Virus record (IMG/VR): IMGVR_UViG_3300032677_000061
Location: 1 to 42,134 of that record
Direction: 5' to 3' (one strand)
DNA from: a virus
DNA length: 42,134 bases
Shown: positions 1-42,134 of the stretch, in pieces
Layout: each line of letters begins with the position of its first letter
Numbering within the stretch: the stretch's first letter is position 1
Notes under the pieces: model-generated
What the model was told of the DNA's origin: nothing
Seen by the model: only the letters and a program-made list of their open reading frames with translations
The model's database searches: none
Made by a program: the position numbers and the translations under genes

Positions 1-1
1 T

Positions 2-103
2 GACACCGCAACAGACAGTCAATTGATGCCTTTGGCCCTTATGGCCCTAGCAGGCTTGGGCTTGTTCTTCGCAGGCGTTAACGGCTTGACAACCCGTAAG
101 TAA
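2..103 (+). CDS. C-terminal end of a membrane-anchored protein (partial)
   Basis: The frame is open from the first bases of the window and stops with TAA at 101-103, so only the last 33 residues are visible. They contain a hydrophobic stretch of about 17 residues (PLALMALAGLGLFFAGV), then polar residues and a basic TTRK tail. This is the pattern of a C-terminal membrane anchor. Its end overlaps the consensus promoter of the next gene (86-114). The function cannot be assigned. That it is coding is inferred only from the open frame and the hydrophobic pattern. Confidence 0.45.
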   Translation, partial: DTATDSQLMPLALMALAGLGLFFAGVNGLTTRK

Positions 104-114
104 GACAGTATAAT
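86..114 (+). promoter_or_regulatory. Consensus sigma70 promoter (early)
   Basis: TTGACA at 86-91, a 17-base spacer and TATAAT at 109-114 make a perfect textbook sigma70 promoter. It lies inside the last codons of the upstream gene, 31 bases before the start at 146. This is the signature of an early phage promoter read by unmodified host polymerase. Confidence 0.85.
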
Positions 115-145
115 AACTACTTCAACAACACAATAGGAGCGAACT

Positions 146-466
146 ATGGTAACAGCAGAACAGATTCAAGCAGGTTTTGTACTAGCACATCTCGCAGGCG
201 TTGAGATGTATCAAAAGATTGGCGAGCGTGATGCATGCGGTTTTGGTTGGGTTGATGTCTATGTGGACAGAACCAATTCCAAGCAGGCCAAGGAGCTGAT
301 CAAGGCAGGCTTCCGCAAGGACTACAAACCCAAATGCTTGAGCTACTGGGATCCTGCAAAGATTCCTACACAGAGCATTTCAGTCAAAGAAGCAGGTGCA
401 GAGGCATTAGCAACCTATCTGCAGAGCTTGGGTCTAAAGGCCTACGCAGGCAGTAGATTAGATTAA
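146..466 (+). CDS. Hypothetical protein, 106 aa
   Basis: The family is not recognised. The start is set by an AGGAGCGA ribosome site at 135-142, and the -10 hexamer of a consensus promoter lies about 30 bases upstream. The product is soluble with a balanced composition. It has an aromatic-rich middle (CGFGWVDVYVD near residues 31-41) and alternating basic and acidic residues; no membrane segment or catalytic motif is evident. It is the first complete gene of a rightward early cluster with the AAA ATPase. This cluster is visibly more GC-rich than the leftward genes further on. The ribosome site is fully complementary over eight bases to a motif repeated in the candidate small RNA at 1441-1577. 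Confidence 0.75.
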   Translation: MVTAEQIQAGFVLAHLAGVEMYQKIGERDACGFGWVDVYVDRTNSKQAKELIKAGFRKDYKPKCLSYWDPAKIPTQSISVKEAGAEALATYLQSLGLKAYAGSRLD

Positions 467-474
467 GTCGATCA

Positions 475-499
475 AAGGGCCTTGCACAACAGGGCCCTT
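475..499 (+). terminator. Hairpin between the 106-aa gene and the AAA ATPase
   Basis: AAGGGCC (475-481) pairs with GGCCCTT (493-499) around an 11-base loop. No T-run follows, so this may be a weak terminator or an RNA-stabilising stem rather than a true intrinsic terminator. The -35 element of the next promoter (482-487) lies in the loop. Confidence 0.4.
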
Positions 500-510
500 G
501 AGTGTATAAT
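482..510 (+). promoter_or_regulatory. Sigma70-like promoter of the AAA ATPase gene
   Basis: TTGCAC at 482-487, a 17-base spacer and TATAAT at 505-510. The bases around the -10 read AGTGTATAAT. The same core occurs before the helicase gp41 gene and, as AGTGTATACT, before the gene starting at 26260. Confidence 0.65.
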
Positions 511-537
511 TAATTTTTCAACACCAAAGGAGCGACA

Positions 538-1431
538 ATGGTACATGTAGTTAAAACGAGCAAGATGATGATGGCCCTACAGAAACAACCCAAAGGCACT
601 ATTGCCAGCCTAGAACAAGAGGCAGTTAAGAAAGATATTTCGAATGAAACAGACGAAGAGATCCTAGATCGCTTGCGTACTCGTTTTGGCATCTTAGATG
701 ACATGACTCGTGCAGTCAAGCGGGGCGATGTTCGTGCTATGATTGTGACAGGCCCTCCAGGTGTAGGCAAGAGCTTTGGAGTTGAAAAGGTCCTCAGCAA
801 GCATGATGTCATGGCTGATATTGCACAAGACAGCAAGCTGAAGAAGTATGAGATCGTTAAGGGTGCTATGAGTGCTATTGGACTCTACAGCAAGCTCTAC
901 AACTACAGCGACAAGAAGTGTATTCTAGTGTTTGATGACTGTGACTCAGTCTTGTTAGATGACTTGAGTCTTAACATTCTCAAGGCCGCGTTGGATACCA
1001 GCAAGCGTCGTATGATCCACTGGAATACTGACAGCAGGCTCCTGCGTAGTGAAGGTGTGCCCAACAGCTTTGAATTCAAAGGCGGTGCTATCTTTATTAC
1101 CAACATCAAGTTCGATCACGTGAAGAGCAAGAAGCTACAGGATCACTTGGAAGCATTGGAAAGCCGTTGCCACTACTTGGACCTTACTATCGACACAGAG
1201 CGTGAGAAGGTACTTAGAATCAAGCAGGTAGTAACAGAGCATGGCATGTTAGACAGCTATGACTTATCGGATGAAGCCAAGCTGGATGTAGTCAACTTCG
1301 TAGACGAGTACAAGGCTCGTATGCGTGAGCTGAGCCTGCGTACAGTACTTAAGGTAGCAGACTTGCGTGTCAGCTTTCCAGACACATGGCGGGCAGTAGC
1401 AGAGGTTACATGTATGCGTGGTAGCCGCTAA
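538..1431 (+). CDS. AAA-family ATPase, 297 aa
   Basis: A single AAA+ module. Walker A is GPPGVGKS at residues 72-79 and Walker B is ILVFDD at 129-134. A sensor-1-like Asn sits in IFITN (about 185-189), and a candidate arginine finger, R210, lies in ESRCH. The length suits a one-domain ATPase working as an oligomeric ring, although the substrate is not evident. Unannotated AAA ATPases of this size are common in T4-like phages of aquatic hosts. The start follows an AGGAGCGA ribosome site (528-535), the same unusual site as the gene before it. The gene is followed by the candidate small RNA and a strong terminator. The ATPase fold is secure; the role is unknown. Confidence 0.9.
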   Translation: MVHVVKTSKMMMALQKQPKGTIASLEQEAVKKDISNETDEEILDRLRTRFGILDDMTRAVKRGDVRAMIVTGPPGVGKSFGVEKVLSKHDVMADIAQDSKLKKYEIVKGAMSAIGLYSKLYNYSDKKCILVFDDCDSVLLDDLSLNILKAALDTSKRRMIHWNTDSRLLRSEGVPNSFEFKGGAIFITNIKFDHVKSKKLQDHLEALESRCHYLDLTIDTEREKVLRIKQVVTEHGMLDSYDLSDEAKLDVVNFVDEYKARMRELSLRTVLKVADLRVSFPDTWRAVAEVTCMRGSR

Positions 1432-1440
1432 GGGCTAGCA

Positions 1441-1577
1441 TACAGTAAGGCCGGGGCACTACTATACTAGAACAGCTCCGGCAGACAGACGCCGATGTGA
1501 TTCGCTCCCACTAGGCAGTCAGTTGGTCCCCAACATGATAAATCCGATTCGCTCCCGGTCATGTTGGGGATTTTTTT
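1441..1577 (+). ncRNA. Candidate small regulatory RNA with two anti-Shine-Dalgarno motifs
   Basis: Downstream of the ATPase stop the RNA would fold an 8-bp stem, GCCGGGGC (1450-1457) with GCTCCGGC (1475-1482, one G-U pair). A strong terminator hairpin follows. The 11-mer GATTCGCTCCC occurs twice, at 1499-1509 (single-stranded between the stems) and at 1546-1556 (in the terminator loop). Its TTCGCTCC core is the exact complement of GGAGCGAA, the ribosome site at 136-143, and matches seven bases of the site at 529-535. A 3'-UTR-derived or separately transcribed RNA that blocks translation of both genes is the simplest reading, but it is an inference. A weak TATACT at 1463-1468 has no good -35 partner. 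Confidence 0.45.
1527..1577 (+). terminator. Strong intrinsic terminator with a 20-base loop
   Basis: TCCCCAACATGA (1527-1538) pairs perfectly with TCATGTTGGGGA (1559-1570), followed by seven T. The 20-base loop is large for a terminator and carries the second GATTCGCTCCC copy. It ends the rightward early cluster. Confidence 0.9.
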
Positions 1578-1698
1578 GGCTCAAGGTCGGCGGTGTGATG
1601 AAGAAGAATTTGACCAGGGCGGGGCATATATATACAAAATGATTTATTAACTAGCTAAACTGCATGGGTACCGAAGTATTTTCACCCCTCTAAAACTA

Positions 1699-1759
1699 TA
1701 AGTACTTCTTTTAAATTTTTCGCGAGCCTAGTTTTTTTGGACTGTAGGACCCATTTGGC
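1699..1759. repeat. Diverged direct repeat, copy A (about 60 bp)
   Basis: It shares ordered blocks with copy B at 2422-2480: TAAGTACT, AAATTTTTCGC, TTTTTTTG, CTGTAGGACCCATT and GGC, with short variable spacers. Copy A covers the last codons and downstream flank of the leftward 142-aa gene. Confidence 0.7.
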
Positions 1760-2156
1760 GACGGCGTTCTAGCCACTCTTGCTCATTGCTGTTTAAGTCT
1801 GTGCTCCATCCTGCTAGACTTAAGAACGGTACTCCAATTCTACTGGCAAATGTGCTTAGTCCTGTCCAGAAGTTCGCCGCACCATATGTATTTACGGCAT
1901 ATTTGAGTACCTTGTTTTGCTCAGGTGTTAGGTATGGTTTAAGTTCGGGAGCCATAGTTATTGCGCCTGCTAGTATAGCGGCTCGCCAATCGCCCTTGGC
2001 CAGATACTTGAGTATGTTTATATTAATAGGAGACATTTTTGCCAGTGGTTTTGCCGGTGGTTTTGCCAGTGGTTTTGCCGGTGGTTGTGCCGCTTTGTCA
2101 ATAGCATTGTCTATAGCTCTAACATCAGCTTGTTGTGCAAATTCTCGTAAACGCAT
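1728..2156 (-). CDS. Hypothetical protein with (PAKPLAK) repeats, 142 aa
   Basis: No family is recognised. After a charged N-terminus (MRLREFAQQ) there is a Pro/Ala/Lys linker of repeated PAKPLAK units at about residues 25-40. A largely helical, mildly hydrophobic domain with Trp and Gly-Ala stretches follows. The start at 2156 was chosen because the late-promoter octamer GATAAATA lies four bases before this ATG, as at several other genes here. A longer reading from TTG at 2228 would run through a hairpin terminator (2176-2195) and is unlikely. The last codons lie in repeat copy A. A late-expressed small virion or packaging accessory is possible but unproven. Confidence 0.65.
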   Translation of the reverse strand: MRLREFAQQADVRAIDNAIDKAAQPPAKPLAKPPAKPLAKMSPININILKYLAKGDWRAAILAGAITMAPELKPYLTPEQNKVLKYAVNTYGAANFWTGLSTFASRIGVPFLSLAGWSTDLNSNEQEWLERRRQMGPTVQKN

Positions 2157-2160
2157 AAGA

Positions 2161-2168
2161 TATTTATC
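2161..2168 (-). promoter_or_regulatory. T4-type late promoter, leaderless spacing
   Basis: GATAAATA on the minus strand, seven of eight matches to the T4 late box TATAAATA, then TCTT and the ATG at 2156. Transcription would begin at or next to the start codon. Confidence 0.7.
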
Positions 2169-2171
2169 ATG

Positions 2172-2195
2172 AAAAGGCCCTCTCTCAGAAGGGCC
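2172..2195 (-). terminator. Hairpin terminator after the 24-aa micropeptide gene
   Basis: On the minus strand GGCCCT, an eight-base loop and AGGGCC are followed by TTTT. It separates the micropeptide transcript from the late promoter of the 142-aa gene. Confidence 0.55.
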
Positions 2196-2246
2196 AGGGT
2201 TGCGGGCATGTCCCGTATAGAATTTCAACAGTGATTGTTCAACACC

Positions 2247-2321
2247 CTAGTTTGGTGGATTCTCACTGTGCATTAACTTGGTTTGAGGCTTGTGATCTAA
2301 GTATCGTGATGTCATATACAT
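2247..2321 (-). CDS. Micropeptide, 24 aa
   Basis: A 24-codon frame, starting MYMTSRYLDHK and ending SENPPN, is preceded by a strong ribosome site, AAGGAGG, six bases before the ATG. It has its own signals: a late-promoter-like AGTAAATA 38 bases upstream (2360-2367), a short CACAG/CTGTG stem in the leader and a terminator hairpin downstream. This complete transcription unit is why such a short frame is reported. The peptide is polar and contains His, Lys and Arg; no family is recognised. An alternative start is the third codon, also ATG. Confidence 0.5.
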   Translation of the reverse strand: MYMTSRYLDHKPQTKLMHSENPPN

Positions 2322-2359
2322 AAAACCTCCTTAAACACAGTTCAAGTTCTGTGCACAAG

Positions 2360-2367
2360 TATTTACT
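2360..2367 (-). promoter_or_regulatory. Late-promoter-like box of the micropeptide gene
   Basis: AGTAAATA on the minus strand, six of eight to TATAAATA, located 38 bases before the ATG at 2321. It leaves room for a leader carrying the AAGGAGG site. Confidence 0.45.
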
Positions 2368-2421
2368 AGATTACTAAAAGATTACATGAAAATAGGCTAA
2401 TTTTAGTCTCAGTAAAAACGC

Positions 2422-2480
2422 TAAGTACTGGACAAAATTTTTCGCACACAATTTTTTTGATCCTGTAGGACCCATTCGGC
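2422..2480. repeat. Diverged direct repeat, copy B (about 60 bp)
   Basis: Partner of copy A (1699-1759), with the same blocks in the same order. Here it lies immediately upstream of the rightward gene at 2491. On the minus strand one frame reads WVLQDQKN; the matching frame in copy A reads WVLQSKK. A duplicated gene fragment is therefore possible. Confidence 0.7.
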
Positions 2481-2490
2481 TATATACACT

Positions 2491-2694
2491 ATGGATACAC
2501 ATGTTGTCATTTCCCGAATCATAACCGCTATAATGAGTCTCTTAGACAGTGCCAATCTGCGTAATCGTGTCTACACGCAACAACAGCGTATAGAACAGTT
2601 AGAATTGGCCTTGGAAGATATAGATCGTATTAACACTAATAACGCACATGCTCAGCACTTGATCGCTGGCATTGTTGCTAGAACTCGCCAATAG
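2491..2694 (+). CDS. Small coiled-coil protein, 67 aa
   Basis: A short hydrophobic N-terminal helix is followed by a heptad-like stretch (QQRIEQLELALEDIDRI) typical of a coiled coil. No family is recognised. There is no Shine-Dalgarno sequence; a TATATA-rich box (GCTATATA) ends four bases before the ATG, like the leaderless genes on the other strand but a poorer match. The stop codon abuts the stop of the leftward 391-aa gene (2695), giving a tidy tail-to-tail junction that supports the frame being real. Small coiled-coil proteins of this kind in phages can be spanin-like or regulatory; nothing here decides. Confidence 0.5.
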   Translation: MDTHVVISRIITAIMSLLDSANLRNRVYTQQQRIEQLELALEDIDRINTNNAHAQHLIAGIVARTRQ

Positions 2695-3870
2695 TTACAT
2701 CTGCTTATTACGGCTACCAGTATCTGCCCAATTACCAGCGCCTGAATCAAATCCTATAGTTTGTCCAATGTGTTCTTTCTTTGGCTGATTTTGGCTTCTA
2801 ATTCTAGCCAACTCTGCATCTTCACCTTGGTTTAATCCTGAAGTGTATGTGGCCATAAAGAATGCCAGTGCCGCTGGACTTGTTGCTATCGTCCACAACT
2901 GTTCTAAATCACTGGCTATACTGGCTCCCCATTTGACCATGGGTAAATTGGCATATTCACCAGCTTTTTGCAATACTGTAATAGCGGCAGAGGGCAGTTG
3001 TCCCTTGGCAGCTTCTACAGCCAAACGACTTATTGTAGGACCAAACTGACTCCAGTTGAATCCCAAACCTTCCACAATTGACTGCATGTCTGCATGTTCG
3101 TCCAGCTCATGAGCATCAAACACTATGACATCATCGCCATTGACATCTTCATGGTGTACTAGCTGTATTTGATCCGATCCATCTTCCACTTCACTAATAC
3201 CCCATCCCATGCGATCCAGTGTGTGTTCTATGGCTTGTTGCACATGATCACTGCCTTGATACCACATGCGAGCCAGCTTTTTAAACTGATCGTAATCGTC
3301 ATCTCCGGGTGTTACAGCAAATTCTTGTAGACTTTCACAGTGCCATTTACGTAGACTCTTGTTTATACGACTGTTGGGATCATGAGCTGTTTTACCACTG
3401 GTATTGTGCTTTTTCATACCCGTCATACGAGCACAGAAACTGGCACGTCGTTTGGCATCTTTTGAACCTTTCTTTAATTTACTGGGCTTGGTAGTTACAG
3501 CAGTTTGTAACTTTGATCCAGGATGTTCTTTGCGATAGCTGGCAACACCTTTCTTGTTAAGGCCGCCATTTTTGTTCTTGCCTGAGCTCTTTTGCCATGC
3601 GGCTGTTTCCATTATACGTTGATCCTGTGCTCGTTCTGCACCCATGCCCATGTCTTGATTGTCAACATAGTTTTCTTCTGTGGGCACACAGTTGGGCACA
3701 GTGGCACCACCTTTCTTTTTGGTACCCACAGGATGATAGCCCTTCCAGCAGGGGTTGTTGCCGCGTAGGCTCTTCCGCTTTTCAGCTAGGGTGCGGGCTT
3801 GTTCTTCTATGGTCCATATACGGTACAAGAAGTCTTCCATTATGATTGAATCTAGGCTTTTTTTCGTCAT
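2695..3870 (-). CDS. Putative virion-associated protein with DUF6321-like domain, 391 aa
   Basis: Three regions are visible. Residues 35-65 carry the pattern NPCWKGYHPVGTKKK, a Gly-Gly turn and VPNCVP, a cysteine-containing motif seen in many marine phage proteins. Residues of roughly 100-180 (GGLNKKGVASYRKEHPGSK ... RASFCARMTGM ... LRKWHC) match the DUF6321 pattern. The C-terminal third is helical and partly hydrophobic and contains EDAELARI, similar to the ends of other candidate head proteins here. There is no ribosome site; AATAAATA ends four bases before the ATG, so the mRNA is predicted to be leaderless and late. The late promoter and the lysine-rich middle suit a packaged, DNA-associated head protein, but that role is inferred. 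Confidence 0.75.
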   Translation of the reverse strand: MTKKSLDSIIMEDFLYRIWTIEEQARTLAEKRKSLRGNNPCWKGYHPVGTKKKGGATVPNCVPTEENYVDNQDMGMGAERAQDQRIMETAAWQKSSGKNKNGGLNKKGVASYRKEHPGSKLQTAVTTKPSKLKKGSKDAKRRASFCARMTGMKKHNTSGKTAHDPNSRINKSLRKWHCESLQEFAVTPGDDDYDQFKKLARMWYQGSDHVQQAIEHTLDRMGWGISEVEDGSDQIQLVHHEDVNGDDVIVFDAHELDEHADMQSIVEGLGFNWSQFGPTISRLAVEAAKGQLPSAAITVLQKAGEYANLPMVKWGASIASDLEQLWTIATSPAALAFFMATYTSGLNQGEDAELARIRSQNQPKKEHIGQTIGFDSGAGNWADTGSRNKQM

Positions 3871-3874
3871 ACTG

Positions 3875-3882
3875 TATTTATT
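3875..3882 (-). promoter_or_regulatory. T4-type late promoter, leaderless spacing
   Basis: AATAAATA on the minus strand (seven of eight to TATAAATA), then CAGT and the ATG at 3870. Confidence 0.7.
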
Positions 3883-3900
3883 CGTACAGGGCTACAGCTA

Positions 3901-3996
3901 GCAGAACTTGCGTTGTCCGCTACGCTTCGCGTAGGCTACTGGAAATTTTTCCGCTTTCAGCTTCGCCGATAAAATTTTCTGCCGGGCCTGATGGCC
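3901..3996. repeat. Palindrome-dense divergent intergenic region
   Basis: Between the divergent starts at 3870 (minus) and 4011 (plus) there are several short inverted repeats. CTACGC-TTC-GCGTAG (3920-3934) is a tight 6-bp hairpin, GGAAATTTTTCC is near-palindromic, GGCC-TGAT-GGCC forms another stem, and GCAGAA (3901-3906) mirrors TTCTGC (3977-3982). No coding frame is convincing here. It may be a transcription insulator, a protein-binding site or a small mobile hairpin element. Confidence 0.5.
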
Positions 3997-3997
3997 T

Positions 3998-4005
3998 GCT
4001 AAATA
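3998..4005 (+). promoter_or_regulatory. Late-promoter-like box, leaderless spacing
   Basis: GCTAAATA (six of eight to TATAAATA) ends five bases before the ATG at 4011. The geometry matches the minus-strand leaderless late genes. Confidence 0.5.
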
Positions 4006-4010
4006 TCTGC

Positions 4011-4610
4011 ATGATACACAACTTATTCCCCATTCCCCTATACATGAGCCGTGCCAGCGATCCTGCCAGTTTGGCCCAGGAACTTGAGCAAGCACAGAAT
4101 CGAATCACATGGGCTGATTCCGGTGAGCTGGATGATCAACATCCTATCACTACTGTTACCTACTTTGATGACGTTATAGCATCAGCTCAACTGGACTTGT
4201 TTGCGGCTGAACTTGAATATCATCTAGCTGAATACTGTCGTGAGCTAGATTTCACTGTGATTGCTCATGATCGTGCCAGTTGGCTAGCTGAGTACAATAG
4301 GAATGATTTCAGTGCCAGTCATGATCATGGAACTGCTGACATTGCCGGAGTCTACTACTATCAAACCACCGGGGATGATGGCAATATCTACTTTGAACGC
4401 CCTGGACAAGAACATACCAGTTTGGCTTTTACAGATCTGGGTGATCGTTTTGAAATGCGTCCTGTTGAAGGTATGATTTTACTGTTTCCTGGATGGCTAC
4501 GTCATGGCGTTACCAAAAACACAACAGACGACACACGCAAGGTCATCAGCTTTAACATTTGGTTTGACCGTACTGCGTGGATCAAACAGCAACTAGGTCC
4601 AGGTAAGTAA
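4011..4610 (+). CDS. 2OG-Fe(II) oxygenase-like protein, 199 aa
   Basis: A predicted cytosolic dioxygenase of the phage family that resembles TIGR02466. The iron-binding region is SHDHG at residues 103-107 within NDFSASHDHG, followed by GVYYY. The distal histidine is H165 in FPGWLRHGV, and the 2-oxoglutarate-binding arginine is R176 in TRKVISFNIWF. Relatives hydroxylate unknown, probably protein, substrates. The frame is open upstream to 3846, but the start at 4011 fits the family length and follows a late-like box five bases away. The upstream part would translate the palindrome-rich intergenic region. It converges on the 84-aa gene, overlapping it by 18 bases. It is one of three such oxygenases in the window. 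Confidence 0.8.
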   Translation: MIHNLFPIPLYMSRASDPASLAQELEQAQNRITWADSGELDDQHPITTVTYFDDVIASAQLDLFAAELEYHLAEYCRELDFTVIAHDRASWLAEYNRNDFSASHDHGTADIAGVYYYQTTGDDGNIYFERPGQEHTSLAFTDLGDRFEMRPVEGMILLFPGWLRHGVTKNTTDDTRKVISFNIWFDRTAWIKQQLGPGK

Positions 4611-4847
4611 AAACAGTGTACGATGTTTGTCGTACTTGAAGGCCACTCCCACGTGGTAACACTCCTGTGCCCAGTGCCATGCCCAACGCTGATACTTGGG
4701 ACCTGTGTAGTTTAACAGCCAGTGTTCTATACTGGTTACACCTGTAATCCAATCTAATTGCTGGCCATGAGTACCTGGCCATTGAATATCAGCTATGAAT
4801 TCAAAATTGTGCTGGTCTGGGAAGTAATCCCTGGGGTTAGCATACAT
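4593..4847 (-). CDS. Hypothetical Trp/His-rich protein, 84 aa
   Basis: No family is recognised. The sequence is unusually rich in tryptophan, tyrosine and histidine (for example YQRWAWHWAQECYHVG) and begins MYANPRDYFPDQ. The start at 4847 was chosen over the upstream ATG at 4868 because TGTAAATA, seven of eight to the T4 late box, ends five bases before it. The longer start would lie at the edge of a terminator hairpin. The 3' end overlaps the convergent oxygenase gene by 18 bases. It is probably late and short, of unknown function. Confidence 0.55.
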   Translation of the reverse strand: MYANPRDYFPDQHNFEFIADIQWPGTHGQQLDWITGVTSIEHWLLNYTGPKYQRWAWHWAQECYHVGVAFKYDKHRTLFLLTWT

Positions 4848-4852
4848 ACAAA

Positions 4853-4860
4853 TATTTACA
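4853..4860 (-). promoter_or_regulatory. T4-type late promoter, leaderless spacing
   Basis: TGTAAATA on the minus strand, seven of eight to TATAAATA, then TTTGT and the ATG at 4847. Confidence 0.6.
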
Positions 4861-4868
4861 CCAGCCAT

Positions 4869-4897
4869 AAAAAAAGCACCACGAATGGTGCTTTTTT
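4869..4897 (-). terminator. Bidirectional-looking intrinsic terminator
   Basis: GCACCA-CGAA-TGGTGC (4876-4891) is flanked by A-runs on one side and T-runs on the other. It ends the leftward transcript of the 1802-aa structural gene and could also act on rightward transcripts. Confidence 0.9.
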
Positions 4898-4903
4898 ATC
4901 ATA

Positions 4904-7900
4904 TTAGGCTTGAGCTTCGCCCCAACGTAGAACCAAGTTGGTTGAAATTGGAGCACCCTGTGTAATATAAGCATTAATAAACAAAGTATCACACCCGTTG
5001 GGATATGTACCACGTCCACCAATTGGAGTATTGGTAAGTTCTTTCAAGTTACTCAAATCCAATGCGTCCTTGTTGGCTGGTGAGTTAATGTAGGAAAACA
5101 CAGTTTCGCCAGGCAGTGCGTATGTACCGCGACTGCACTGAACTGTTGTACCAGTACCACCGTATAAAATAACCGGAGCCAACAACACTTGGTTAATAGT
5201 AATACCATAGTAAATTGCTGTGGTTGCTGTGGTTGTATTTTGGCTTACGTTGACATAGTATGTACCTGCACCGCCTGTACCTGATCCGTTGGCAATAATA
5301 TATGTGTTAGCACTGACACTACCACCTGCCAACAAACTACCCACAGTAACCACACCGCTTGGAGTACCTGTTACTGTCATGATAACTGCGGTACCTGTCA
5401 CAGTCACGTTACCAATGGTCTGTGTAACTGATACACCCCAAGTTCCAACTCCAGAACCTGTACCAGTAATGTTGTTGGTAATGTAAGTACCTGAACCCAA
5501 GCTAGTACCAGTCAACAACATACCTATTGTAACAGTACCTGAACCCACTGCGGTAATAGTCATAACGTTACCGGCAAAGTTGGCAGTAAAACTACAGGTT
5601 GTTGTGTTAGATATAGTGGCAGTAATACCAGCAGAAGTTGATACTAGACTGGAAACTTTGGTCAAACCATACAGTGATGCAGTACTGGTTGGGAAATAAA
5701 CGTCGTCACCCACTTGTACTGTTGTACTGGTTGGATTACCGATCAAAGGTATAGCACTAGTGCCAGCCGAAACATATATTGGACATACTAGATAGTTGTT
5801 GACAGCATTACTGAAAATAATACTGGTACCAGATGCCACTTGACTGAAACTTGGCTGTCCAGTTGGGTTAACTGCTGAATTTAAACTGTTAAAGCTGACG
5901 TTGGTCAAAGCAGGGAAGTTGCTAGGATTAATAACACCCTCAACCACAATGGCCGCGTTAGTACCACCTGAACCAGATGATGATTCCAGCTGTTGTAGCA
6001 AGAAACTAGCACGGTTAATGAGTTCACGTGCTCCAAGATCGCCTGACAAGGCATTACTTACACTGGGTGCTAGACGAATAGCAAACGCAGTGGTCTTCTT
6101 AGTTGTAAGCGGAACGTTGGTAACCTGATAGTTGAAAATGTATGAACGGTCTGCATCAAATCCGCCGTCTTCAATAAATGCCGCGCCCCAGTGACTGACA
6201 ATAGGACTGGCACAACCATTAACCGATACTACACCAGTTTGTACTGCATGACTTGCGGCTGCACCTGCTGTAAATGTTCTATAACCACCACTTGCCCATG
6301 GCACTATAGTAACTGCTCGAGTTAATCCTGTCAACGCATTAATGGTCAACGATGTAACAGTGCCAGTGGCCGCGGCGTTAACTTGAGTCATCACAGTTAC
6401 GCCCACATTGGCTAGGCTAGTGGCCAGTGTGATAGTAGCACCATCTATAACTGTGTTTACATAGTATGTAGTGTTGACTTGTATGTTACCTAAGTTGTTG
6501 GTGTTGCTGTTGTAACTCATAAACACAATAGGTTGTCCTACAGCCATATTAGTAGTTGAACCAACTGTTACAGTATTACCCGTTGCACTGGTAGCTGTGG
6601 CTTGTGTATTAATTTTACCTTTATAAGTTATCAATTCATTGTCAATATAAATTGTACAGGCTGTTAGTGTTGGCAGTGGGAAATATGTAGAATCAAATAC
6701 AGTTACAGTTGTATCGCTAACACCCAGTGGACTTGATCCAACAATAAAACTACGGGCGCCTTCATTTTGCACTTCATAACGTACCGGCATGTTACCTGCT
6801 CGCATCCAAGCTTCGTTGTTTAAGTTGTTGTTACGCAAACGATGTACAGTTACATATTTGCCCTCGGGACCACGCATCATCCAGTCAATAAATCCAGCAC
6901 CATACCATGTCCATTGCATGGCCACCATTTGCATTTTAGTTGGAATAATTTGATAACCACTTGGGTTGTATATGCTGTTGGATCCGTCCATACGGTCCAC
7001 GTTCCACTGACTTTGTGGAATAATACGATCTACAGTTTTTGTACCTTTAATACCCTGTGCATTACTGTATCCACGCCATTGAGGGTTAATATACATTAAA
7101 GTATCGCTAATAACTTGAATAACGGTATGACTCATACCACGTATAACAATTTTGTCGCCTACAAACAACTGACTTGTAAAACGTGTGTTAACTCCAATAA
7201 CTTGTCCTGAACCAACCACAACAGAAAAAGTACCTGCTAACTGGAATGTGCTAGAACGTTTGACCACGCTGACCACTTGGCCATCATACTGGAAAAATAC
7301 TCCATTTTGTTCGTCGTATGTGCCTGAACGCACTACTGCACCATACCAGTTGTTTAAACTTAATAAACAAGGATCGCCAATTGCGGCACCAATTAATCCA
7401 GTAGGTGCACCTAACGTTTGATTAGCTAATACTTGTAATGTACGTTCGTCGATAATGTTGACTACAGTATATGTACCATTGTATCCTGTTGTTATAATAC
7501 CACTAAGTGTTACACTAGTACCTTGCTGACAACCGTGATCTACGTCGTCAGTTGTGATAGTTAATACTGGAGTTAATATAGCCGTGGCAGTCAGAGACCC
7601 TGATTGGGTAACAGATGTAATTGCTGTTCCTGCCATAGCGTTTGCATAAGAACTGGCTAGTGTAATACTAGTTCCAGTACCGCCAACTGCAATATAGTAT
7701 GTACCGGCTGTTAATCCCACTGCACCATTTAATGATACGTTTGATATTATTAATGCCTGTCCTTGTACATAGGTACCGCTAGTAATTACAACAGATCCGT
7801 TAGTATTAGCCACAGTGATTGACAACCCTGTAGCATAATTTTGACCTGTAGCAACTGCACTACGTACAAAGTAATTTGGTGCCATTAGTAAACCAGTATT

Positions 7901-10312
7901 AAAGTTAATTGCTTTACCTGATTGATAACGTATGTATTTCTTGCTCATACGGATGGCCTGTGCCGCATAACCTGGGCCACCTGTACCTAATTGTACTCCG
8001 CCGTCGAACGGTCTATGTGAATAAAAACTATCAGGACGAGCATAAACTTGAGCAGAAACTGTACCGGTTATAACTCCTGCACCGCGAGCGGTATATGTAA
8101 ATGTTGTAGGGCTTGTTACTGCCTCAACGAAGAAAGGACCATTTGCTAATGTATTGTTGTTAGTTCCGTTTTCGCTATTTACTACAACGTTGATTGTTTC
8201 ACCTGGAGTAAATCCATGCGGACTTGTTGTGTTAACTGTAATGGTAGGATTGACGTTAACAGCTGAAAATGTACTGCTAGATCCTACTGTGGCCGATTGA
8301 CTTATACTATAAGTACCTTGCTGGTATGCTGTATAAAAATTATAAGTACCTGAACCAGCACTACTGAACACATTGGATAAAGTAATAACACTACCAACAA
8401 TGCCTGTAACAAATGTTGAGTTAGGAATACCAGTTCCTGACACAATTTGTCCAACTACAATATTTGTAGGACTGTTTACTGTAAAACTATATGTACCCGC
8501 TGTTCCGCCAGCAGTTAAAGTTGGACTTACTACAGGACTTGCGCCGGTAGGAGTCAATTGAATAATGATAGAAGTTGCACTAGGAACTGTAGCAGTACCA
8601 GAAGACAATCCTTGTCCAGGAGCAAGAACTCCGCTTGTCACAGAACTAACTGTTAAAACTTTTCCTGAAATTGTTCCAGCAAAACTGGCAACAGAACTAG
8701 GTGTAATATATGTTATTGTTGGAGGAGAAATAGCTACCGCCCACAAATATCCTGTACTGTTAGTTAAGACTACGTTTGTACCAACAGTTACGTTCATTGG
8801 GCTACCAGAATACACAGCAGTAGTTTGAGTTGCTAGTATTAGTCCGTTTAAACTGGTTGGACTAGTAAGACTTAATTGTGCATAGTTACTGTCTAAGATT
8901 GCATAAATGTAATATGTTCCAGCTAATAAGTTACCAATAGTAGTACCACTGATACTGACTGTTTCACCTACTACCATGTTAGTAGTGCCGCCAACAGATA
9001 CACCATTTAAAATATAGTTACTAAAATAAACTCCGTTGGATAACGCATTGGTACCAGTAATTGTTGTAGTATATTGTTGTTGTAAACTAACTGTAATTTG
9101 ATTACCGCTAATACCTGAAATATAATATTGTGTACCAGAAGTTAGATTGCCAAAGTTGCCGCCTCCAACAACTGCCATGTTACCGCCACTAACCGTAGCA
9201 GAAGGTGTAAAATTAGACCCACCGCTGGCAAGACTTATAGTAATCGTACTGGTGTTGATAATACCAGTTATGTAATATGTGACACCATTTAATAATCCTC
9301 CGAATGGTGCTCCAGAGAATGTCACAGGCATACCGGTTGCCATTCCAACAGTAGTTCCAACAGAAATATAACCAGTTGATGCGTTGGTTGCAAATGCATT
9401 GGTATTGATAGTATTAAACGTGATAGGACTACCTTGAGTCATACCAGTAGTTGAGCCAAGTGTAATTTGATAAGTTACACCACTAGTTGCTGTTGCTGTT
9501 GTATTAAGGACTGCATTTATATTCGATCCACTATAAAACCCGCCCTGACGAAGTTGAATAAACGAAGTCCAAATATTATCACCGTTAGTAAAACCTACTT
9601 TACCTTTTGCTATGTATGTAAACGATGTTGAGTTTATTATTTGATAAACAACAAAAGATCCTTCAGCACGATCATAGCCAGTGTAAGCACTATTAAATCC
9701 TCTAATAGTGATTGGCTGCCCTACACTATATCCGTGAATACTAGCAGTGGTAATTGTAATAACTGATTCTGATGTAGTTAGTCCACCGCCACCAGAACTT
9801 GCGTCTGTTGTTGCGGCAGTCACTGTTAAATCTGTTCCTGGAATTTCATAGATTGCAGGAACACTACGTTGCTGACTAATGGTCAACCACTTAGTCGGTT
9901 GCATACCATACTCAAAGTCAGCATCTAATAATGATTGCGGAGAAGCAACACGTTGACGTTCAAACGCATCGGTTCCTACTTCTGGACTACGTACATATTG
10001 AAATGGCTGTTCATACAATATCTGTAGTGTATCAGTTGATGCCATGCCAGTAGTTGTACCTGCTGCCAAGGTGATAATAGTAACACCGTCTGAGTTATCT
10101 AATGCGTCTGGGAAACTAATATCGTTAATACCACGTAAAAAAGAAACAGTTGTACCAGTATAAGTTGTATCTGCAAAATTATAAAGTATTGTGTTTCGTG
10201 TGGTATTTGTAATTACTAGAAACTGTTGTAGATCATATTTTCCAGGTATTTCTATTGTACCGGCGCCAGCCACTGGTGTAAAAATATATTGTCTAAGCTG
10301 TGCTTTTGCCAT
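4904..10312 (-). CDS. Giant repetitive virion structural protein, 1802 aa
   Basis: A very large, Thr/Ser/Gly/Val-rich, beta-rich protein with no membrane segment. Residues 1-110 form a domain shared with the 147-aa protein at 11140-11583 (both read FTP-x-AG-x-GT from residue 11, then an NT-x-LY motif). Residues of about 170-760 and again 1200-1750 are tandem Ig-like beta modules with recurring TTGM-x-x-G-x-P-x-T and GT-YYI patterns. Between them, roughly residues 960-1190, is a more conserved core (FFQYDGQVVSVVKRSS, IPQSQWNVDRMDG, MPVRYEV) like those of large cyanophage virion proteins. The start has a GGAG ribosome site and a late promoter 23 bases upstream. A tail-fibre or whisker role in host contact is inferred from size, repeats and position. 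Confidence 0.85.
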   Translation of the reverse strand: MAKAQLRQYIFTPVAGAGTIEIPGKYDLQQFLVITNTTRNTILYNFADTTYTGTTVSFLRGINDISFPDALDNSDGVTIITLAAGTTTGMASTDTLQILYEQPFQYVRSPEVGTDAFERQRVASPQSLLDADFEYGMQPTKWLTISQQRSVPAIYEIPGTDLTVTAATTDASSGGGGLTTSESVITITTASIHGYSVGQPITIRGFNSAYTGYDRAEGSFVVYQIINSTSFTYIAKGKVGFTNGDNIWTSFIQLRQGGFYSGSNINAVLNTTATATSGVTYQITLGSTTGMTQGSPITFNTINTNAFATNASTGYISVGTTVGMATGMPVTFSGAPFGGLLNGVTYYITGIINTSTITISLASGGSNFTPSATVSGGNMAVVGGGNFGNLTSGTQYYISGISGNQITVSLQQQYTTTITGTNALSNGVYFSNYILNGVSVGGTTNMVVGETVSISGTTIGNLLAGTYYIYAILDSNYAQLSLTSPTSLNGLILATQTTAVYSGSPMNVTVGTNVVLTNSTGYLWAVAISPPTITYITPSSVASFAGTISGKVLTVSSVTSGVLAPGQGLSSGTATVPSATSIIIQLTPTGASPVVSPTLTAGGTAGTYSFTVNSPTNIVVGQIVSGTGIPNSTFVTGIVGSVITLSNVFSSAGSGTYNFYTAYQQGTYSISQSATVGSSSTFSAVNVNPTITVNTTSPHGFTPGETINVVVNSENGTNNNTLANGPFFVEAVTSPTTFTYTARGAGVITGTVSAQVYARPDSFYSHRPFDGGVQLGTGGPGYAAQAIRMSKKYIRYQSGKAINFNTGLLMAPNYFVRSAVATGQNYATGLSITVANTNGSVVITSGTYVQGQALIISNVSLNGAVGLTAGTYYIAVGGTGTSITLASSYANAMAGTAITSVTQSGSLTATAILTPVLTITTDDVDHGCQQGTSVTLSGIITTGYNGTYTVVNIIDERTLQVLANQTLGAPTGLIGAAIGDPCLLSLNNWYGAVVRSGTYDEQNGVFFQYDGQVVSVVKRSSTFQLAGTFSVVVGSGQVIGVNTRFTSQLFVGDKIVIRGMSHTVIQVISDTLMYINPQWRGYSNAQGIKGTKTVDRIIPQSQWNVDRMDGSNSIYNPSGYQIIPTKMQMVAMQWTWYGAGFIDWMMRGPEGKYVTVHRLRNNNLNNEAWMRAGNMPVRYEVQNEGARSFIVGSSPLGVSDTTVTVFDSTYFPLPTLTACTIYIDNELITYKGKINTQATATSATGNTVTVGSTTNMAVGQPIVFMSYNSNTNNLGNIQVNTTYYVNTVIDGATITLATSLANVGVTVMTQVNAAATGTVTSLTINALTGLTRAVTIVPWASGGYRTFTAGAAASHAVQTGVVSVNGCASPIVSHWGAAFIEDGGFDADRSYIFNYQVTNVPLTTKKTTAFAIRLAPSVSNALSGDLGARELINRASFLLQQLESSSGSGGTNAAIVVEGVINPSNFPALTNVSFNSLNSAVNPTGQPSFSQVASGTSIIFSNAVNNYLVCPIYVSAGTSAIPLIGNPTSTTVQVGDDVYFPTSTASLYGLTKVSSLVSTSAGITATISNTTTCSFTANFAGNVMTITAVGSGTVTIGMLLTGTSLGSGTYITNNITGTGSGVGTWGVSVTQTIGNVTVTGTAVIMTVTGTPSGVVTVGSLLAGGSVSANTYIIANGSGTGGAGTYYVNVSQNTTTATTAIYYGITINQVLLAPVILYGGTGTTVQCSRGTYALPGETVFSYINSPANKDALDLSNLKELTNTPIGGRGTYPNGCDTLFINAYITQGAPISTNLVLRWGEAQA

Positions 10313-10334
10313 TCAAATCTCCGTATCTTGTTTA

Positions 10335-10342
10335 TATTTATC
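10335..10342 (-). promoter_or_regulatory. T4-type late promoter (with leader)
   Basis: GATAAATA on the minus strand, 22 bases before the ATG of the 1802-aa gene, leaving room for its GGAG ribosome site. It follows the terminator of the preceding gene. Confidence 0.75.
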
Positions 10343-10377
10343 AAACCCATACTAGCACATAATATTGTTAAGGTCAC

Positions 10378-10402
10378 AAAAAAACCCGTAACTAGTACGG
10401 GT
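10378..10402 (-). terminator. Intrinsic terminator after the 234-aa structural gene
   Basis: On the minus strand TACCCGTA-CTAG-TTACGGGTTTTTTT: a 7-bp stem (10384-10390 with 10396-10402) and a T-run. Confidence 0.9.
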
Positions 10403-10422
10403 ATTTTGTTTAGTCTAATTAA

Positions 10423-11127
10423 TTAAACTGGAACTTCTTCCCACAATAAACGACCAGCAAAGCTGAATGATGTTGTAGCCGCTGTATTGTATAAAGCTAG
10501 TACGCCACCTGGTGGAATAATTAATTGTCCATCAAAGTTTTGTACGCTTGTTAATCCTGGAGCAACTGATGTGTTGGCAATAGTACCAAGCTGTATTGCT
10601 CCGCCACTTTGGAAGTCAGCAACTTCTAAAGCTGTCAATGGGTTAGTTAAACCAGTAAGAGCAGTAGCGCCGGCAAAACCTTTAGTTTGTGAACCAGCTT
10701 GTGTCAATGTCTTGCTGTTGAATGGTGCTAGACCAGTTGAAATTGCACTGTTACCTGTACCTACATACCAAACTAATGCACCAAATGGTGTTGGTGTTGT
10801 TACAGTATTATAAAATGCTGAAAATTGAGCTTGTGTCAAAACAGCGTTAACACCTGAAGTTACCGGGTTCCAAATACCTAGCATTGGAGTACCTGTTGTG
10901 GCTGTTGCTAGTGTAGCTGAACCACCTGTTGCAGTACCGTGTGTCGATGCACCTGCAATAATAGCAGTTGTACCAGTTCTAAATGTGTTACCACGGTATG
11001 TCTGCTCATAAAAACGATCATGTAATTCTGTTACGATTACATCACCTAATTGTCCTTGACGGATTGCTGGGGTAGCGCCTGGTTGGTTTGAACCAGCTGG
11101 TGCGCCTACTTGTCCTTGAATTAACAT
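10423..11127 (-). CDS. Virion structural protein, 234 aa
   Basis: A Gly/Ala/Thr-rich beta-type protein. It has a Pro/Gly-rich N-terminus (GQVGAPAGSNQPGATPA), then TELHDRFYEQTYRGNTFRTG, and a C-terminal PPGGVLALYNTAATTSFSFAGRLLWEE segment that looks like a virion beta-sandwich. No enzymatic motif is seen. It lies 12 bases after the 147-aa gene with an AAGGAG ribosome site and is followed by a terminator, so it ends the leftward structural transcript that begins at 13862. Similar proteins occur next to tail-fibre genes in T4-like phages of aquatic bacteria; an exact place in the virion is not assigned. Confidence 0.7.
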   Translation of the reverse strand: MLIQGQVGAPAGSNQPGATPAIRQGQLGDVIVTELHDRFYEQTYRGNTFRTGTTAIIAGASTHGTATGGSATLATATTGTPMLGIWNPVTSGVNAVLTQAQFSAFYNTVTTPTPFGALVWYVGTGNSAISTGLAPFNSKTLTQAGSQTKGFAGATALTGLTNPLTALEVADFQSGGAIQLGTIANTSVAPGLTSVQNFDGQLIIPPGGVLALYNTAATTSFSFAGRLLWEEVPV

Positions 11128-11139
11128 TCTTAAATCTCC

Positions 11140-11583
11140 TTAATTGATCGGGTTATTATTGACAGAGTTTACGTCATTACGTAACCCGTCTATATCGTCA
11201 TTAATATTTAGCCCCTGTGCTAAAATTACGTTCATTACTCTTAGTTCTTGTAGAATCTGATCCAGCGATTCCTGCATTTTTTGGGCTTGTCCGCCGTATT
11301 CTGCTAAGAAATTACTTTCAAAACCAGGAGCAGTATCATAATAAACGTTTAGTTTATCAGTTGAGCTAAATGTACTGGTATTAAGTGTCAGCGTAACTAT
11401 TGATCCACTTGCTGTAGCACCTAAGCCAGGAGCACCGGCAACATATAAAGGAGTGTTTTGTGTAGTATCGATTACACCATACAATTTACTGAAACTGAAT
11501 CCAGGGTAGTTTGTAAAGTTTAATGTACCAACTCCGCCAGCACCTGGTGTAAAAATTGGTTGAAAATTTAATAGTTGTTTCAT
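11140..11583 (-). CDS. Structural protein sharing the N-terminal domain of the giant protein, 147 aa
   Basis: Residues 1-95 parallel the start of the 1802-aa protein, with FTPGAGGVGT at residues 11-20, NYPGFSFSKLYGVIDTTQNTPLY and a beta-rich continuation. This suggests a common attachment or assembly domain. The C-terminal third switches to a coiled coil (QKMQESLDQILQELRVM) and a polar, Asn-rich tail. It could be a short adaptor or oligomerising partner of the long fibre. The AAGGAC ribosome site and the eight-base gap place it in the same transcript as the fibre genes on both sides. Confidence 0.75.
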   Translation of the reverse strand: MKQLLNFQPIFTPGAGGVGTLNFTNYPGFSFSKLYGVIDTTQNTPLYVAGAPGLGATASGSIVTLTLNTSTFSSTDKLNVYYDTAPGFESNFLAEYGGQAQKMQESLDQILQELRVMNVILAQGLNINDDIDGLRNDVNSVNNNPIN

Positions 11584-11591
11584 ATTTGTCC

Positions 11592-13145
11592 TTAGAACGC
11601 CAGCTGATAAGTTAATACAGTAGTTATGGTAGGAATGGCAACACCGTTAGAAGTTAACGATCCACCGAATGCAACACTACCACCACTTGCACCAATATTT
11701 ATCGCTTGTGCTCCGGCGAATAAATTAACTGTACCAGAAGTAACGTTTGTAGTTATAGTTGCAGTACCGGTTGTTCCGTTTCCTAATAAACTCAATGTTG
11801 TGTTTCCAGTATTTGCTCCAATATAAGTTGTGGTGCCTGCACCACCGATATTCATAGTAGTTGCCGCACCAAATGCATTTACAGTGGTAGCGTTGGTATT
11901 GAATAATGTCACAGTGCCAGTACTTGCAGTTGTTATAGTTGGGTTAGTGAAGTTCAACACACCATTAACTGCCAACTGCATTTGTTGTACACCATTGTTG
12001 TAAAAACTCAACGGCAAATATGTTCCACTTCCATTTATTCCAGACACTAACTGCACATCGGTTGTACCATTGGTAGCAATTAAAATTTTGCTAGCATTAG
12101 TCGGACTACTGTTGTTTAATGCTTGCCAGCTAGCGGCTCCACTAGTACCGTTTGGTACAGCATAGATACCAGTTGATGCGTTAGTAGTTTTAGTAGTAAA
12201 TAGTGTTCGGTTAGCAAATGTGGCATTATCAAAATCGCCGGTAATAACTGCACTAGTGCCTAATGTTAAACTTGTCAGTGTTCCTACGCTAGTTAAACTA
12301 GATGACACAATCGTGTTAGGTAACGAAGTTCCGGTAATGTTTGCACTCGATATAGTTCCATTGATTGGATTAGTTACTGATAATGAAGTAGCAGTTAAAC
12401 TAGTTATGTTGCCAAGTGTAGTGATACCAGCCGCACTAGTGATTGTAGTAGGTAAAGCTGATCCAGTGATACCACTAGCCGCAACACCTGCCGCAGTAGT
12501 AACTGTTCCATTAATTGTCCCGCCTACAGTTAAATTTCCGCTCACTGTTAAACTTGTTAGTGTACCAAGACTAGTAATATTTGGCTGAGAAGCATTAGTA
12601 ACAGTTGCGGCTGTACCGGCAGATCCTACAGTTCCCCATACAAATGCACTTCCACTCCAACTTAAATATGTACTGCTGACAGCTGGTGCAGTTACATAAG
12701 CAATCGTTCCTGAACCTGTTTGATAAACTAATTGATTCGATGCACCACCTGCTAGCGTAGTTGCTGTACCGGCATTCACTGAATTGACAGCATTGGTAGC
12801 ATTAGAAACCGTGCCACTGACATTCGATGCACTAATTGTTCCACTAATTGTACCAGTGACAGCTAAATTTCCAGTAACAGATAATCCATTCAATGTGCCA
12901 ACACTGGTTAAACTTGAGTTAACTACGTTAGGTGGTAATGTTGTTCCTGTTAATGCACTTGATGGTGTTGGGGTAGATAATAGGGTAGGATAAGAAAGAG
13001 TATTCCACGGAGTAATGCCGTCACCGAATTTCCATTTAAGTGTATCTTGTTCGATTCCTGTTTCACCTGCACCTAATATTGGATTGACTGCGGTCCAATT
13101 GGCCGCTGTATCTCTTCTTAATAAAATTTGTGTTAATGTTGTCAT
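11592..13145 (-). CDS. Tail-fibre protein with Mtd-type N-terminal domain, 517 aa
   Basis: Residues 7-54 (LLRRDTAANWTAVNPILGAGE ... KFGDGITPWNTLSYP, abbreviated) match the short domain found at the start of the major tropism determinant and many phage fibres. It probably joins the fibre to the tail. The shaft is made of repeated units of about 30-40 residues (SSLTSVGTLTSL, ITGTSLPNTI, LTVGGTING) typical of trimeric beta fibres. The last 150 residues are a different Gly/Asn/Thr-rich region without a recognisable intramolecular chaperone. The start has an AAGGAT ribosome site directly after the upstream stop. A receptor-binding or fibre role is well supported; the receptor is unknown. Confidence 0.8.
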   Translation of the reverse strand: MTTLTQILLRRDTAANWTAVNPILGAGETGIEQDTLKWKFGDGITPWNTLSYPTLLSTPTPSSALTGTTLPPNVVNSSLTSVGTLNGLSVTGNLAVTGTISGTISASNVSGTVSNATNAVNSVNAGTATTLAGGASNQLVYQTGSGTIAYVTAPAVSSTYLSWSGSAFVWGTVGSAGTAATVTNASQPNITSLGTLTSLTVSGNLTVGGTINGTVTTAAGVAASGITGSALPTTITSAAGITTLGNITSLTATSLSVTNPINGTISSANITGTSLPNTIVSSSLTSVGTLTSLTLGTSAVITGDFDNATFANRTLFTTKTTNASTGIYAVPNGTSGAASWQALNNSSPTNASKILIATNGTTDVQLVSGINGSGTYLPLSFYNNGVQQMQLAVNGVLNFTNPTITTASTGTVTLFNTNATTVNAFGAATTMNIGGAGTTTYIGANTGNTTLSLLGNGTTGTATITTNVTSGTVNLFAGAQAINIGASGGSVAFGGSLTSNGVAIPTITTVLTYQLAF

Positions 13146-13154
13146 TCCAAATCC

Positions 13155-13862
13155 TTACGCCATTGCCGCGGCCAATGCCAGCGCCAAAGATCGAATAGTT
13201 GTATTACCAATTTTAAGATTGGCAAAAGTAGGTGTTGCTGTAGTTCTTAAATCTTGAGAACTATTAATAGTTACTGTTGTGCCACTCACACCGACTGAGA
13301 TTCCGCTAGTACTAGCAAATGTCAAACTACCACCAGCTGTATTAAAAGAAACAGGAGAACCTGATGTTCCTGTAATGGATAGTGTTGCATTAGCTGTTGG
13401 AAGATATGTAGTTAATGCAGATGTAATAGCACTATTTCTATTAGTGACTTCTGTACTTACAGCACTAGAAATAGCAGTATTTCTATTAGTAACTTCTGTA
13501 CTTACAGCACTAGAGATAGCAGTATTCATACCAGTTGTGGTAGTATAACTGCTTAAACTAGTACTTAAACTAGTATTAGTTACATACGACTGTAATGTAG
13601 TTGTTAACGCTGTTGTAAGAACATAATTAGATAAAATCGTATTTAAATTAGTTGTAGTGGTATAATTCTGTAAGGCTGTTGTAACGGCATTATTTGCATA
13701 AGTTTGAGTAGCCATAGGATAGCCACCAACAGTTGATCCATCCATCAAACGGATTGTTTGATTAGTTACATCGTAAACTATGTCCCCGCGGTCATAGGCT
13801 AGTTTTGCTAAATTAACAGCGTCATACCCGTATAGTTTAACCGAGTGTTGGGTTTTGCTCAT
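13155..13862 (-). CDS. Short trimeric fibre protein with heptad-like repeats, 235 aa
   Basis: The N-terminal 50 residues (GDIVYDVTNQTIRLMDGSTVGG) resemble the same fibre-attachment domain as in the neighbouring 517-aa protein. Residues 58-150 form a Thr/Ser/Asn-rich repetitive stalk, including two near-identical 15-residue units (AISSAVSTEVTNRNT and its copy, residues 115-144). The C-terminus is beta-rich and ends in a hydrophobic Ala/Leu segment (IRSLALALAAAMA). The first gene of the fibre transcript, it has a GGTAAATA late box 22 bases upstream and an AAGGAC ribosome site. It is a probable fibre subunit or collar. Confidence 0.75.
   Translation of the reverse strand: MSKTQHSVKLYGYDAVNLAKLAYDRGDIVYDVTNQTIRLMDGSTVGGYPMATQTYANNAVTTALQNYTTTTNLNTILSNYVLTTALTTTLQSYVTNTSLSTSLSSYTTTTGMNTAISSAVSTEVTNRNTAISSAVSTEVTNRNSAITSALTTYLPTANATLSITGTSGSPVSFNTAGGSLTFASTSGISVGVSGTTVTINSSQDLRTTATPTFANLKIGNTTIRSLALALAAAMA
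13431..13520 (-). repeat. Tandem repeat, two 45-bp units
   Basis: Two adjacent in-frame copies encode AISSAVSTEVTNRNT and AISSAVSTEVTNRNS in the fibre stalk. The high DNA identity suggests recent duplication by slippage or recombination. Confidence 0.9.
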
Positions 13863-13884
13863 AAATACCAGTCCTTATAACTAG

Positions 13885-13892
13885 TATTTACC
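13885..13892 (-). promoter_or_regulatory. T4-type late promoter (with leader) of the fibre operon
   Basis: GGTAAATA on the minus strand, six of eight to TATAAATA, 22 bases before the ATG at 13862. The same octamer precedes the terminase gene. Confidence 0.55.
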
Positions 13893-13896
13893 GTTT

Positions 13897-14340
13897 TTAC
13901 TCTTTGTGGTAATATTGATAATTAACGGTGGTTTCGTTTTCTTTATGCACAGTTGCACCATTTTTTAAGTGAAAACGACGAGCCATAGGTGTTTGCGGAC
14001 TTAAGGTAACAATATTTTTAACATCTTTGTATTCGCCTAAAATCCATTCAGCGGCTCTTTTTAACAGTTCTGCACCGGCACCGGGTGCATAACTCCATAT
14101 GGTATAAAATACTGCTGTATCTTTAGTCTTGTCCATATTGATTAAATCTTCTTCAGTTGTAGGAATATCTTTAAGCCATTGCAAACAAGTAGCGGCTAGG
14201 ATTTCTTCCCCTGCTTTTAAGATTAAAATTTCAGCGGCATCATTAATGCGTTGCTCTAATGGAATATGAGGACGTACTGGATCATCTTTAACTACACGAG
14301 TTAAAGGGTCTGCGGTTGAGCGTAGATGATATAGTTCCAT
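13897..14340 (-). CDS. GNAT-like acetyltransferase-fold protein, 147 aa
   Basis: The size and pattern fit a GNAT fold. A central beta strand, FYTIWSYAPGAG (about residues 78-89), leads into a helix, AELLKRAAEWILGEY, as in the acetyl-CoA pyrophosphate-binding region. A later strand-helix (NIVTLSPQTPMARRFHLKNGA) is typical of the GNAT end, where a displaced residue position in the protein chain (FHLKNGA) recurs. The substrate is unknown. Proteins of this type occur in several T4-like phages of aquatic hosts. The gene stands between the fibre operon and gp41. A weak late-like box (GATAAGTA, 14349-14356) lies eight bases before the ATG, and no good ribosome site is seen. Confidence 0.65.
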   Translation of the reverse strand: MELYHLRSTADPLTRVVKDDPVRPHIPLEQRINDAAEILILKAGEEILAATCLQWLKDIPTTEEDLINMDKTKDTAVFYTIWSYAPGAGAELLKRAAEWILGEYKDVKNIVTLSPQTPMARRFHLKNGATVHKENETTVNYQYYHKE

Positions 14341-14348
14341 TATATACG

Positions 14349-14356
14349 TACTTATC
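14349..14356 (-). promoter_or_regulatory. Weak late-promoter-like box
   Basis: GATAAGTA on the minus strand, six of eight to TATAAATA, eight bases before the ATG at 14340. A comparable NATAAGTA precedes the gp16 gene. Confidence 0.35.
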
Positions 14357-14374
14357 TATTCTGTCTAAAAACCA

Positions 14375-15793
14375 TCAAATATCATCAGACGGAAGATTAT
14401 TCAATAGATCTCTTAATTTACTACTTGCAACTTCTGCACGAACTTTTGGTACAGCAAGTCCATCTGTTGGGTTTTCTTGAGCTACCGTTTGACGATTCTT
14501 AATAGTGTTAAGTAATGCACTGCCAGCACTTTGACTGTTGTTATTTCCATAACTATCTTCCTCGGATAGGTCGCTGATACGCAAACTGTCAATATTGAAC
14601 TCCAAGTCAATCTTTTGACCAACACCGCTTGAACTACGTGTCTTCATCAGCTGAATTTGATAGCGACCACGCTCACGCATAGCACGACTTGTAAAGATAC
14701 CAAACACATTATCTGCTGTCTGAATCTTACTCAATCCACCTGAAATATGACTGTGATCAAACTCAACTTCTTCCACAGCACCGCGATTTAACTGTGCCGC
14801 AGTAACAAACACACAGTTCTTTTCCATAGCTAAATTGCGTAATTCTTCTGACACATATTTGTCTTTGACAAACAAGTTTTCAGCACTAATTTTCTTACCC
14901 ATAGGCATTAACAAGTCCAAATAGTCAACTAACAACACATCGACTCTACGTCCTAATTTAATTTCATATTCTTTCAAATACGCCCGAATATCGTTTGTAG
15001 TTTTACCGCTTGGCATATATTTGATCTGATATGTACCAGACTTCTTACCTACCATTTTGACCTTCATTTCAACATCATCTAAATTCTTAAACACATCCTT
15101 AGTAGCCATACCTGTTACCATTGCATCCATACGCATAGCAACGAGTTCTTCTGAAAGTTCTAGGGTTAAGTAAACTACATTCATGCCTTTTTCTGCAAAG
15201 TTGATACCTAAGTTTGCTAAGAATAACGACTTGCCTGCTCCTGATCCGCCTGCAAAAATATTCAACTCACCACGATTAAATCCGCCGAATAATTTGTCAT
15301 CGACTGCTTTCCAGCCAGTCGATACTTGACCATTTTTGTCTTTAATCTTCATCAAACGTGTGCGAGGATCCAGCCAGTAATCTGTACCTAAATCTCTCTG
15401 CAGACCAATTTGTACCGCTAACTTGATCTTTTCTTCAACACTACCGTATTCACCTTTTTCTAACAAATCGGCGCTTTCTAAGATTGCTTTTTCCAAACCT
15501 TTATGTCGAATGAATGTTTCAAAATCATTAAGTAGCCAGTCATAGTGTTCATCACGCAAATCATGTGGCACTTTAAAATTGCTACCAGTGGCGGCATTGA
15601 TAATCTCTTCTGTGGGCACTACAGAATGTTCTTCAATGTACTGATGCATAAATTCAGCCGCCGGCTGCAATCTACGATCAAACAATGTATGATCAAAAAT
15701 GCCCTGACATCTACTAAACGTGGCGGCATCTGCCAACATCATTTCTAGATATACTTTTTGTATATCATATCCGTAATCTGTATTTTGTTTCAT
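14375..15793 (-). CDS. 41: Replicative DNA helicase, gp41/DnaB-like, 472 aa
   Basis: The hexameric 5'-3' helicase of the T4-type replisome, which works with the primase gp61 encoded just upstream. Walker A is GGSGAGKS at residues 182-189. Walker B is DVLLVDYLDLL at about 285-295, and a sensor Gln lies in VFVTAAQLNRGAVEE. The N-terminal 150 residues form the helical domain typical of the family, and the length is normal for gp41. There is no ribosome site; TATAAT ends five bases before the ATG, predicting a leaderless early or middle transcript. The C-terminal 60 residues are polar and probably flexible. Confidence 0.95.
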   Translation of the reverse strand: MKQNTDYGYDIQKVYLEMMLADAATFSRCQGIFDHTLFDRRLQPAAEFMHQYIEEHSVVPTEEIINAATGSNFKVPHDLRDEHYDWLLNDFETFIRHKGLEKAILESADLLEKGEYGSVEEKIKLAVQIGLQRDLGTDYWLDPRTRLMKIKDKNGQVSTGWKAVDDKLFGGFNRGELNIFAGGSGAGKSLFLANLGINFAEKGMNVVYLTLELSEELVAMRMDAMVTGMATKDVFKNLDDVEMKVKMVGKKSGTYQIKYMPSGKTTNDIRAYLKEYEIKLGRRVDVLLVDYLDLLMPMGKKISAENLFVKDKYVSEELRNLAMEKNCVFVTAAQLNRGAVEEVEFDHSHISGGLSKIQTADNVFGIFTSRAMRERGRYQIQLMKTRSSSGVGQKIDLEFNIDSLRISDLSEEDSYGNNNSQSAGSALLNTIKNRQTVAQENPTDGLAVPKVRAEVASSKLRDLLNNLPSDDI

Positions 15794-15798
15794 ATTGT

Positions 15799-15825
15799 AT
15801 TATACACTTTAATTAAACACTTTAA
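15799..15825 (-). promoter_or_regulatory. Early/middle promoter of gp41 with paired TTAAAGTG boxes
   Basis: The minus strand has TATAAT (15804-15799) five bases before the ATG, with no recognisable -35. Instead TTAAAGTG occurs twice at a 13-base spacing (15805-15812 and 15818-15825) directly upstream. This resembles an activator-dependent phage middle promoter, but the box is not the T4 MotA sequence. Confidence 0.5.
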
Positions 15826-17278
15826 CACCGTAATGGCGTTCAAAGCTCTTTGCATCTGCATGATCATTCACCATAGGTTTACCCTTAATGTTTAAACTGG
15901 TATTAAGTAACATCGGGCATCCAGTTCGAGCATACCATAGCTCTAAGAGTTTTCTGAACGGCGATCCATCGTTTGGAACAGTTTGTACACGTGAACTTCC
16001 ATCACGATGCACGACAGCAGGATAAAGCTCAGGATTCCGTAAACGGGCGATGACTTGCATATACCTACTATTATGCCAATTACGAGGCATAGTAAAATAC
16101 TCATCAACAAACTCCTCGAGTATTGCTGGAGCAAACGGTCTGAATTGTTGTCGTTGTTTGATTGCATTTACCTTATCCTTTATATCTATATCGCGGGGAT
16201 CCGCTAATAAACTTCTATTACCTAACGCTCTTGGACCAAATTCTGCACGTCCTCGAGCAACACCGCATATTTTATTAATTTCTAAATAATCGACAATTTG
16301 TTCATTAGTTGCACGATAACCCATGTTATAACCTAAGAACGGATCAAACTCGTCAGGTGACATTCGCCATTCTGGATGTTTGGCTAGTACAGCGCCTACC
16401 GCACTTCCAGCATCACCTGGATTTGGCATTATCCAGGTATTATCAAAATAGTTTCCTGTTAGTCTATTAGCAAGGCAATTTAACGCACAACCACCCATTA
16501 AGACTAAATTTTTACTATTGACTAGCCTTGTTGCTTTTATCAATAAATGCTCGAAGTATTCTTCGTATATGTCTTGAGTGGTGGCCGCAATCTCAAAACT
16601 ATCTTTAACGGTTAAGTCAGGACGCCAATCCATTACACCTCTATGACAACTACGTAAAAATTTTAAGTTGCCATAATTGTCTATAAAATCGTGACTCATG
16701 TCAAAATTTAACTTGCCAGGATCACCATATGCGGCCATGCCCATTAAGATATATTCATCTTCCTTAGGCTTTAATCCTACACGTTGAGTCATGGCACTAT
16801 AGAATAATCCGATACTATGTGGGTAACGTAAACTCCATCTCTTTTTAAGTTTGTTACCTTTTGCTTCCCATATTGTAGCAGTATCCCACTCGCCGATAGC
16901 GTCTATAACTACTACACATGCTTCATCGAATCCGCTGGTAAAATATCCACCAGCCGCATGACTAAGATGATGGTCGACATAAGTTATAGGTGCATTGATC
17001 TCGTAACGAGCCATGTAAATTTCAATATCATTGTCTCGACCTTTCCAACCTTGACCAGCATAAAATTGTCTTAAAGTCTTAAGAAATGGGCGTTCATACC
17101 AATAAACTTGGTCAGGAGCTCCGTATTGTTTTGCGGCCATAACCAAATCACGACATAAATCTTTATCGTTTTTTATACCGCTAAATCGTTCGCTGTGACT
17201 AGCAAACACTAATTTTTCATCACAGAATACCGCTATTGCGGCATCGTGACTATTTGCAGAAATTCCCCAACTAATCAT
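15809..17278 (-). CDS. Carbamoyltransferase, NodU/TobZ family, 489 aa
   Basis: It transfers a carbamoyl group, in relatives from carbamoyl phosphate through a carbamoyl-adenylate, to a hydroxyl of a small molecule or sugar. Visible motifs are the N-terminal ASKHA/Kae1-like strand (WGISANSHDAAIAVF), metal-binding DHHLSHA at residues 102-108, VVIDAIGEWDT, the LMGGCALNCLANRL segment and the C-terminal ARGRAEFGPRALGNRSLLAD signature. The length is slightly under the usual 540-600. The start at 17278 overlaps the primase stop by eight bases (ATGATTAG), so translation is coupled to gp61. Such enzymes are known in several aquatic T4-like phages; the acceptor here is unknown. Confidence 0.9.
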   Translation of the reverse strand: MISWGISANSHDAAIAVFCDEKLVFASHSERFSGIKNDKDLCRDLVMAAKQYGAPDQVYWYERPFLKTLRQFYAGQGWKGRDNDIEIYMARYEINAPITYVDHHLSHAAGGYFTSGFDEACVVVIDAIGEWDTATIWEAKGNKLKKRWSLRYPHSIGLFYSAMTQRVGLKPKEDEYILMGMAAYGDPGKLNFDMSHDFIDNYGNLKFLRSCHRGVMDWRPDLTVKDSFEIAATTQDIYEEYFEHLLIKATRLVNSKNLVLMGGCALNCLANRLTGNYFDNTWIMPNPGDAGSAVGAVLAKHPEWRMSPDEFDPFLGYNMGYRATNEQIVDYLEINKICGVARGRAEFGPRALGNRSLLADPRDIDIKDKVNAIKQRQQFRPFAPAILEEFVDEYFTMPRNWHNSRYMQVIARLRNPELYPAVVHRDGSSRVQTVPNDGSPFRKLLELWYARTGCPMLLNTSLNIKGKPMVNDHADAKSFERHYGVKVFN

Positions 17279-18239
17279 GTTTAAACCACTTTTTTGCTTT
17301 GAGTTGTATTTTAAGATTGTTAGACTCTTTAGAACTAACAATCAACCACATCGTAGCTAGTTTACCTAGTTTAATCACAGCATCATTGATATCTTTAATG
17401 CCTTCGGGCCAATCAGGCATGCTTACTGACCAATTATATTCAAGTGCTTGTTCTAGTGTTGCTTTACCAGCTTCGTCCCTATCTGGTACTAAAATTATTT
17501 CTTTACCTAGCTGTCTTAGTAGCCAATTTTGGCTGTCTTTGATCTCTGCTCCGAGCAATGCACAACCATCAATACTTAGTGCATCAAACGGGCCTTCGCT
17601 AACAATTATGAATTCTCGATCATTGTGTTGGTTGTCTAAATTAAACACATATCCAGGTTGTTGCTCTGACAAATATTTAGGTTGTGCATCGTTGACTGCA
17701 CGGGCAGTCCAGCCTACAATTTCTCCTTTGTATAAAAAAGGAATAATTAACCTGTTACTAAAACCAACTTTTGGAGTCCAATAGAAAAGAAAATCTTCAG
17801 GAAAAAGTCGTCTACTTACCATGTATTCTAATACAGGTATAAGTTTTTCTGGAGGGTTAGATAATAAGTCTGTAATCGCAATACTATCCATGGGCAATGC
17901 ACGGATATCAAATTTAGGAATTATATTACGAACTTCTGCGGTATTATTTTGATCTAAGCGTAATGCTTCCAATCTCATCTGCGAAATGATATCATCGGGG
18001 ATATTTAGATCCCGCATGAACTCATTCATTTTTTTGCTTATGTGTCTACCAGGTTGCCAACTGCATTTAAATCCGCAATTAAAACAATGATAACTTACAG
18101 CATCGCCTTGATTAACAATAAATCCGCCACGCTGTCGTTTATCATCACAACATACCGCGTTGAACCCAATCCAACCACTTGGAGTATGTTTACGCTTTGC
18201 AGGCAGGTATGTAAGTAATGTATCCGCTATTAGGCTCAT
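17271..18239 (-). CDS. 61: DNA primase, gp61-like, 322 aa
   Basis: It makes RNA primers for lagging-strand synthesis with gp41. The N-terminal zinc-binding region has CC at residues 30-31 and YHCFNCGFKC at 50-59. The Toprim domain has EGPFDAL at 215-221, with the catalytic glutamate, and DRDEAG at 253-258, with the metal-binding aspartates. The length is close to the 342 aa of T4 gp61. A TATAAT ends five bases before the ATG, again a leaderless arrangement; the AAGG just before the ATG is too close to act as a normal ribosome site. It overlaps the carbamoyltransferase gene downstream. Confidence 0.93.
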   Translation of the reverse strand: MSLIADTLLTYLPAKRKHTPSGWIGFNAVCCDDKRQRGGFIVNQGDAVSYHCFNCGFKCSWQPGRHISKKMNEFMRDLNIPDDIISQMRLEALRLDQNNTAEVRNIIPKFDIRALPMDSIAITDLLSNPPEKLIPVLEYMVSRRLFPEDFLFYWTPKVGFSNRLIIPFLYKGEIVGWTARAVNDAQPKYLSEQQPGYVFNLDNQHNDREFIIVSEGPFDALSIDGCALLGAEIKDSQNWLLRQLGKEIILVPDRDEAGKATLEQALEYNWSVSMPDWPEGIKDINDAVIKLGKLATMWLIVSSKESNNLKIQLKAKKWFKHD

Positions 18240-18244
18240 GCCTT

Positions 18245-18250
18245 ATTATA
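18245..18250 (-). promoter_or_regulatory. -10 element of the primase gene, leaderless spacing
   Basis: TATAAT on the minus strand followed by AAGGC and the ATG at 18239. No -35 consensus at 16-18 bases. The spacing is identical to that of the gp41 gene. Confidence 0.45.
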
Positions 18251-18256
18251 ACAGAT

Positions 18257-19360
18257 TTATGAAGAATATGCTACTACTTCGGTTATCGAACCATAAGTCA
18301 AAGTTGGGTTTTGTTGACTACCATATTGCCAAACATCTGGATACTGCCAACTAATACGCATGTAGTTGTATTGTCCACCGGTGCTTGCTACCGGAACATT
18401 ATTAAAGGTCACAGTAGTAGTTGTAGCGGTATTGAATGTATAACTTTGAAGTTGTGGCGCATTTAAAAATGAACTAACGGCAATTGTCATGTCTTCTGTA
18501 GCTTCGACGTAAACTGTTCCGATAAAGTTTACTAGAGTTACTTCAAAGTTCATATATTCGATTGGAACAGCTTCGTAAAATTTACAAGGAATTGCAGGAG
18601 TATGATTGATAACATTACCCATGAAGTTAATTTCACCTACAAAACTGTCGTAAACCATTTCATCTCTGAAAGTCGGTGTAGCATTACCAATCAATTGTAT
18701 TTTACCAGGTGCACCAAATTGGCTATCGTTATATAACATAATTTCATTGCCAGCTGGATCAATACCTGTAACGCTATAAGTCAAATACTGATCTGCTAAG
18801 TCTGAAAGATCTTCTTGAGGAATTACAATATTTCCTAAACCTTTAACAATATTGCTAATTGACAAGCCAGTAGCATTGGCAACTGTTTGATTTTGAAATG
18901 TTACAGTTAATGTTGTAGTTGCACTATCGATATCGCTAGCAACTCCGCTGACAAATACTGGGCCTATGATATTTGTTCCAGTTACTTGATAGTTTACTGA
19001 AAATGTTCCAGTGATATTTGCTGTTGGAATAGTAATAGTTGTACTAGAACTTTTTCCGTTAGTAGCAACAACTGTGGCATTAGTTGCACTAGCTACACTT
19101 TGCAAATTCATGTTATATGGGCTGTTGGGCAATGCTTTGCCGCCTTGATCCATAATATTAACTACAATATTATTCAAAGCTGTTGTTAGGTCGAGACGCT
19201 TTTGATCAACATTCTGAATGTCAAATTCAAGGACGTTGTCGACTCCATTGTAAATTTTTATTGTTCTTGCGTACACGACACGGTTCTCCACAGTGAATCC
19301 TGCCAAATCGGCTAATAGAATGATCCTATTAGGATATAAATAACTTTGGATTTTTTGCAT
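18257..19360 (-). CDS. Virion structural protein, 367 aa
   Basis: No enzymatic motif is seen. Residues 1-80 are mixed alpha-beta (LYPNRIILLADLAGF, YNGVDNVLEFDIQNVDQKR), resembling the N-terminal structural domain found on phage baseplate or fibre-like proteins. Residues 80-200 are a Thr/Asn/Val-rich beta insert like the repeat modules of the giant protein. The end is a beta sandwich with aromatic residues (YNYMRISWQYPDVW). A CATAAATA late box lies 19 bases before the ATG, and a weak AAAGG ribosome site follows it, so it is expressed late even though it sits among replication genes. The structural assignment is inferred from composition and the promoter. Confidence 0.7.
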   Translation of the reverse strand: MQKIQSYLYPNRIILLADLAGFTVENRVVYARTIKIYNGVDNVLEFDIQNVDQKRLDLTTALNNIVVNIMDQGGKALPNSPYNMNLQSVASATNATVVATNGKSSSTTITIPTANITGTFSVNYQVTGTNIIGPVFVSGVASDIDSATTTLTVTFQNQTVANATGLSISNIVKGLGNIVIPQEDLSDLADQYLTYSVTGIDPAGNEIMLYNDSQFGAPGKIQLIGNATPTFRDEMVYDSFVGEINFMGNVINHTPAIPCKFYEAVPIEYMNFEVTLVNFIGTVYVEATEDMTIAVSSFLNAPQLQSYTFNTATTTTVTFNNVPVASTGGQYNYMRISWQYPDVWQYGSQQNPTLTYGSITEVVAYSS

Positions 19361-19379
19361 TTGGCAGAACCTTTAATAG

Positions 19380-19387
19380 TATTTATG
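19380..19387 (-). promoter_or_regulatory. T4-type late promoter overlapping an opposite start codon
   Basis: CATAAATA on the minus strand, seven of eight to TATAAATA, 19 bases before the ATG at 19360. On the plus strand the same bases contain the ATG (19385-19387) of the divergent 124-aa gene. Confidence 0.65.
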
Positions 19388-19759
19388 GCAAAATTAAGAG
19401 ACAACATCGAACAAAATTTACCCTTTATCAGCGTCATTAACTACGGCGAAAATGAATACGTGGGCATCATAATCAACCAGGACCAGTACGTCACTAGTTT
19501 CTATGATCTCAATGCTATTAAAACTCCCGAAGAAAAGACACAATTCCTAGAAATAGGTGAAACATGGTGGTGGGAAAGTAACCGTCAATTTCCTATAAAC
19601 ATATTCTGTAGGGAGCAAATTCATCCCTTTAATTATTGTGTTAAAACATTTAACAGTAAAGATGTAAGAGTATTACTAGGTCCTGTGGTTAATTTAATGA
19701 ATCTTACTCTAAAAAGAGTCAAGCGTAAAAGTGTTCAATTAGTTAGAAAAGTTCGCTAA
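19385..19759 (+). CDS. Conserved hypothetical protein, 124 aa
   Basis: It is probably related to a small conserved protein of T4-like cyanophages, recalled from the pattern ENEYVGIIIN, a central WWWESNR motif and an RKSVQLVRK end. Its function is unknown. The start at 19385 gives MAKLRDNIEQNLPF; an earlier in-frame ATG at 19346 lies inside the divergent structural gene and is less likely. No ribosome site is seen. Its 3' end overlaps the convergent DnaE-like gene by 21 bases. It is an isolated rightward gene in an otherwise leftward stretch. Confidence 0.75.
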   Translation: MAKLRDNIEQNLPFISVINYGENEYVGIIINQDQYVTSFYDLNAIKTPEEKTQFLEIGETWWWESNRQFPINIFCREQIHPFNYCVKTFNSKDVRVLLGPVVNLMNLTLKRVKRKSVQLVRKVR

Positions 19760-20308
19760 TTGTTCACAAATTAAATTCATCTGCACAACAATTACATGTG
19801 CATAGGCTACAGCATGTGCCTTCTTAAAAAAATATTCATCTCCTTCGGGTTTCTGCCAAACTTCTAAGTTCACGGTATTCCAATCTTTTCCAACTAAGTG
19901 ACGCTTTGCAGGACGAATCATTGCCAAAACAGCCGCCAGTTGTTCGATCGTTGTTGGTTTCATCTCTCTGAGTATTGCCCCATGACCATTCACGTGAAAC
20001 AGTTTGTTGACGAAATCGTCTTCTAATAATAGATCCCATATAGGCTCCGTATTCAATAAAGTTTTTAGATGCTGTATACTATCAACGCCTTCGTACACTG
20101 AAACGTTTAAAAAATCGAGTTTAAAATATCCTCTTTCTTCTGCCGTTTTATAATCTAATGTAGAAATTCCATCGATAGGATTATGCGGAATACTAGTGCA
20201 ATACACACCAGTATTATGTTTCTTATTAGTATCAATCCGTGCGTCAATATGCTTTAATAAATCTAAAGCCTTTGTTCTATCTGCAAAATCTATATCAATA
20301 TCTGGCAT
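19739..20308 (-). CDS. Short DnaE-palm-like protein, 189 aa
   Basis: The sequence reads like excised pieces of a bacterial DNA polymerase III alpha subunit. PDIDIDF at residues 2-8 matches the DnaE motif with two catalytic aspartates. YFKLDFLNV at 61-69 matches the motif with the third (D65). IEQLAAVLAMIRPA (about 121-134) resembles the helix that follows, and KKAHAVAYAH near 168 resembles the KSHAAAYA motif. DnaE itself exceeds 1000 aa, so PHP, finger and tau-binding parts are missing. Whether it polymerises, binds another polymerase or is a relic is unknown. It is the last gene of the leftward operon, starting directly after the 54-aa gene's stop. Confidence 0.65.
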   Translation of the reverse strand: MPDIDIDFADRTKALDLLKHIDARIDTNKKHNTGVYCTSIPHNPIDGISTLDYKTAEERGYFKLDFLNVSVYEGVDSIQHLKTLLNTEPIWDLLLEDDFVNKLFHVNGHGAILREMKPTTIEQLAAVLAMIRPAKRHLVGKDWNTVNLEVWQKPEGDEYFFKKAHAVAYAHVIVVQMNLICEQLANFSN

Positions 20309-20473
20309 TTAATAATCCGTATGTATCCATTCTTTAGGTTCATCTTTAGTAGGATTGTATGGTTCCTTAGTAACAGGGTTAACTAGTCGCCAGATGTCTG
20401 CACAACGATTTTGTTCGGGTATTTCTTCGACAATCGTTCCATCTTGCAATAACCATGTTACTGGAGAATTCAT
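20309..20473 (-). CDS. Small hypothetical protein, 54 aa
   Basis: A 54-codon frame between two clear genes. Its ATG overlaps the TGA of the upstream 230-aa gene (ATGA), and its TAA is immediately followed by the ATG of the DnaE-like gene, so it fits the operon exactly. The product starts MNSPVTWLLQDGT, is acidic and has one cysteine and four tryptophan/tyrosine positions in its second half (DIWRLVNP, KEWIHTDY). No family is recognised. The junction geometry is the main evidence that it is real. Confidence 0.7.
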   Translation of the reverse strand: MNSPVTWLLQDGTIVEEIPEQNRCADIWRLVNPVTKEPYNPTKDEPKEWIHTDY

Positions 20474-21162
20474 ATTCCTGACTCCTTTACTACTTGTTTA
20501 ACTAGTTCAACATCTGCTGGTAATTTTTTAAATTTACTTACCCAGAATGGCGGATCAATGATATTTTGTATATGTGCCAACTGTTCATCGCTAAACTTTT
20601 GTAGCATAGTTTTTCCGCTGGCACTATTCAAGACCAGCCAAGGACTAATTTTTCCGTCTTTGATATCATAACAAGCACGACTTAGGCTAACATATAAGAA
20701 ATAATGATTCCATGGCGCATTATTTGCATCACTCCATTCCTGCATATGAATGATACTGCGTTCAAGTGCCGTCTCCACTGATTCACGTTTAATTAAATCA
20801 AAAACATATTGTTCATATAATTCTTCACGACACCAATGATCTAGTTTTACCCCAGATGTAACCACATAATCAATAAATTTATGAGGATATAAAGGGTTAA
20901 CATTACTGACGAAAGACCCAAACTTAACAAAAGCATTATAATAAGGACTTTTTGCAAATTCGTCATAGGTCTTATTACCTTTGTTGTTTTGTGTTGTTTG
21001 ATAAAATCTATTAAAGGTATCATAAGCTAATACTACGTGTCTTTCTGTACGTGCAAGTGCTCTTCGTTTTTGTTCGCACACATGTACAAACAGGGTTTTT
21101 TCTTGCATAAACCCTTTATTACAATATTGACAGATATATGGTTGCGGTGCTAGTGCCATCAT
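20470..21162 (-). CDS. Conserved phage protein with N-terminal zinc finger, 230 aa
   Basis: Residues 11-29 form a C2HC finger (C11-x2-C14-x12-H27-x-C29, in YICQYCNKGF), followed by a basic stretch, KRRALART. The remainder is helical, with patterns FVKFGSFVSNVNPLYPHKFIDY (about residues 75-96), KLDHWCREELYEQYV and ISPWLVLNSASGK. I recall similar unannotated proteins in T4-like phages but no established function. A nucleic-acid-binding role is suggested by the finger and by the replication and repair neighbours. The ATG overlaps the upstream TGA (ATGA), implying coupled translation. Confidence 0.75.
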   Translation of the reverse strand: MMALAPQPYICQYCNKGFMQEKTLFVHVCEQKRRALARTERHVVLAYDTFNRFYQTTQNNKGNKTYDEFAKSPYYNAFVKFGSFVSNVNPLYPHKFIDYVVTSGVKLDHWCREELYEQYVFDLIKRESVETALERSIIHMQEWSDANNAPWNHYFLYVSLSRACYDIKDGKISPWLVLNSASGKTMLQKFSDEQLAHIQNIIDPPFWVSKFKKLPADVELVKQVVKESGI

Positions 21163-21635
21163 TTTAATTTTTTAGCAATGGTGGCTTCGTCCATGCCATG
21201 CAGGCGTGCAAGATCTTTTATTTCTTTATCTGTTGACATTTCTGCCAACATTTCAATTTCATCACGTTTGGCATTAGGCATCAATTCTTCTAAGAATTTT
21301 GTCTTTTTATTACTACCAGTTTTCTTCTTAAAACCAATCCATTCATGATAAAATTGTGTAGATCCATCATAGCTACACATGCACAATAATTGCCAAAGTA
21401 GCTTAGGATGTTTTTGTAAAGTATTCCAATGCTTGTTAAAATACTCGTTAACTGTTAATACAAAATGTTCTTGTATTTCACGTTTGTTACTTTTTACGTT
21501 ACTGATATAACGATTAAGAATGTACAATTCGCTTTTAAGACTTTTTTGTTGTTCCGGAGTCATTTCATCCCAAACAGATTTTGCGTTCAAATCAACAAAC
21601 GCTATTTTTTCTTTAAGTTCAATTTTATCACTCAT
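21159..21635 (-). CDS. gp62-like clamp-loader small subunit (tentative), 158 aa
   Basis: A helical, highly charged protein. The segments LNRYISNVKSN, KHPKLLWQLLCMCSYDG, WIGFKKK and NAKRDEIEMLAEM ... LARLHGMDEATIAKKLK recall the layout of T4-type gp62, the small clamp-loader subunit that partners gp44. T4 gp62 is 187 aa, so the size is compatible. The weakness is context: gp44 and gp45, usually adjacent, are not in this window. If the assignment is wrong it is an operon protein of unknown function. The start overlaps the end of the 82-aa gene by eight bases. Confidence 0.5.
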   Translation of the reverse strand: MSDKIELKEKIAFVDLNAKSVWDEMTPEQQKSLKSELYILNRYISNVKSNKREIQEHFVLTVNEYFNKHWNTLQKHPKLLWQLLCMCSYDGSTQFYHEWIGFKKKTGSNKKTKFLEELMPNAKRDEIEMLAEMSTDKEIKDLARLHGMDEATIAKKLK

Positions 21636-21876
21636 AACGTTCTTTACTTAGTTTATATAACATTATAACACGATCCAAGGCCTTTTGTAAAGCAGGATTG
21701 GTTTGTGCCTCTTCAATTACACCCCGCCAAAAGTCGTTTATGCGGTGACCATTCACTGGATCATAATCCCACCCTATTGGTGTTCTTGTATCGGGATCGG
21801 CTCCTACTTCTCGAGCATAGGTCACTCCATCTGCTCGTTCATAGATATAAGTAGCTCCAGGTTTAAGGTTACCCAT
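21628..21876 (-). CDS. Conserved hypothetical protein, 82 aa
   Basis: It begins MGNLKPGATYIYERADGV and contains GADPDTRTPIGWDYDP and NPALQKALDRVIMLY. This pattern is remembered from small conserved proteins of T4-like cyanophages with no known role. The frame is open further upstream to 21957, but the ATG at 21876 overlaps the previous gene's stop (ATGGGTAA) in the operon style seen around it, and the product then starts at the conserved methionine. The C-terminal half is a charged helix. The spacing implies translational coupling with the 2OG oxygenase before it. Confidence 0.75.
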   Translation of the reverse strand: MGNLKPGATYIYERADGVTYAREVGADPDTRTPIGWDYDPVNGHRINDFWRGVIEEAQTNPALQKALDRVIMLYKLSKERYE

Positions 21877-22456
21877 CGACTTCGATATCCTTAATTTTGA
21901 CAAAATTACCTGAAATAGATACTCTCTTTGATTCCCTATCTCTAAACGGATAAACATAATGCTGAATCTCTGCCGGAAAAATTAATATCATTTTTTCCTC
22001 AGGATGAATGAGAGCCTGTGGTGGAAATAAACTATTTTTGTATCCAAAATTAAATTGAATAGCACCCTCAACATAACCGATATCTTGTTTCTTTTTATAA
22101 AAATAATTGGCTCTAAATTTAGGAACTTTTAGATAAATCACATAAGACAATATACCATAATGATCATGCATAGGCAAGAACCCATCGTGTGCTTGTACAT
22201 TGATCCACTGATTTGATAATTTTAAATCATTGTTACCAACATACTGATTAACATGACGACCAATCTGTTTATTATAGTAATCTCTATGCTCTTCTTTTAA
22301 AAATTTAAAATCTGCACCGCCATTCCAGAAATTTTCGTTTTGTTCTAGTGGCTGGTAATCTCCCAGATGGTTTTCATATTCGTCTAATAAAAATTTATAA
22401 AAATCATCGGAGATTGAACTTTGATATATTTGTATTCCAACTGGGATTAAATTCAT
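21869..22456 (-). CDS. 2OG-Fe(II) oxygenase-like protein, 195 aa
   Basis: It has the same family features as the oxygenases at 4011-4610 and 22453-23091. An iron site MHDHYG at residues 96-101 (HDH at 97-99) is followed by LSYVIYLKVP. IFPAEIQHYVYP carries the distal H166, and SKRVSISGNF carries R178, the likely 2-oxoglutarate anchor. The substrate is unknown; relatives in phages act on unidentified proteins or small molecules. The ATG overlaps the TGA of the preceding oxygenase (ATGA), so the two are probably made in fixed ratio. Sequence outside the motifs differs strongly from its neighbour, so this is not a recent duplication. Confidence 0.8.
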   Translation of the reverse strand: MNLIPVGIQIYQSSISDDFYKFLLDEYENHLGDYQPLEQNENFWNGGADFKFLKEEHRDYYNKQIGRHVNQYVGNNDLKLSNQWINVQAHDGFLPMHDHYGILSYVIYLKVPKFRANYFYKKKQDIGYVEGAIQFNFGYKNSLFPPQALIHPEEKMILIFPAEIQHYVYPFRDRESKRVSISGNFVKIKDIEVDG

Positions 22457-23091
22457 TTTACTTCCTCGTCGATGGGGTATAATTTAGCATCAAACGCCAT
22501 AACTGTTCTATGCCCGGCTCCTTTCCAAGGATAAACCGTATGCGGAAGATAGCTTGGGAAAACAATTACACTACCAGGGTTTGGCGTATATTTCCAAGTG
22601 TCTTGCATAACAAATTTAGATATGTCTCGGTTCATAGGCAACTGAAAAATCAACTGACTATCGCTGGGCTTTTTAGTTAACTCGTCTAATTCAGGAGCAC
22701 TGATATAGATATTTCCACTAATGTGTGCGTTAGGGTGTACATGAATTTCCTGGTAATCACCTGACTCTTGTCTAATGGTCCAAATGCTTCCAACTACAGG
22801 TTTACAAAGTTTTAGATCCTGATGTCCGGATTGTGCTGTGACTAAATCCATGTATCCTTGACAAATTTTTTCAATCCATGTAATTAACCAACTAACGTCT
22901 AACCCTAGTTCATTGGGATATACATGTACCTGTTGTCCACCTCTGATACTAAGAATATCTTCCCCAGAATCGTTTAGTTCTGGATGGGCATGTAGTGTTT
23001 CTGCCAGGCTATAAATTCTGCTAAACTCCACAGGAGGAACTGTGTCGATAGCCATAATAATTGGTTGAAAATATGCTACTTGTAATGTCAT
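22453..23091 (-). CDS. 2OG-Fe(II) oxygenase, TIGR02466-like, 212 aa
   Basis: The clearest oxygenase of the three. IHVHPNAHISGNIYI (residues 116-130, metal-binding H117 and H119 region), PGSVIVFPSYLPHTVYP (distal H184) and HRTVMAF (R195) follow the TIGR02466 pattern closely. The family motif here is H-x-H rather than the classical H-x-D. The N-terminus YFQPIIM is the usual entry strand. The start overlaps the TGA of the 168-aa gene (ATGA). Three members in one phage fragment suggest hydroxylation of several host or virion targets, which is inference. Confidence 0.85.
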   Translation of the reverse strand: MTLQVAYFQPIIMAIDTVPPVEFSRIYSLAETLHAHPELNDSGEDILSIRGGQQVHVYPNELGLDVSWLITWIEKICQGYMDLVTAQSGHQDLKLCKPVVGSIWTIRQESGDYQEIHVHPNAHISGNIYISAPELDELTKKPSDSQLIFQLPMNRDISKFVMQDTWKYTPNPGSVIVFPSYLPHTVYPWKGAGHRTVMAFDAKLYPIDEEVK

Positions 23092-23594
23092 AATAATTTA
23101 TCCAACTGAATAATTTCATTTTGTCTCGATATCTCCTTGACAAAATATACGCAATCAGGTTTAGCACCTTGTGAAATTGGTGTTGCTAATAACTGACTGT
23201 TTTTCATTTTAGGAAAGTACCATTTTACATCATTGTAAAAATTTACTATTTCTATTTTTTTAAACTCTACCCTAAACGAGCTTAATGGGTTAAAACATAA
23301 GGCTTCAAACCCTCTGTCATTTAAACTTGTTAACGGTAAAATTTCAATGTCGCATCCGCTTTGACTATCTCCTACTGCTATTGACCAATCCAACGGCATT
23401 GCAATTTCGTTACCTCCGATATTTAATACCATAGCAGGTGCATTAAACGATTCTAGGAAAATTAACGGCATAAAAAAGAAATCTGGTTCTTTTGGATCGC
23501 TGTTATCTAAGACCGCAAATCTGGTATTTTCGTCTACTTCCTCTGGTAAATTGTTCAATGAGAACGTTTGATTATCTAATGTTAATATCTGCAT
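23088..23594 (-). CDS. Conserved hypothetical protein, 168 aa
   Basis: Residues of about 60-165 contain MPLDWSIAVGD, LEILPLTSLNDRGFEA-like text (here EILPLTSLNDRGFEA), FNPLSSFRVEF, VKWYFPKMK and KPDCVYFVKEI. This is a pattern I recall from proteins conserved in T4-like phages of aquatic bacteria but without assigned function. It is probably an all-beta fold of about 150 residues. The start follows an AAGGAA ribosome site six bases after the UvsW stop. Its place between UvsW and the oxygenases is not informative. Confidence 0.75.
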   Translation of the reverse strand: MQILTLDNQTFSLNNLPEEVDENTRFAVLDNSDPKEPDFFFMPLIFLESFNAPAMVLNIGGNEIAMPLDWSIAVGDSQSGCDIEILPLTSLNDRGFEALCFNPLSSFRVEFKKIEIVNFYNDVKWYFPKMKNSQLLATPISQGAKPDCVYFVKEISRQNEIIQLDKLL

Positions 23595-23600
23595 GATTCC

Positions 23601-25070
23601 TTATTTTTGCCAATCCACTTTCTCAAGAGTAAATGGATACTTGGCGTCCTTGTAAAATTTTTTCCTCGTTGTGAGGTGACGCTTGGCAAATTTGCAGGTT
23701 GAAGTTATGTCCCAGATCTGTACAAAGTCTTTGTCTTCTGCTTTCCTAATACCACGTCCAATAGATTGGATAACGCGAGTAAAGCTCTTTCCGGATTCCA
23801 ACAAAACCAAATTAAAGATACGAGGAATATTAATACCCACAGCGGCCACACCATAAGTCGCCACAGTAATCTTATTGTCATTTGTTGCATGTCCTTTGTA
23901 CTCCTCTTTACGATCTTTTCCCTTAACTTCGCCTGAAATAAACACAGCGCCTTCTATCATTTCTGTTAATAATTTGCCTGTATCAATCCTATTGACTAAG
24001 ATTAATGTATTGCCTGAATCTGCAATGCCTTGAACAAGTTTACTAAAATATTGCATCCTATCTTTGTTAGTGACAAGATACTTTAATTCTTCTTGATATG
24101 ATTTAAACTCTGGTAAGTCTATTAATTGTAACACATTTACATGTAAATTGCTAAGAATTCCCATCTCTTGTAATTCGTGTGCTTTGATGCCTCCAACCAC
24201 TGGGCCAATGCTGGCAAAAATGGGTTCTCTTTCAAACGCATCTTTAGGTACTGTACCAGTTAGTCCCCAACGTATAGGTGCATTACATAGATTCTGTGTG
24301 AGTAAATTCTTCAACACTTCTGCCTTGGCCATGTGTACTTCGTCAACTATGACAGTCTGGACACCATCGAGAAATTCTGCCAATGTTAATGCAAGATCAG
24401 CATCCCAGTTTTTACTTTTCTTATCTAAAATATTAAGACTTTGCCAGGTACATATAGTGTGAGTTTTACCTATATCTTTACGATCACCATAGTAAACTCC
24501 AACATCTAACCCAACGTTTACAAAGTCTTCTTCTGTTTGTGTGACTAGATCTTTATTAGGAACTATGACTATTGAACGTCCATATTTTTCAGCACAATGC
24601 GCCAACGTTGCTGTCATAATAGTTTTGCCAGCACCTGTTGCAACTTCTTGTAGTGCTTGTGTATTGGTGAAAAAACGGTTAACAACTTCAACCTGATCTT
24701 CACGCAGTACAATAGGTTCTCCAGCAAATCTATGACCTTCTGGCCACACTTTTCCCTGGTCTGCCCAATAGTTTGTAGTCACCGGTTCGAACTGAATTTT
24801 ACTAGTTTTTCTGAGATCGTCTATTTCCTCTACTTCAATATTTTGATTGTAAAGTATTTCAAGTATCTTTTCTAACTGGCTCAAATAACCGTTACCACCA
24901 AGACCAAATAGACTGACTTTTCCATCCCACCGACCTAGTTTATAAGCTGGTCTATAACGTGCCGTAGGATCCTCATACTTGAATGTTGCGACTAATTTCT
25001 TGCGAATTTCTAAAGGCAAATTTTCAAGTTTTATGTTGACTTCGTCACGAATTACTAATTTTACACTCAT
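23601..25070 (-). CDS. uvsW: UvsW-type DNA helicase, 489 aa
   Basis: A superfamily 2 helicase that in T4 unwinds branched DNA and R-loops and helps switch from origin-dependent to recombination-dependent replication. Walker A is ATGAGKT at residues 144-150, and motif II is DEVH at 243-246. Motif III-like LTGT follows, and motif VI is QSIGRGIRK near the C-terminus. The N-terminal 100 residues (YRPAYKLGRWDGKVSLF) match the UvsW DNA-binding domain. The length matches T4 UvsW (about 500). The ATG overlaps the TGA of the upstream 397-aa gene. Confidence 0.95.
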   Translation of the reverse strand: MSVKLVIRDEVNIKLENLPLEIRKKLVATFKYEDPTARYRPAYKLGRWDGKVSLFGLGGNGYLSQLEKILEILYNQNIEVEEIDDLRKTSKIQFEPVTTNYWADQGKVWPEGHRFAGEPIVLREDQVEVVNRFFTNTQALQEVATGAGKTIMTATLAHCAEKYGRSIVIVPNKDLVTQTEEDFVNVGLDVGVYYGDRKDIGKTHTICTWQSLNILDKKSKNWDADLALTLAEFLDGVQTVIVDEVHMAKAEVLKNLLTQNLCNAPIRWGLTGTVPKDAFEREPIFASIGPVVGGIKAHELQEMGILSNLHVNVLQLIDLPEFKSYQEELKYLVTNKDRMQYFSKLVQGIADSGNTLILVNRIDTGKLLTEMIEGAVFISGEVKGKDRKEEYKGHATNDNKITVATYGVAAVGINIPRIFNLVLLESGKSFTRVIQSIGRGIRKAEDKDFVQIWDITSTCKFAKRHLTTRKKFYKDAKYPFTLEKVDWQK

Positions 25071-26260
25071 CGTCCAATCACCTTGCCTTCGAACATTGTA
25101 GGCTCATCTGCCCACTCAATTATGCAATCACAGCAGTTGGCATACACTGAAGTTTTACCGTGACGTAGCCCCATTTTTGTATCTAAGGTTATTACACTCA
25201 TTGGCCGCCACGCATTTTTTAGGAAAAATTTCGGTAATTTTCCACTCATTACACCAGCCACGATTGTGTCATTTGTTAAGTTATAATTATACTGTTTTTC
25301 TAAAATAAATTCATTAAATTTCTTACCCAATTCATCATTAGCCAATCTAAAATAAATTCCAGTGTGGTCAAAAATTCCATTTTTTTCCAGGGCATCTGAC
25401 AAAATTTCGAGATTTTCTAGGTACTTGTTATTGACCATTGTATCGAATACAACCAGCAACGGTAGTCTTCTTAATTTTATCAAACTTTCAATAATTTCGG
25501 ATAAACTGTGTTCATGTTTGTTGACCCATACTCTTGATTTTTCTCGATGAGCAATACTTTCGGTCAAATTTTCACCGATTTTTCTGGCAATTTCTGGTCG
25601 ATATTGGTACCGCATACTTCGGTCAATAATTATGTTTTGATCAATGGCGGTCTCGACCCCTAAGTCGTTAGTAATGTGTTTTTGGAAGTTGGTATTACTA
25701 ATATTACCGATTAAAAATTGGTCACGAATTTCGTCTTCAGACCAAGATTTTATGGTTTCATAATGATTTTTTATCAGTTGGTCAACATCAAATTTGAATG
25801 GTTTTAGAAGTTCAAATAAAAATACAATATTACGTTCTGTTAGGTCTGCAACATATTTTTTACCATCATCCTTGGTCAAAAAGTTTTCAATATTTTTAGC
25901 GTTGTCTACTAAAATTTTACGAATTTGTGAAGAAAATGTAAAATCTATGGCCAATAGCATTTTTTCTTCATGGTCCGTGGTCACATACATTTTTCTTACC
26001 TGTTCAACCACTCTGAACGTCTTCGACCACTGAGGATCGCGATTGGCTTCAAAAATTGCCTCGGAAAATTTCGATATTTTTTTGGAATTTTCTTGGAGAA
26101 TTTTAAGAATTAGCCGACCTTGATTCTCAGTGATGTAGTTATGCGAAGAAATTGACGAAAATAAACTCAGCAGAGTATTATACTCTTTTTTAGGCAAATT
26201 TGCCTGAGAATAATTGTCTGGTTCGTCAAGAATATTTTTTAATAATGTATCTACGTTCAT
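25067..26260 (-). CDS. Hypothetical helical protein between uvsY and uvsW, 397 aa
   Basis: No family is recognised. The first 250 residues are a charged, mostly helical region. The last 120 contain LPLLVVFDTMVNN, GIFDHTGIYFRLANDE and a cysteine-bearing VYANCCDCIIEWADEP, perhaps a small alpha-beta domain. It has no P-loop. The start at 26260 is favoured over the TTG at 26296 because that TTG is the -35 element of a good sigma70 promoter whose -10 lies seven bases before this ATG. It shares an ATGA overlap with uvsW, suggesting a role in recombination. It is visibly AT-richer than its neighbours. Confidence 0.8.
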   Translation of the reverse strand: MNVDTLLKNILDEPDNYSQANLPKKEYNTLLSLFSSISSHNYITENQGRLILKILQENSKKISKFSEAIFEANRDPQWSKTFRVVEQVRKMYVTTDHEEKMLLAIDFTFSSQIRKILVDNAKNIENFLTKDDGKKYVADLTERNIVFLFELLKPFKFDVDQLIKNHYETIKSWSEDEIRDQFLIGNISNTNFQKHITNDLGVETAIDQNIIIDRSMRYQYRPEIARKIGENLTESIAHREKSRVWVNKHEHSLSEIIESLIKLRRLPLLVVFDTMVNNKYLENLEILSDALEKNGIFDHTGIYFRLANDELGKKFNEFILEKQYNYNLTNDTIVAGVMSGKLPKFFLKNAWRPMSVITLDTKMGLRHGKTSVYANCCDCIIEWADEPTMFEGKVIGR

Positions 26261-26267
26261 ATGTGTT

Positions 26268-26296
26268 AGTATACACTTACTTTTTTCAAAGGTCAA
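26268..26296 (-). promoter_or_regulatory. Sigma70 promoter with leaderless start
   Basis: On the minus strand TTGACC (26296-26291), a 17-base spacer and TATACT (26273-26268), five of six in each hexamer. Only AACACAT separates the -10 from the ATG, so transcription would start at the A of the start codon or one base away. Confidence 0.75.
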
Positions 26297-26303
26297 CCGG
26301 TTA

Positions 26304-26337
26304 GAAAAAAATAGGCCTCATATTATTTAAGGCCTAT
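26304..26337 (-). terminator. Intrinsic terminator after uvsY
   Basis: On the minus strand ATAGGCCT (26337-26330) pairs with AGGCCTAT (26318-26311) around an 11-base loop, followed by a T-run. It separates the uvsX-uvsY transcript from the next operon. Confidence 0.9.
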
Positions 26338-26360
26338 GGTCATAATTTTGGACAAATTAG

Positions 26361-26816
26361 TTATATGCTTGCATCTTCCATACCAGCAACACGTAATTTT
26401 ACAATATTTGTAATTTGCCACTGTTTTTGATCAAGTGCTTTAGTAATACCTAACCACTTATTTCTTAACAGGGCAAATTCATTGATAATTTTTTCAAAGT
26501 CGACTACGTCTGCTTCACCTTCGACGAATTTTTCACAATCTCTGCTACTAAGAGCACGTTGATAATTCTCTAAGTATTTACGAAAGTGTTGGCTCTTTAG
26601 ACGACGTAGTTCAATGTTAAGATACTCTAGTATTGCTTCGATTTCCTGTAATTGCATGAATCGTTGTTCAACGATGCCGGGCATTGCAGCCGCGGCACGT
26701 TCAACATTTCCACTAATCTTACATTCTTTCTTAGCTTCAACTAATTCGCTTTCAAAGAATTCAGCCGCATCTGGTATGTTACTAATATCTTTTGAAACCT
26801 TAGAATACCATCCCAT
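26361..26816 (-). CDS. uvsY: UvsY recombination mediator, 151 aa
   Basis: In T4 this hexameric protein loads UvsX onto gp32-coated single-stranded DNA. The sequence has the family pattern: WYSKVSKDISNIPDAAEFF at the start, a helix with KKECKISGNVERAAAAMPG, then LQEIEAILEYLNIELRRLK and FRKYLENYQRALSSRD, and an ITNIVKLRVAGMED end. The length is close to the 137 aa of T4 UvsY. It follows the 79-aa gene with a TAATG overlap and a GGAG site, and is near uvsX and gp32, as expected for partners. It is followed by a strong terminator. Confidence 0.9.
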   Translation of the reverse strand: MGWYSKVSKDISNIPDAAEFFESELVEAKKECKISGNVERAAAAMPGIVEQRFMQLQEIEAILEYLNIELRRLKSQHFRKYLENYQRALSSRDCEKFVEGEADVVDFEKIINEFALLRNKWLGITKALDQKQWQITNIVKLRVAGMEDASI

Positions 26817-27055
26817 TAAAACTCCAATTCGTCGTAATCGTCATCGTCTTTTTCTTCGTCAACCTCATCAAGATAATATTCTATTGCATTATCTAATATG
26901 GTGTCGACGCCAGTAACCGCCTGCATGACTCTGTCAGGAACACCAAAATCTGCTAGTAGATCGACATATCGTTCTGCCGCCGCTTCTAGTTGTTTTTTAT
27001 CAATGTACTCAGTAAAGAATACCCAGATATCGCTAATTTGTGTTTCAGTCAACAT
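26816..27055 (-). CDS. Small acidic protein between uvsX and uvsY, 79 aa
   Basis: A helical protein starting MLTETQISDIWVFFTEYID and containing YVDLLADFGVPD, ending in a very acidic tail (DEVDEEKDDDDYDE). A small protein of this pattern, unnamed, is recalled at the same place between uvsX and uvsY in T4-like cyanophages, which supports the gene and a recombination-linked role. The acidic tail could mimic DNA or bind gp32 or UvsY; that is speculative. Its start lies inside the end of uvsX (11-base overlap) with a GGAG-like ribosome site upstream. Confidence 0.8.
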   Translation of the reverse strand: MLTETQISDIWVFFTEYIDKKQLEAAAERYVDLLADFGVPDRVMQAVTGVDTILDNAIEYYLDEVDEEKDDDDYDELEF

Positions 27056-28100
27056 TATCTTCTATCTCCTCAGGAATGGTTGTTGGTTTAACTTTTAAAT
27101 GATAATTTTGCATTATCATATCTAATTTATCATCTTTCCATTCTTTTCGGTAAAATAAGAATTCTTCACCGGAGGTTGGGTCAACATATTTTAATCTGTT
27201 GCCTTGTTGTACAAGTATACCTTGTTTTTCTAACATATCAACCATACCGCTATAAGGATTCATACCTGTTTCATATGGAATCTTAATTTGTACAGTTTCA
27301 AAAGGTTTGGCATAACGTGTCTTCATAATCTTACATGCCGCACGAATACCATTTACTTCTGATGTCTTGTTGCCGTCTTCGTCTTCTTTCAATTTCAACT
27401 TCTTCATAGCAACTACGATAGAACTTGCGTATACGAAGCCTTGTCCGCCTGAAATTTTGTCATCTGGATCAAACATGTCTTGGCTTGCGTATGTGTGGTT
27501 AGTAGCAACTAGACCAACATTTAAATTACCAAACATATTAACACAATTACGAACAAGTGCTGTCAATGCTTTAGGTTTACGACCCATGTCACCTTTCAAA
27601 TCACCTGCTTCAAACTGATTAACGTCAGTTGGAGTTAGTAACATACCAAGGCTGTCTATGACAAAGAGGACCTTCGGACGGTCAGTCATTTCCTTGTATT
27701 CTTTACAAAACTCATTGATAGTTTTGGCAACATCGTCGATCATTGCCATGTTGAGTTTAAGAAGTTTTTCTTCTGATGTATCAACACCTAAATCGTGTAA
27801 CCACTTTTCATCAAGTGCGTTTTCGCTATCAATCAAAATAACGTAGATACCATCTTTTTGTGCATTACGGATAAGATTACCTGAACAGATAAAACTCTTA
27901 CCAGCACCGGACTCGCCAGCAAATACAGTAACTTTACCCAGTGGAACTCCTCGATGGAAATCGCCACTAATTAGATAGTTAAGCGTATAATTGCCTGTAC
28001 TAATCCAGTCTGTCGGGTCGTTAAACCCAACGCCAAGACCATCGATACTCTTGGTCAAGGTCTTTCTAAATTTCGATAGATCGAAGGCTTTTGTAGCCAT
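27045..28100 (-). CDS. uvsX: UvsX recombinase (RecA-like), 351 aa
   Basis: The phage RecA-type strand-exchange protein. Walker A is GESGAGKS at residues 62-69, and Walker B is PKVLFVIDSLGML at about 142-154. The DNA-binding region is GDLKGDMGRKPKAL ... NHTYAS, and KISGGQGFVYASS is the T4-type L2 area. The length is close to the 391 aa of T4 UvsX, with a shorter C-terminus. The start has an AGGAG ribosome site. The gene lies directly after gp32 and before the 79-aa gene and uvsY, forming a recombination module. Confidence 0.95.
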   Translation of the reverse strand: MATKAFDLSKFRKTLTKSIDGLGVGFNDPTDWISTGNYTLNYLISGDFHRGVPLGKVTVFAGESGAGKSFICSGNLIRNAQKDGIYVILIDSENALDEKWLHDLGVDTSEEKLLKLNMAMIDDVAKTINEFCKEYKEMTDRPKVLFVIDSLGMLLTPTDVNQFEAGDLKGDMGRKPKALTALVRNCVNMFGNLNVGLVATNHTYASQDMFDPDDKISGGQGFVYASSIVVAMKKLKLKEDEDGNKTSEVNGIRAACKIMKTRYAKPFETVQIKIPYETGMNPYSGMVDMLEKQGILVQQGNRLKYVDPTSGEEFLFYRKEWKDDKLDMIMQNYHLKVKPTTIPEEIEDNVD

Positions 28101-28166
28101 AAGTTAATTCTCCTAAAAAAGATAACTAGGGCGTACAACTAGGTTGCAGAGGCCCAAGCCAAGTGT

Positions 28167-29153
28167 TTATTGCTTTTGACGATTGCGAATCATTGCCAAG
28201 ATGTCTTGGGCACGTGAATCGCCGCCGGCATCTGAGCTAGCTTCAGCTTTAGGAGCAGGTGCTGCCTTAGCCACTGGAGCTGGTGTTTCTTCATCATCGA
28301 TGTCATCTGCTACTGGAGCCGATGCTTTAGGAGTTGCCTTGTTAGGATCACCAGTATTTTGGCTCATACCGGCTGGTTTGAAATATTGACCCCAACGATC
28401 CATATCATATGGCTCGCCGTCAACTGATGCTTCAAACATTTCCTTCATAACTTTCAATTCAACTTCGCCTGGTTTCTTAGGCAAGAAGTCTGTCAAGTTA
28501 AATAATCCAAATTTATCTTTGGCCGCAGTTTCAGCATCGCTTAGTGGACGCTCACGACGTGCCCAACTAGAAGTTGAGTAGTCAGCGTATCCGCCCTTGC
28601 TTGTTTTCTTCATGCGATAGTCTAAGCCATGCACGTAGTCAGTTGGCAAATCTTCCAACTCTGGATCGACAAGTGCCGCACGAATTGATTGGAAAATCTG
28701 TGGACCGATAATGAAACGGCGAATTGGATTTTCTGGTTGATCTTCAGCTTTTTCACCTAGTCCGTCTTCAACAACAAAACCTTGGAAAATATAACTGCGT
28801 TTCTTCCAGTATTTACGACCCATGTCTTCTAATGCTGGGTCTTTGAACCAACCACGTACTTCTGTAAGGATTGGGCAAGTGTCGCCATACATTTCAACGC
28901 ATGGTACTTGTACTGTGATGTTTTTGCTTTCAGATTCGCCTTTGATACCTGCAAAGGGAAGTTTGATCATTGCACGTTCAACCCAGAAAAATGTGTTATC
29001 TGTGTTGCCGTCTGGTAGGAATCTAAGTGTAGATTCGCCGCCTTCTTTGAGATTCCAAAACGGATAAATTGATTTATCTCCGCCTGTACGTTCTCCTGAA
29101 CCTTTTTGTTCAGATGATTTTAATTTTGCTCTAATTTCAGCTAAAGTTGCCAT
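28167..29153 (-). CDS. 32: Single-stranded DNA-binding protein gp32, 328 aa
   Basis: It coats single-stranded DNA during replication, repair and recombination. The N-terminal basic arm (MATLAEIRAKLKSSEQK) is followed by the core WNLKEGGESTLRFLPDG, FFWVERAMIKLPFAG and VPCVEMYGDTCPIL, with KYWKKRSYIFQGFV farther on. This is the pattern of gp32 from T4-like phages of aquatic hosts, in which the T4 zinc ligands are only partly kept (two cysteines seen). The C-terminus is Ala/Pro/Asp-rich and acidic (ADDIDDEE), as expected for the protein-interaction tail. The start has an AGGAG site. Confidence 0.95.
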   Translation of the reverse strand: MATLAEIRAKLKSSEQKGSGERTGGDKSIYPFWNLKEGGESTLRFLPDGNTDNTFFWVERAMIKLPFAGIKGESESKNITVQVPCVEMYGDTCPILTEVRGWFKDPALEDMGRKYWKKRSYIFQGFVVEDGLGEKAEDQPENPIRRFIIGPQIFQSIRAALVDPELEDLPTDYVHGLDYRMKKTSKGGYADYSTSSWARRERPLSDAETAAKDKFGLFNLTDFLPKKPGEVELKVMKEMFEASVDGEPYDMDRWGQYFKPAGMSQNTGDPNKATPKASAPVADDIDDEETPAPVAKAAPAPKAEASSDAGGDSRAQDILAMIRNRQKQ

Positions 29154-29220
29154 AATATTCTCCTATTGTTAGCCTGTTTGCTTTTTTATGTGCCTATTAT
29201 TGTTTTACCAACCCTGATAA

Positions 29221-29256
29221 AACAAAAAGTGCATATACATAAGTATACGCACTTTT
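29221..29256 (-). terminator. Strong terminator upstream of gp32
   Basis: On the minus strand AAAAGTGCGTATAC-TTAT-GTATATGCACTTTT (14-bp stem with one G-U pair, 29256-29225), followed by a T-rich run. The G-U pair becomes an A-C mismatch in the other direction, so it is oriented leftward and closes the internal-protein transcript ending at 29308. Confidence 0.9.
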
Positions 29257-29307
29257 ATTTATGTTTGCAAGTGAAATCTTGCTGGAAATATGAGTATTTT
29301 ACTCGAA

Positions 29308-30300
29308 TTATCTGTGATGTACTAAACTTACCAAACGTTGTAATTCGTCAAATCCAACTGACTCTTGTACATCTTTTGTGAGTGGATTGAGTTGCGGTTT
29401 AGGTGGAACTAGACTATACGGATTAGGCTGAGTTGCGTTTGAATTATCAGCGGCCGATGGAGTTTGCTGTCCAAGACTCATTGTATTAGTATTTGGCATC
29501 TTCAATCCAGTACCATTACTAGCATTAGGACTTAATGCATCTAACGCACGGATATCAACTTTTGTCCCATTATTGACATTCCACCATAAGAATTTAGTTG
29601 TCTGTGGTGTGCCTGCTTTTAAATCTTTCAAAGCCTTATCTAATTCTGGAGCGTACTGTGGAATCCAATCGCTTGGCATAATTTTAGGTTGATTACTAGA
29701 TGAATCCATATACTTGATCATACCATCTTTGCTGTCAATATATGCCGGAGCTGTAGTGTTATCAACGAATTTTTTAGCAGTTTCTTTTGCACCAGCATCC
29801 TGATCAACTACAGGTTCAGGTGTTGCGTTTGCCGCTTGGGCTGATGAATTAGATTGTCCTGTAGTTGCCGCCTGGGCTGATGAATTAGGAAATTGCTTGT
29901 TTAATTGGTCACTACTATCCTGTGTTCGTTTTCCGATATCCTGTGCAACACCCTTGGCATCCATAATACTTTTAACTTGAGGAATTGTATCAGCATATTT
30001 TTTAGCAATTTCTATATATTTCGGATCGCTGAATACTACACCAGCAGTTTCATTTCCCCATATACCGTCTGCACCATACTTTGGAAAAATCTTGTTATCG
30101 CCGCTAGCTTTGACGATTTCATCTTGTAGAGCCTTAACATTAGGATTTTTTGGACCAGTTTTTTTCTTTGGAGCAGTATTATTCGAATTAGGGTTGTCAA
30201 TTACAACTTTACTAGGATCGATAGGATCGTTATTTGTAACAACCTTCGTTGGATCTATCTCTTCTTCAAACAAATTTATTAAAGTACGTAAGGAGTTCAT
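29308..30300 (-). CDS. Putative head/internal protein with PG-binding-like domain, 330 aa
   Basis: The start at 30300 (MNSLRTLINLFEEE) gives a TAATG overlap with the previous gene; an in-frame ATG 15 bases upstream is less likely. Residues of about 52-90 (NPNVKALQDEIVKASGDNK, YGADGIWGNETAGVV) match the peptidoglycan_binding_1 pattern, a repeat that can bind cell-wall material. The rest is low-complexity Asn/Ser/Ala/Pro/Gln. The C-terminus, QESVGFDELQRLVSLVHHR, resembles the ends of the 753-aa and 427-aa proteins. It is a virion-associated protein by context; a wall-binding or lytic-accessory role is inferred from the domain only. Confidence 0.7.
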   Translation of the reverse strand: MNSLRTLINLFEEEIDPTKVVTNNDPIDPSKVVIDNPNSNNTAPKKKTGPKNPNVKALQDEIVKASGDNKIFPKYGADGIWGNETAGVVFSDPKYIEIAKKYADTIPQVKSIMDAKGVAQDIGKRTQDSSDQLNKQFPNSSAQAATTGQSNSSAQAANATPEPVVDQDAGAKETAKKFVDNTTAPAYIDSKDGMIKYMDSSSNQPKIMPSDWIPQYAPELDKALKDLKAGTPQTTKFLWWNVNNGTKVDIRALDALSPNASNGTGLKMPNTNTMSLGQQTPSAADNSNATQPNPYSLVPPKPQLNPLTKDVQESVGFDELQRLVSLVHHR

Positions 30301-31106
30301 TATGCATACTCCCATTTACCGCCTTTGAATACAACTTTTTTACCGTTGTAAGTGCCAGTTGTTCCTTCTGCAGGTGTATTCTGCTGTTGAGTATTCTGTT
30401 GTTGATTCTGCTGAGTATTCTGTTGTTGATTCTGCTGAGTATTCTGCTGTTGATTATTTTGCTGTTGATTATTTTGCTGTTGATTATTTTGCTGTTGATT
30501 ATTTTGCTGTTGATTATTTTGCTGTTGATTCTGTTGTTGATTCTGTTGTTGATTCTGTTGTTGACCTTTTACAGGCATCGGTTTACCTAGTAACTCCCAT
30601 GTTTTTACATGTGCTTTATTATCAGGATCCCAACCGCGATTTGGTTTTGTTCCAGTCATTGCCATATGTTTTAGAGCTTGCATTTCAATTTTATTTTTTA
30701 CAGTGCGATCCTTGGCTACATTTCCATCATCTGCTATCCAGTCGCCATTCTCATTTTTTGCCATCTGATGACCAAATTTAGCATAGCCTAATTCGTTCCA
30801 ATCTGGTGGGAATGTATAACCTAATGTTCCATTTACATCTTTAAACTTATCATTATTACCATAATTTAAATTAGTACCAAATACGTTATCTAAGGCAGAC
30901 GGACCTCTATGCCATGCACGAGCAACGTTTTGTTGCCAGTCATTTCTTTCCCATGGGGTAGCAGAAGCATCATTGCTTCTGTCGCCACCGCTAAAAGATC
31001 CACTATTTTGTCCGTATGGATCAAAATCATCATCTTGACCTTCTCTTAATCTAGCTCGTAAATTAAGGGCTGATTCGATTAATTGTTGTTCTGTGATTTT
31101 TTTCAT
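30300..31106 (-). CDS. Gln/Asn-rich low-complexity protein, 268 aa
   Basis: Residues 1-22 (MKKITEQQLIESALNLRARL) resemble a capsid-targeting N-terminus, with LIE-S as a possible prohead protease site. Residues 45-175 have a conserved-looking, aromatic-containing region (TPWERNDWQQNVARAWHRG, RGWDPDNKAHVKTWELLG). Residues 181-244 are a pure Q/N/T tract of QQQN, NQQQN and TQQ units, prion-like in composition. A short beta segment, NGKKVVFKGGKWEYA, ends it. There is no known family. It sits between the 753-aa and 330-aa genes with tight overlaps, and its ribosome site AGGA is next to the previous stop. Confidence 0.7.
   Translation of the reverse strand: MKKITEQQLIESALNLRARLREGQDDDFDPYGQNSGSFSGGDRSNDASATPWERNDWQQNVARAWHRGPSALDNVFGTNLNYGNNDKFKDVNGTLGYTFPPDWNELGYAKFGHQMAKNENGDWIADDGNVAKDRTVKNKIEMQALKHMAMTGTKPNRGWDPDNKAHVKTWELLGKPMPVKGQQQNQQQNQQQNQQQNNQQQNNQQQNNQQQNNQQQNNQQQNTQQNQQQNTQQNQQQNTQQQNTPAEGTTGTYNGKKVVFKGGKWEYA
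30375..30563 (-). repeat. Gln/Asn-encoding tandem repeat (12-15 bp units)
   Basis: On the plus strand the 15-mer TTATTTTGCTGTTGA recurs about five times in tandem, flanked by related 12-bp and 24-bp units. The whole stays in frame and encodes a Q/N tract. The high identity suggests length variation by slippage between isolates. Confidence 0.9.
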
Positions 31107-31107
31107 G

Positions 31108-33369
31108 TTATATTCCTATCAATTTTTTAATTCTTGCCAGTTCGTCCGATTCTGCTACTGAATATGGCATGTTAGTTGGGTGTGCATTAGGTTTATGTTC
31201 TATACCTTTAACACTACTTGGTGGATCCATTTGTTTAACTCTAGCAATAACTTTTTTTACATCATGCGGTTTAGCATGACGATATTCGCCGTTGTTATAA
31301 CTTTTAAGAATTTTTGTAATTACTCTTGTAGGCCCGATGGTAAAATTTCCTTCGTGCATTGGAGCGTCTTTATTCCAGAATCCACTAATACTGCTTTCTA
31401 TTTCCATCTCGCCTGGTGATTTACTACCATCTGATACTGAACTACTCATAGTAGGAGACTCGAATCCGCACTCCATTGGATTAATCTTAAACTGTTTCAT
31501 ACAGTCATGCAATGTCATTTCTTTATGACCAAAATCTACTTTGTCATGTAACTCTGCACCACTTTCTCTTGCCTTGATTAATTTGGCTTTTAGTTTGGCA
31601 ATTTTGTCTGAACCAACATGATCACGCCCAGCCTGACGTAATTGATCCATACCGTCTTTGCCATATTTTTTATTACCAAGATATGCTTGCAATCCACTTT
31701 CTGCTACGGGTGCGGGTGGAGTTTCACCGCCTGGAGCCGGAGGAGGAGTTTCACCGCCTGGAGCCGGAGGAGGAGTTTCACCGCCTGGAGCCGGAGGAGT
31801 TTCTGCACCCATGTCAGGTGCGGGTGGAGTTTCGCCACCTGGAGCTGGAGCCGCTGGTTCTGCACCCATGTCTGGGGGAGTGCTTGCGTCTGAACTCATA
31901 TTATCTAATTCTTTACTTGCCAATAGTTCTCTTGCGGCGTCCTGTGCTCCTGGATTTTTTCCAGATGTAACAGCTTTAGGATCATTGTTGGCAACATCTT
32001 TTACATATTGTTTTAACACAGTAACAATATTGTCGTTATCTGATAAACCTTTTAAATAATTTTCAGTAAATTTGTCACTGTCGATAATACCTTTTAAAGT
32101 AAGTGCCGCGTTAACACCATCGGTTCCTGGCTTTAGTCCTTGACTGATTTTATCTTTTAAATTTTTAACTGCTTGTGATCTTATTTCTGGAATTGTACTG
32201 AATAATGTATTAACACCTTGTTGTGTTGTTTCATCTTCAGCAACAAGTTGATTCATGAATGATTCGAATTGATCTTCTGGGGATTCTTTGATTCGTTTAC
32301 CTTCTTTATTGTATTTGCCTGATTCTTTTTTAGAAATTGCAATTGCCGCTTGTACAGGATTTCCTGCTTCGTCTAATAAATCGTCTGGTGTTAATTCTTT
32401 AACAGGAATATCATTTTCACTTACTAGTTTAAAGATGTATGGAAATGCTGTACGTAGTTCTTCGTTGAATGTGCGGATAGTTAATCTATCGATCCAATCA
32501 TCCATTACTGCCTCTGGAATCATTTGTTCTTCATGATCTTCAAATGATTCTACAAATGCTTCGTAGTATGATGTACGGCTTAATTGTTGAATTTCTTTTT
32601 TGACAGAATCAATGCGTTCCATAACTTTACTAGTGATGTCGCCCATTGCCTCACTTAATGCTTCGTTACGACCAACATAACCTTTAAACTTGCGTAATTG
32701 TGCTAGCTCTTCTGATAAACTTGTAATATGTTTACCAATACTATCATAAGGGATACCGCCATGTTTTAAATGTTCTGCAAGAGCACGGGCACCTGCAAGA
32801 TGTTTAAACGGATATTTAAAACGTTCACCATCTGCATTCTCAACATAGATAGATTCAATATGCATTGTACGTCCTGCGGCTAGGTCGGTATTAACTGGCT
32901 GACTGTGTTTAACTACCAGTCTTGCCTCTCCGAGGTCTTGGTAACTGATCTTAGCAGTACCGTACATTTTACTTTCCATCATGGTAAATTCTTCCTTGGG
33001 TTTCGCTTGGAACTCATAATCTCTTTTGTCTAATTGATCTTTGTTTATGTTTTGAATATCAAAATTTAATAGCCTGTCCTTGGCAAATGATCTTAATCCG
33101 CGAATAAATTTAAAAACTCCTGGATGTTTTTTTTCAGCTAGGCTTCCACTAATTTGTACAACTACTCCGTCTTCTCTGTCCAATGTAATTGTTACGTTAC
33201 CAAGTTTAACACCACGGTCTTCGTATTCAAATTCAAAAAAACGTGCTCTGGGAATATCGCCTTTTCTACTTAAAACTTCAGCATTTTCATCGCCAATTTT
33301 AATGTCTGGAAAGCGTGTTTCAATCTTTCCATACAAGTCCTTGGCTATTTTATTCAGATTTGTGTCCAT
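31108..33369 (-). CDS. Large putative head-associated protein, 753 aa
   Basis: No family is named with confidence. Residues 1-110 are alpha-beta (ETRFPDIKIGDENAEV, RARFFEFEYEDRG, VTITLDREDGVVVQISG). Residues 130-350 are charged and helical. Residues of about 500-555 form a Pro/Gly linker of repeated PGGETPP units. The C-terminal part has FGHKEMTLHDCMKQF and FNIGP-like text (NFTIGPTRVITKILKSY), ending VAESDELARIKKLIGI. This terminal motif is echoed in the 427-aa and 330-aa neighbours. GATAAATA overlaps the gp17 stop and ends four bases before the ATG, so it is late and leaderless. A packaged or scaffold-type protein is inferred. Confidence 0.75.
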   Translation of the reverse strand: MDTNLNKIAKDLYGKIETRFPDIKIGDENAEVLSRKGDIPRARFFEFEYEDRGVKLGNVTITLDREDGVVVQISGSLAEKKHPGVFKFIRGLRSFAKDRLLNFDIQNINKDQLDKRDYEFQAKPKEEFTMMESKMYGTAKISYQDLGEARLVVKHSQPVNTDLAAGRTMHIESIYVENADGERFKYPFKHLAGARALAEHLKHGGIPYDSIGKHITSLSEELAQLRKFKGYVGRNEALSEAMGDITSKVMERIDSVKKEIQQLSRTSYYEAFVESFEDHEEQMIPEAVMDDWIDRLTIRTFNEELRTAFPYIFKLVSENDIPVKELTPDDLLDEAGNPVQAAIAISKKESGKYNKEGKRIKESPEDQFESFMNQLVAEDETTQQGVNTLFSTIPEIRSQAVKNLKDKISQGLKPGTDGVNAALTLKGIIDSDKFTENYLKGLSDNDNIVTVLKQYVKDVANNDPKAVTSGKNPGAQDAARELLASKELDNMSSDASTPPDMGAEPAAPAPGGETPPAPDMGAETPPAPGGETPPPAPGGETPPPAPGGETPPAPVAESGLQAYLGNKKYGKDGMDQLRQAGRDHVGSDKIAKLKAKLIKARESGAELHDKVDFGHKEMTLHDCMKQFKINPMECGFESPTMSSSVSDGSKSPGEMEIESSISGFWNKDAPMHEGNFTIGPTRVITKILKSYNNGEYRHAKPHDVKKVIARVKQMDPPSSVKGIEHKPNAHPTNMPYSVAESDELARIKKLIGI
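31706..31870 (-). repeat. PGGETPP-encoding tandem repeat
   Basis: A 27-bp unit encoding PGGETPPPA occurs three times nearly unchanged, flanked by diverged variants that include MGAETPPA. It forms a flexible linker in the 753-aa protein. Confidence 0.85.
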
Positions 33370-33373
33370 ATAA

Positions 33374-33381
33374 TATTTATC
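33374..33381 (-). promoter_or_regulatory. T4-type late promoter inside the gp17 stop, leaderless spacing
   Basis: GATAAATA on the minus strand shares its first three bases with the TGA stop of gp17 and is followed by TTAT and the ATG at 33369. Confidence 0.75.
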
Positions 33382-34981
33382 ACATCCCCGTAGATATGAA
33401 TATAGGCAAGGGTAGTTCGTAATTTTCTTCTTCGGCCCAATCGCTATGTACTTTTAGTCTATCAAATACATTAGGATCCCATTCTGCCAGTACAATAGCC
33501 ATACGTACTATTAATAGTAAAGCCGCTACTAGGTCGTCGTGTTGCCCTTCTTTGGCCGCAAAAGTAGTACCTTTTGCAATATAAGTTTTAAGTTCGCTTA
33601 GTAAAGTACGGCTGTTTATAGTACATTTTCCTTCTTCGATTAGGTATTTAATTTTAGCACAAGTGGCAATTTTAGTACCAAATGTAGTATTAAACCCTTT
33701 GCGGAATTTCTTAACATGCCCTTTTCGTAAGGGTTCACTTAAAAATAACCCTGGGAAAGTTTCTTCTCCTAGATTGTCTATGACAACTAGGGCACTTTCA
33801 CCCACAGTATTGTTTTCCACGCTCCAGTAGATTTGATTAAAACTATCTTCTCCTATCTCATCTGCTATGTATTTGATAACATCTCTAAGTATTTTAACCT
33901 GCTGTTGTATAGGTGTAATGTTATGTTGCCACTCGGCTATTTGAGTCATACTGGGCATTTCAAACACTTCGATAGCACCGTAGTCGCCGCCAGTACCTAA
34001 ACTAGGATCCAGGGCTATAAGATAAACATGTCCAGGTTCGGGTTTTTTATACCAACGCACTTGACCCATTTTAAAAGCAGGCTCTCGTCCTACTAATTCT
34101 GCAAGTTTTAAACTGCTGATTAAGGTTTCATCATAAACTAAAAATTCGCAACCGTACTCGCGACGGAAACGTTCTTCACCGATACGTCCCATCTCAGTTT
34201 TTTTCCATTCATCATCGCGATCAGGATGTTCCCACCAATCGGCTTTAAATCCATGAAACCCGTTACGTCCAGTCTTGTCATCCTTTTCATTACCGTACTC
34301 GTCAAAGAAATCTTGACTTTCTTTCCAGATAATAGCAAACGTATCTTCGTCACTGTTAGGTGTACTTGTAATAATTGCTCGTCCACCAGTTGCTAGTGTA
34401 GGGCTGATTGATGTCCAAAATTCATCGGCGATGTTAGGTTGAAGGAACGCAAACTCGTCACAATATAATAAGGATATGGACATACCACGACCGGTGTTAC
34501 CAGTAGTAGTAGCTGATACAATTCTTGATCCGTTGTCAAAATCAATGCTCCCTTTGTTATAACTTACAACACCTGATCTAATATAATCAGGACATAATTC
34601 GTATCCGTAACGAATACGTTGCATAATTTCCTGTGCGCCTGTGTATTTGTGTGCGGCAATTAGAATAGTCTGATCTGGATGAAACATAGCATACCATAAC
34701 AAGTACGCTGATGCACAAGTAGTCTTTCCACTTTGACGTGGCAACATATTAATGTTAAAACGATAGTTGTGGTAAGCATTTAATAATCCTGTTTGGTATT
34801 TGTAAGGTTCAAATTTAACCTTTCCTTTTACAGGGTGCTGTATATGAAAGAAATGTTTTGCAAAATGCAAATAGCCAGTCTCGGGGTTGGCACACTCCAA
34901 CAAATCTTGAACTTGTTGTTCTGTAAATTTTTCTTTTGTGTGGGCCTTTTTGGTTAAGACCCCGTCGAGACTTTTTGTCAT
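33380..34981 (-). CDS. 17: Terminase large subunit gp17, 533 aa
   Basis: The DNA-packaging motor and headful nuclease. The ATPase has Walker A PRQSGKTT at residues 81-88, Walker B SLLYCDEFAFL at 170-180 and coupling motif ITSTPNS near 204-210. The C-terminal RNase H-like nuclease has LDPSLGTGGDYGA with D325, VENN near 388 and QHDDLVAALLL near 495. The length is slightly under the 610 aa of T4 gp17. There is no ribosome site; GGTAAATA ends five bases before the ATG. It is separated from its partner gp16 (36998-37480) by two other genes. Confidence 0.96.
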   Translation of the reverse strand: MTKSLDGVLTKKAHTKEKFTEQQVQDLLECANPETGYLHFAKHFFHIQHPVKGKVKFEPYKYQTGLLNAYHNYRFNINMLPRQSGKTTCASAYLLWYAMFHPDQTILIAAHKYTGAQEIMQRIRYGYELCPDYIRSGVVSYNKGSIDFDNGSRIVSATTTGNTGRGMSISLLYCDEFAFLQPNIADEFWTSISPTLATGGRAIITSTPNSDEDTFAIIWKESQDFFDEYGNEKDDKTGRNGFHGFKADWWEHPDRDDEWKKTEMGRIGEERFRREYGCEFLVYDETLISSLKLAELVGREPAFKMGQVRWYKKPEPGHVYLIALDPSLGTGGDYGAIEVFEMPSMTQIAEWQHNITPIQQQVKILRDVIKYIADEIGEDSFNQIYWSVENNTVGESALVVIDNLGEETFPGLFLSEPLRKGHVKKFRKGFNTTFGTKIATCAKIKYLIEEGKCTINSRTLLSELKTYIAKGTTFAAKEGQHDDLVAALLLIVRMAIVLAEWDPNVFDRLKVHSDWAEEENYELPLPIFISTGM

Positions 34982-34986
34982 AACAC

Positions 34987-34994
34987 TATTTACC
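34987..34994 (-). promoter_or_regulatory. Late promoter of the terminase gene, leaderless spacing
   Basis: GGTAAATA on the minus strand, six of eight to TATAAATA, then GTGTT and the ATG at 34981. It lies just after a terminator. Confidence 0.6.
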
Positions 34995-34995
34995 G

Positions 34996-35022
34996 AAAAA
35001 AATAGACCCCTAAGGGTCTATT
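34996..35022 (-). terminator. Intrinsic terminator before gp17
   Basis: On the minus strand AATAGACCC-TTAG-GGGTCTATT (35022-35001), followed by a T-run. It closes the leftward transcript of the 427-aa gene. A second small stem (GCACC/GGTGC) lies just upstream at 35025-35041. Confidence 0.9.
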
Positions 35023-35057
35023 TGGCACCTTGGACAGGGTGCTAACTGCGACGAAAC

Positions 35058-36341
35058 TTAACCGTTTAATCTTTTGTTTAATGCTAGCATAGCATTTAAT
35101 TCTTTACTTTCATTCATCTGTTCTGGCAAGCTAGGAGTATGATGTTGTCCTAAACTTCCTCGAATATCATTTTTCATACGCTTTCTTCTATCAGCCGTAA
35201 GTTTTCCTTTTGAGTCGCCTTTACTAGAGATACTACCATACCCCCAGTTCTCAGGATCATTGTGATGCTTAGGTAAATTACTTCTAGTATCTAATGGATC
35301 TGTCCATACAGTATCCCTGTCAAATGTAGATCGTTTTTGACCTGGATCTTTTTTAGGTCTTTCTTTTATACCGTATCCGTAATCTATGCTATCGTAATCA
35401 TCACTGTCGCCTTTCTTTTGAGTAAACAATTGGCCTTTGTATTTAGGATCACGCCATTTAGCAGATTCTTCCATGTCTTCATAATCTTTAGGATCATGTT
35501 CTTCATAGTGATAATGCTCTAGTGCTTCTTGATGACTCCAACCGTATTTTCGCATTAGGTGACGAATCTTTTTCTCTTCATCATCATCGTGATGAGCGTT
35601 TTCTTTTACATCTTTTTTAGACATTTTTTCACTTTCGCGGCTCATTGATTTTTGTTTAACTTCTTCGTACATTGCTGAAAGTTTATTAACTAGACTTTCA
35701 TCAAAATTACTTGGTTCACGTAAACTGTTTGTACCAGGAGCACGTTGTAACGGGCTAATCTTGCCTTTACTATTCATATCGTCGCCGCTGAACGTAACAG
35801 CATCGATTCCATGTACATGATGACCTGCTGATCCCTGAGCACTATTACCGTAAGTTTCTTCATCGTCGTCAAATTCTTCTTCCATACCACGTTCATCTGT
35901 TGTAAGAGGACTCATATCGCTTTGTCCTTCTTCGGCAGACATACTTGCAACCATATCACCCATCATAGGCTCTTCATGATCGTGTTCGCTGGAATCTTTA
36001 CCAATGATCATAGCTGGTTCTTTTTCGCTTGAACCATTTTCAATATTACGTAGAATACTCATCAGATCTTTAATACCGCCAGATCCTTGACCAGACATAG
36101 TAACATTCATCGAAACATTGTCCTGTTGACTTTGTTGGGCATGTGCAATCATTGGAAGTGGGCCTTCGCCACATTCTTCAACACTTTCCTCTTTTGGTTT
36201 CTGAGCCGCTAACTGATTTTTACGTTGTTGCATATAAAGGTCAAATTTAGCACCTTCTGGTCCTTGACCACCGTAATGATTTGGTGGCTCAACACCTTCT
36301 TCAATCTTTTTTAATTTTGCCATTAAATCGTATAGTTGCAT
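35058..36341 (-). CDS. Acidic His/Asp/Glu-rich putative head core protein, 427 aa
   Basis: The N-terminus MQLYDLMAKLKKIEEG has an I-E-E site that could be cut by a prohead protease. Residues 60-110 (SVEECGEGPLPM, DNVSMNVTMSGQGSGG, IKDLMSILRNIENG) match a pattern I recall from conserved proteins of marine T4-like phages. The middle is extremely acidic, with clustered His (HHDDDEEKK, HYHYEEHDP), then a KWRDPKYKGQLF segment. It ends NESKELNAMLALNKRLNG, like the ends of the 753-aa and 330-aa proteins. Acidic, repetitive proteins next to the terminase are often scaffold or internal head proteins; this is inference. The ATG overlaps the previous stop (TAATG). Confidence 0.7.
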   Translation of the reverse strand: MQLYDLMAKLKKIEEGVEPPNHYGGQGPEGAKFDLYMQQRKNQLAAQKPKEESVEECGEGPLPMIAHAQQSQQDNVSMNVTMSGQGSGGIKDLMSILRNIENGSSEKEPAMIIGKDSSEHDHEEPMMGDMVASMSAEEGQSDMSPLTTDERGMEEEFDDDEETYGNSAQGSAGHHVHGIDAVTFSGDDMNSKGKISPLQRAPGTNSLREPSNFDESLVNKLSAMYEEVKQKSMSRESEKMSKKDVKENAHHDDDEEKKIRHLMRKYGWSHQEALEHYHYEEHDPKDYEDMEESAKWRDPKYKGQLFTQKKGDSDDYDSIDYGYGIKERPKKDPGQKRSTFDRDTVWTDPLDTRSNLPKHHNDPENWGYGSISSKGDSKGKLTADRRKRMKNDIRGSLGQHHTPSLPEQMNESKELNAMLALNKRLNG

Positions 36342-36976
36342 TATTTTGTCCCCTTAGGCAATTTAGGGAGTTTATTTTGTTTAGTACCAATGATACTAGT
36401 TGTCCCTGGTTTGTTTGTGTTAAATTCTTTAACTTTTCTATATTCTTCTGCGACACCTGGCATTTTTTCAGCAAGAATTTGATCATTAAATCCTTTAACT
36501 TGTGTCATGTTGTGTTTTTCTTTACCTAGTTCTTTTAACAAGTCATACTTGTATTTGTCGTTAACTAGGTCGCTGTGATCGCTAGGATCTTGAGTAGTTC
36601 CGCCAACTGCTTTACCAGTTTTTTCATCGTGTTCGTGATTAATTTCGTGTTCACGTTCTTCCCACATGTTGCGTACAATTACGTGGCTGTGGGTAACGCC
36701 TAGGCCAGTTGCAACCATATCGCGAATTTGTAAACTAGTTGCAGGATAATCTGTAGTAACATCATAGATAGTCATACCAACATTTTTGTGCTCTGGAAAT
36801 TCGCTGTGACGTTCTTGAATTGGTGTTGTAATTCCTTTATTAACTTTAGTAACGTGGAATTGGCTCAAAGAGCCTTTGATTTGCTCAACAGCATTATCTG
36901 GGTGATCTCCAGCAATTTTTACTTTAAATTCGTAAACTTTTTTGCTTTCGGTCAAATATTCTTTGTATGATTTCAT
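36341..36976 (-). CDS. Putative internal head protein with T4-like capsid-targeting sequence, 211 aa
   Basis: The N-terminus MKSYKEYLTE-S closely parallels MKTYQEFIAE-A, the capsid-targeting sequence of T4 internal proteins and Alt, which prohead protease gp21 cleaves after the glutamate (I/L-x-E). The body is a compact alpha-beta domain (YEFKVKIAGDHPDNAVEQIK, HSHVIVRNMWEERE). The C-terminus is basic and polar (KQNKLPKLPKGTK). The protein may be packaged with DNA and possibly injected. It has a late box 18 bases upstream and an AGGA site. Confidence 0.75.
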   Translation of the reverse strand: MKSYKEYLTESKKVYEFKVKIAGDHPDNAVEQIKGSLSQFHVTKVNKGITTPIQERHSEFPEHKNVGMTIYDVTTDYPATSLQIRDMVATGLGVTHSHVIVRNMWEEREHEINHEHDEKTGKAVGGTTQDPSDHSDLVNDKYKYDLLKELGKEKHNMTQVKGFNDQILAEKMPGVAEEYRKVKEFNTNKPGTTSIIGTKQNKLPKLPKGTK

Positions 36977-36994
36977 AGTCTGATCCTAGTACTA

Positions 36995-37002
36995 TATTTA
37001 TT
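36995..37002 (-). promoter_or_regulatory. T4-type late promoter (with leader), overlapping the gp16 stop
   Basis: AATAAATA on the minus strand includes the TAA stop of gp16 and lies 18 bases before the ATG at 36976. Confidence 0.65.
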
Positions 37003-37480
37003 TTAAATTCTTTAATTTCTCTAACAAGCTATTACGATCCGAAATAATGACTCCATCGCCTGGAATCGTAACACCTTCATCATGACCGTTAGTATCTTGG
37101 TCTAACTTTTGTTTCTTGAGCTGTAGATCAATCATCTTTAGCTTTTTATCTAATTTGGCACTTTTAGCACTGATAGCGTGTCCTAACATACCTGCGGCTA
37201 CTTCAAACAATCTGGCACTGTATCTAGCTTCAACGTTCATGCCTAAATCCATGATATCTTCGTAGGCATCTTTTGCTTTTTGTGCTAGTTCGTCCAGTTC
37301 ATTATCGGCAATATCGCCTAGACCTTTTACCGCTGGTAACGCGGCTGAGATTTTATCAAACTCACTCATGTCGCGAAGGAATGGCTGAGCAAGTTCAGCT
37401 TTGGCTTGTGCTTTTTCTTCCTGTTTAACGATTTTTTTACTATCGGGAAGATTTAGGATTTCTTCAAGTTTTTTAGTCAT
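36998..37480 (-). CDS. 16: Terminase small subunit gp16, 160 aa
   Basis: It forms the oligomeric ring that regulates gp17 during packaging. The central region (ELDELAQKAKDAYEDIMDLG, MNVEARYSARLFEVAAGML) and the coiled-coil segment AKLDKKLKMIDLQLKKQKLDQ match the T4-type gp16 pattern well, and the length is close to the T4 protein (164 aa). The N-terminus is Lys/Glu-rich. A weak late-like box (CATAAGTA) ends five bases before the ATG and no ribosome site is seen. The gene is separated from gp17 by two genes, unlike T4 where they are adjacent. Confidence 0.88.
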   Translation of the reverse strand: MTKKLEEILNLPDSKKIVKQEEKAQAKAELAQPFLRDMSEFDKISAALPAVKGLGDIADNELDELAQKAKDAYEDIMDLGMNVEARYSARLFEVAAGMLGHAISAKSAKLDKKLKMIDLQLKKQKLDQDTNGHDEGVTIPGDGVIISDRNSLLEKLKNLK

Positions 37481-37485
37481 ACTAT

Positions 37486-37493
37486 TACTTATG
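37486..37493 (-). promoter_or_regulatory. Weak late-promoter-like box, leaderless spacing
   Basis: CATAAGTA on the minus strand, six of eight to TATAAATA, then ATAGT and the ATG at 37480. Confidence 0.35.
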
Positions 37494-37494
37494 C

Positions 37495-37923
37495 TTAAAC
37501 TTGACTGAAGATATCATTTTCATTAAGGATACGAAATTTAATACCTTGTTGTTTACACCATAGTCCAGCGGCAGCCCATTTGGCTTGATTTTTAACAAAC
37601 TGTGCTTGGTTGTACTTGTTCTTGCCCACACGTTCTAGTATAGTTTGGCTAGCTGGTTTAATTTCAATTAGTTCTGTAAGGACATGATTATGTCGGTCTA
37701 CATACTGTATAAAAAAATCAGGAACATAAACTGTTTGTCTATCAGTTAGCGGATCTCTATAAGGAATCTGCACAGCTTCACTTGCCCATTTTTGCACATT
37801 TTCGTTGTTGTCGCAGAAATTCATAAAACTCCATTCCCAACTCGATCTGTAAGTAGGCGTTTTAGTACCTACATACTTTTCTGGATGTTTCATGGTGAAT
37901 TTTCCACGTGCAAATTTAGCCAT
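37495..37923 (-). CDS. 4: Head completion protein gp4, PD-(D/E)XK-like, 142 aa
   Basis: It matches the T4 gp4 (gp50/gp4) head-completion pattern: YVGTKTPTYRSSWEWSFM, VQIPYRDPLTDRQTVYVPDFF, ELIEIKP and NQAKWAAAGLWCKQQGIKFRIL. The residues E30, P68-D69 and E87-x-K89 are spaced as in PD-(D/E)XK nucleases, which suggests DNA-end trimming or binding when packaging ends. The length agrees with T4 gp4 (about 150). The ATG overlaps the stop of the preceding 121-aa gene (TAATATG, adjacent). The assignment is strong by pattern; the nuclease activity is inferred. Confidence 0.9.
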   Translation of the reverse strand: MAKFARGKFTMKHPEKYVGTKTPTYRSSWEWSFMNFCDNNENVQKWASEAVQIPYRDPLTDRQTVYVPDFFIQYVDRHNHVLTELIEIKPASQTILERVGKNKYNQAQFVKNQAKWAAAGLWCKQQGIKFRILNENDIFSQV

Positions 37924-37924
37924 A

Positions 37925-38290
37925 TTATACTAATATGTTACGTGATTCAAACGTGTCAGTAACTTGAGCAGTTCTAAAACCTAATAGACTGGTTTTTTCT
38001 CTGTAAGCATTTAATACCTGTGCAACCACTTGGCTAAGTTGCACATCAGTTAAACTTTTTAGTTTATCTAACAAACTAAACACACTGACGTTTTCTACTC
38101 TAGATTGATTTAATAATATAATTGCCGTGCTACTTGCACCTGCATAATCAAAACCACGCTTGACAAAAAATGCGATTGTTGCGTCGATCTCTGCCGCTGG
38201 AAAACTTACAGGAGTATTATAATACGTATCAAAAAATGTTTTAACATTTGTTGGTCCGCTTTGTGTTGCCGAAGGTAAATTTCCTATCAT
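37925..38290 (-). CDS. Conserved hypothetical protein, 121 aa
   Basis: It contains FFDTYYNTPVSFPAAEIDA, FFVKRGFDYAGASSTAIIL, NVSVFSLLDKLKSL and a basic AYREKTSLLGFR, a pattern recalled from a small protein conserved next to gp4 and tail genes in T4-like phages of aquatic bacteria. No motif indicates an enzyme. It has the AGGAGG ribosome site shared with the end of the 331-aa gene, and its stop is adjacent to the gp4 start. A structural or assembly role is likely from context. Confidence 0.7.
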   Translation of the reverse strand: MIGNLPSATQSGPTNVKTFFDTYYNTPVSFPAAEIDATIAFFVKRGFDYAGASSTAIILLNQSRVENVSVFSLLDKLKSLTDVQLSQVVAQVLNAYREKTSLLGFRTAQVTDTFESRNILV

Positions 38291-38293
38291 ATG

Positions 38294-39289
38294 TTATCCT
38301 CCTGGTTTTTGTTGGGTAGCTTGGGTTGTGTTATCGTTATCGTTACTTTGTGGAAAGTTGTAACCACTCAACCCACCTGCATTATTATTGGAAGTTGAAT
38401 CAATAATTCCCATAGTACCATTCGAATTAATTGGTTGTTGTGTGTTTTGATAGGAATTAATCTGTGTAATCACACTGTCAAGGAAACTTGCCGCATTGCC
38501 CTTAACATTTAAAGATTCTACAAAACTGGGATTTGGCACACTAGGATCTGGATTGATACCTTTTAAAGAACTCGGACTGTGATCATAATGCCCTTCTCCG
38601 AATCCTTCGGGGCTATCTTCGGATACTGCTCCTACACTATAACTTACAGCTTCATATTTGATTTTCATATCAAAATCATGCGTACCTGGCTGACTGTAAT
38701 CTAATTTATTATGATTCCAACTAGTGATAATAGGATTAGCTAGGGTATATTGTACATATTCGTGTCTAGCCATTTGATAAATCTTAATGTACTTAAAAAA
38801 AGGAACTGTACTACCGTTGTCTAATCCGTATGCTGTCGGAATATAATTTGCGTTTTTAGTGGCAGTTCTATTGTATGCTCCGGGTATAGTTGCACTAGTT
38901 GGATCAGCATAATAATAGTTGTAATAATTTTGCCACAGGGCATTAATCAGTCCCATATTATCATCATGAAATTTTATTCCAAGTTCCATGGGTTCATGTA
39001 TGTACTGAATATTTTTCTTTCTGTTGTATTGATTTGCCATGTCAGTCTTGACTGTGAAATGGGGTAAATCAACACTTTTAACCATCAAGTTAATTTCTTT
39101 TCCGTAACGCTGTACTAAATTTAAATTATAAACTGTAGAATTATCGATGCCAAATGCAACATGGAATAAAAATTTACTTTTAGGCGCTAATCTGAATTGA
39201 TCAGTTACAAAGGTGTTATAGGCGTGGCGCCAATCTTTAAAAAAAAGATGGTTACTTGCTTGTAAATTACGGTTAGATGTAAAGCTCAT
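38294..39289 (-). CDS. Tail-tube-fold structural protein (gp19/gp54-like), 331 aa
   Basis: Residues 55-140 (NLMVKSVDLPHFTVKTDMAN, QYNRKK, EPMELGIKFHDDNMGLINAL, WQNYYNYYYADP) have the pattern of phage tail-tube or tube-initiator proteins, also seen in gp19. Residues 200-235 (YEAVSYSVGAV) are a second family element. The C-terminal 90 residues are Asn/Gln/Ser/Gly-rich and probably disordered. This fits a baseplate-tube junction protein or a tube paralogue such as T4 gp54 (320 aa); it is not certain which. AATAAATA ends five bases before the ATG, again leaderless and late. Confidence 0.65.
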   Translation of the reverse strand: MSFTSNRNLQASNHLFFKDWRHAYNTFVTDQFRLAPKSKFLFHVAFGIDNSTVYNLNLVQRYGKEINLMVKSVDLPHFTVKTDMANQYNRKKNIQYIHEPMELGIKFHDDNMGLINALWQNYYNYYYADPTSATIPGAYNRTATKNANYIPTAYGLDNGSTVPFFKYIKIYQMARHEYVQYTLANPIITSWNHNKLDYSQPGTHDFDMKIKYEAVSYSVGAVSEDSPEGFGEGHYDHSPSSLKGINPDPSVPNPSFVESLNVKGNAASFLDSVITQINSYQNTQQPINSNGTMGIIDSTSNNNAGGLSGYNFPQSNDNDNTTQATQQKPGG

Positions 39290-39294
39290 AGTAT

Positions 39295-39302
39295 TATTTA
39301 TT
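39295..39302 (-). promoter_or_regulatory. T4-type late promoter, leaderless spacing
   Basis: AATAAATA on the minus strand, seven of eight to TATAAATA, then ATACT and the ATG at 39289. Confidence 0.7.
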
Positions 39303-39337
39303 TAAATAATTAACTACGTACATAATGAATAGTCAAT

Positions 39338-39358
39338 AAAAAGCCTACGTGTGTAGGC
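39338..39358 (-). terminator. Intrinsic terminator after gp19
   Basis: On the minus strand TGCCTAC-ACAC-GTAGGCTTTTTA: a 6-bp core stem (39343-39348 with 39353-39358) with flanking A/T runs. Confidence 0.85.
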
Positions 39359-39365
39359 ATTTTTA

Positions 39366-40001
39366 TTATGAACCTAATGCGTTATGACCGCTACTTGCAC
39401 CTGATTTTTGTACAGATTTAGGAGCACCAATTGCAGGAACTGGATCAGTTTGTACTGCATTATCAAACTGGATTGTTAGATCAATCATTACAGGACCTTG
39501 CTCGCTGTATTTTAAATCTTGCCAGTTAGTTTGTTGTACATAACATCCATACAATTCCCAAGTTTCTAAAACGTTAGGAACATTAGAACCGTTACCGCCG
39601 TCTAACATTTCAATACGCATTGTAAACTTGTAATCACCAGCCGCTGCCGCTGAACTTTGTTCAAAAAAGTCAAACTGTTTCTGGTTCTGCTCACCGACCA
39701 ATTTGCTAACTGCACCAGTAACATCATCACGCAATTTAACTGTAAGTGCTTTCCACTTAGGTTTGCCAGCGTAATGAATAATACTGTTGTAGATATCGAT
39801 CTTTTGATCTTCAAATTCAACTTGTGGACGAGCCGCTTCAGCAACTTGTTTTGTTAGTTCTGTTGTTGGAGTACTTACACCAAAGTTTTCAAAGTTAATT
39901 CTAAAACGATACTTCAACTTAGGCATTAGCATGCCCTGTGAAGCCGCACTTTGATCACTTGCTAGTGGTACTGTAAAATTTGATAGTGCCGCGATTGCCA
40001 T
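39366..40001 (-). CDS. 19: Tail tube protein gp19, 211 aa
   Basis: The inner tube subunit of the contractile tail. It has KLKYRFRINFENFG near the start, QVAEAARPQVEFEDQKID, YAGKPKWKALTVKLRDDV and ETWELYGCYVQQTNWQDLKYSEQGP, the characteristic order of T4-type gp19. The length exceeds T4 gp19 (163 aa) by a polar C-terminal extension (VPAIGAPKSVQKSGASSGHNALGS-like tail). An AAGGAG ribosome site lies 12 bases after the sheath stop, so gp18 and gp19 form one late transcript, ended by a terminator. Confidence 0.92.
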   Translation of the reverse strand: MAIAALSNFTVPLASDQSAASQGMLMPKLKYRFRINFENFGVSTPTTELTKQVAEAARPQVEFEDQKIDIYNSIIHYAGKPKWKALTVKLRDDVTGAVSKLVGEQNQKQFDFFEQSSAAAAGDYKFTMRIEMLDGGNGSNVPNVLETWELYGCYVQQTNWQDLKYSEQGPVMIDLTIQFDNAVQTDPVPAIGAPKSVQKSGASSGHNALGS

Positions 40002-40012
40002 TTAATTTCTCC

Positions 40013-42134
40013 TTATTTGCCACTTAAACCGGCAATTGCGCCAGTATTTTCAAGACGTAATGGAATGTAGATGAATTCCACAGACTTAACTGGTTCGATT
40101 GCAATGTCAACATACAACTCATTAGCATCAATTCTGCTTGGAGTATTGTTTGAAGTGTCGCATACAACAATATAATCGTACAGGGCACGTTCAGCTGTTA
40201 GGTTAAGCAACAATTTTTCAATTTCTTGTTTAATTTCGTTACGTGTAATTGTATCATTTGGTTCAAATACATATGGTTTAGAAATGGCGTTCAACTGGTA
40301 ACGTAAGTAAATTACTAAACGTGCTACATTGATACGATTTAAACTGCTTGCGACTAAACTACGAGTATATTGTCCGTATGCTACAAGTCCAACACCGCCA
40401 ATGTATGTTATTGGGTTAACTTGTATTGTGGCTAATGTGTTACGTTGCCCAGTATTCAATGCGATAGGATTAAACACACCAGTTTGTGCAGTTACATAAC
40501 CTACACTACTTGCATTTGTTACACCACCACGACGTACACCTGCTGGTGCAAACCAAGGATAAGCAACATTATCGCTTAATGCGATTGTACGCAACATGAT
40601 ATGACTTGGAGGAACAACGATGTCATTACCGTATAAGTCTGTTGTATAGCCCCATGGATAGTATACACCAGTATTTGCATCTGTTGTAACTAGACCAACT
40701 TCGCCATCGCCTGTTGCATTATTTGTATTATTACCCCAGTTACTTAAACTTGTTGCATCGTTTGGTAAACGTGCAGGAGCATCTGCTACAATAAATGATA
40801 GTAATCCACGACCAGTATTTAAATTAACCAATGCGGATGTTGTTTCTAAATATCCTGGGCAACTTAATAAGTTAAATGTAACACTGTCTTCGTTACGAAT
40901 TTGTTGATTAGCGTTAATTGTAGCATTTAAAGCCGCTACAACAACAGCACGTTGAGCTTTACGACCAAACACGCCCACACCTAAATAATCATTAGCGGCA
41001 TCTGTTACCCAACGATCTGGATAATAGTAAGTCATTACTGGGTTACCGGTAACGCTTGTATTATAGGCTTGTGTGTTTACATAACCTGAAACGTACTTTT
41101 TAACGTTAAAACTGCTACGGCGTAGATTATACAACAAAGTTCCCTTTGGATATAATTGTGCGTTTGGAGCGTCAAAGTCAACAAAGTCGCTTGATAATAA
41201 TAATGCAATCGAATCCAGTGTATCAGCACCAGTTTTTACAGTATTTGGATTTAATGTTTCATCGCTCCAACGTGCATCGGCAAATATGATACCATTACTA
41301 GTTGTGTGATCTGTGTTGTTAATCAATACCCATGCTTTTATTAAGAAATTCCAACGATAAATTGTTGGCCATGCTTCTAAATTACTTGAATTAATCCACA
41401 AATCACCATGTTGTAGTACACCGCCTGTACTGTTAGTAGTTGGTTGTGTTGAACTAATGATTGGACCGTTAGCATCAGTTTGTGTATAATTAGTTGTATA
41501 TCCAACACCCTGGTTAACAACAACTTTACCAGCAGTTGAAGTATAACCTCTCCAATGTGTACCATCAGTGATTAAAATATCTACATCAGTGATTGAACTA
41601 TTATACCATAATTGTCCGTTAACTGGTAATGTTGAAGGTGCTGTTGCACTAGGTGTAACCAATGCAGTACCGCTACTATTGGCTGCCGCCCATGCAGTAA
41701 TGATATAGTAGTTTGCTGTTCCGGATGGATCAGCATAAAATTCATTATTAGTTCCTACAGTAAATATTTTACCAATAGGTAAATTAGTACCGTCTTGGAT
41801 TCTAATGTCACCGCCTTGCGTATGGGTAATTGTAACTTGATTTGTACTTGTTACAGTTGCCACAACGTTTGCCAATGGAACTACTGCTGTGTTAATTGCG
41901 GCTGCCAATGCGTTTGCATCAGAGCTAGCACTGCCAGTTGTTGTGAAACTAACTGTTACATAACTTGGTAATGTTGCTGAACCAACTTGGCTAGATGAAA
42001 GAGCAAATGTAAATGAGCTTGAACCAAATGTACTATTTGTTATAATAGCACTAGTTGAACTTGTTATACCTGTTGATAAACGTTGATAAATTTTGTAATT
42101 TACATAAGTTGGATTTGTGATTTCATCATCGTTA
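40013..42134 (-). CDS. 18: Tail sheath protein gp18 (N-terminus beyond the window)
   Basis: The frame is open from 42133 to the stop at 40013, giving at least 706 residues and no start in the window. The C-terminal domain is typical of T4-type sheaths: RNEIKQEIEKLLLNLTAERALYDY-like text at about 100 residues from the end, then VVCDTSNNT, DIAIEPVKSVEFIYIPLRLENTG and AIAGLSGK. The upstream visible part is a beta-rich Thr/Asn/Val region, suggesting decorated insert domains larger than in T4 (659 aa in total). It is the first gene of the gp18-gp19 transcript. Confidence 0.9.
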   Translation of the reverse strand, partial: NDDEITNPTYVNYKIYQRLSTGITSSTSAIITNSTFGSSSFTFALSSSQVGSATLPSYVTVSFTTTGSASSDANALAAAINTAVVPLANVVATVTSTNQVTITHTQGGDIRIQDGTNLPIGKIFTVGTNNEFYADPSGTANYYIITAWAAANSSGTALVTPSATAPSTLPVNGQLWYNSSITDVDILITDGTHWRGYTSTAGKVVVNQGVGYTTNYTQTDANGPIISSTQPTTNSTGGVLQHGDLWINSSNLEAWPTIYRWNFLIKAWVLINNTDHTTSNGIIFADARWSDETLNPNTVKTGADTLDSIALLLSSDFVDFDAPNAQLYPKGTLLYNLRRSSFNVKKYVSGYVNTQAYNTSVTGNPVMTYYYPDRWVTDAANDYLGVGVFGRKAQRAVVVAALNATINANQQIRNEDSVTFNLLSCPGYLETTSALVNLNTGRGLLSFIVADAPARLPNDATSLSNWGNNTNNATGDGEVGLVTTDANTGVYYPWGYTTDLYGNDIVVPPSHIMLRTIALSDNVAYPWFAPAGVRRGGVTNASSVGYVTAQTGVFNPIALNTGQRNTLATIQVNPITYIGGVGLVAYGQYTRSLVASSLNRINVARLVIYLRYQLNAISKPYVFEPNDTITRNEIKQEIEKLLLNLTAERALYDYIVVCDTSNNTPSRIDANELYVDIAIEPVKSVEFIYIPLRLENTGAIAGLSGK

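Follow-up and report, generated by a model that had tools for sequence, protein, structure and literature searches.

Why would a phage repeat the same 11-mer in a short stretch behind one of its genes, and what could such a repeat act upon? The window, meaning the whole stretch of DNA analysed here, is a virus record of 42,134 bases in the IMG/VR collection. Its terminase is T4-like (51% identity to the Pseudomonas PA5oct group), as are its replication genes by eye, and a megablast of positions 1-4000 found no close cultured relatives. At the left end, a sigma-70-like promoter (86-114, + strand; TTGACA-17-TATAAT, 12/12 consensus matches) precedes a gene for 106 aa (146-466, +; PHROG 22149, function not assigned) with the Shine-Dalgarno sequence GGAGCGAA (136-143, +). 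Next come a promoter-like site (483-510, +; TGCACA-16-TATAAT, 10/12 matches), the Shine-Dalgarno sequence GGAGCGA (529-535, +) and an AAA-ATPase gene for 297 aa (538-1431, +; PHROG 1250, related to phage nrdC.10). The AAA protein is less than 60% identical to every match in the phage collection, the best reaching 45% in the PA5oct/Paride group; at the one spot of PA5oct that was examined, 43 nt separate its AAA gene from the next gene start.

Downstream of the AAA stop (1431), GATTCGCTCCC occurs at 1499-1509 and at 1546-1556 and, allowing up to one mismatch on both strands, nowhere else in the window, where 0.12 occurrences are expected and none of 100 shuffles held two. An earlier note on this DNA had described the repeat as lying in a structured, non-coding stretch that ends in a strong terminator, and we recover both features. 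The predicted fold begins with a 5’ hairpin without the motif (1450-1482, +; stem GCCGGGGC/GCUCCGGC), continues with a hairpin that displays the anti-Shine-Dalgarno (anti-SD) loop AUUCGCUCC at 1500-1508 (1488-1520, +), and closes with an intrinsic terminator that displays the same loop at 1547-1555 and runs into T residues at 1571-1577 (1525-1577, +). Something resembling the 5’ hairpin is present by eye in relatives L003, L004 and L007 and absent in L005 and L006. In both motif hairpins the first G of the 11-mer is predicted to pair with its last C, closing a 9-nt loop. The first copy, which the note took to be single-stranded, is thus predicted instead to form the loop of a separate hairpin (GUG-AUUCGCUCC-CAC), so that both copies are presented alike; the second copy does lie in the 20-base terminator loop described, but a predicted CCG/CGG pairing inside that loop again leaves only nine bases open.

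The sequence also bears out the proposed complementarity to the ribosome sites of both upstream genes: TTCGCTCC is perfectly complementary to GGAGCGAA at 136-143, matched by the eight loop bases UUCGCUCC, and TCGCTCC is the complement of GGAGCGA at 529-535 over seven bases. Calculated duplexes with the loop reach -13.1 and -12.3 kcal/mol at the two sites, versus -6.5 and -7.9 kcal/mol with an assumed 16S tail sequence, used throughout. Eight base pairs have little steric room in a 9-nt loop unless the inner pairs open. The fold of 1432-1580 as a whole is mildly unusual (z of -2.2; 6 of 200 shuffles equally stable), with z-scores of -1.6 for the first motif hairpin and -3.8 for the terminator hairpin, and the strong evidence for a putative RNA element is comparative rather than a matter of fold stability.

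Contigs encoding relatives of the AAA protein supply this comparison. Among the 80 that were fetched (the best 80 of 102), many of which are near copies of each other, the exact 11-mer lies just 3’ of the AAA gene in 80/80, which rules out a chance repeat, and 77/80 have at least two copies with no more than one mismatch. The number of copies per RNA varies from one to five, and a search for the spaced pair (two copies 20-50 bases apart) found matches in 50 viral contigs. In the window, as in most relatives with GGAGCG sites (by eye), the RNA comes directly after a coding gene and has a terminator at its 3’ end. We also considered a bacterial version, since rejected: 39 bacterial or archaeal genome stretches match the pair pattern, with a tblastn match to the AAA protein in none. 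Five of these were read in sequence (L154, L155, L160, L177 and L179) and are intergenic or tandem-repeat-like, L179 being pentapeptide-repeat-like coding sequence, and the other 34 were judged solely by having no AAA match and no stems of more than 2 bp beside the motif. The carriers are apparently a group of large, uncultured phages.

Base pairing around the motif is conserved even as the stems change. We collected 166 distinct exact copies of the 11-mer, 62 in terminator-type and 104 in upstream-type hairpins. In the terminator type, flanking positions -1:+1 and -2:+2 are each paired in 62/62, and -4:+3 in 56/62 through every Watson-Crick combination (G-C 26, A-T 24, C-G 4, T-A 2); most carry a bulged pyrimidine between the paired flank positions, and pairing at the bulged position is at chance level. 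In the upstream type, -1:+1 is paired in 90/104. These flank-pairing values were reached by 0 of 2000 shuffles, and minimum-energy folds pair the G and C of the 11-mer and close the loop in 117/166 cases compared with 34/830 for shuffled flanks. Two loci (L118 and L132) have three perfect hairpins each, with quite different stems and an identical loop. Judged by these counts, the loop is under selection and what is needed of the stem is mainly that it be a stem. As a separate observation by eye, the first hairpin of L018, L050-L052, L055, L056, L064 and L073 has AGTA ... GAA in the stem below the loop, a form that we take to resemble the loop E or sarcin-ricin internal loop, while other loci have CCAAC ... 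GGYAA there; both elements may be stiffening modules under the loop.

If the loop exists to pair with the ribosome site, phages with another site should carry another loop, and the earlier note had proposed looking for such covariation. More distant AAA relatives (the best 80 of at least 528 and the best 80 of at least 599) include a sister group in which the ribosome site is mostly GAGGGCA, with variants AGGGGCA and GAGGGA. Here, too, hairpins follow the AAA gene, with loops such as TGTGCCCTCG, TAGCCCTCA and CCGCCCTCA that carry GCCCTC, present in one to five copies in 30 loci, in 14 of which five T in a row stand no more than 60 nt from the last motif. For a uniform count we tabulated the ribosome site of the AAA gene together with 350 nt on the 3’ side of that gene in 174 distinct loci, having left out 58 of 232 entries (45 duplicates over the gene's first 300 nt, 11 startless or short, one with its site off the contig and one with less than 150 nt downstream). 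Loci with a GGAGCG site had CGCTCC(C) in 67 cases, GCCCTC in none and neither in 15; those with an AGGGC-like site had CGCTCC(C) in none, GCCCTC in 20 and neither in 24; and those with other sites had five, eight and 35, respectively. Loop and site thus match in 67 and 20 loci with none crossed (Fisher 4e-20, with descent ignored). GCCCTC loci outside the AGGGC class include GAGGGA sites in L305, L307 and L358, and the 24 AGGGC-like loci lacking GCCCTC mostly belong to a group with AAAGGGCAC-like AAA sites and no such RNA at that place.

Loss of the motif from relatives that keep the GGAGCGA site would speak against the proposed RNA, and among the 82 distinct GGAGCG loci no such loss was seen: beyond the 67 with the motif within 350 nt, 13 have the 11-mer 771-853 nt past the AAA stop, and in the remaining two the contig ends 774 and 694 nt after the stop. 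Cruder or stricter counts give a less even picture. Widening the count to 3 kb on the upstream side and 1.4 kb on the downstream side yields four crossed loci, three of which also hold the CGCTCC motif, the fourth being the GAGGGA locus L307, which has just one GGAGCG site. When a hairpin must have at least four consecutive pairs to be accepted, 45 GGAGCG-site loci are left without one; the 11-mer lies no more than 1.4 kb away in 33 of them and is absent from that range in the other 12.

The two codes occupy separate parts of a tree built from 102 AAA proteins, and few loop-state changes are needed, so the swap represents a small number of evolutionary events rather than 87 independent ones; the change counts may be too high, as the label N mixes rows below the strict motif or tied (L238, L252, L299) with a contig-end row (L230). 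Mean calculated duplexes of the loop with its own group's sites are -12.5 and -14.6 kcal/mol (69 and 16 sites in the two groups), against -6.6 and -5.8 kcal/mol with the other group's loop and -7.8 and -6.9 kcal/mol with the 16S tail. As far as these comparisons can tell, both partners, loop and site, changed between the groups, and we read the whole as a system that extends across the phage group and comprises two or more matched codes.

How many genes does the mark reach? The AAA gene itself has a GGAGCG site in 71 of the best 80 of 102 relatives. The nine in which none is shown comprise two with an unresolved start (L019, L059), one at a contig end (L057), two with the start picked at a non-SD site (L053, L054), three with AAGGAACAC (L029, L030, L035) and one with GGAGCA (L058). 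Across 14 long records in which GGAGCG followed by ATG was counted (the site listings exclude G003, G012 and part of G007), the reversed pattern occurs 0-5 times per strand. Wherever a listed contig is uncut at the RNA, the sites concentrate in the ~10 kb adjoining it, with roughly 7 to 20 marked starts beside the RNA; they lie mostly upstream, with G014 and L114 having them on either side of the RNA and L100 having most of them downstream. Contigs G001, G009 and G010 end near the RNA, and larger records have additional scattered GGAGCG sites. Judged from these site maps, the regulon exceeds the two genes of the window.

The mark is concentrated in the cluster and at ribosome sites. At GGAG-ATG starts in two records, CG follows GGAG in 14/23 and 19/34 cases inside the cluster versus 1/50 and 4/59 outside (33/57 against 5/109 in total); 24/57 cluster starts lack CG, which counts against the regulon as read here, and by eye unmarked genes often overlap or abut the preceding gene. 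Over five clusters, 72 of 80 sense GGAGCG occurrences stand before an ATG and none of nine antisense ones does. A sigma-70-like promoter (at least 10/12 consensus matches, within 85 nt of the start) precedes 62/72 marked starts versus 4/44 other SD-ATG starts in the same clusters of five relatives, and 2/72 shuffled segments. Conversely, 13/16 and 17/26 sense promoters in two clusters lead to a GGAGCG start, versus 0/66 and 0/78 elsewhere. The gene with the mark at its ribosome site thus tends to come first in a host-promoter transcript, and by analogy with T4 the marked cluster genes would be early genes. The sister group behaves alike, with GAGGGC before ATG in 174/200 sense versus 8/102 antisense occurrences (29 loci) and promoters at 141/170 marked versus 53/300 other starts.

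Outside the mark, the leaders are divergent: of the 20 positions before it, only the adjacent one has a base above 70% (72 sites), and the spacing to the ATG varies from 3 to 8. The last C of the 11-mer faces an A in 66/72 targets and GGAGCG alone is common to them, so that 6-8 of the 11 bases pair; some records, such as G014, show little pairing beyond GGAGCG.

The loop is thus more constant than pairing requires, as would be expected of a binding site for a phage or host protein that recognizes the hairpins in the way the MS2 coat protein recognizes its operator; the RNA would then titrate the protein or protect a 3’ end, and its complementarity would be secondary. Constant loops on varied stems are compatible with such a site, as are the non-canonical internal loops (AGTA/GAA forms, by eye) in some upstream hairpins. 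A protein site does not predict, however, that the loop in another group is the complement of that group's different ribosome site, nor that complements concentrate at the ribosome sites of one cluster, and we consider this explanation improbable. An anti-SD RNA that acts on the marked genes by pairing accounts for both observations and is, in our judgement, probably the correct reading of these sequences.

Where would such an RNA come from? A search for sigma-70-like promoters (at least 10/12 matches, within 105 nt) before the RNA found none in 83/85 loci, which leaves read-through or processing as its source. In the two exceptions, L099 and L109, a TTGACA-17-TATACT promoter stands before the RNA itself; these records have few GGAGCG-ATG sites (2 and 1, respectively). 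In L100 and L114 (the latter by eye), the RNA lies 3’ of another, small winged-helix-like gene inside the cluster. The L100 gene (2505-2777) matches Pfam HTH_39, and by eye a small winged-helix-like gene also stands before the RNA in L216-L253, where the AAA gene is not its direct neighbour.

This arrangement could also suggest that the pairing is real and confined to cis, the RNA serving locally as an attenuator or a stability element, inside a single long early mRNA or between overlapping transcripts; the general lack of a nearby promoter and the position behind the stop codon in AAA loci would both fit. Against it stand the marked genes' own promoters (62/72), by virtue of which many targets can sit on other transcripts, the separately promoted RNAs of L099 and L109, for all their few GGAGCG-ATG sites, and the RNAs behind a different cluster gene in L100 and L114. 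Purely local action accordingly seems to us about as improbable as a protein site.

For an RNA pairing with the marked sites in trans, we propose the following course. Transcription of most marked cluster genes would begin at a host-type sigma-70 promoter, and these genes would have a private Shine-Dalgarno sequence, GGAGCG here. The RNA would arise as the 3’ part of the transcript of the AAA gene (or its cluster), ending as a small RNA with two anti-SD hairpins, each of which would expose a loop complementary to the ribosome sites that the phage itself uses for its early genes. The accumulating RNA would pair through these loops with marked sites and exclude the 30S subunit, switching off early translation as a group while the largely unmarked genes outside the cluster continue; the outcome would be a delayed shut-off without a protein, at the early-to-late turn. 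Sequence comparison supports the conserved hairpins and loop, their complementarity to the sites, the concentration in a cluster, the association with promoters and the way in which loop and mark differ together; the earlier note's proposal of a 3’-UTR anti-SD RNA acting on the upstream genes is in this way upheld for pairing and position. We infer that the RNA is made and stable, that it acts in trans and at the early-to-late turn, and that the cluster is early, the repressive direction and the timing being the weaker parts of the reading.

Mobile promoter/stem-loop cassettes exist in T4-type phages, and the GGAGCG leaders might be copies of one such early-promoter cassette, alike by descent, with the hairpins as ordinary terminators bearing chance complements. 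Promoter, leader and ribosome site do come as a unit; the leaders are nevertheless otherwise divergent with an ATG spacing of 3 to 8, the loops stay constant on diverged stems, and the sister group differs on both sides jointly. The loop swap makes a cassette unlikely, and we give this explanation very little credence. Equally hard to credit is a helper RNA that opens leaders or shields early mRNAs from nucleases: some small RNAs do activate translation, yet the pairing here would cover the ribosome site proper, at a distance of 3 to 8 bases from the ATG, and by calculation the loop binds it more tightly than the 16S tail does.

Among the systems compared, the closest in mechanism to the proposed anti-SD RNA is NfeR1 of rhizobia. 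NfeR1 has three hairpins, and both it and its alpha-r14 family show the same ultraconserved unpaired anti-SD motif in several hairpins with strongly different stems; the loops act redundantly on translation initiation regions (PMC10746234). The phage RNA likewise has several hairpins with an identical anti-SD loop motif on diverging stems. NfeR1 is, however, a bacterial RNA with the motif CCUCCUCCC and targets in metabolism and transport (PMC10746234), whereas the RNA described here is phage-coded, has loops of AUUCGCUCC or loops bearing GCCCUC, is fitted to the private ribosome site of an adjacent gene set, and differs in motif between groups together with that site. Because of the different motif and because Rfam gave no match, we place it outside the alpha-r14/NfeR1 family. 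Rfam returned no match at the curated threshold in the whole window, only sub-threshold RybB and TCV_H4 scores at 1400-1620, and only a tRNA in five related loci, and a known RNA family was rejected on this basis. In lying behind a coding gene, ending in a terminator and having no promoter of its own (83/85 loci), the RNA is like 3’-UTR-derived sRNAs.

The early genes of T4 are shut off by proteins, of which RegA is one. Closest in role is another, the T4 endoribonuclease RegB, which inactivates early mRNAs at GGAG in Shine-Dalgarno sequences (PMC3014915). Both are phage devices aimed at the Shine-Dalgarno of early mRNAs; unlike the RNA, RegB is a protein nuclease. Pfam models of RegB and RegA each matched 0/10 long records of the group, which may be incomplete, with T4 positive and PA5oct negative for both as controls. 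Other small regulatory RNAs of phages, such as OOP, VpdS, PreS and 24B_1, are, in the parts of a review considered here, antisense or Hfq-linked and mostly from temperate phages; none of them is described there as bearing a series of anti-SD loops that match a regulon of the phage, and Shine-Dalgarno is mentioned once, for the host RNA FnrS (PMC12197685). The open-licence PMC literature on phage anti-SD small RNAs, as searched here, yielded no published counterpart of a bar-coded early regulon.

If true, the proposed mechanism would be an RNA solution to early shut-off, reaching many genes at once through one private Shine-Dalgarno mark where T4 uses proteins. It would also explain the use of GGAGCG or GAGGGC despite their weaker pairing with the standard 16S tail compared with the full consensus. 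That mark and loop differ together between groups amounts to a natural compensatory experiment, making the mechanism directly testable with simple reporters, and two natural mark-key pairs with little calculated cross-reaction could serve gene circuits. More tentatively, the ribosome site may be a phage-specific password, in which each group's early genes carry a bar code and the RNA is its key; the key would also silence the early genes of a second, incoming phage that shares the code, making the RNA both a timer and a means of self-recognizing superinfection exclusion, and it is this silencing that would drive codes apart. We regard this extension as possible but doubtful; if true, further codes should exist.

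Several atypical loci bear on how many codes there are. In L029, L030 and L035, the RNA is kept while the AAA gene is unmarked (AAGGAACAC); a AAGGAACAC code was rejected, as AGGAACA-ATG has 24 scattered matches in five records versus 13 for the reversed pattern. A third code, AAAGGGCAC with GTGCCC, was likewise dropped: the 10-bp hairpin with a GTGCCC loop is identical in five loci, and its stretch reads as coding sequence, which we take to be DNA-ligase-like. L278 (AGGAGCCTAGACAA) has the Shine-Dalgarno sequence AGGAGCCTAGACAATG and, in the 3’ UTR, TTGTCTAGCTCCT, one base short of the full complement, with one exact GGAGCCTAG in its contig; it and L215, where a second terminator hairpin has the loop CTAGGCTCC, are candidates for further codes. 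L214, with two perfect hairpins bearing TCGCTCC loops yet mostly GGAGCA ribosome sites, fits the matched-code scheme weakly.

The full complement of the 11-mer, GGGAGCGAATC, occurs at genes away from the cluster in four records (L137 ~2280, -; L138 ~2263; L143 ~3167, -; L140 ~2413), in three of them shortly before a start codon. All four have TAAATA upstream, presumably a late-promoter-like element, and the genes that bear GGGAGCGAATC are possible strong targets or RNA sponges.

Elsewhere in the window, a carbamoyltransferase gene with both Pfam domains (15809-17341, -) sits, by eye, between primase-like and replicative-helicase-like genes, and three separate genes belong to the 2OG-Fe(II) oxygenase family (PF13759; 3846-4610, +; 21869-22456, -; 22453-23091, -). 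The second half of the protein encoded at 30300-31106 (-) contains a long repeat rich in glutamine and asparagine (QQQN).
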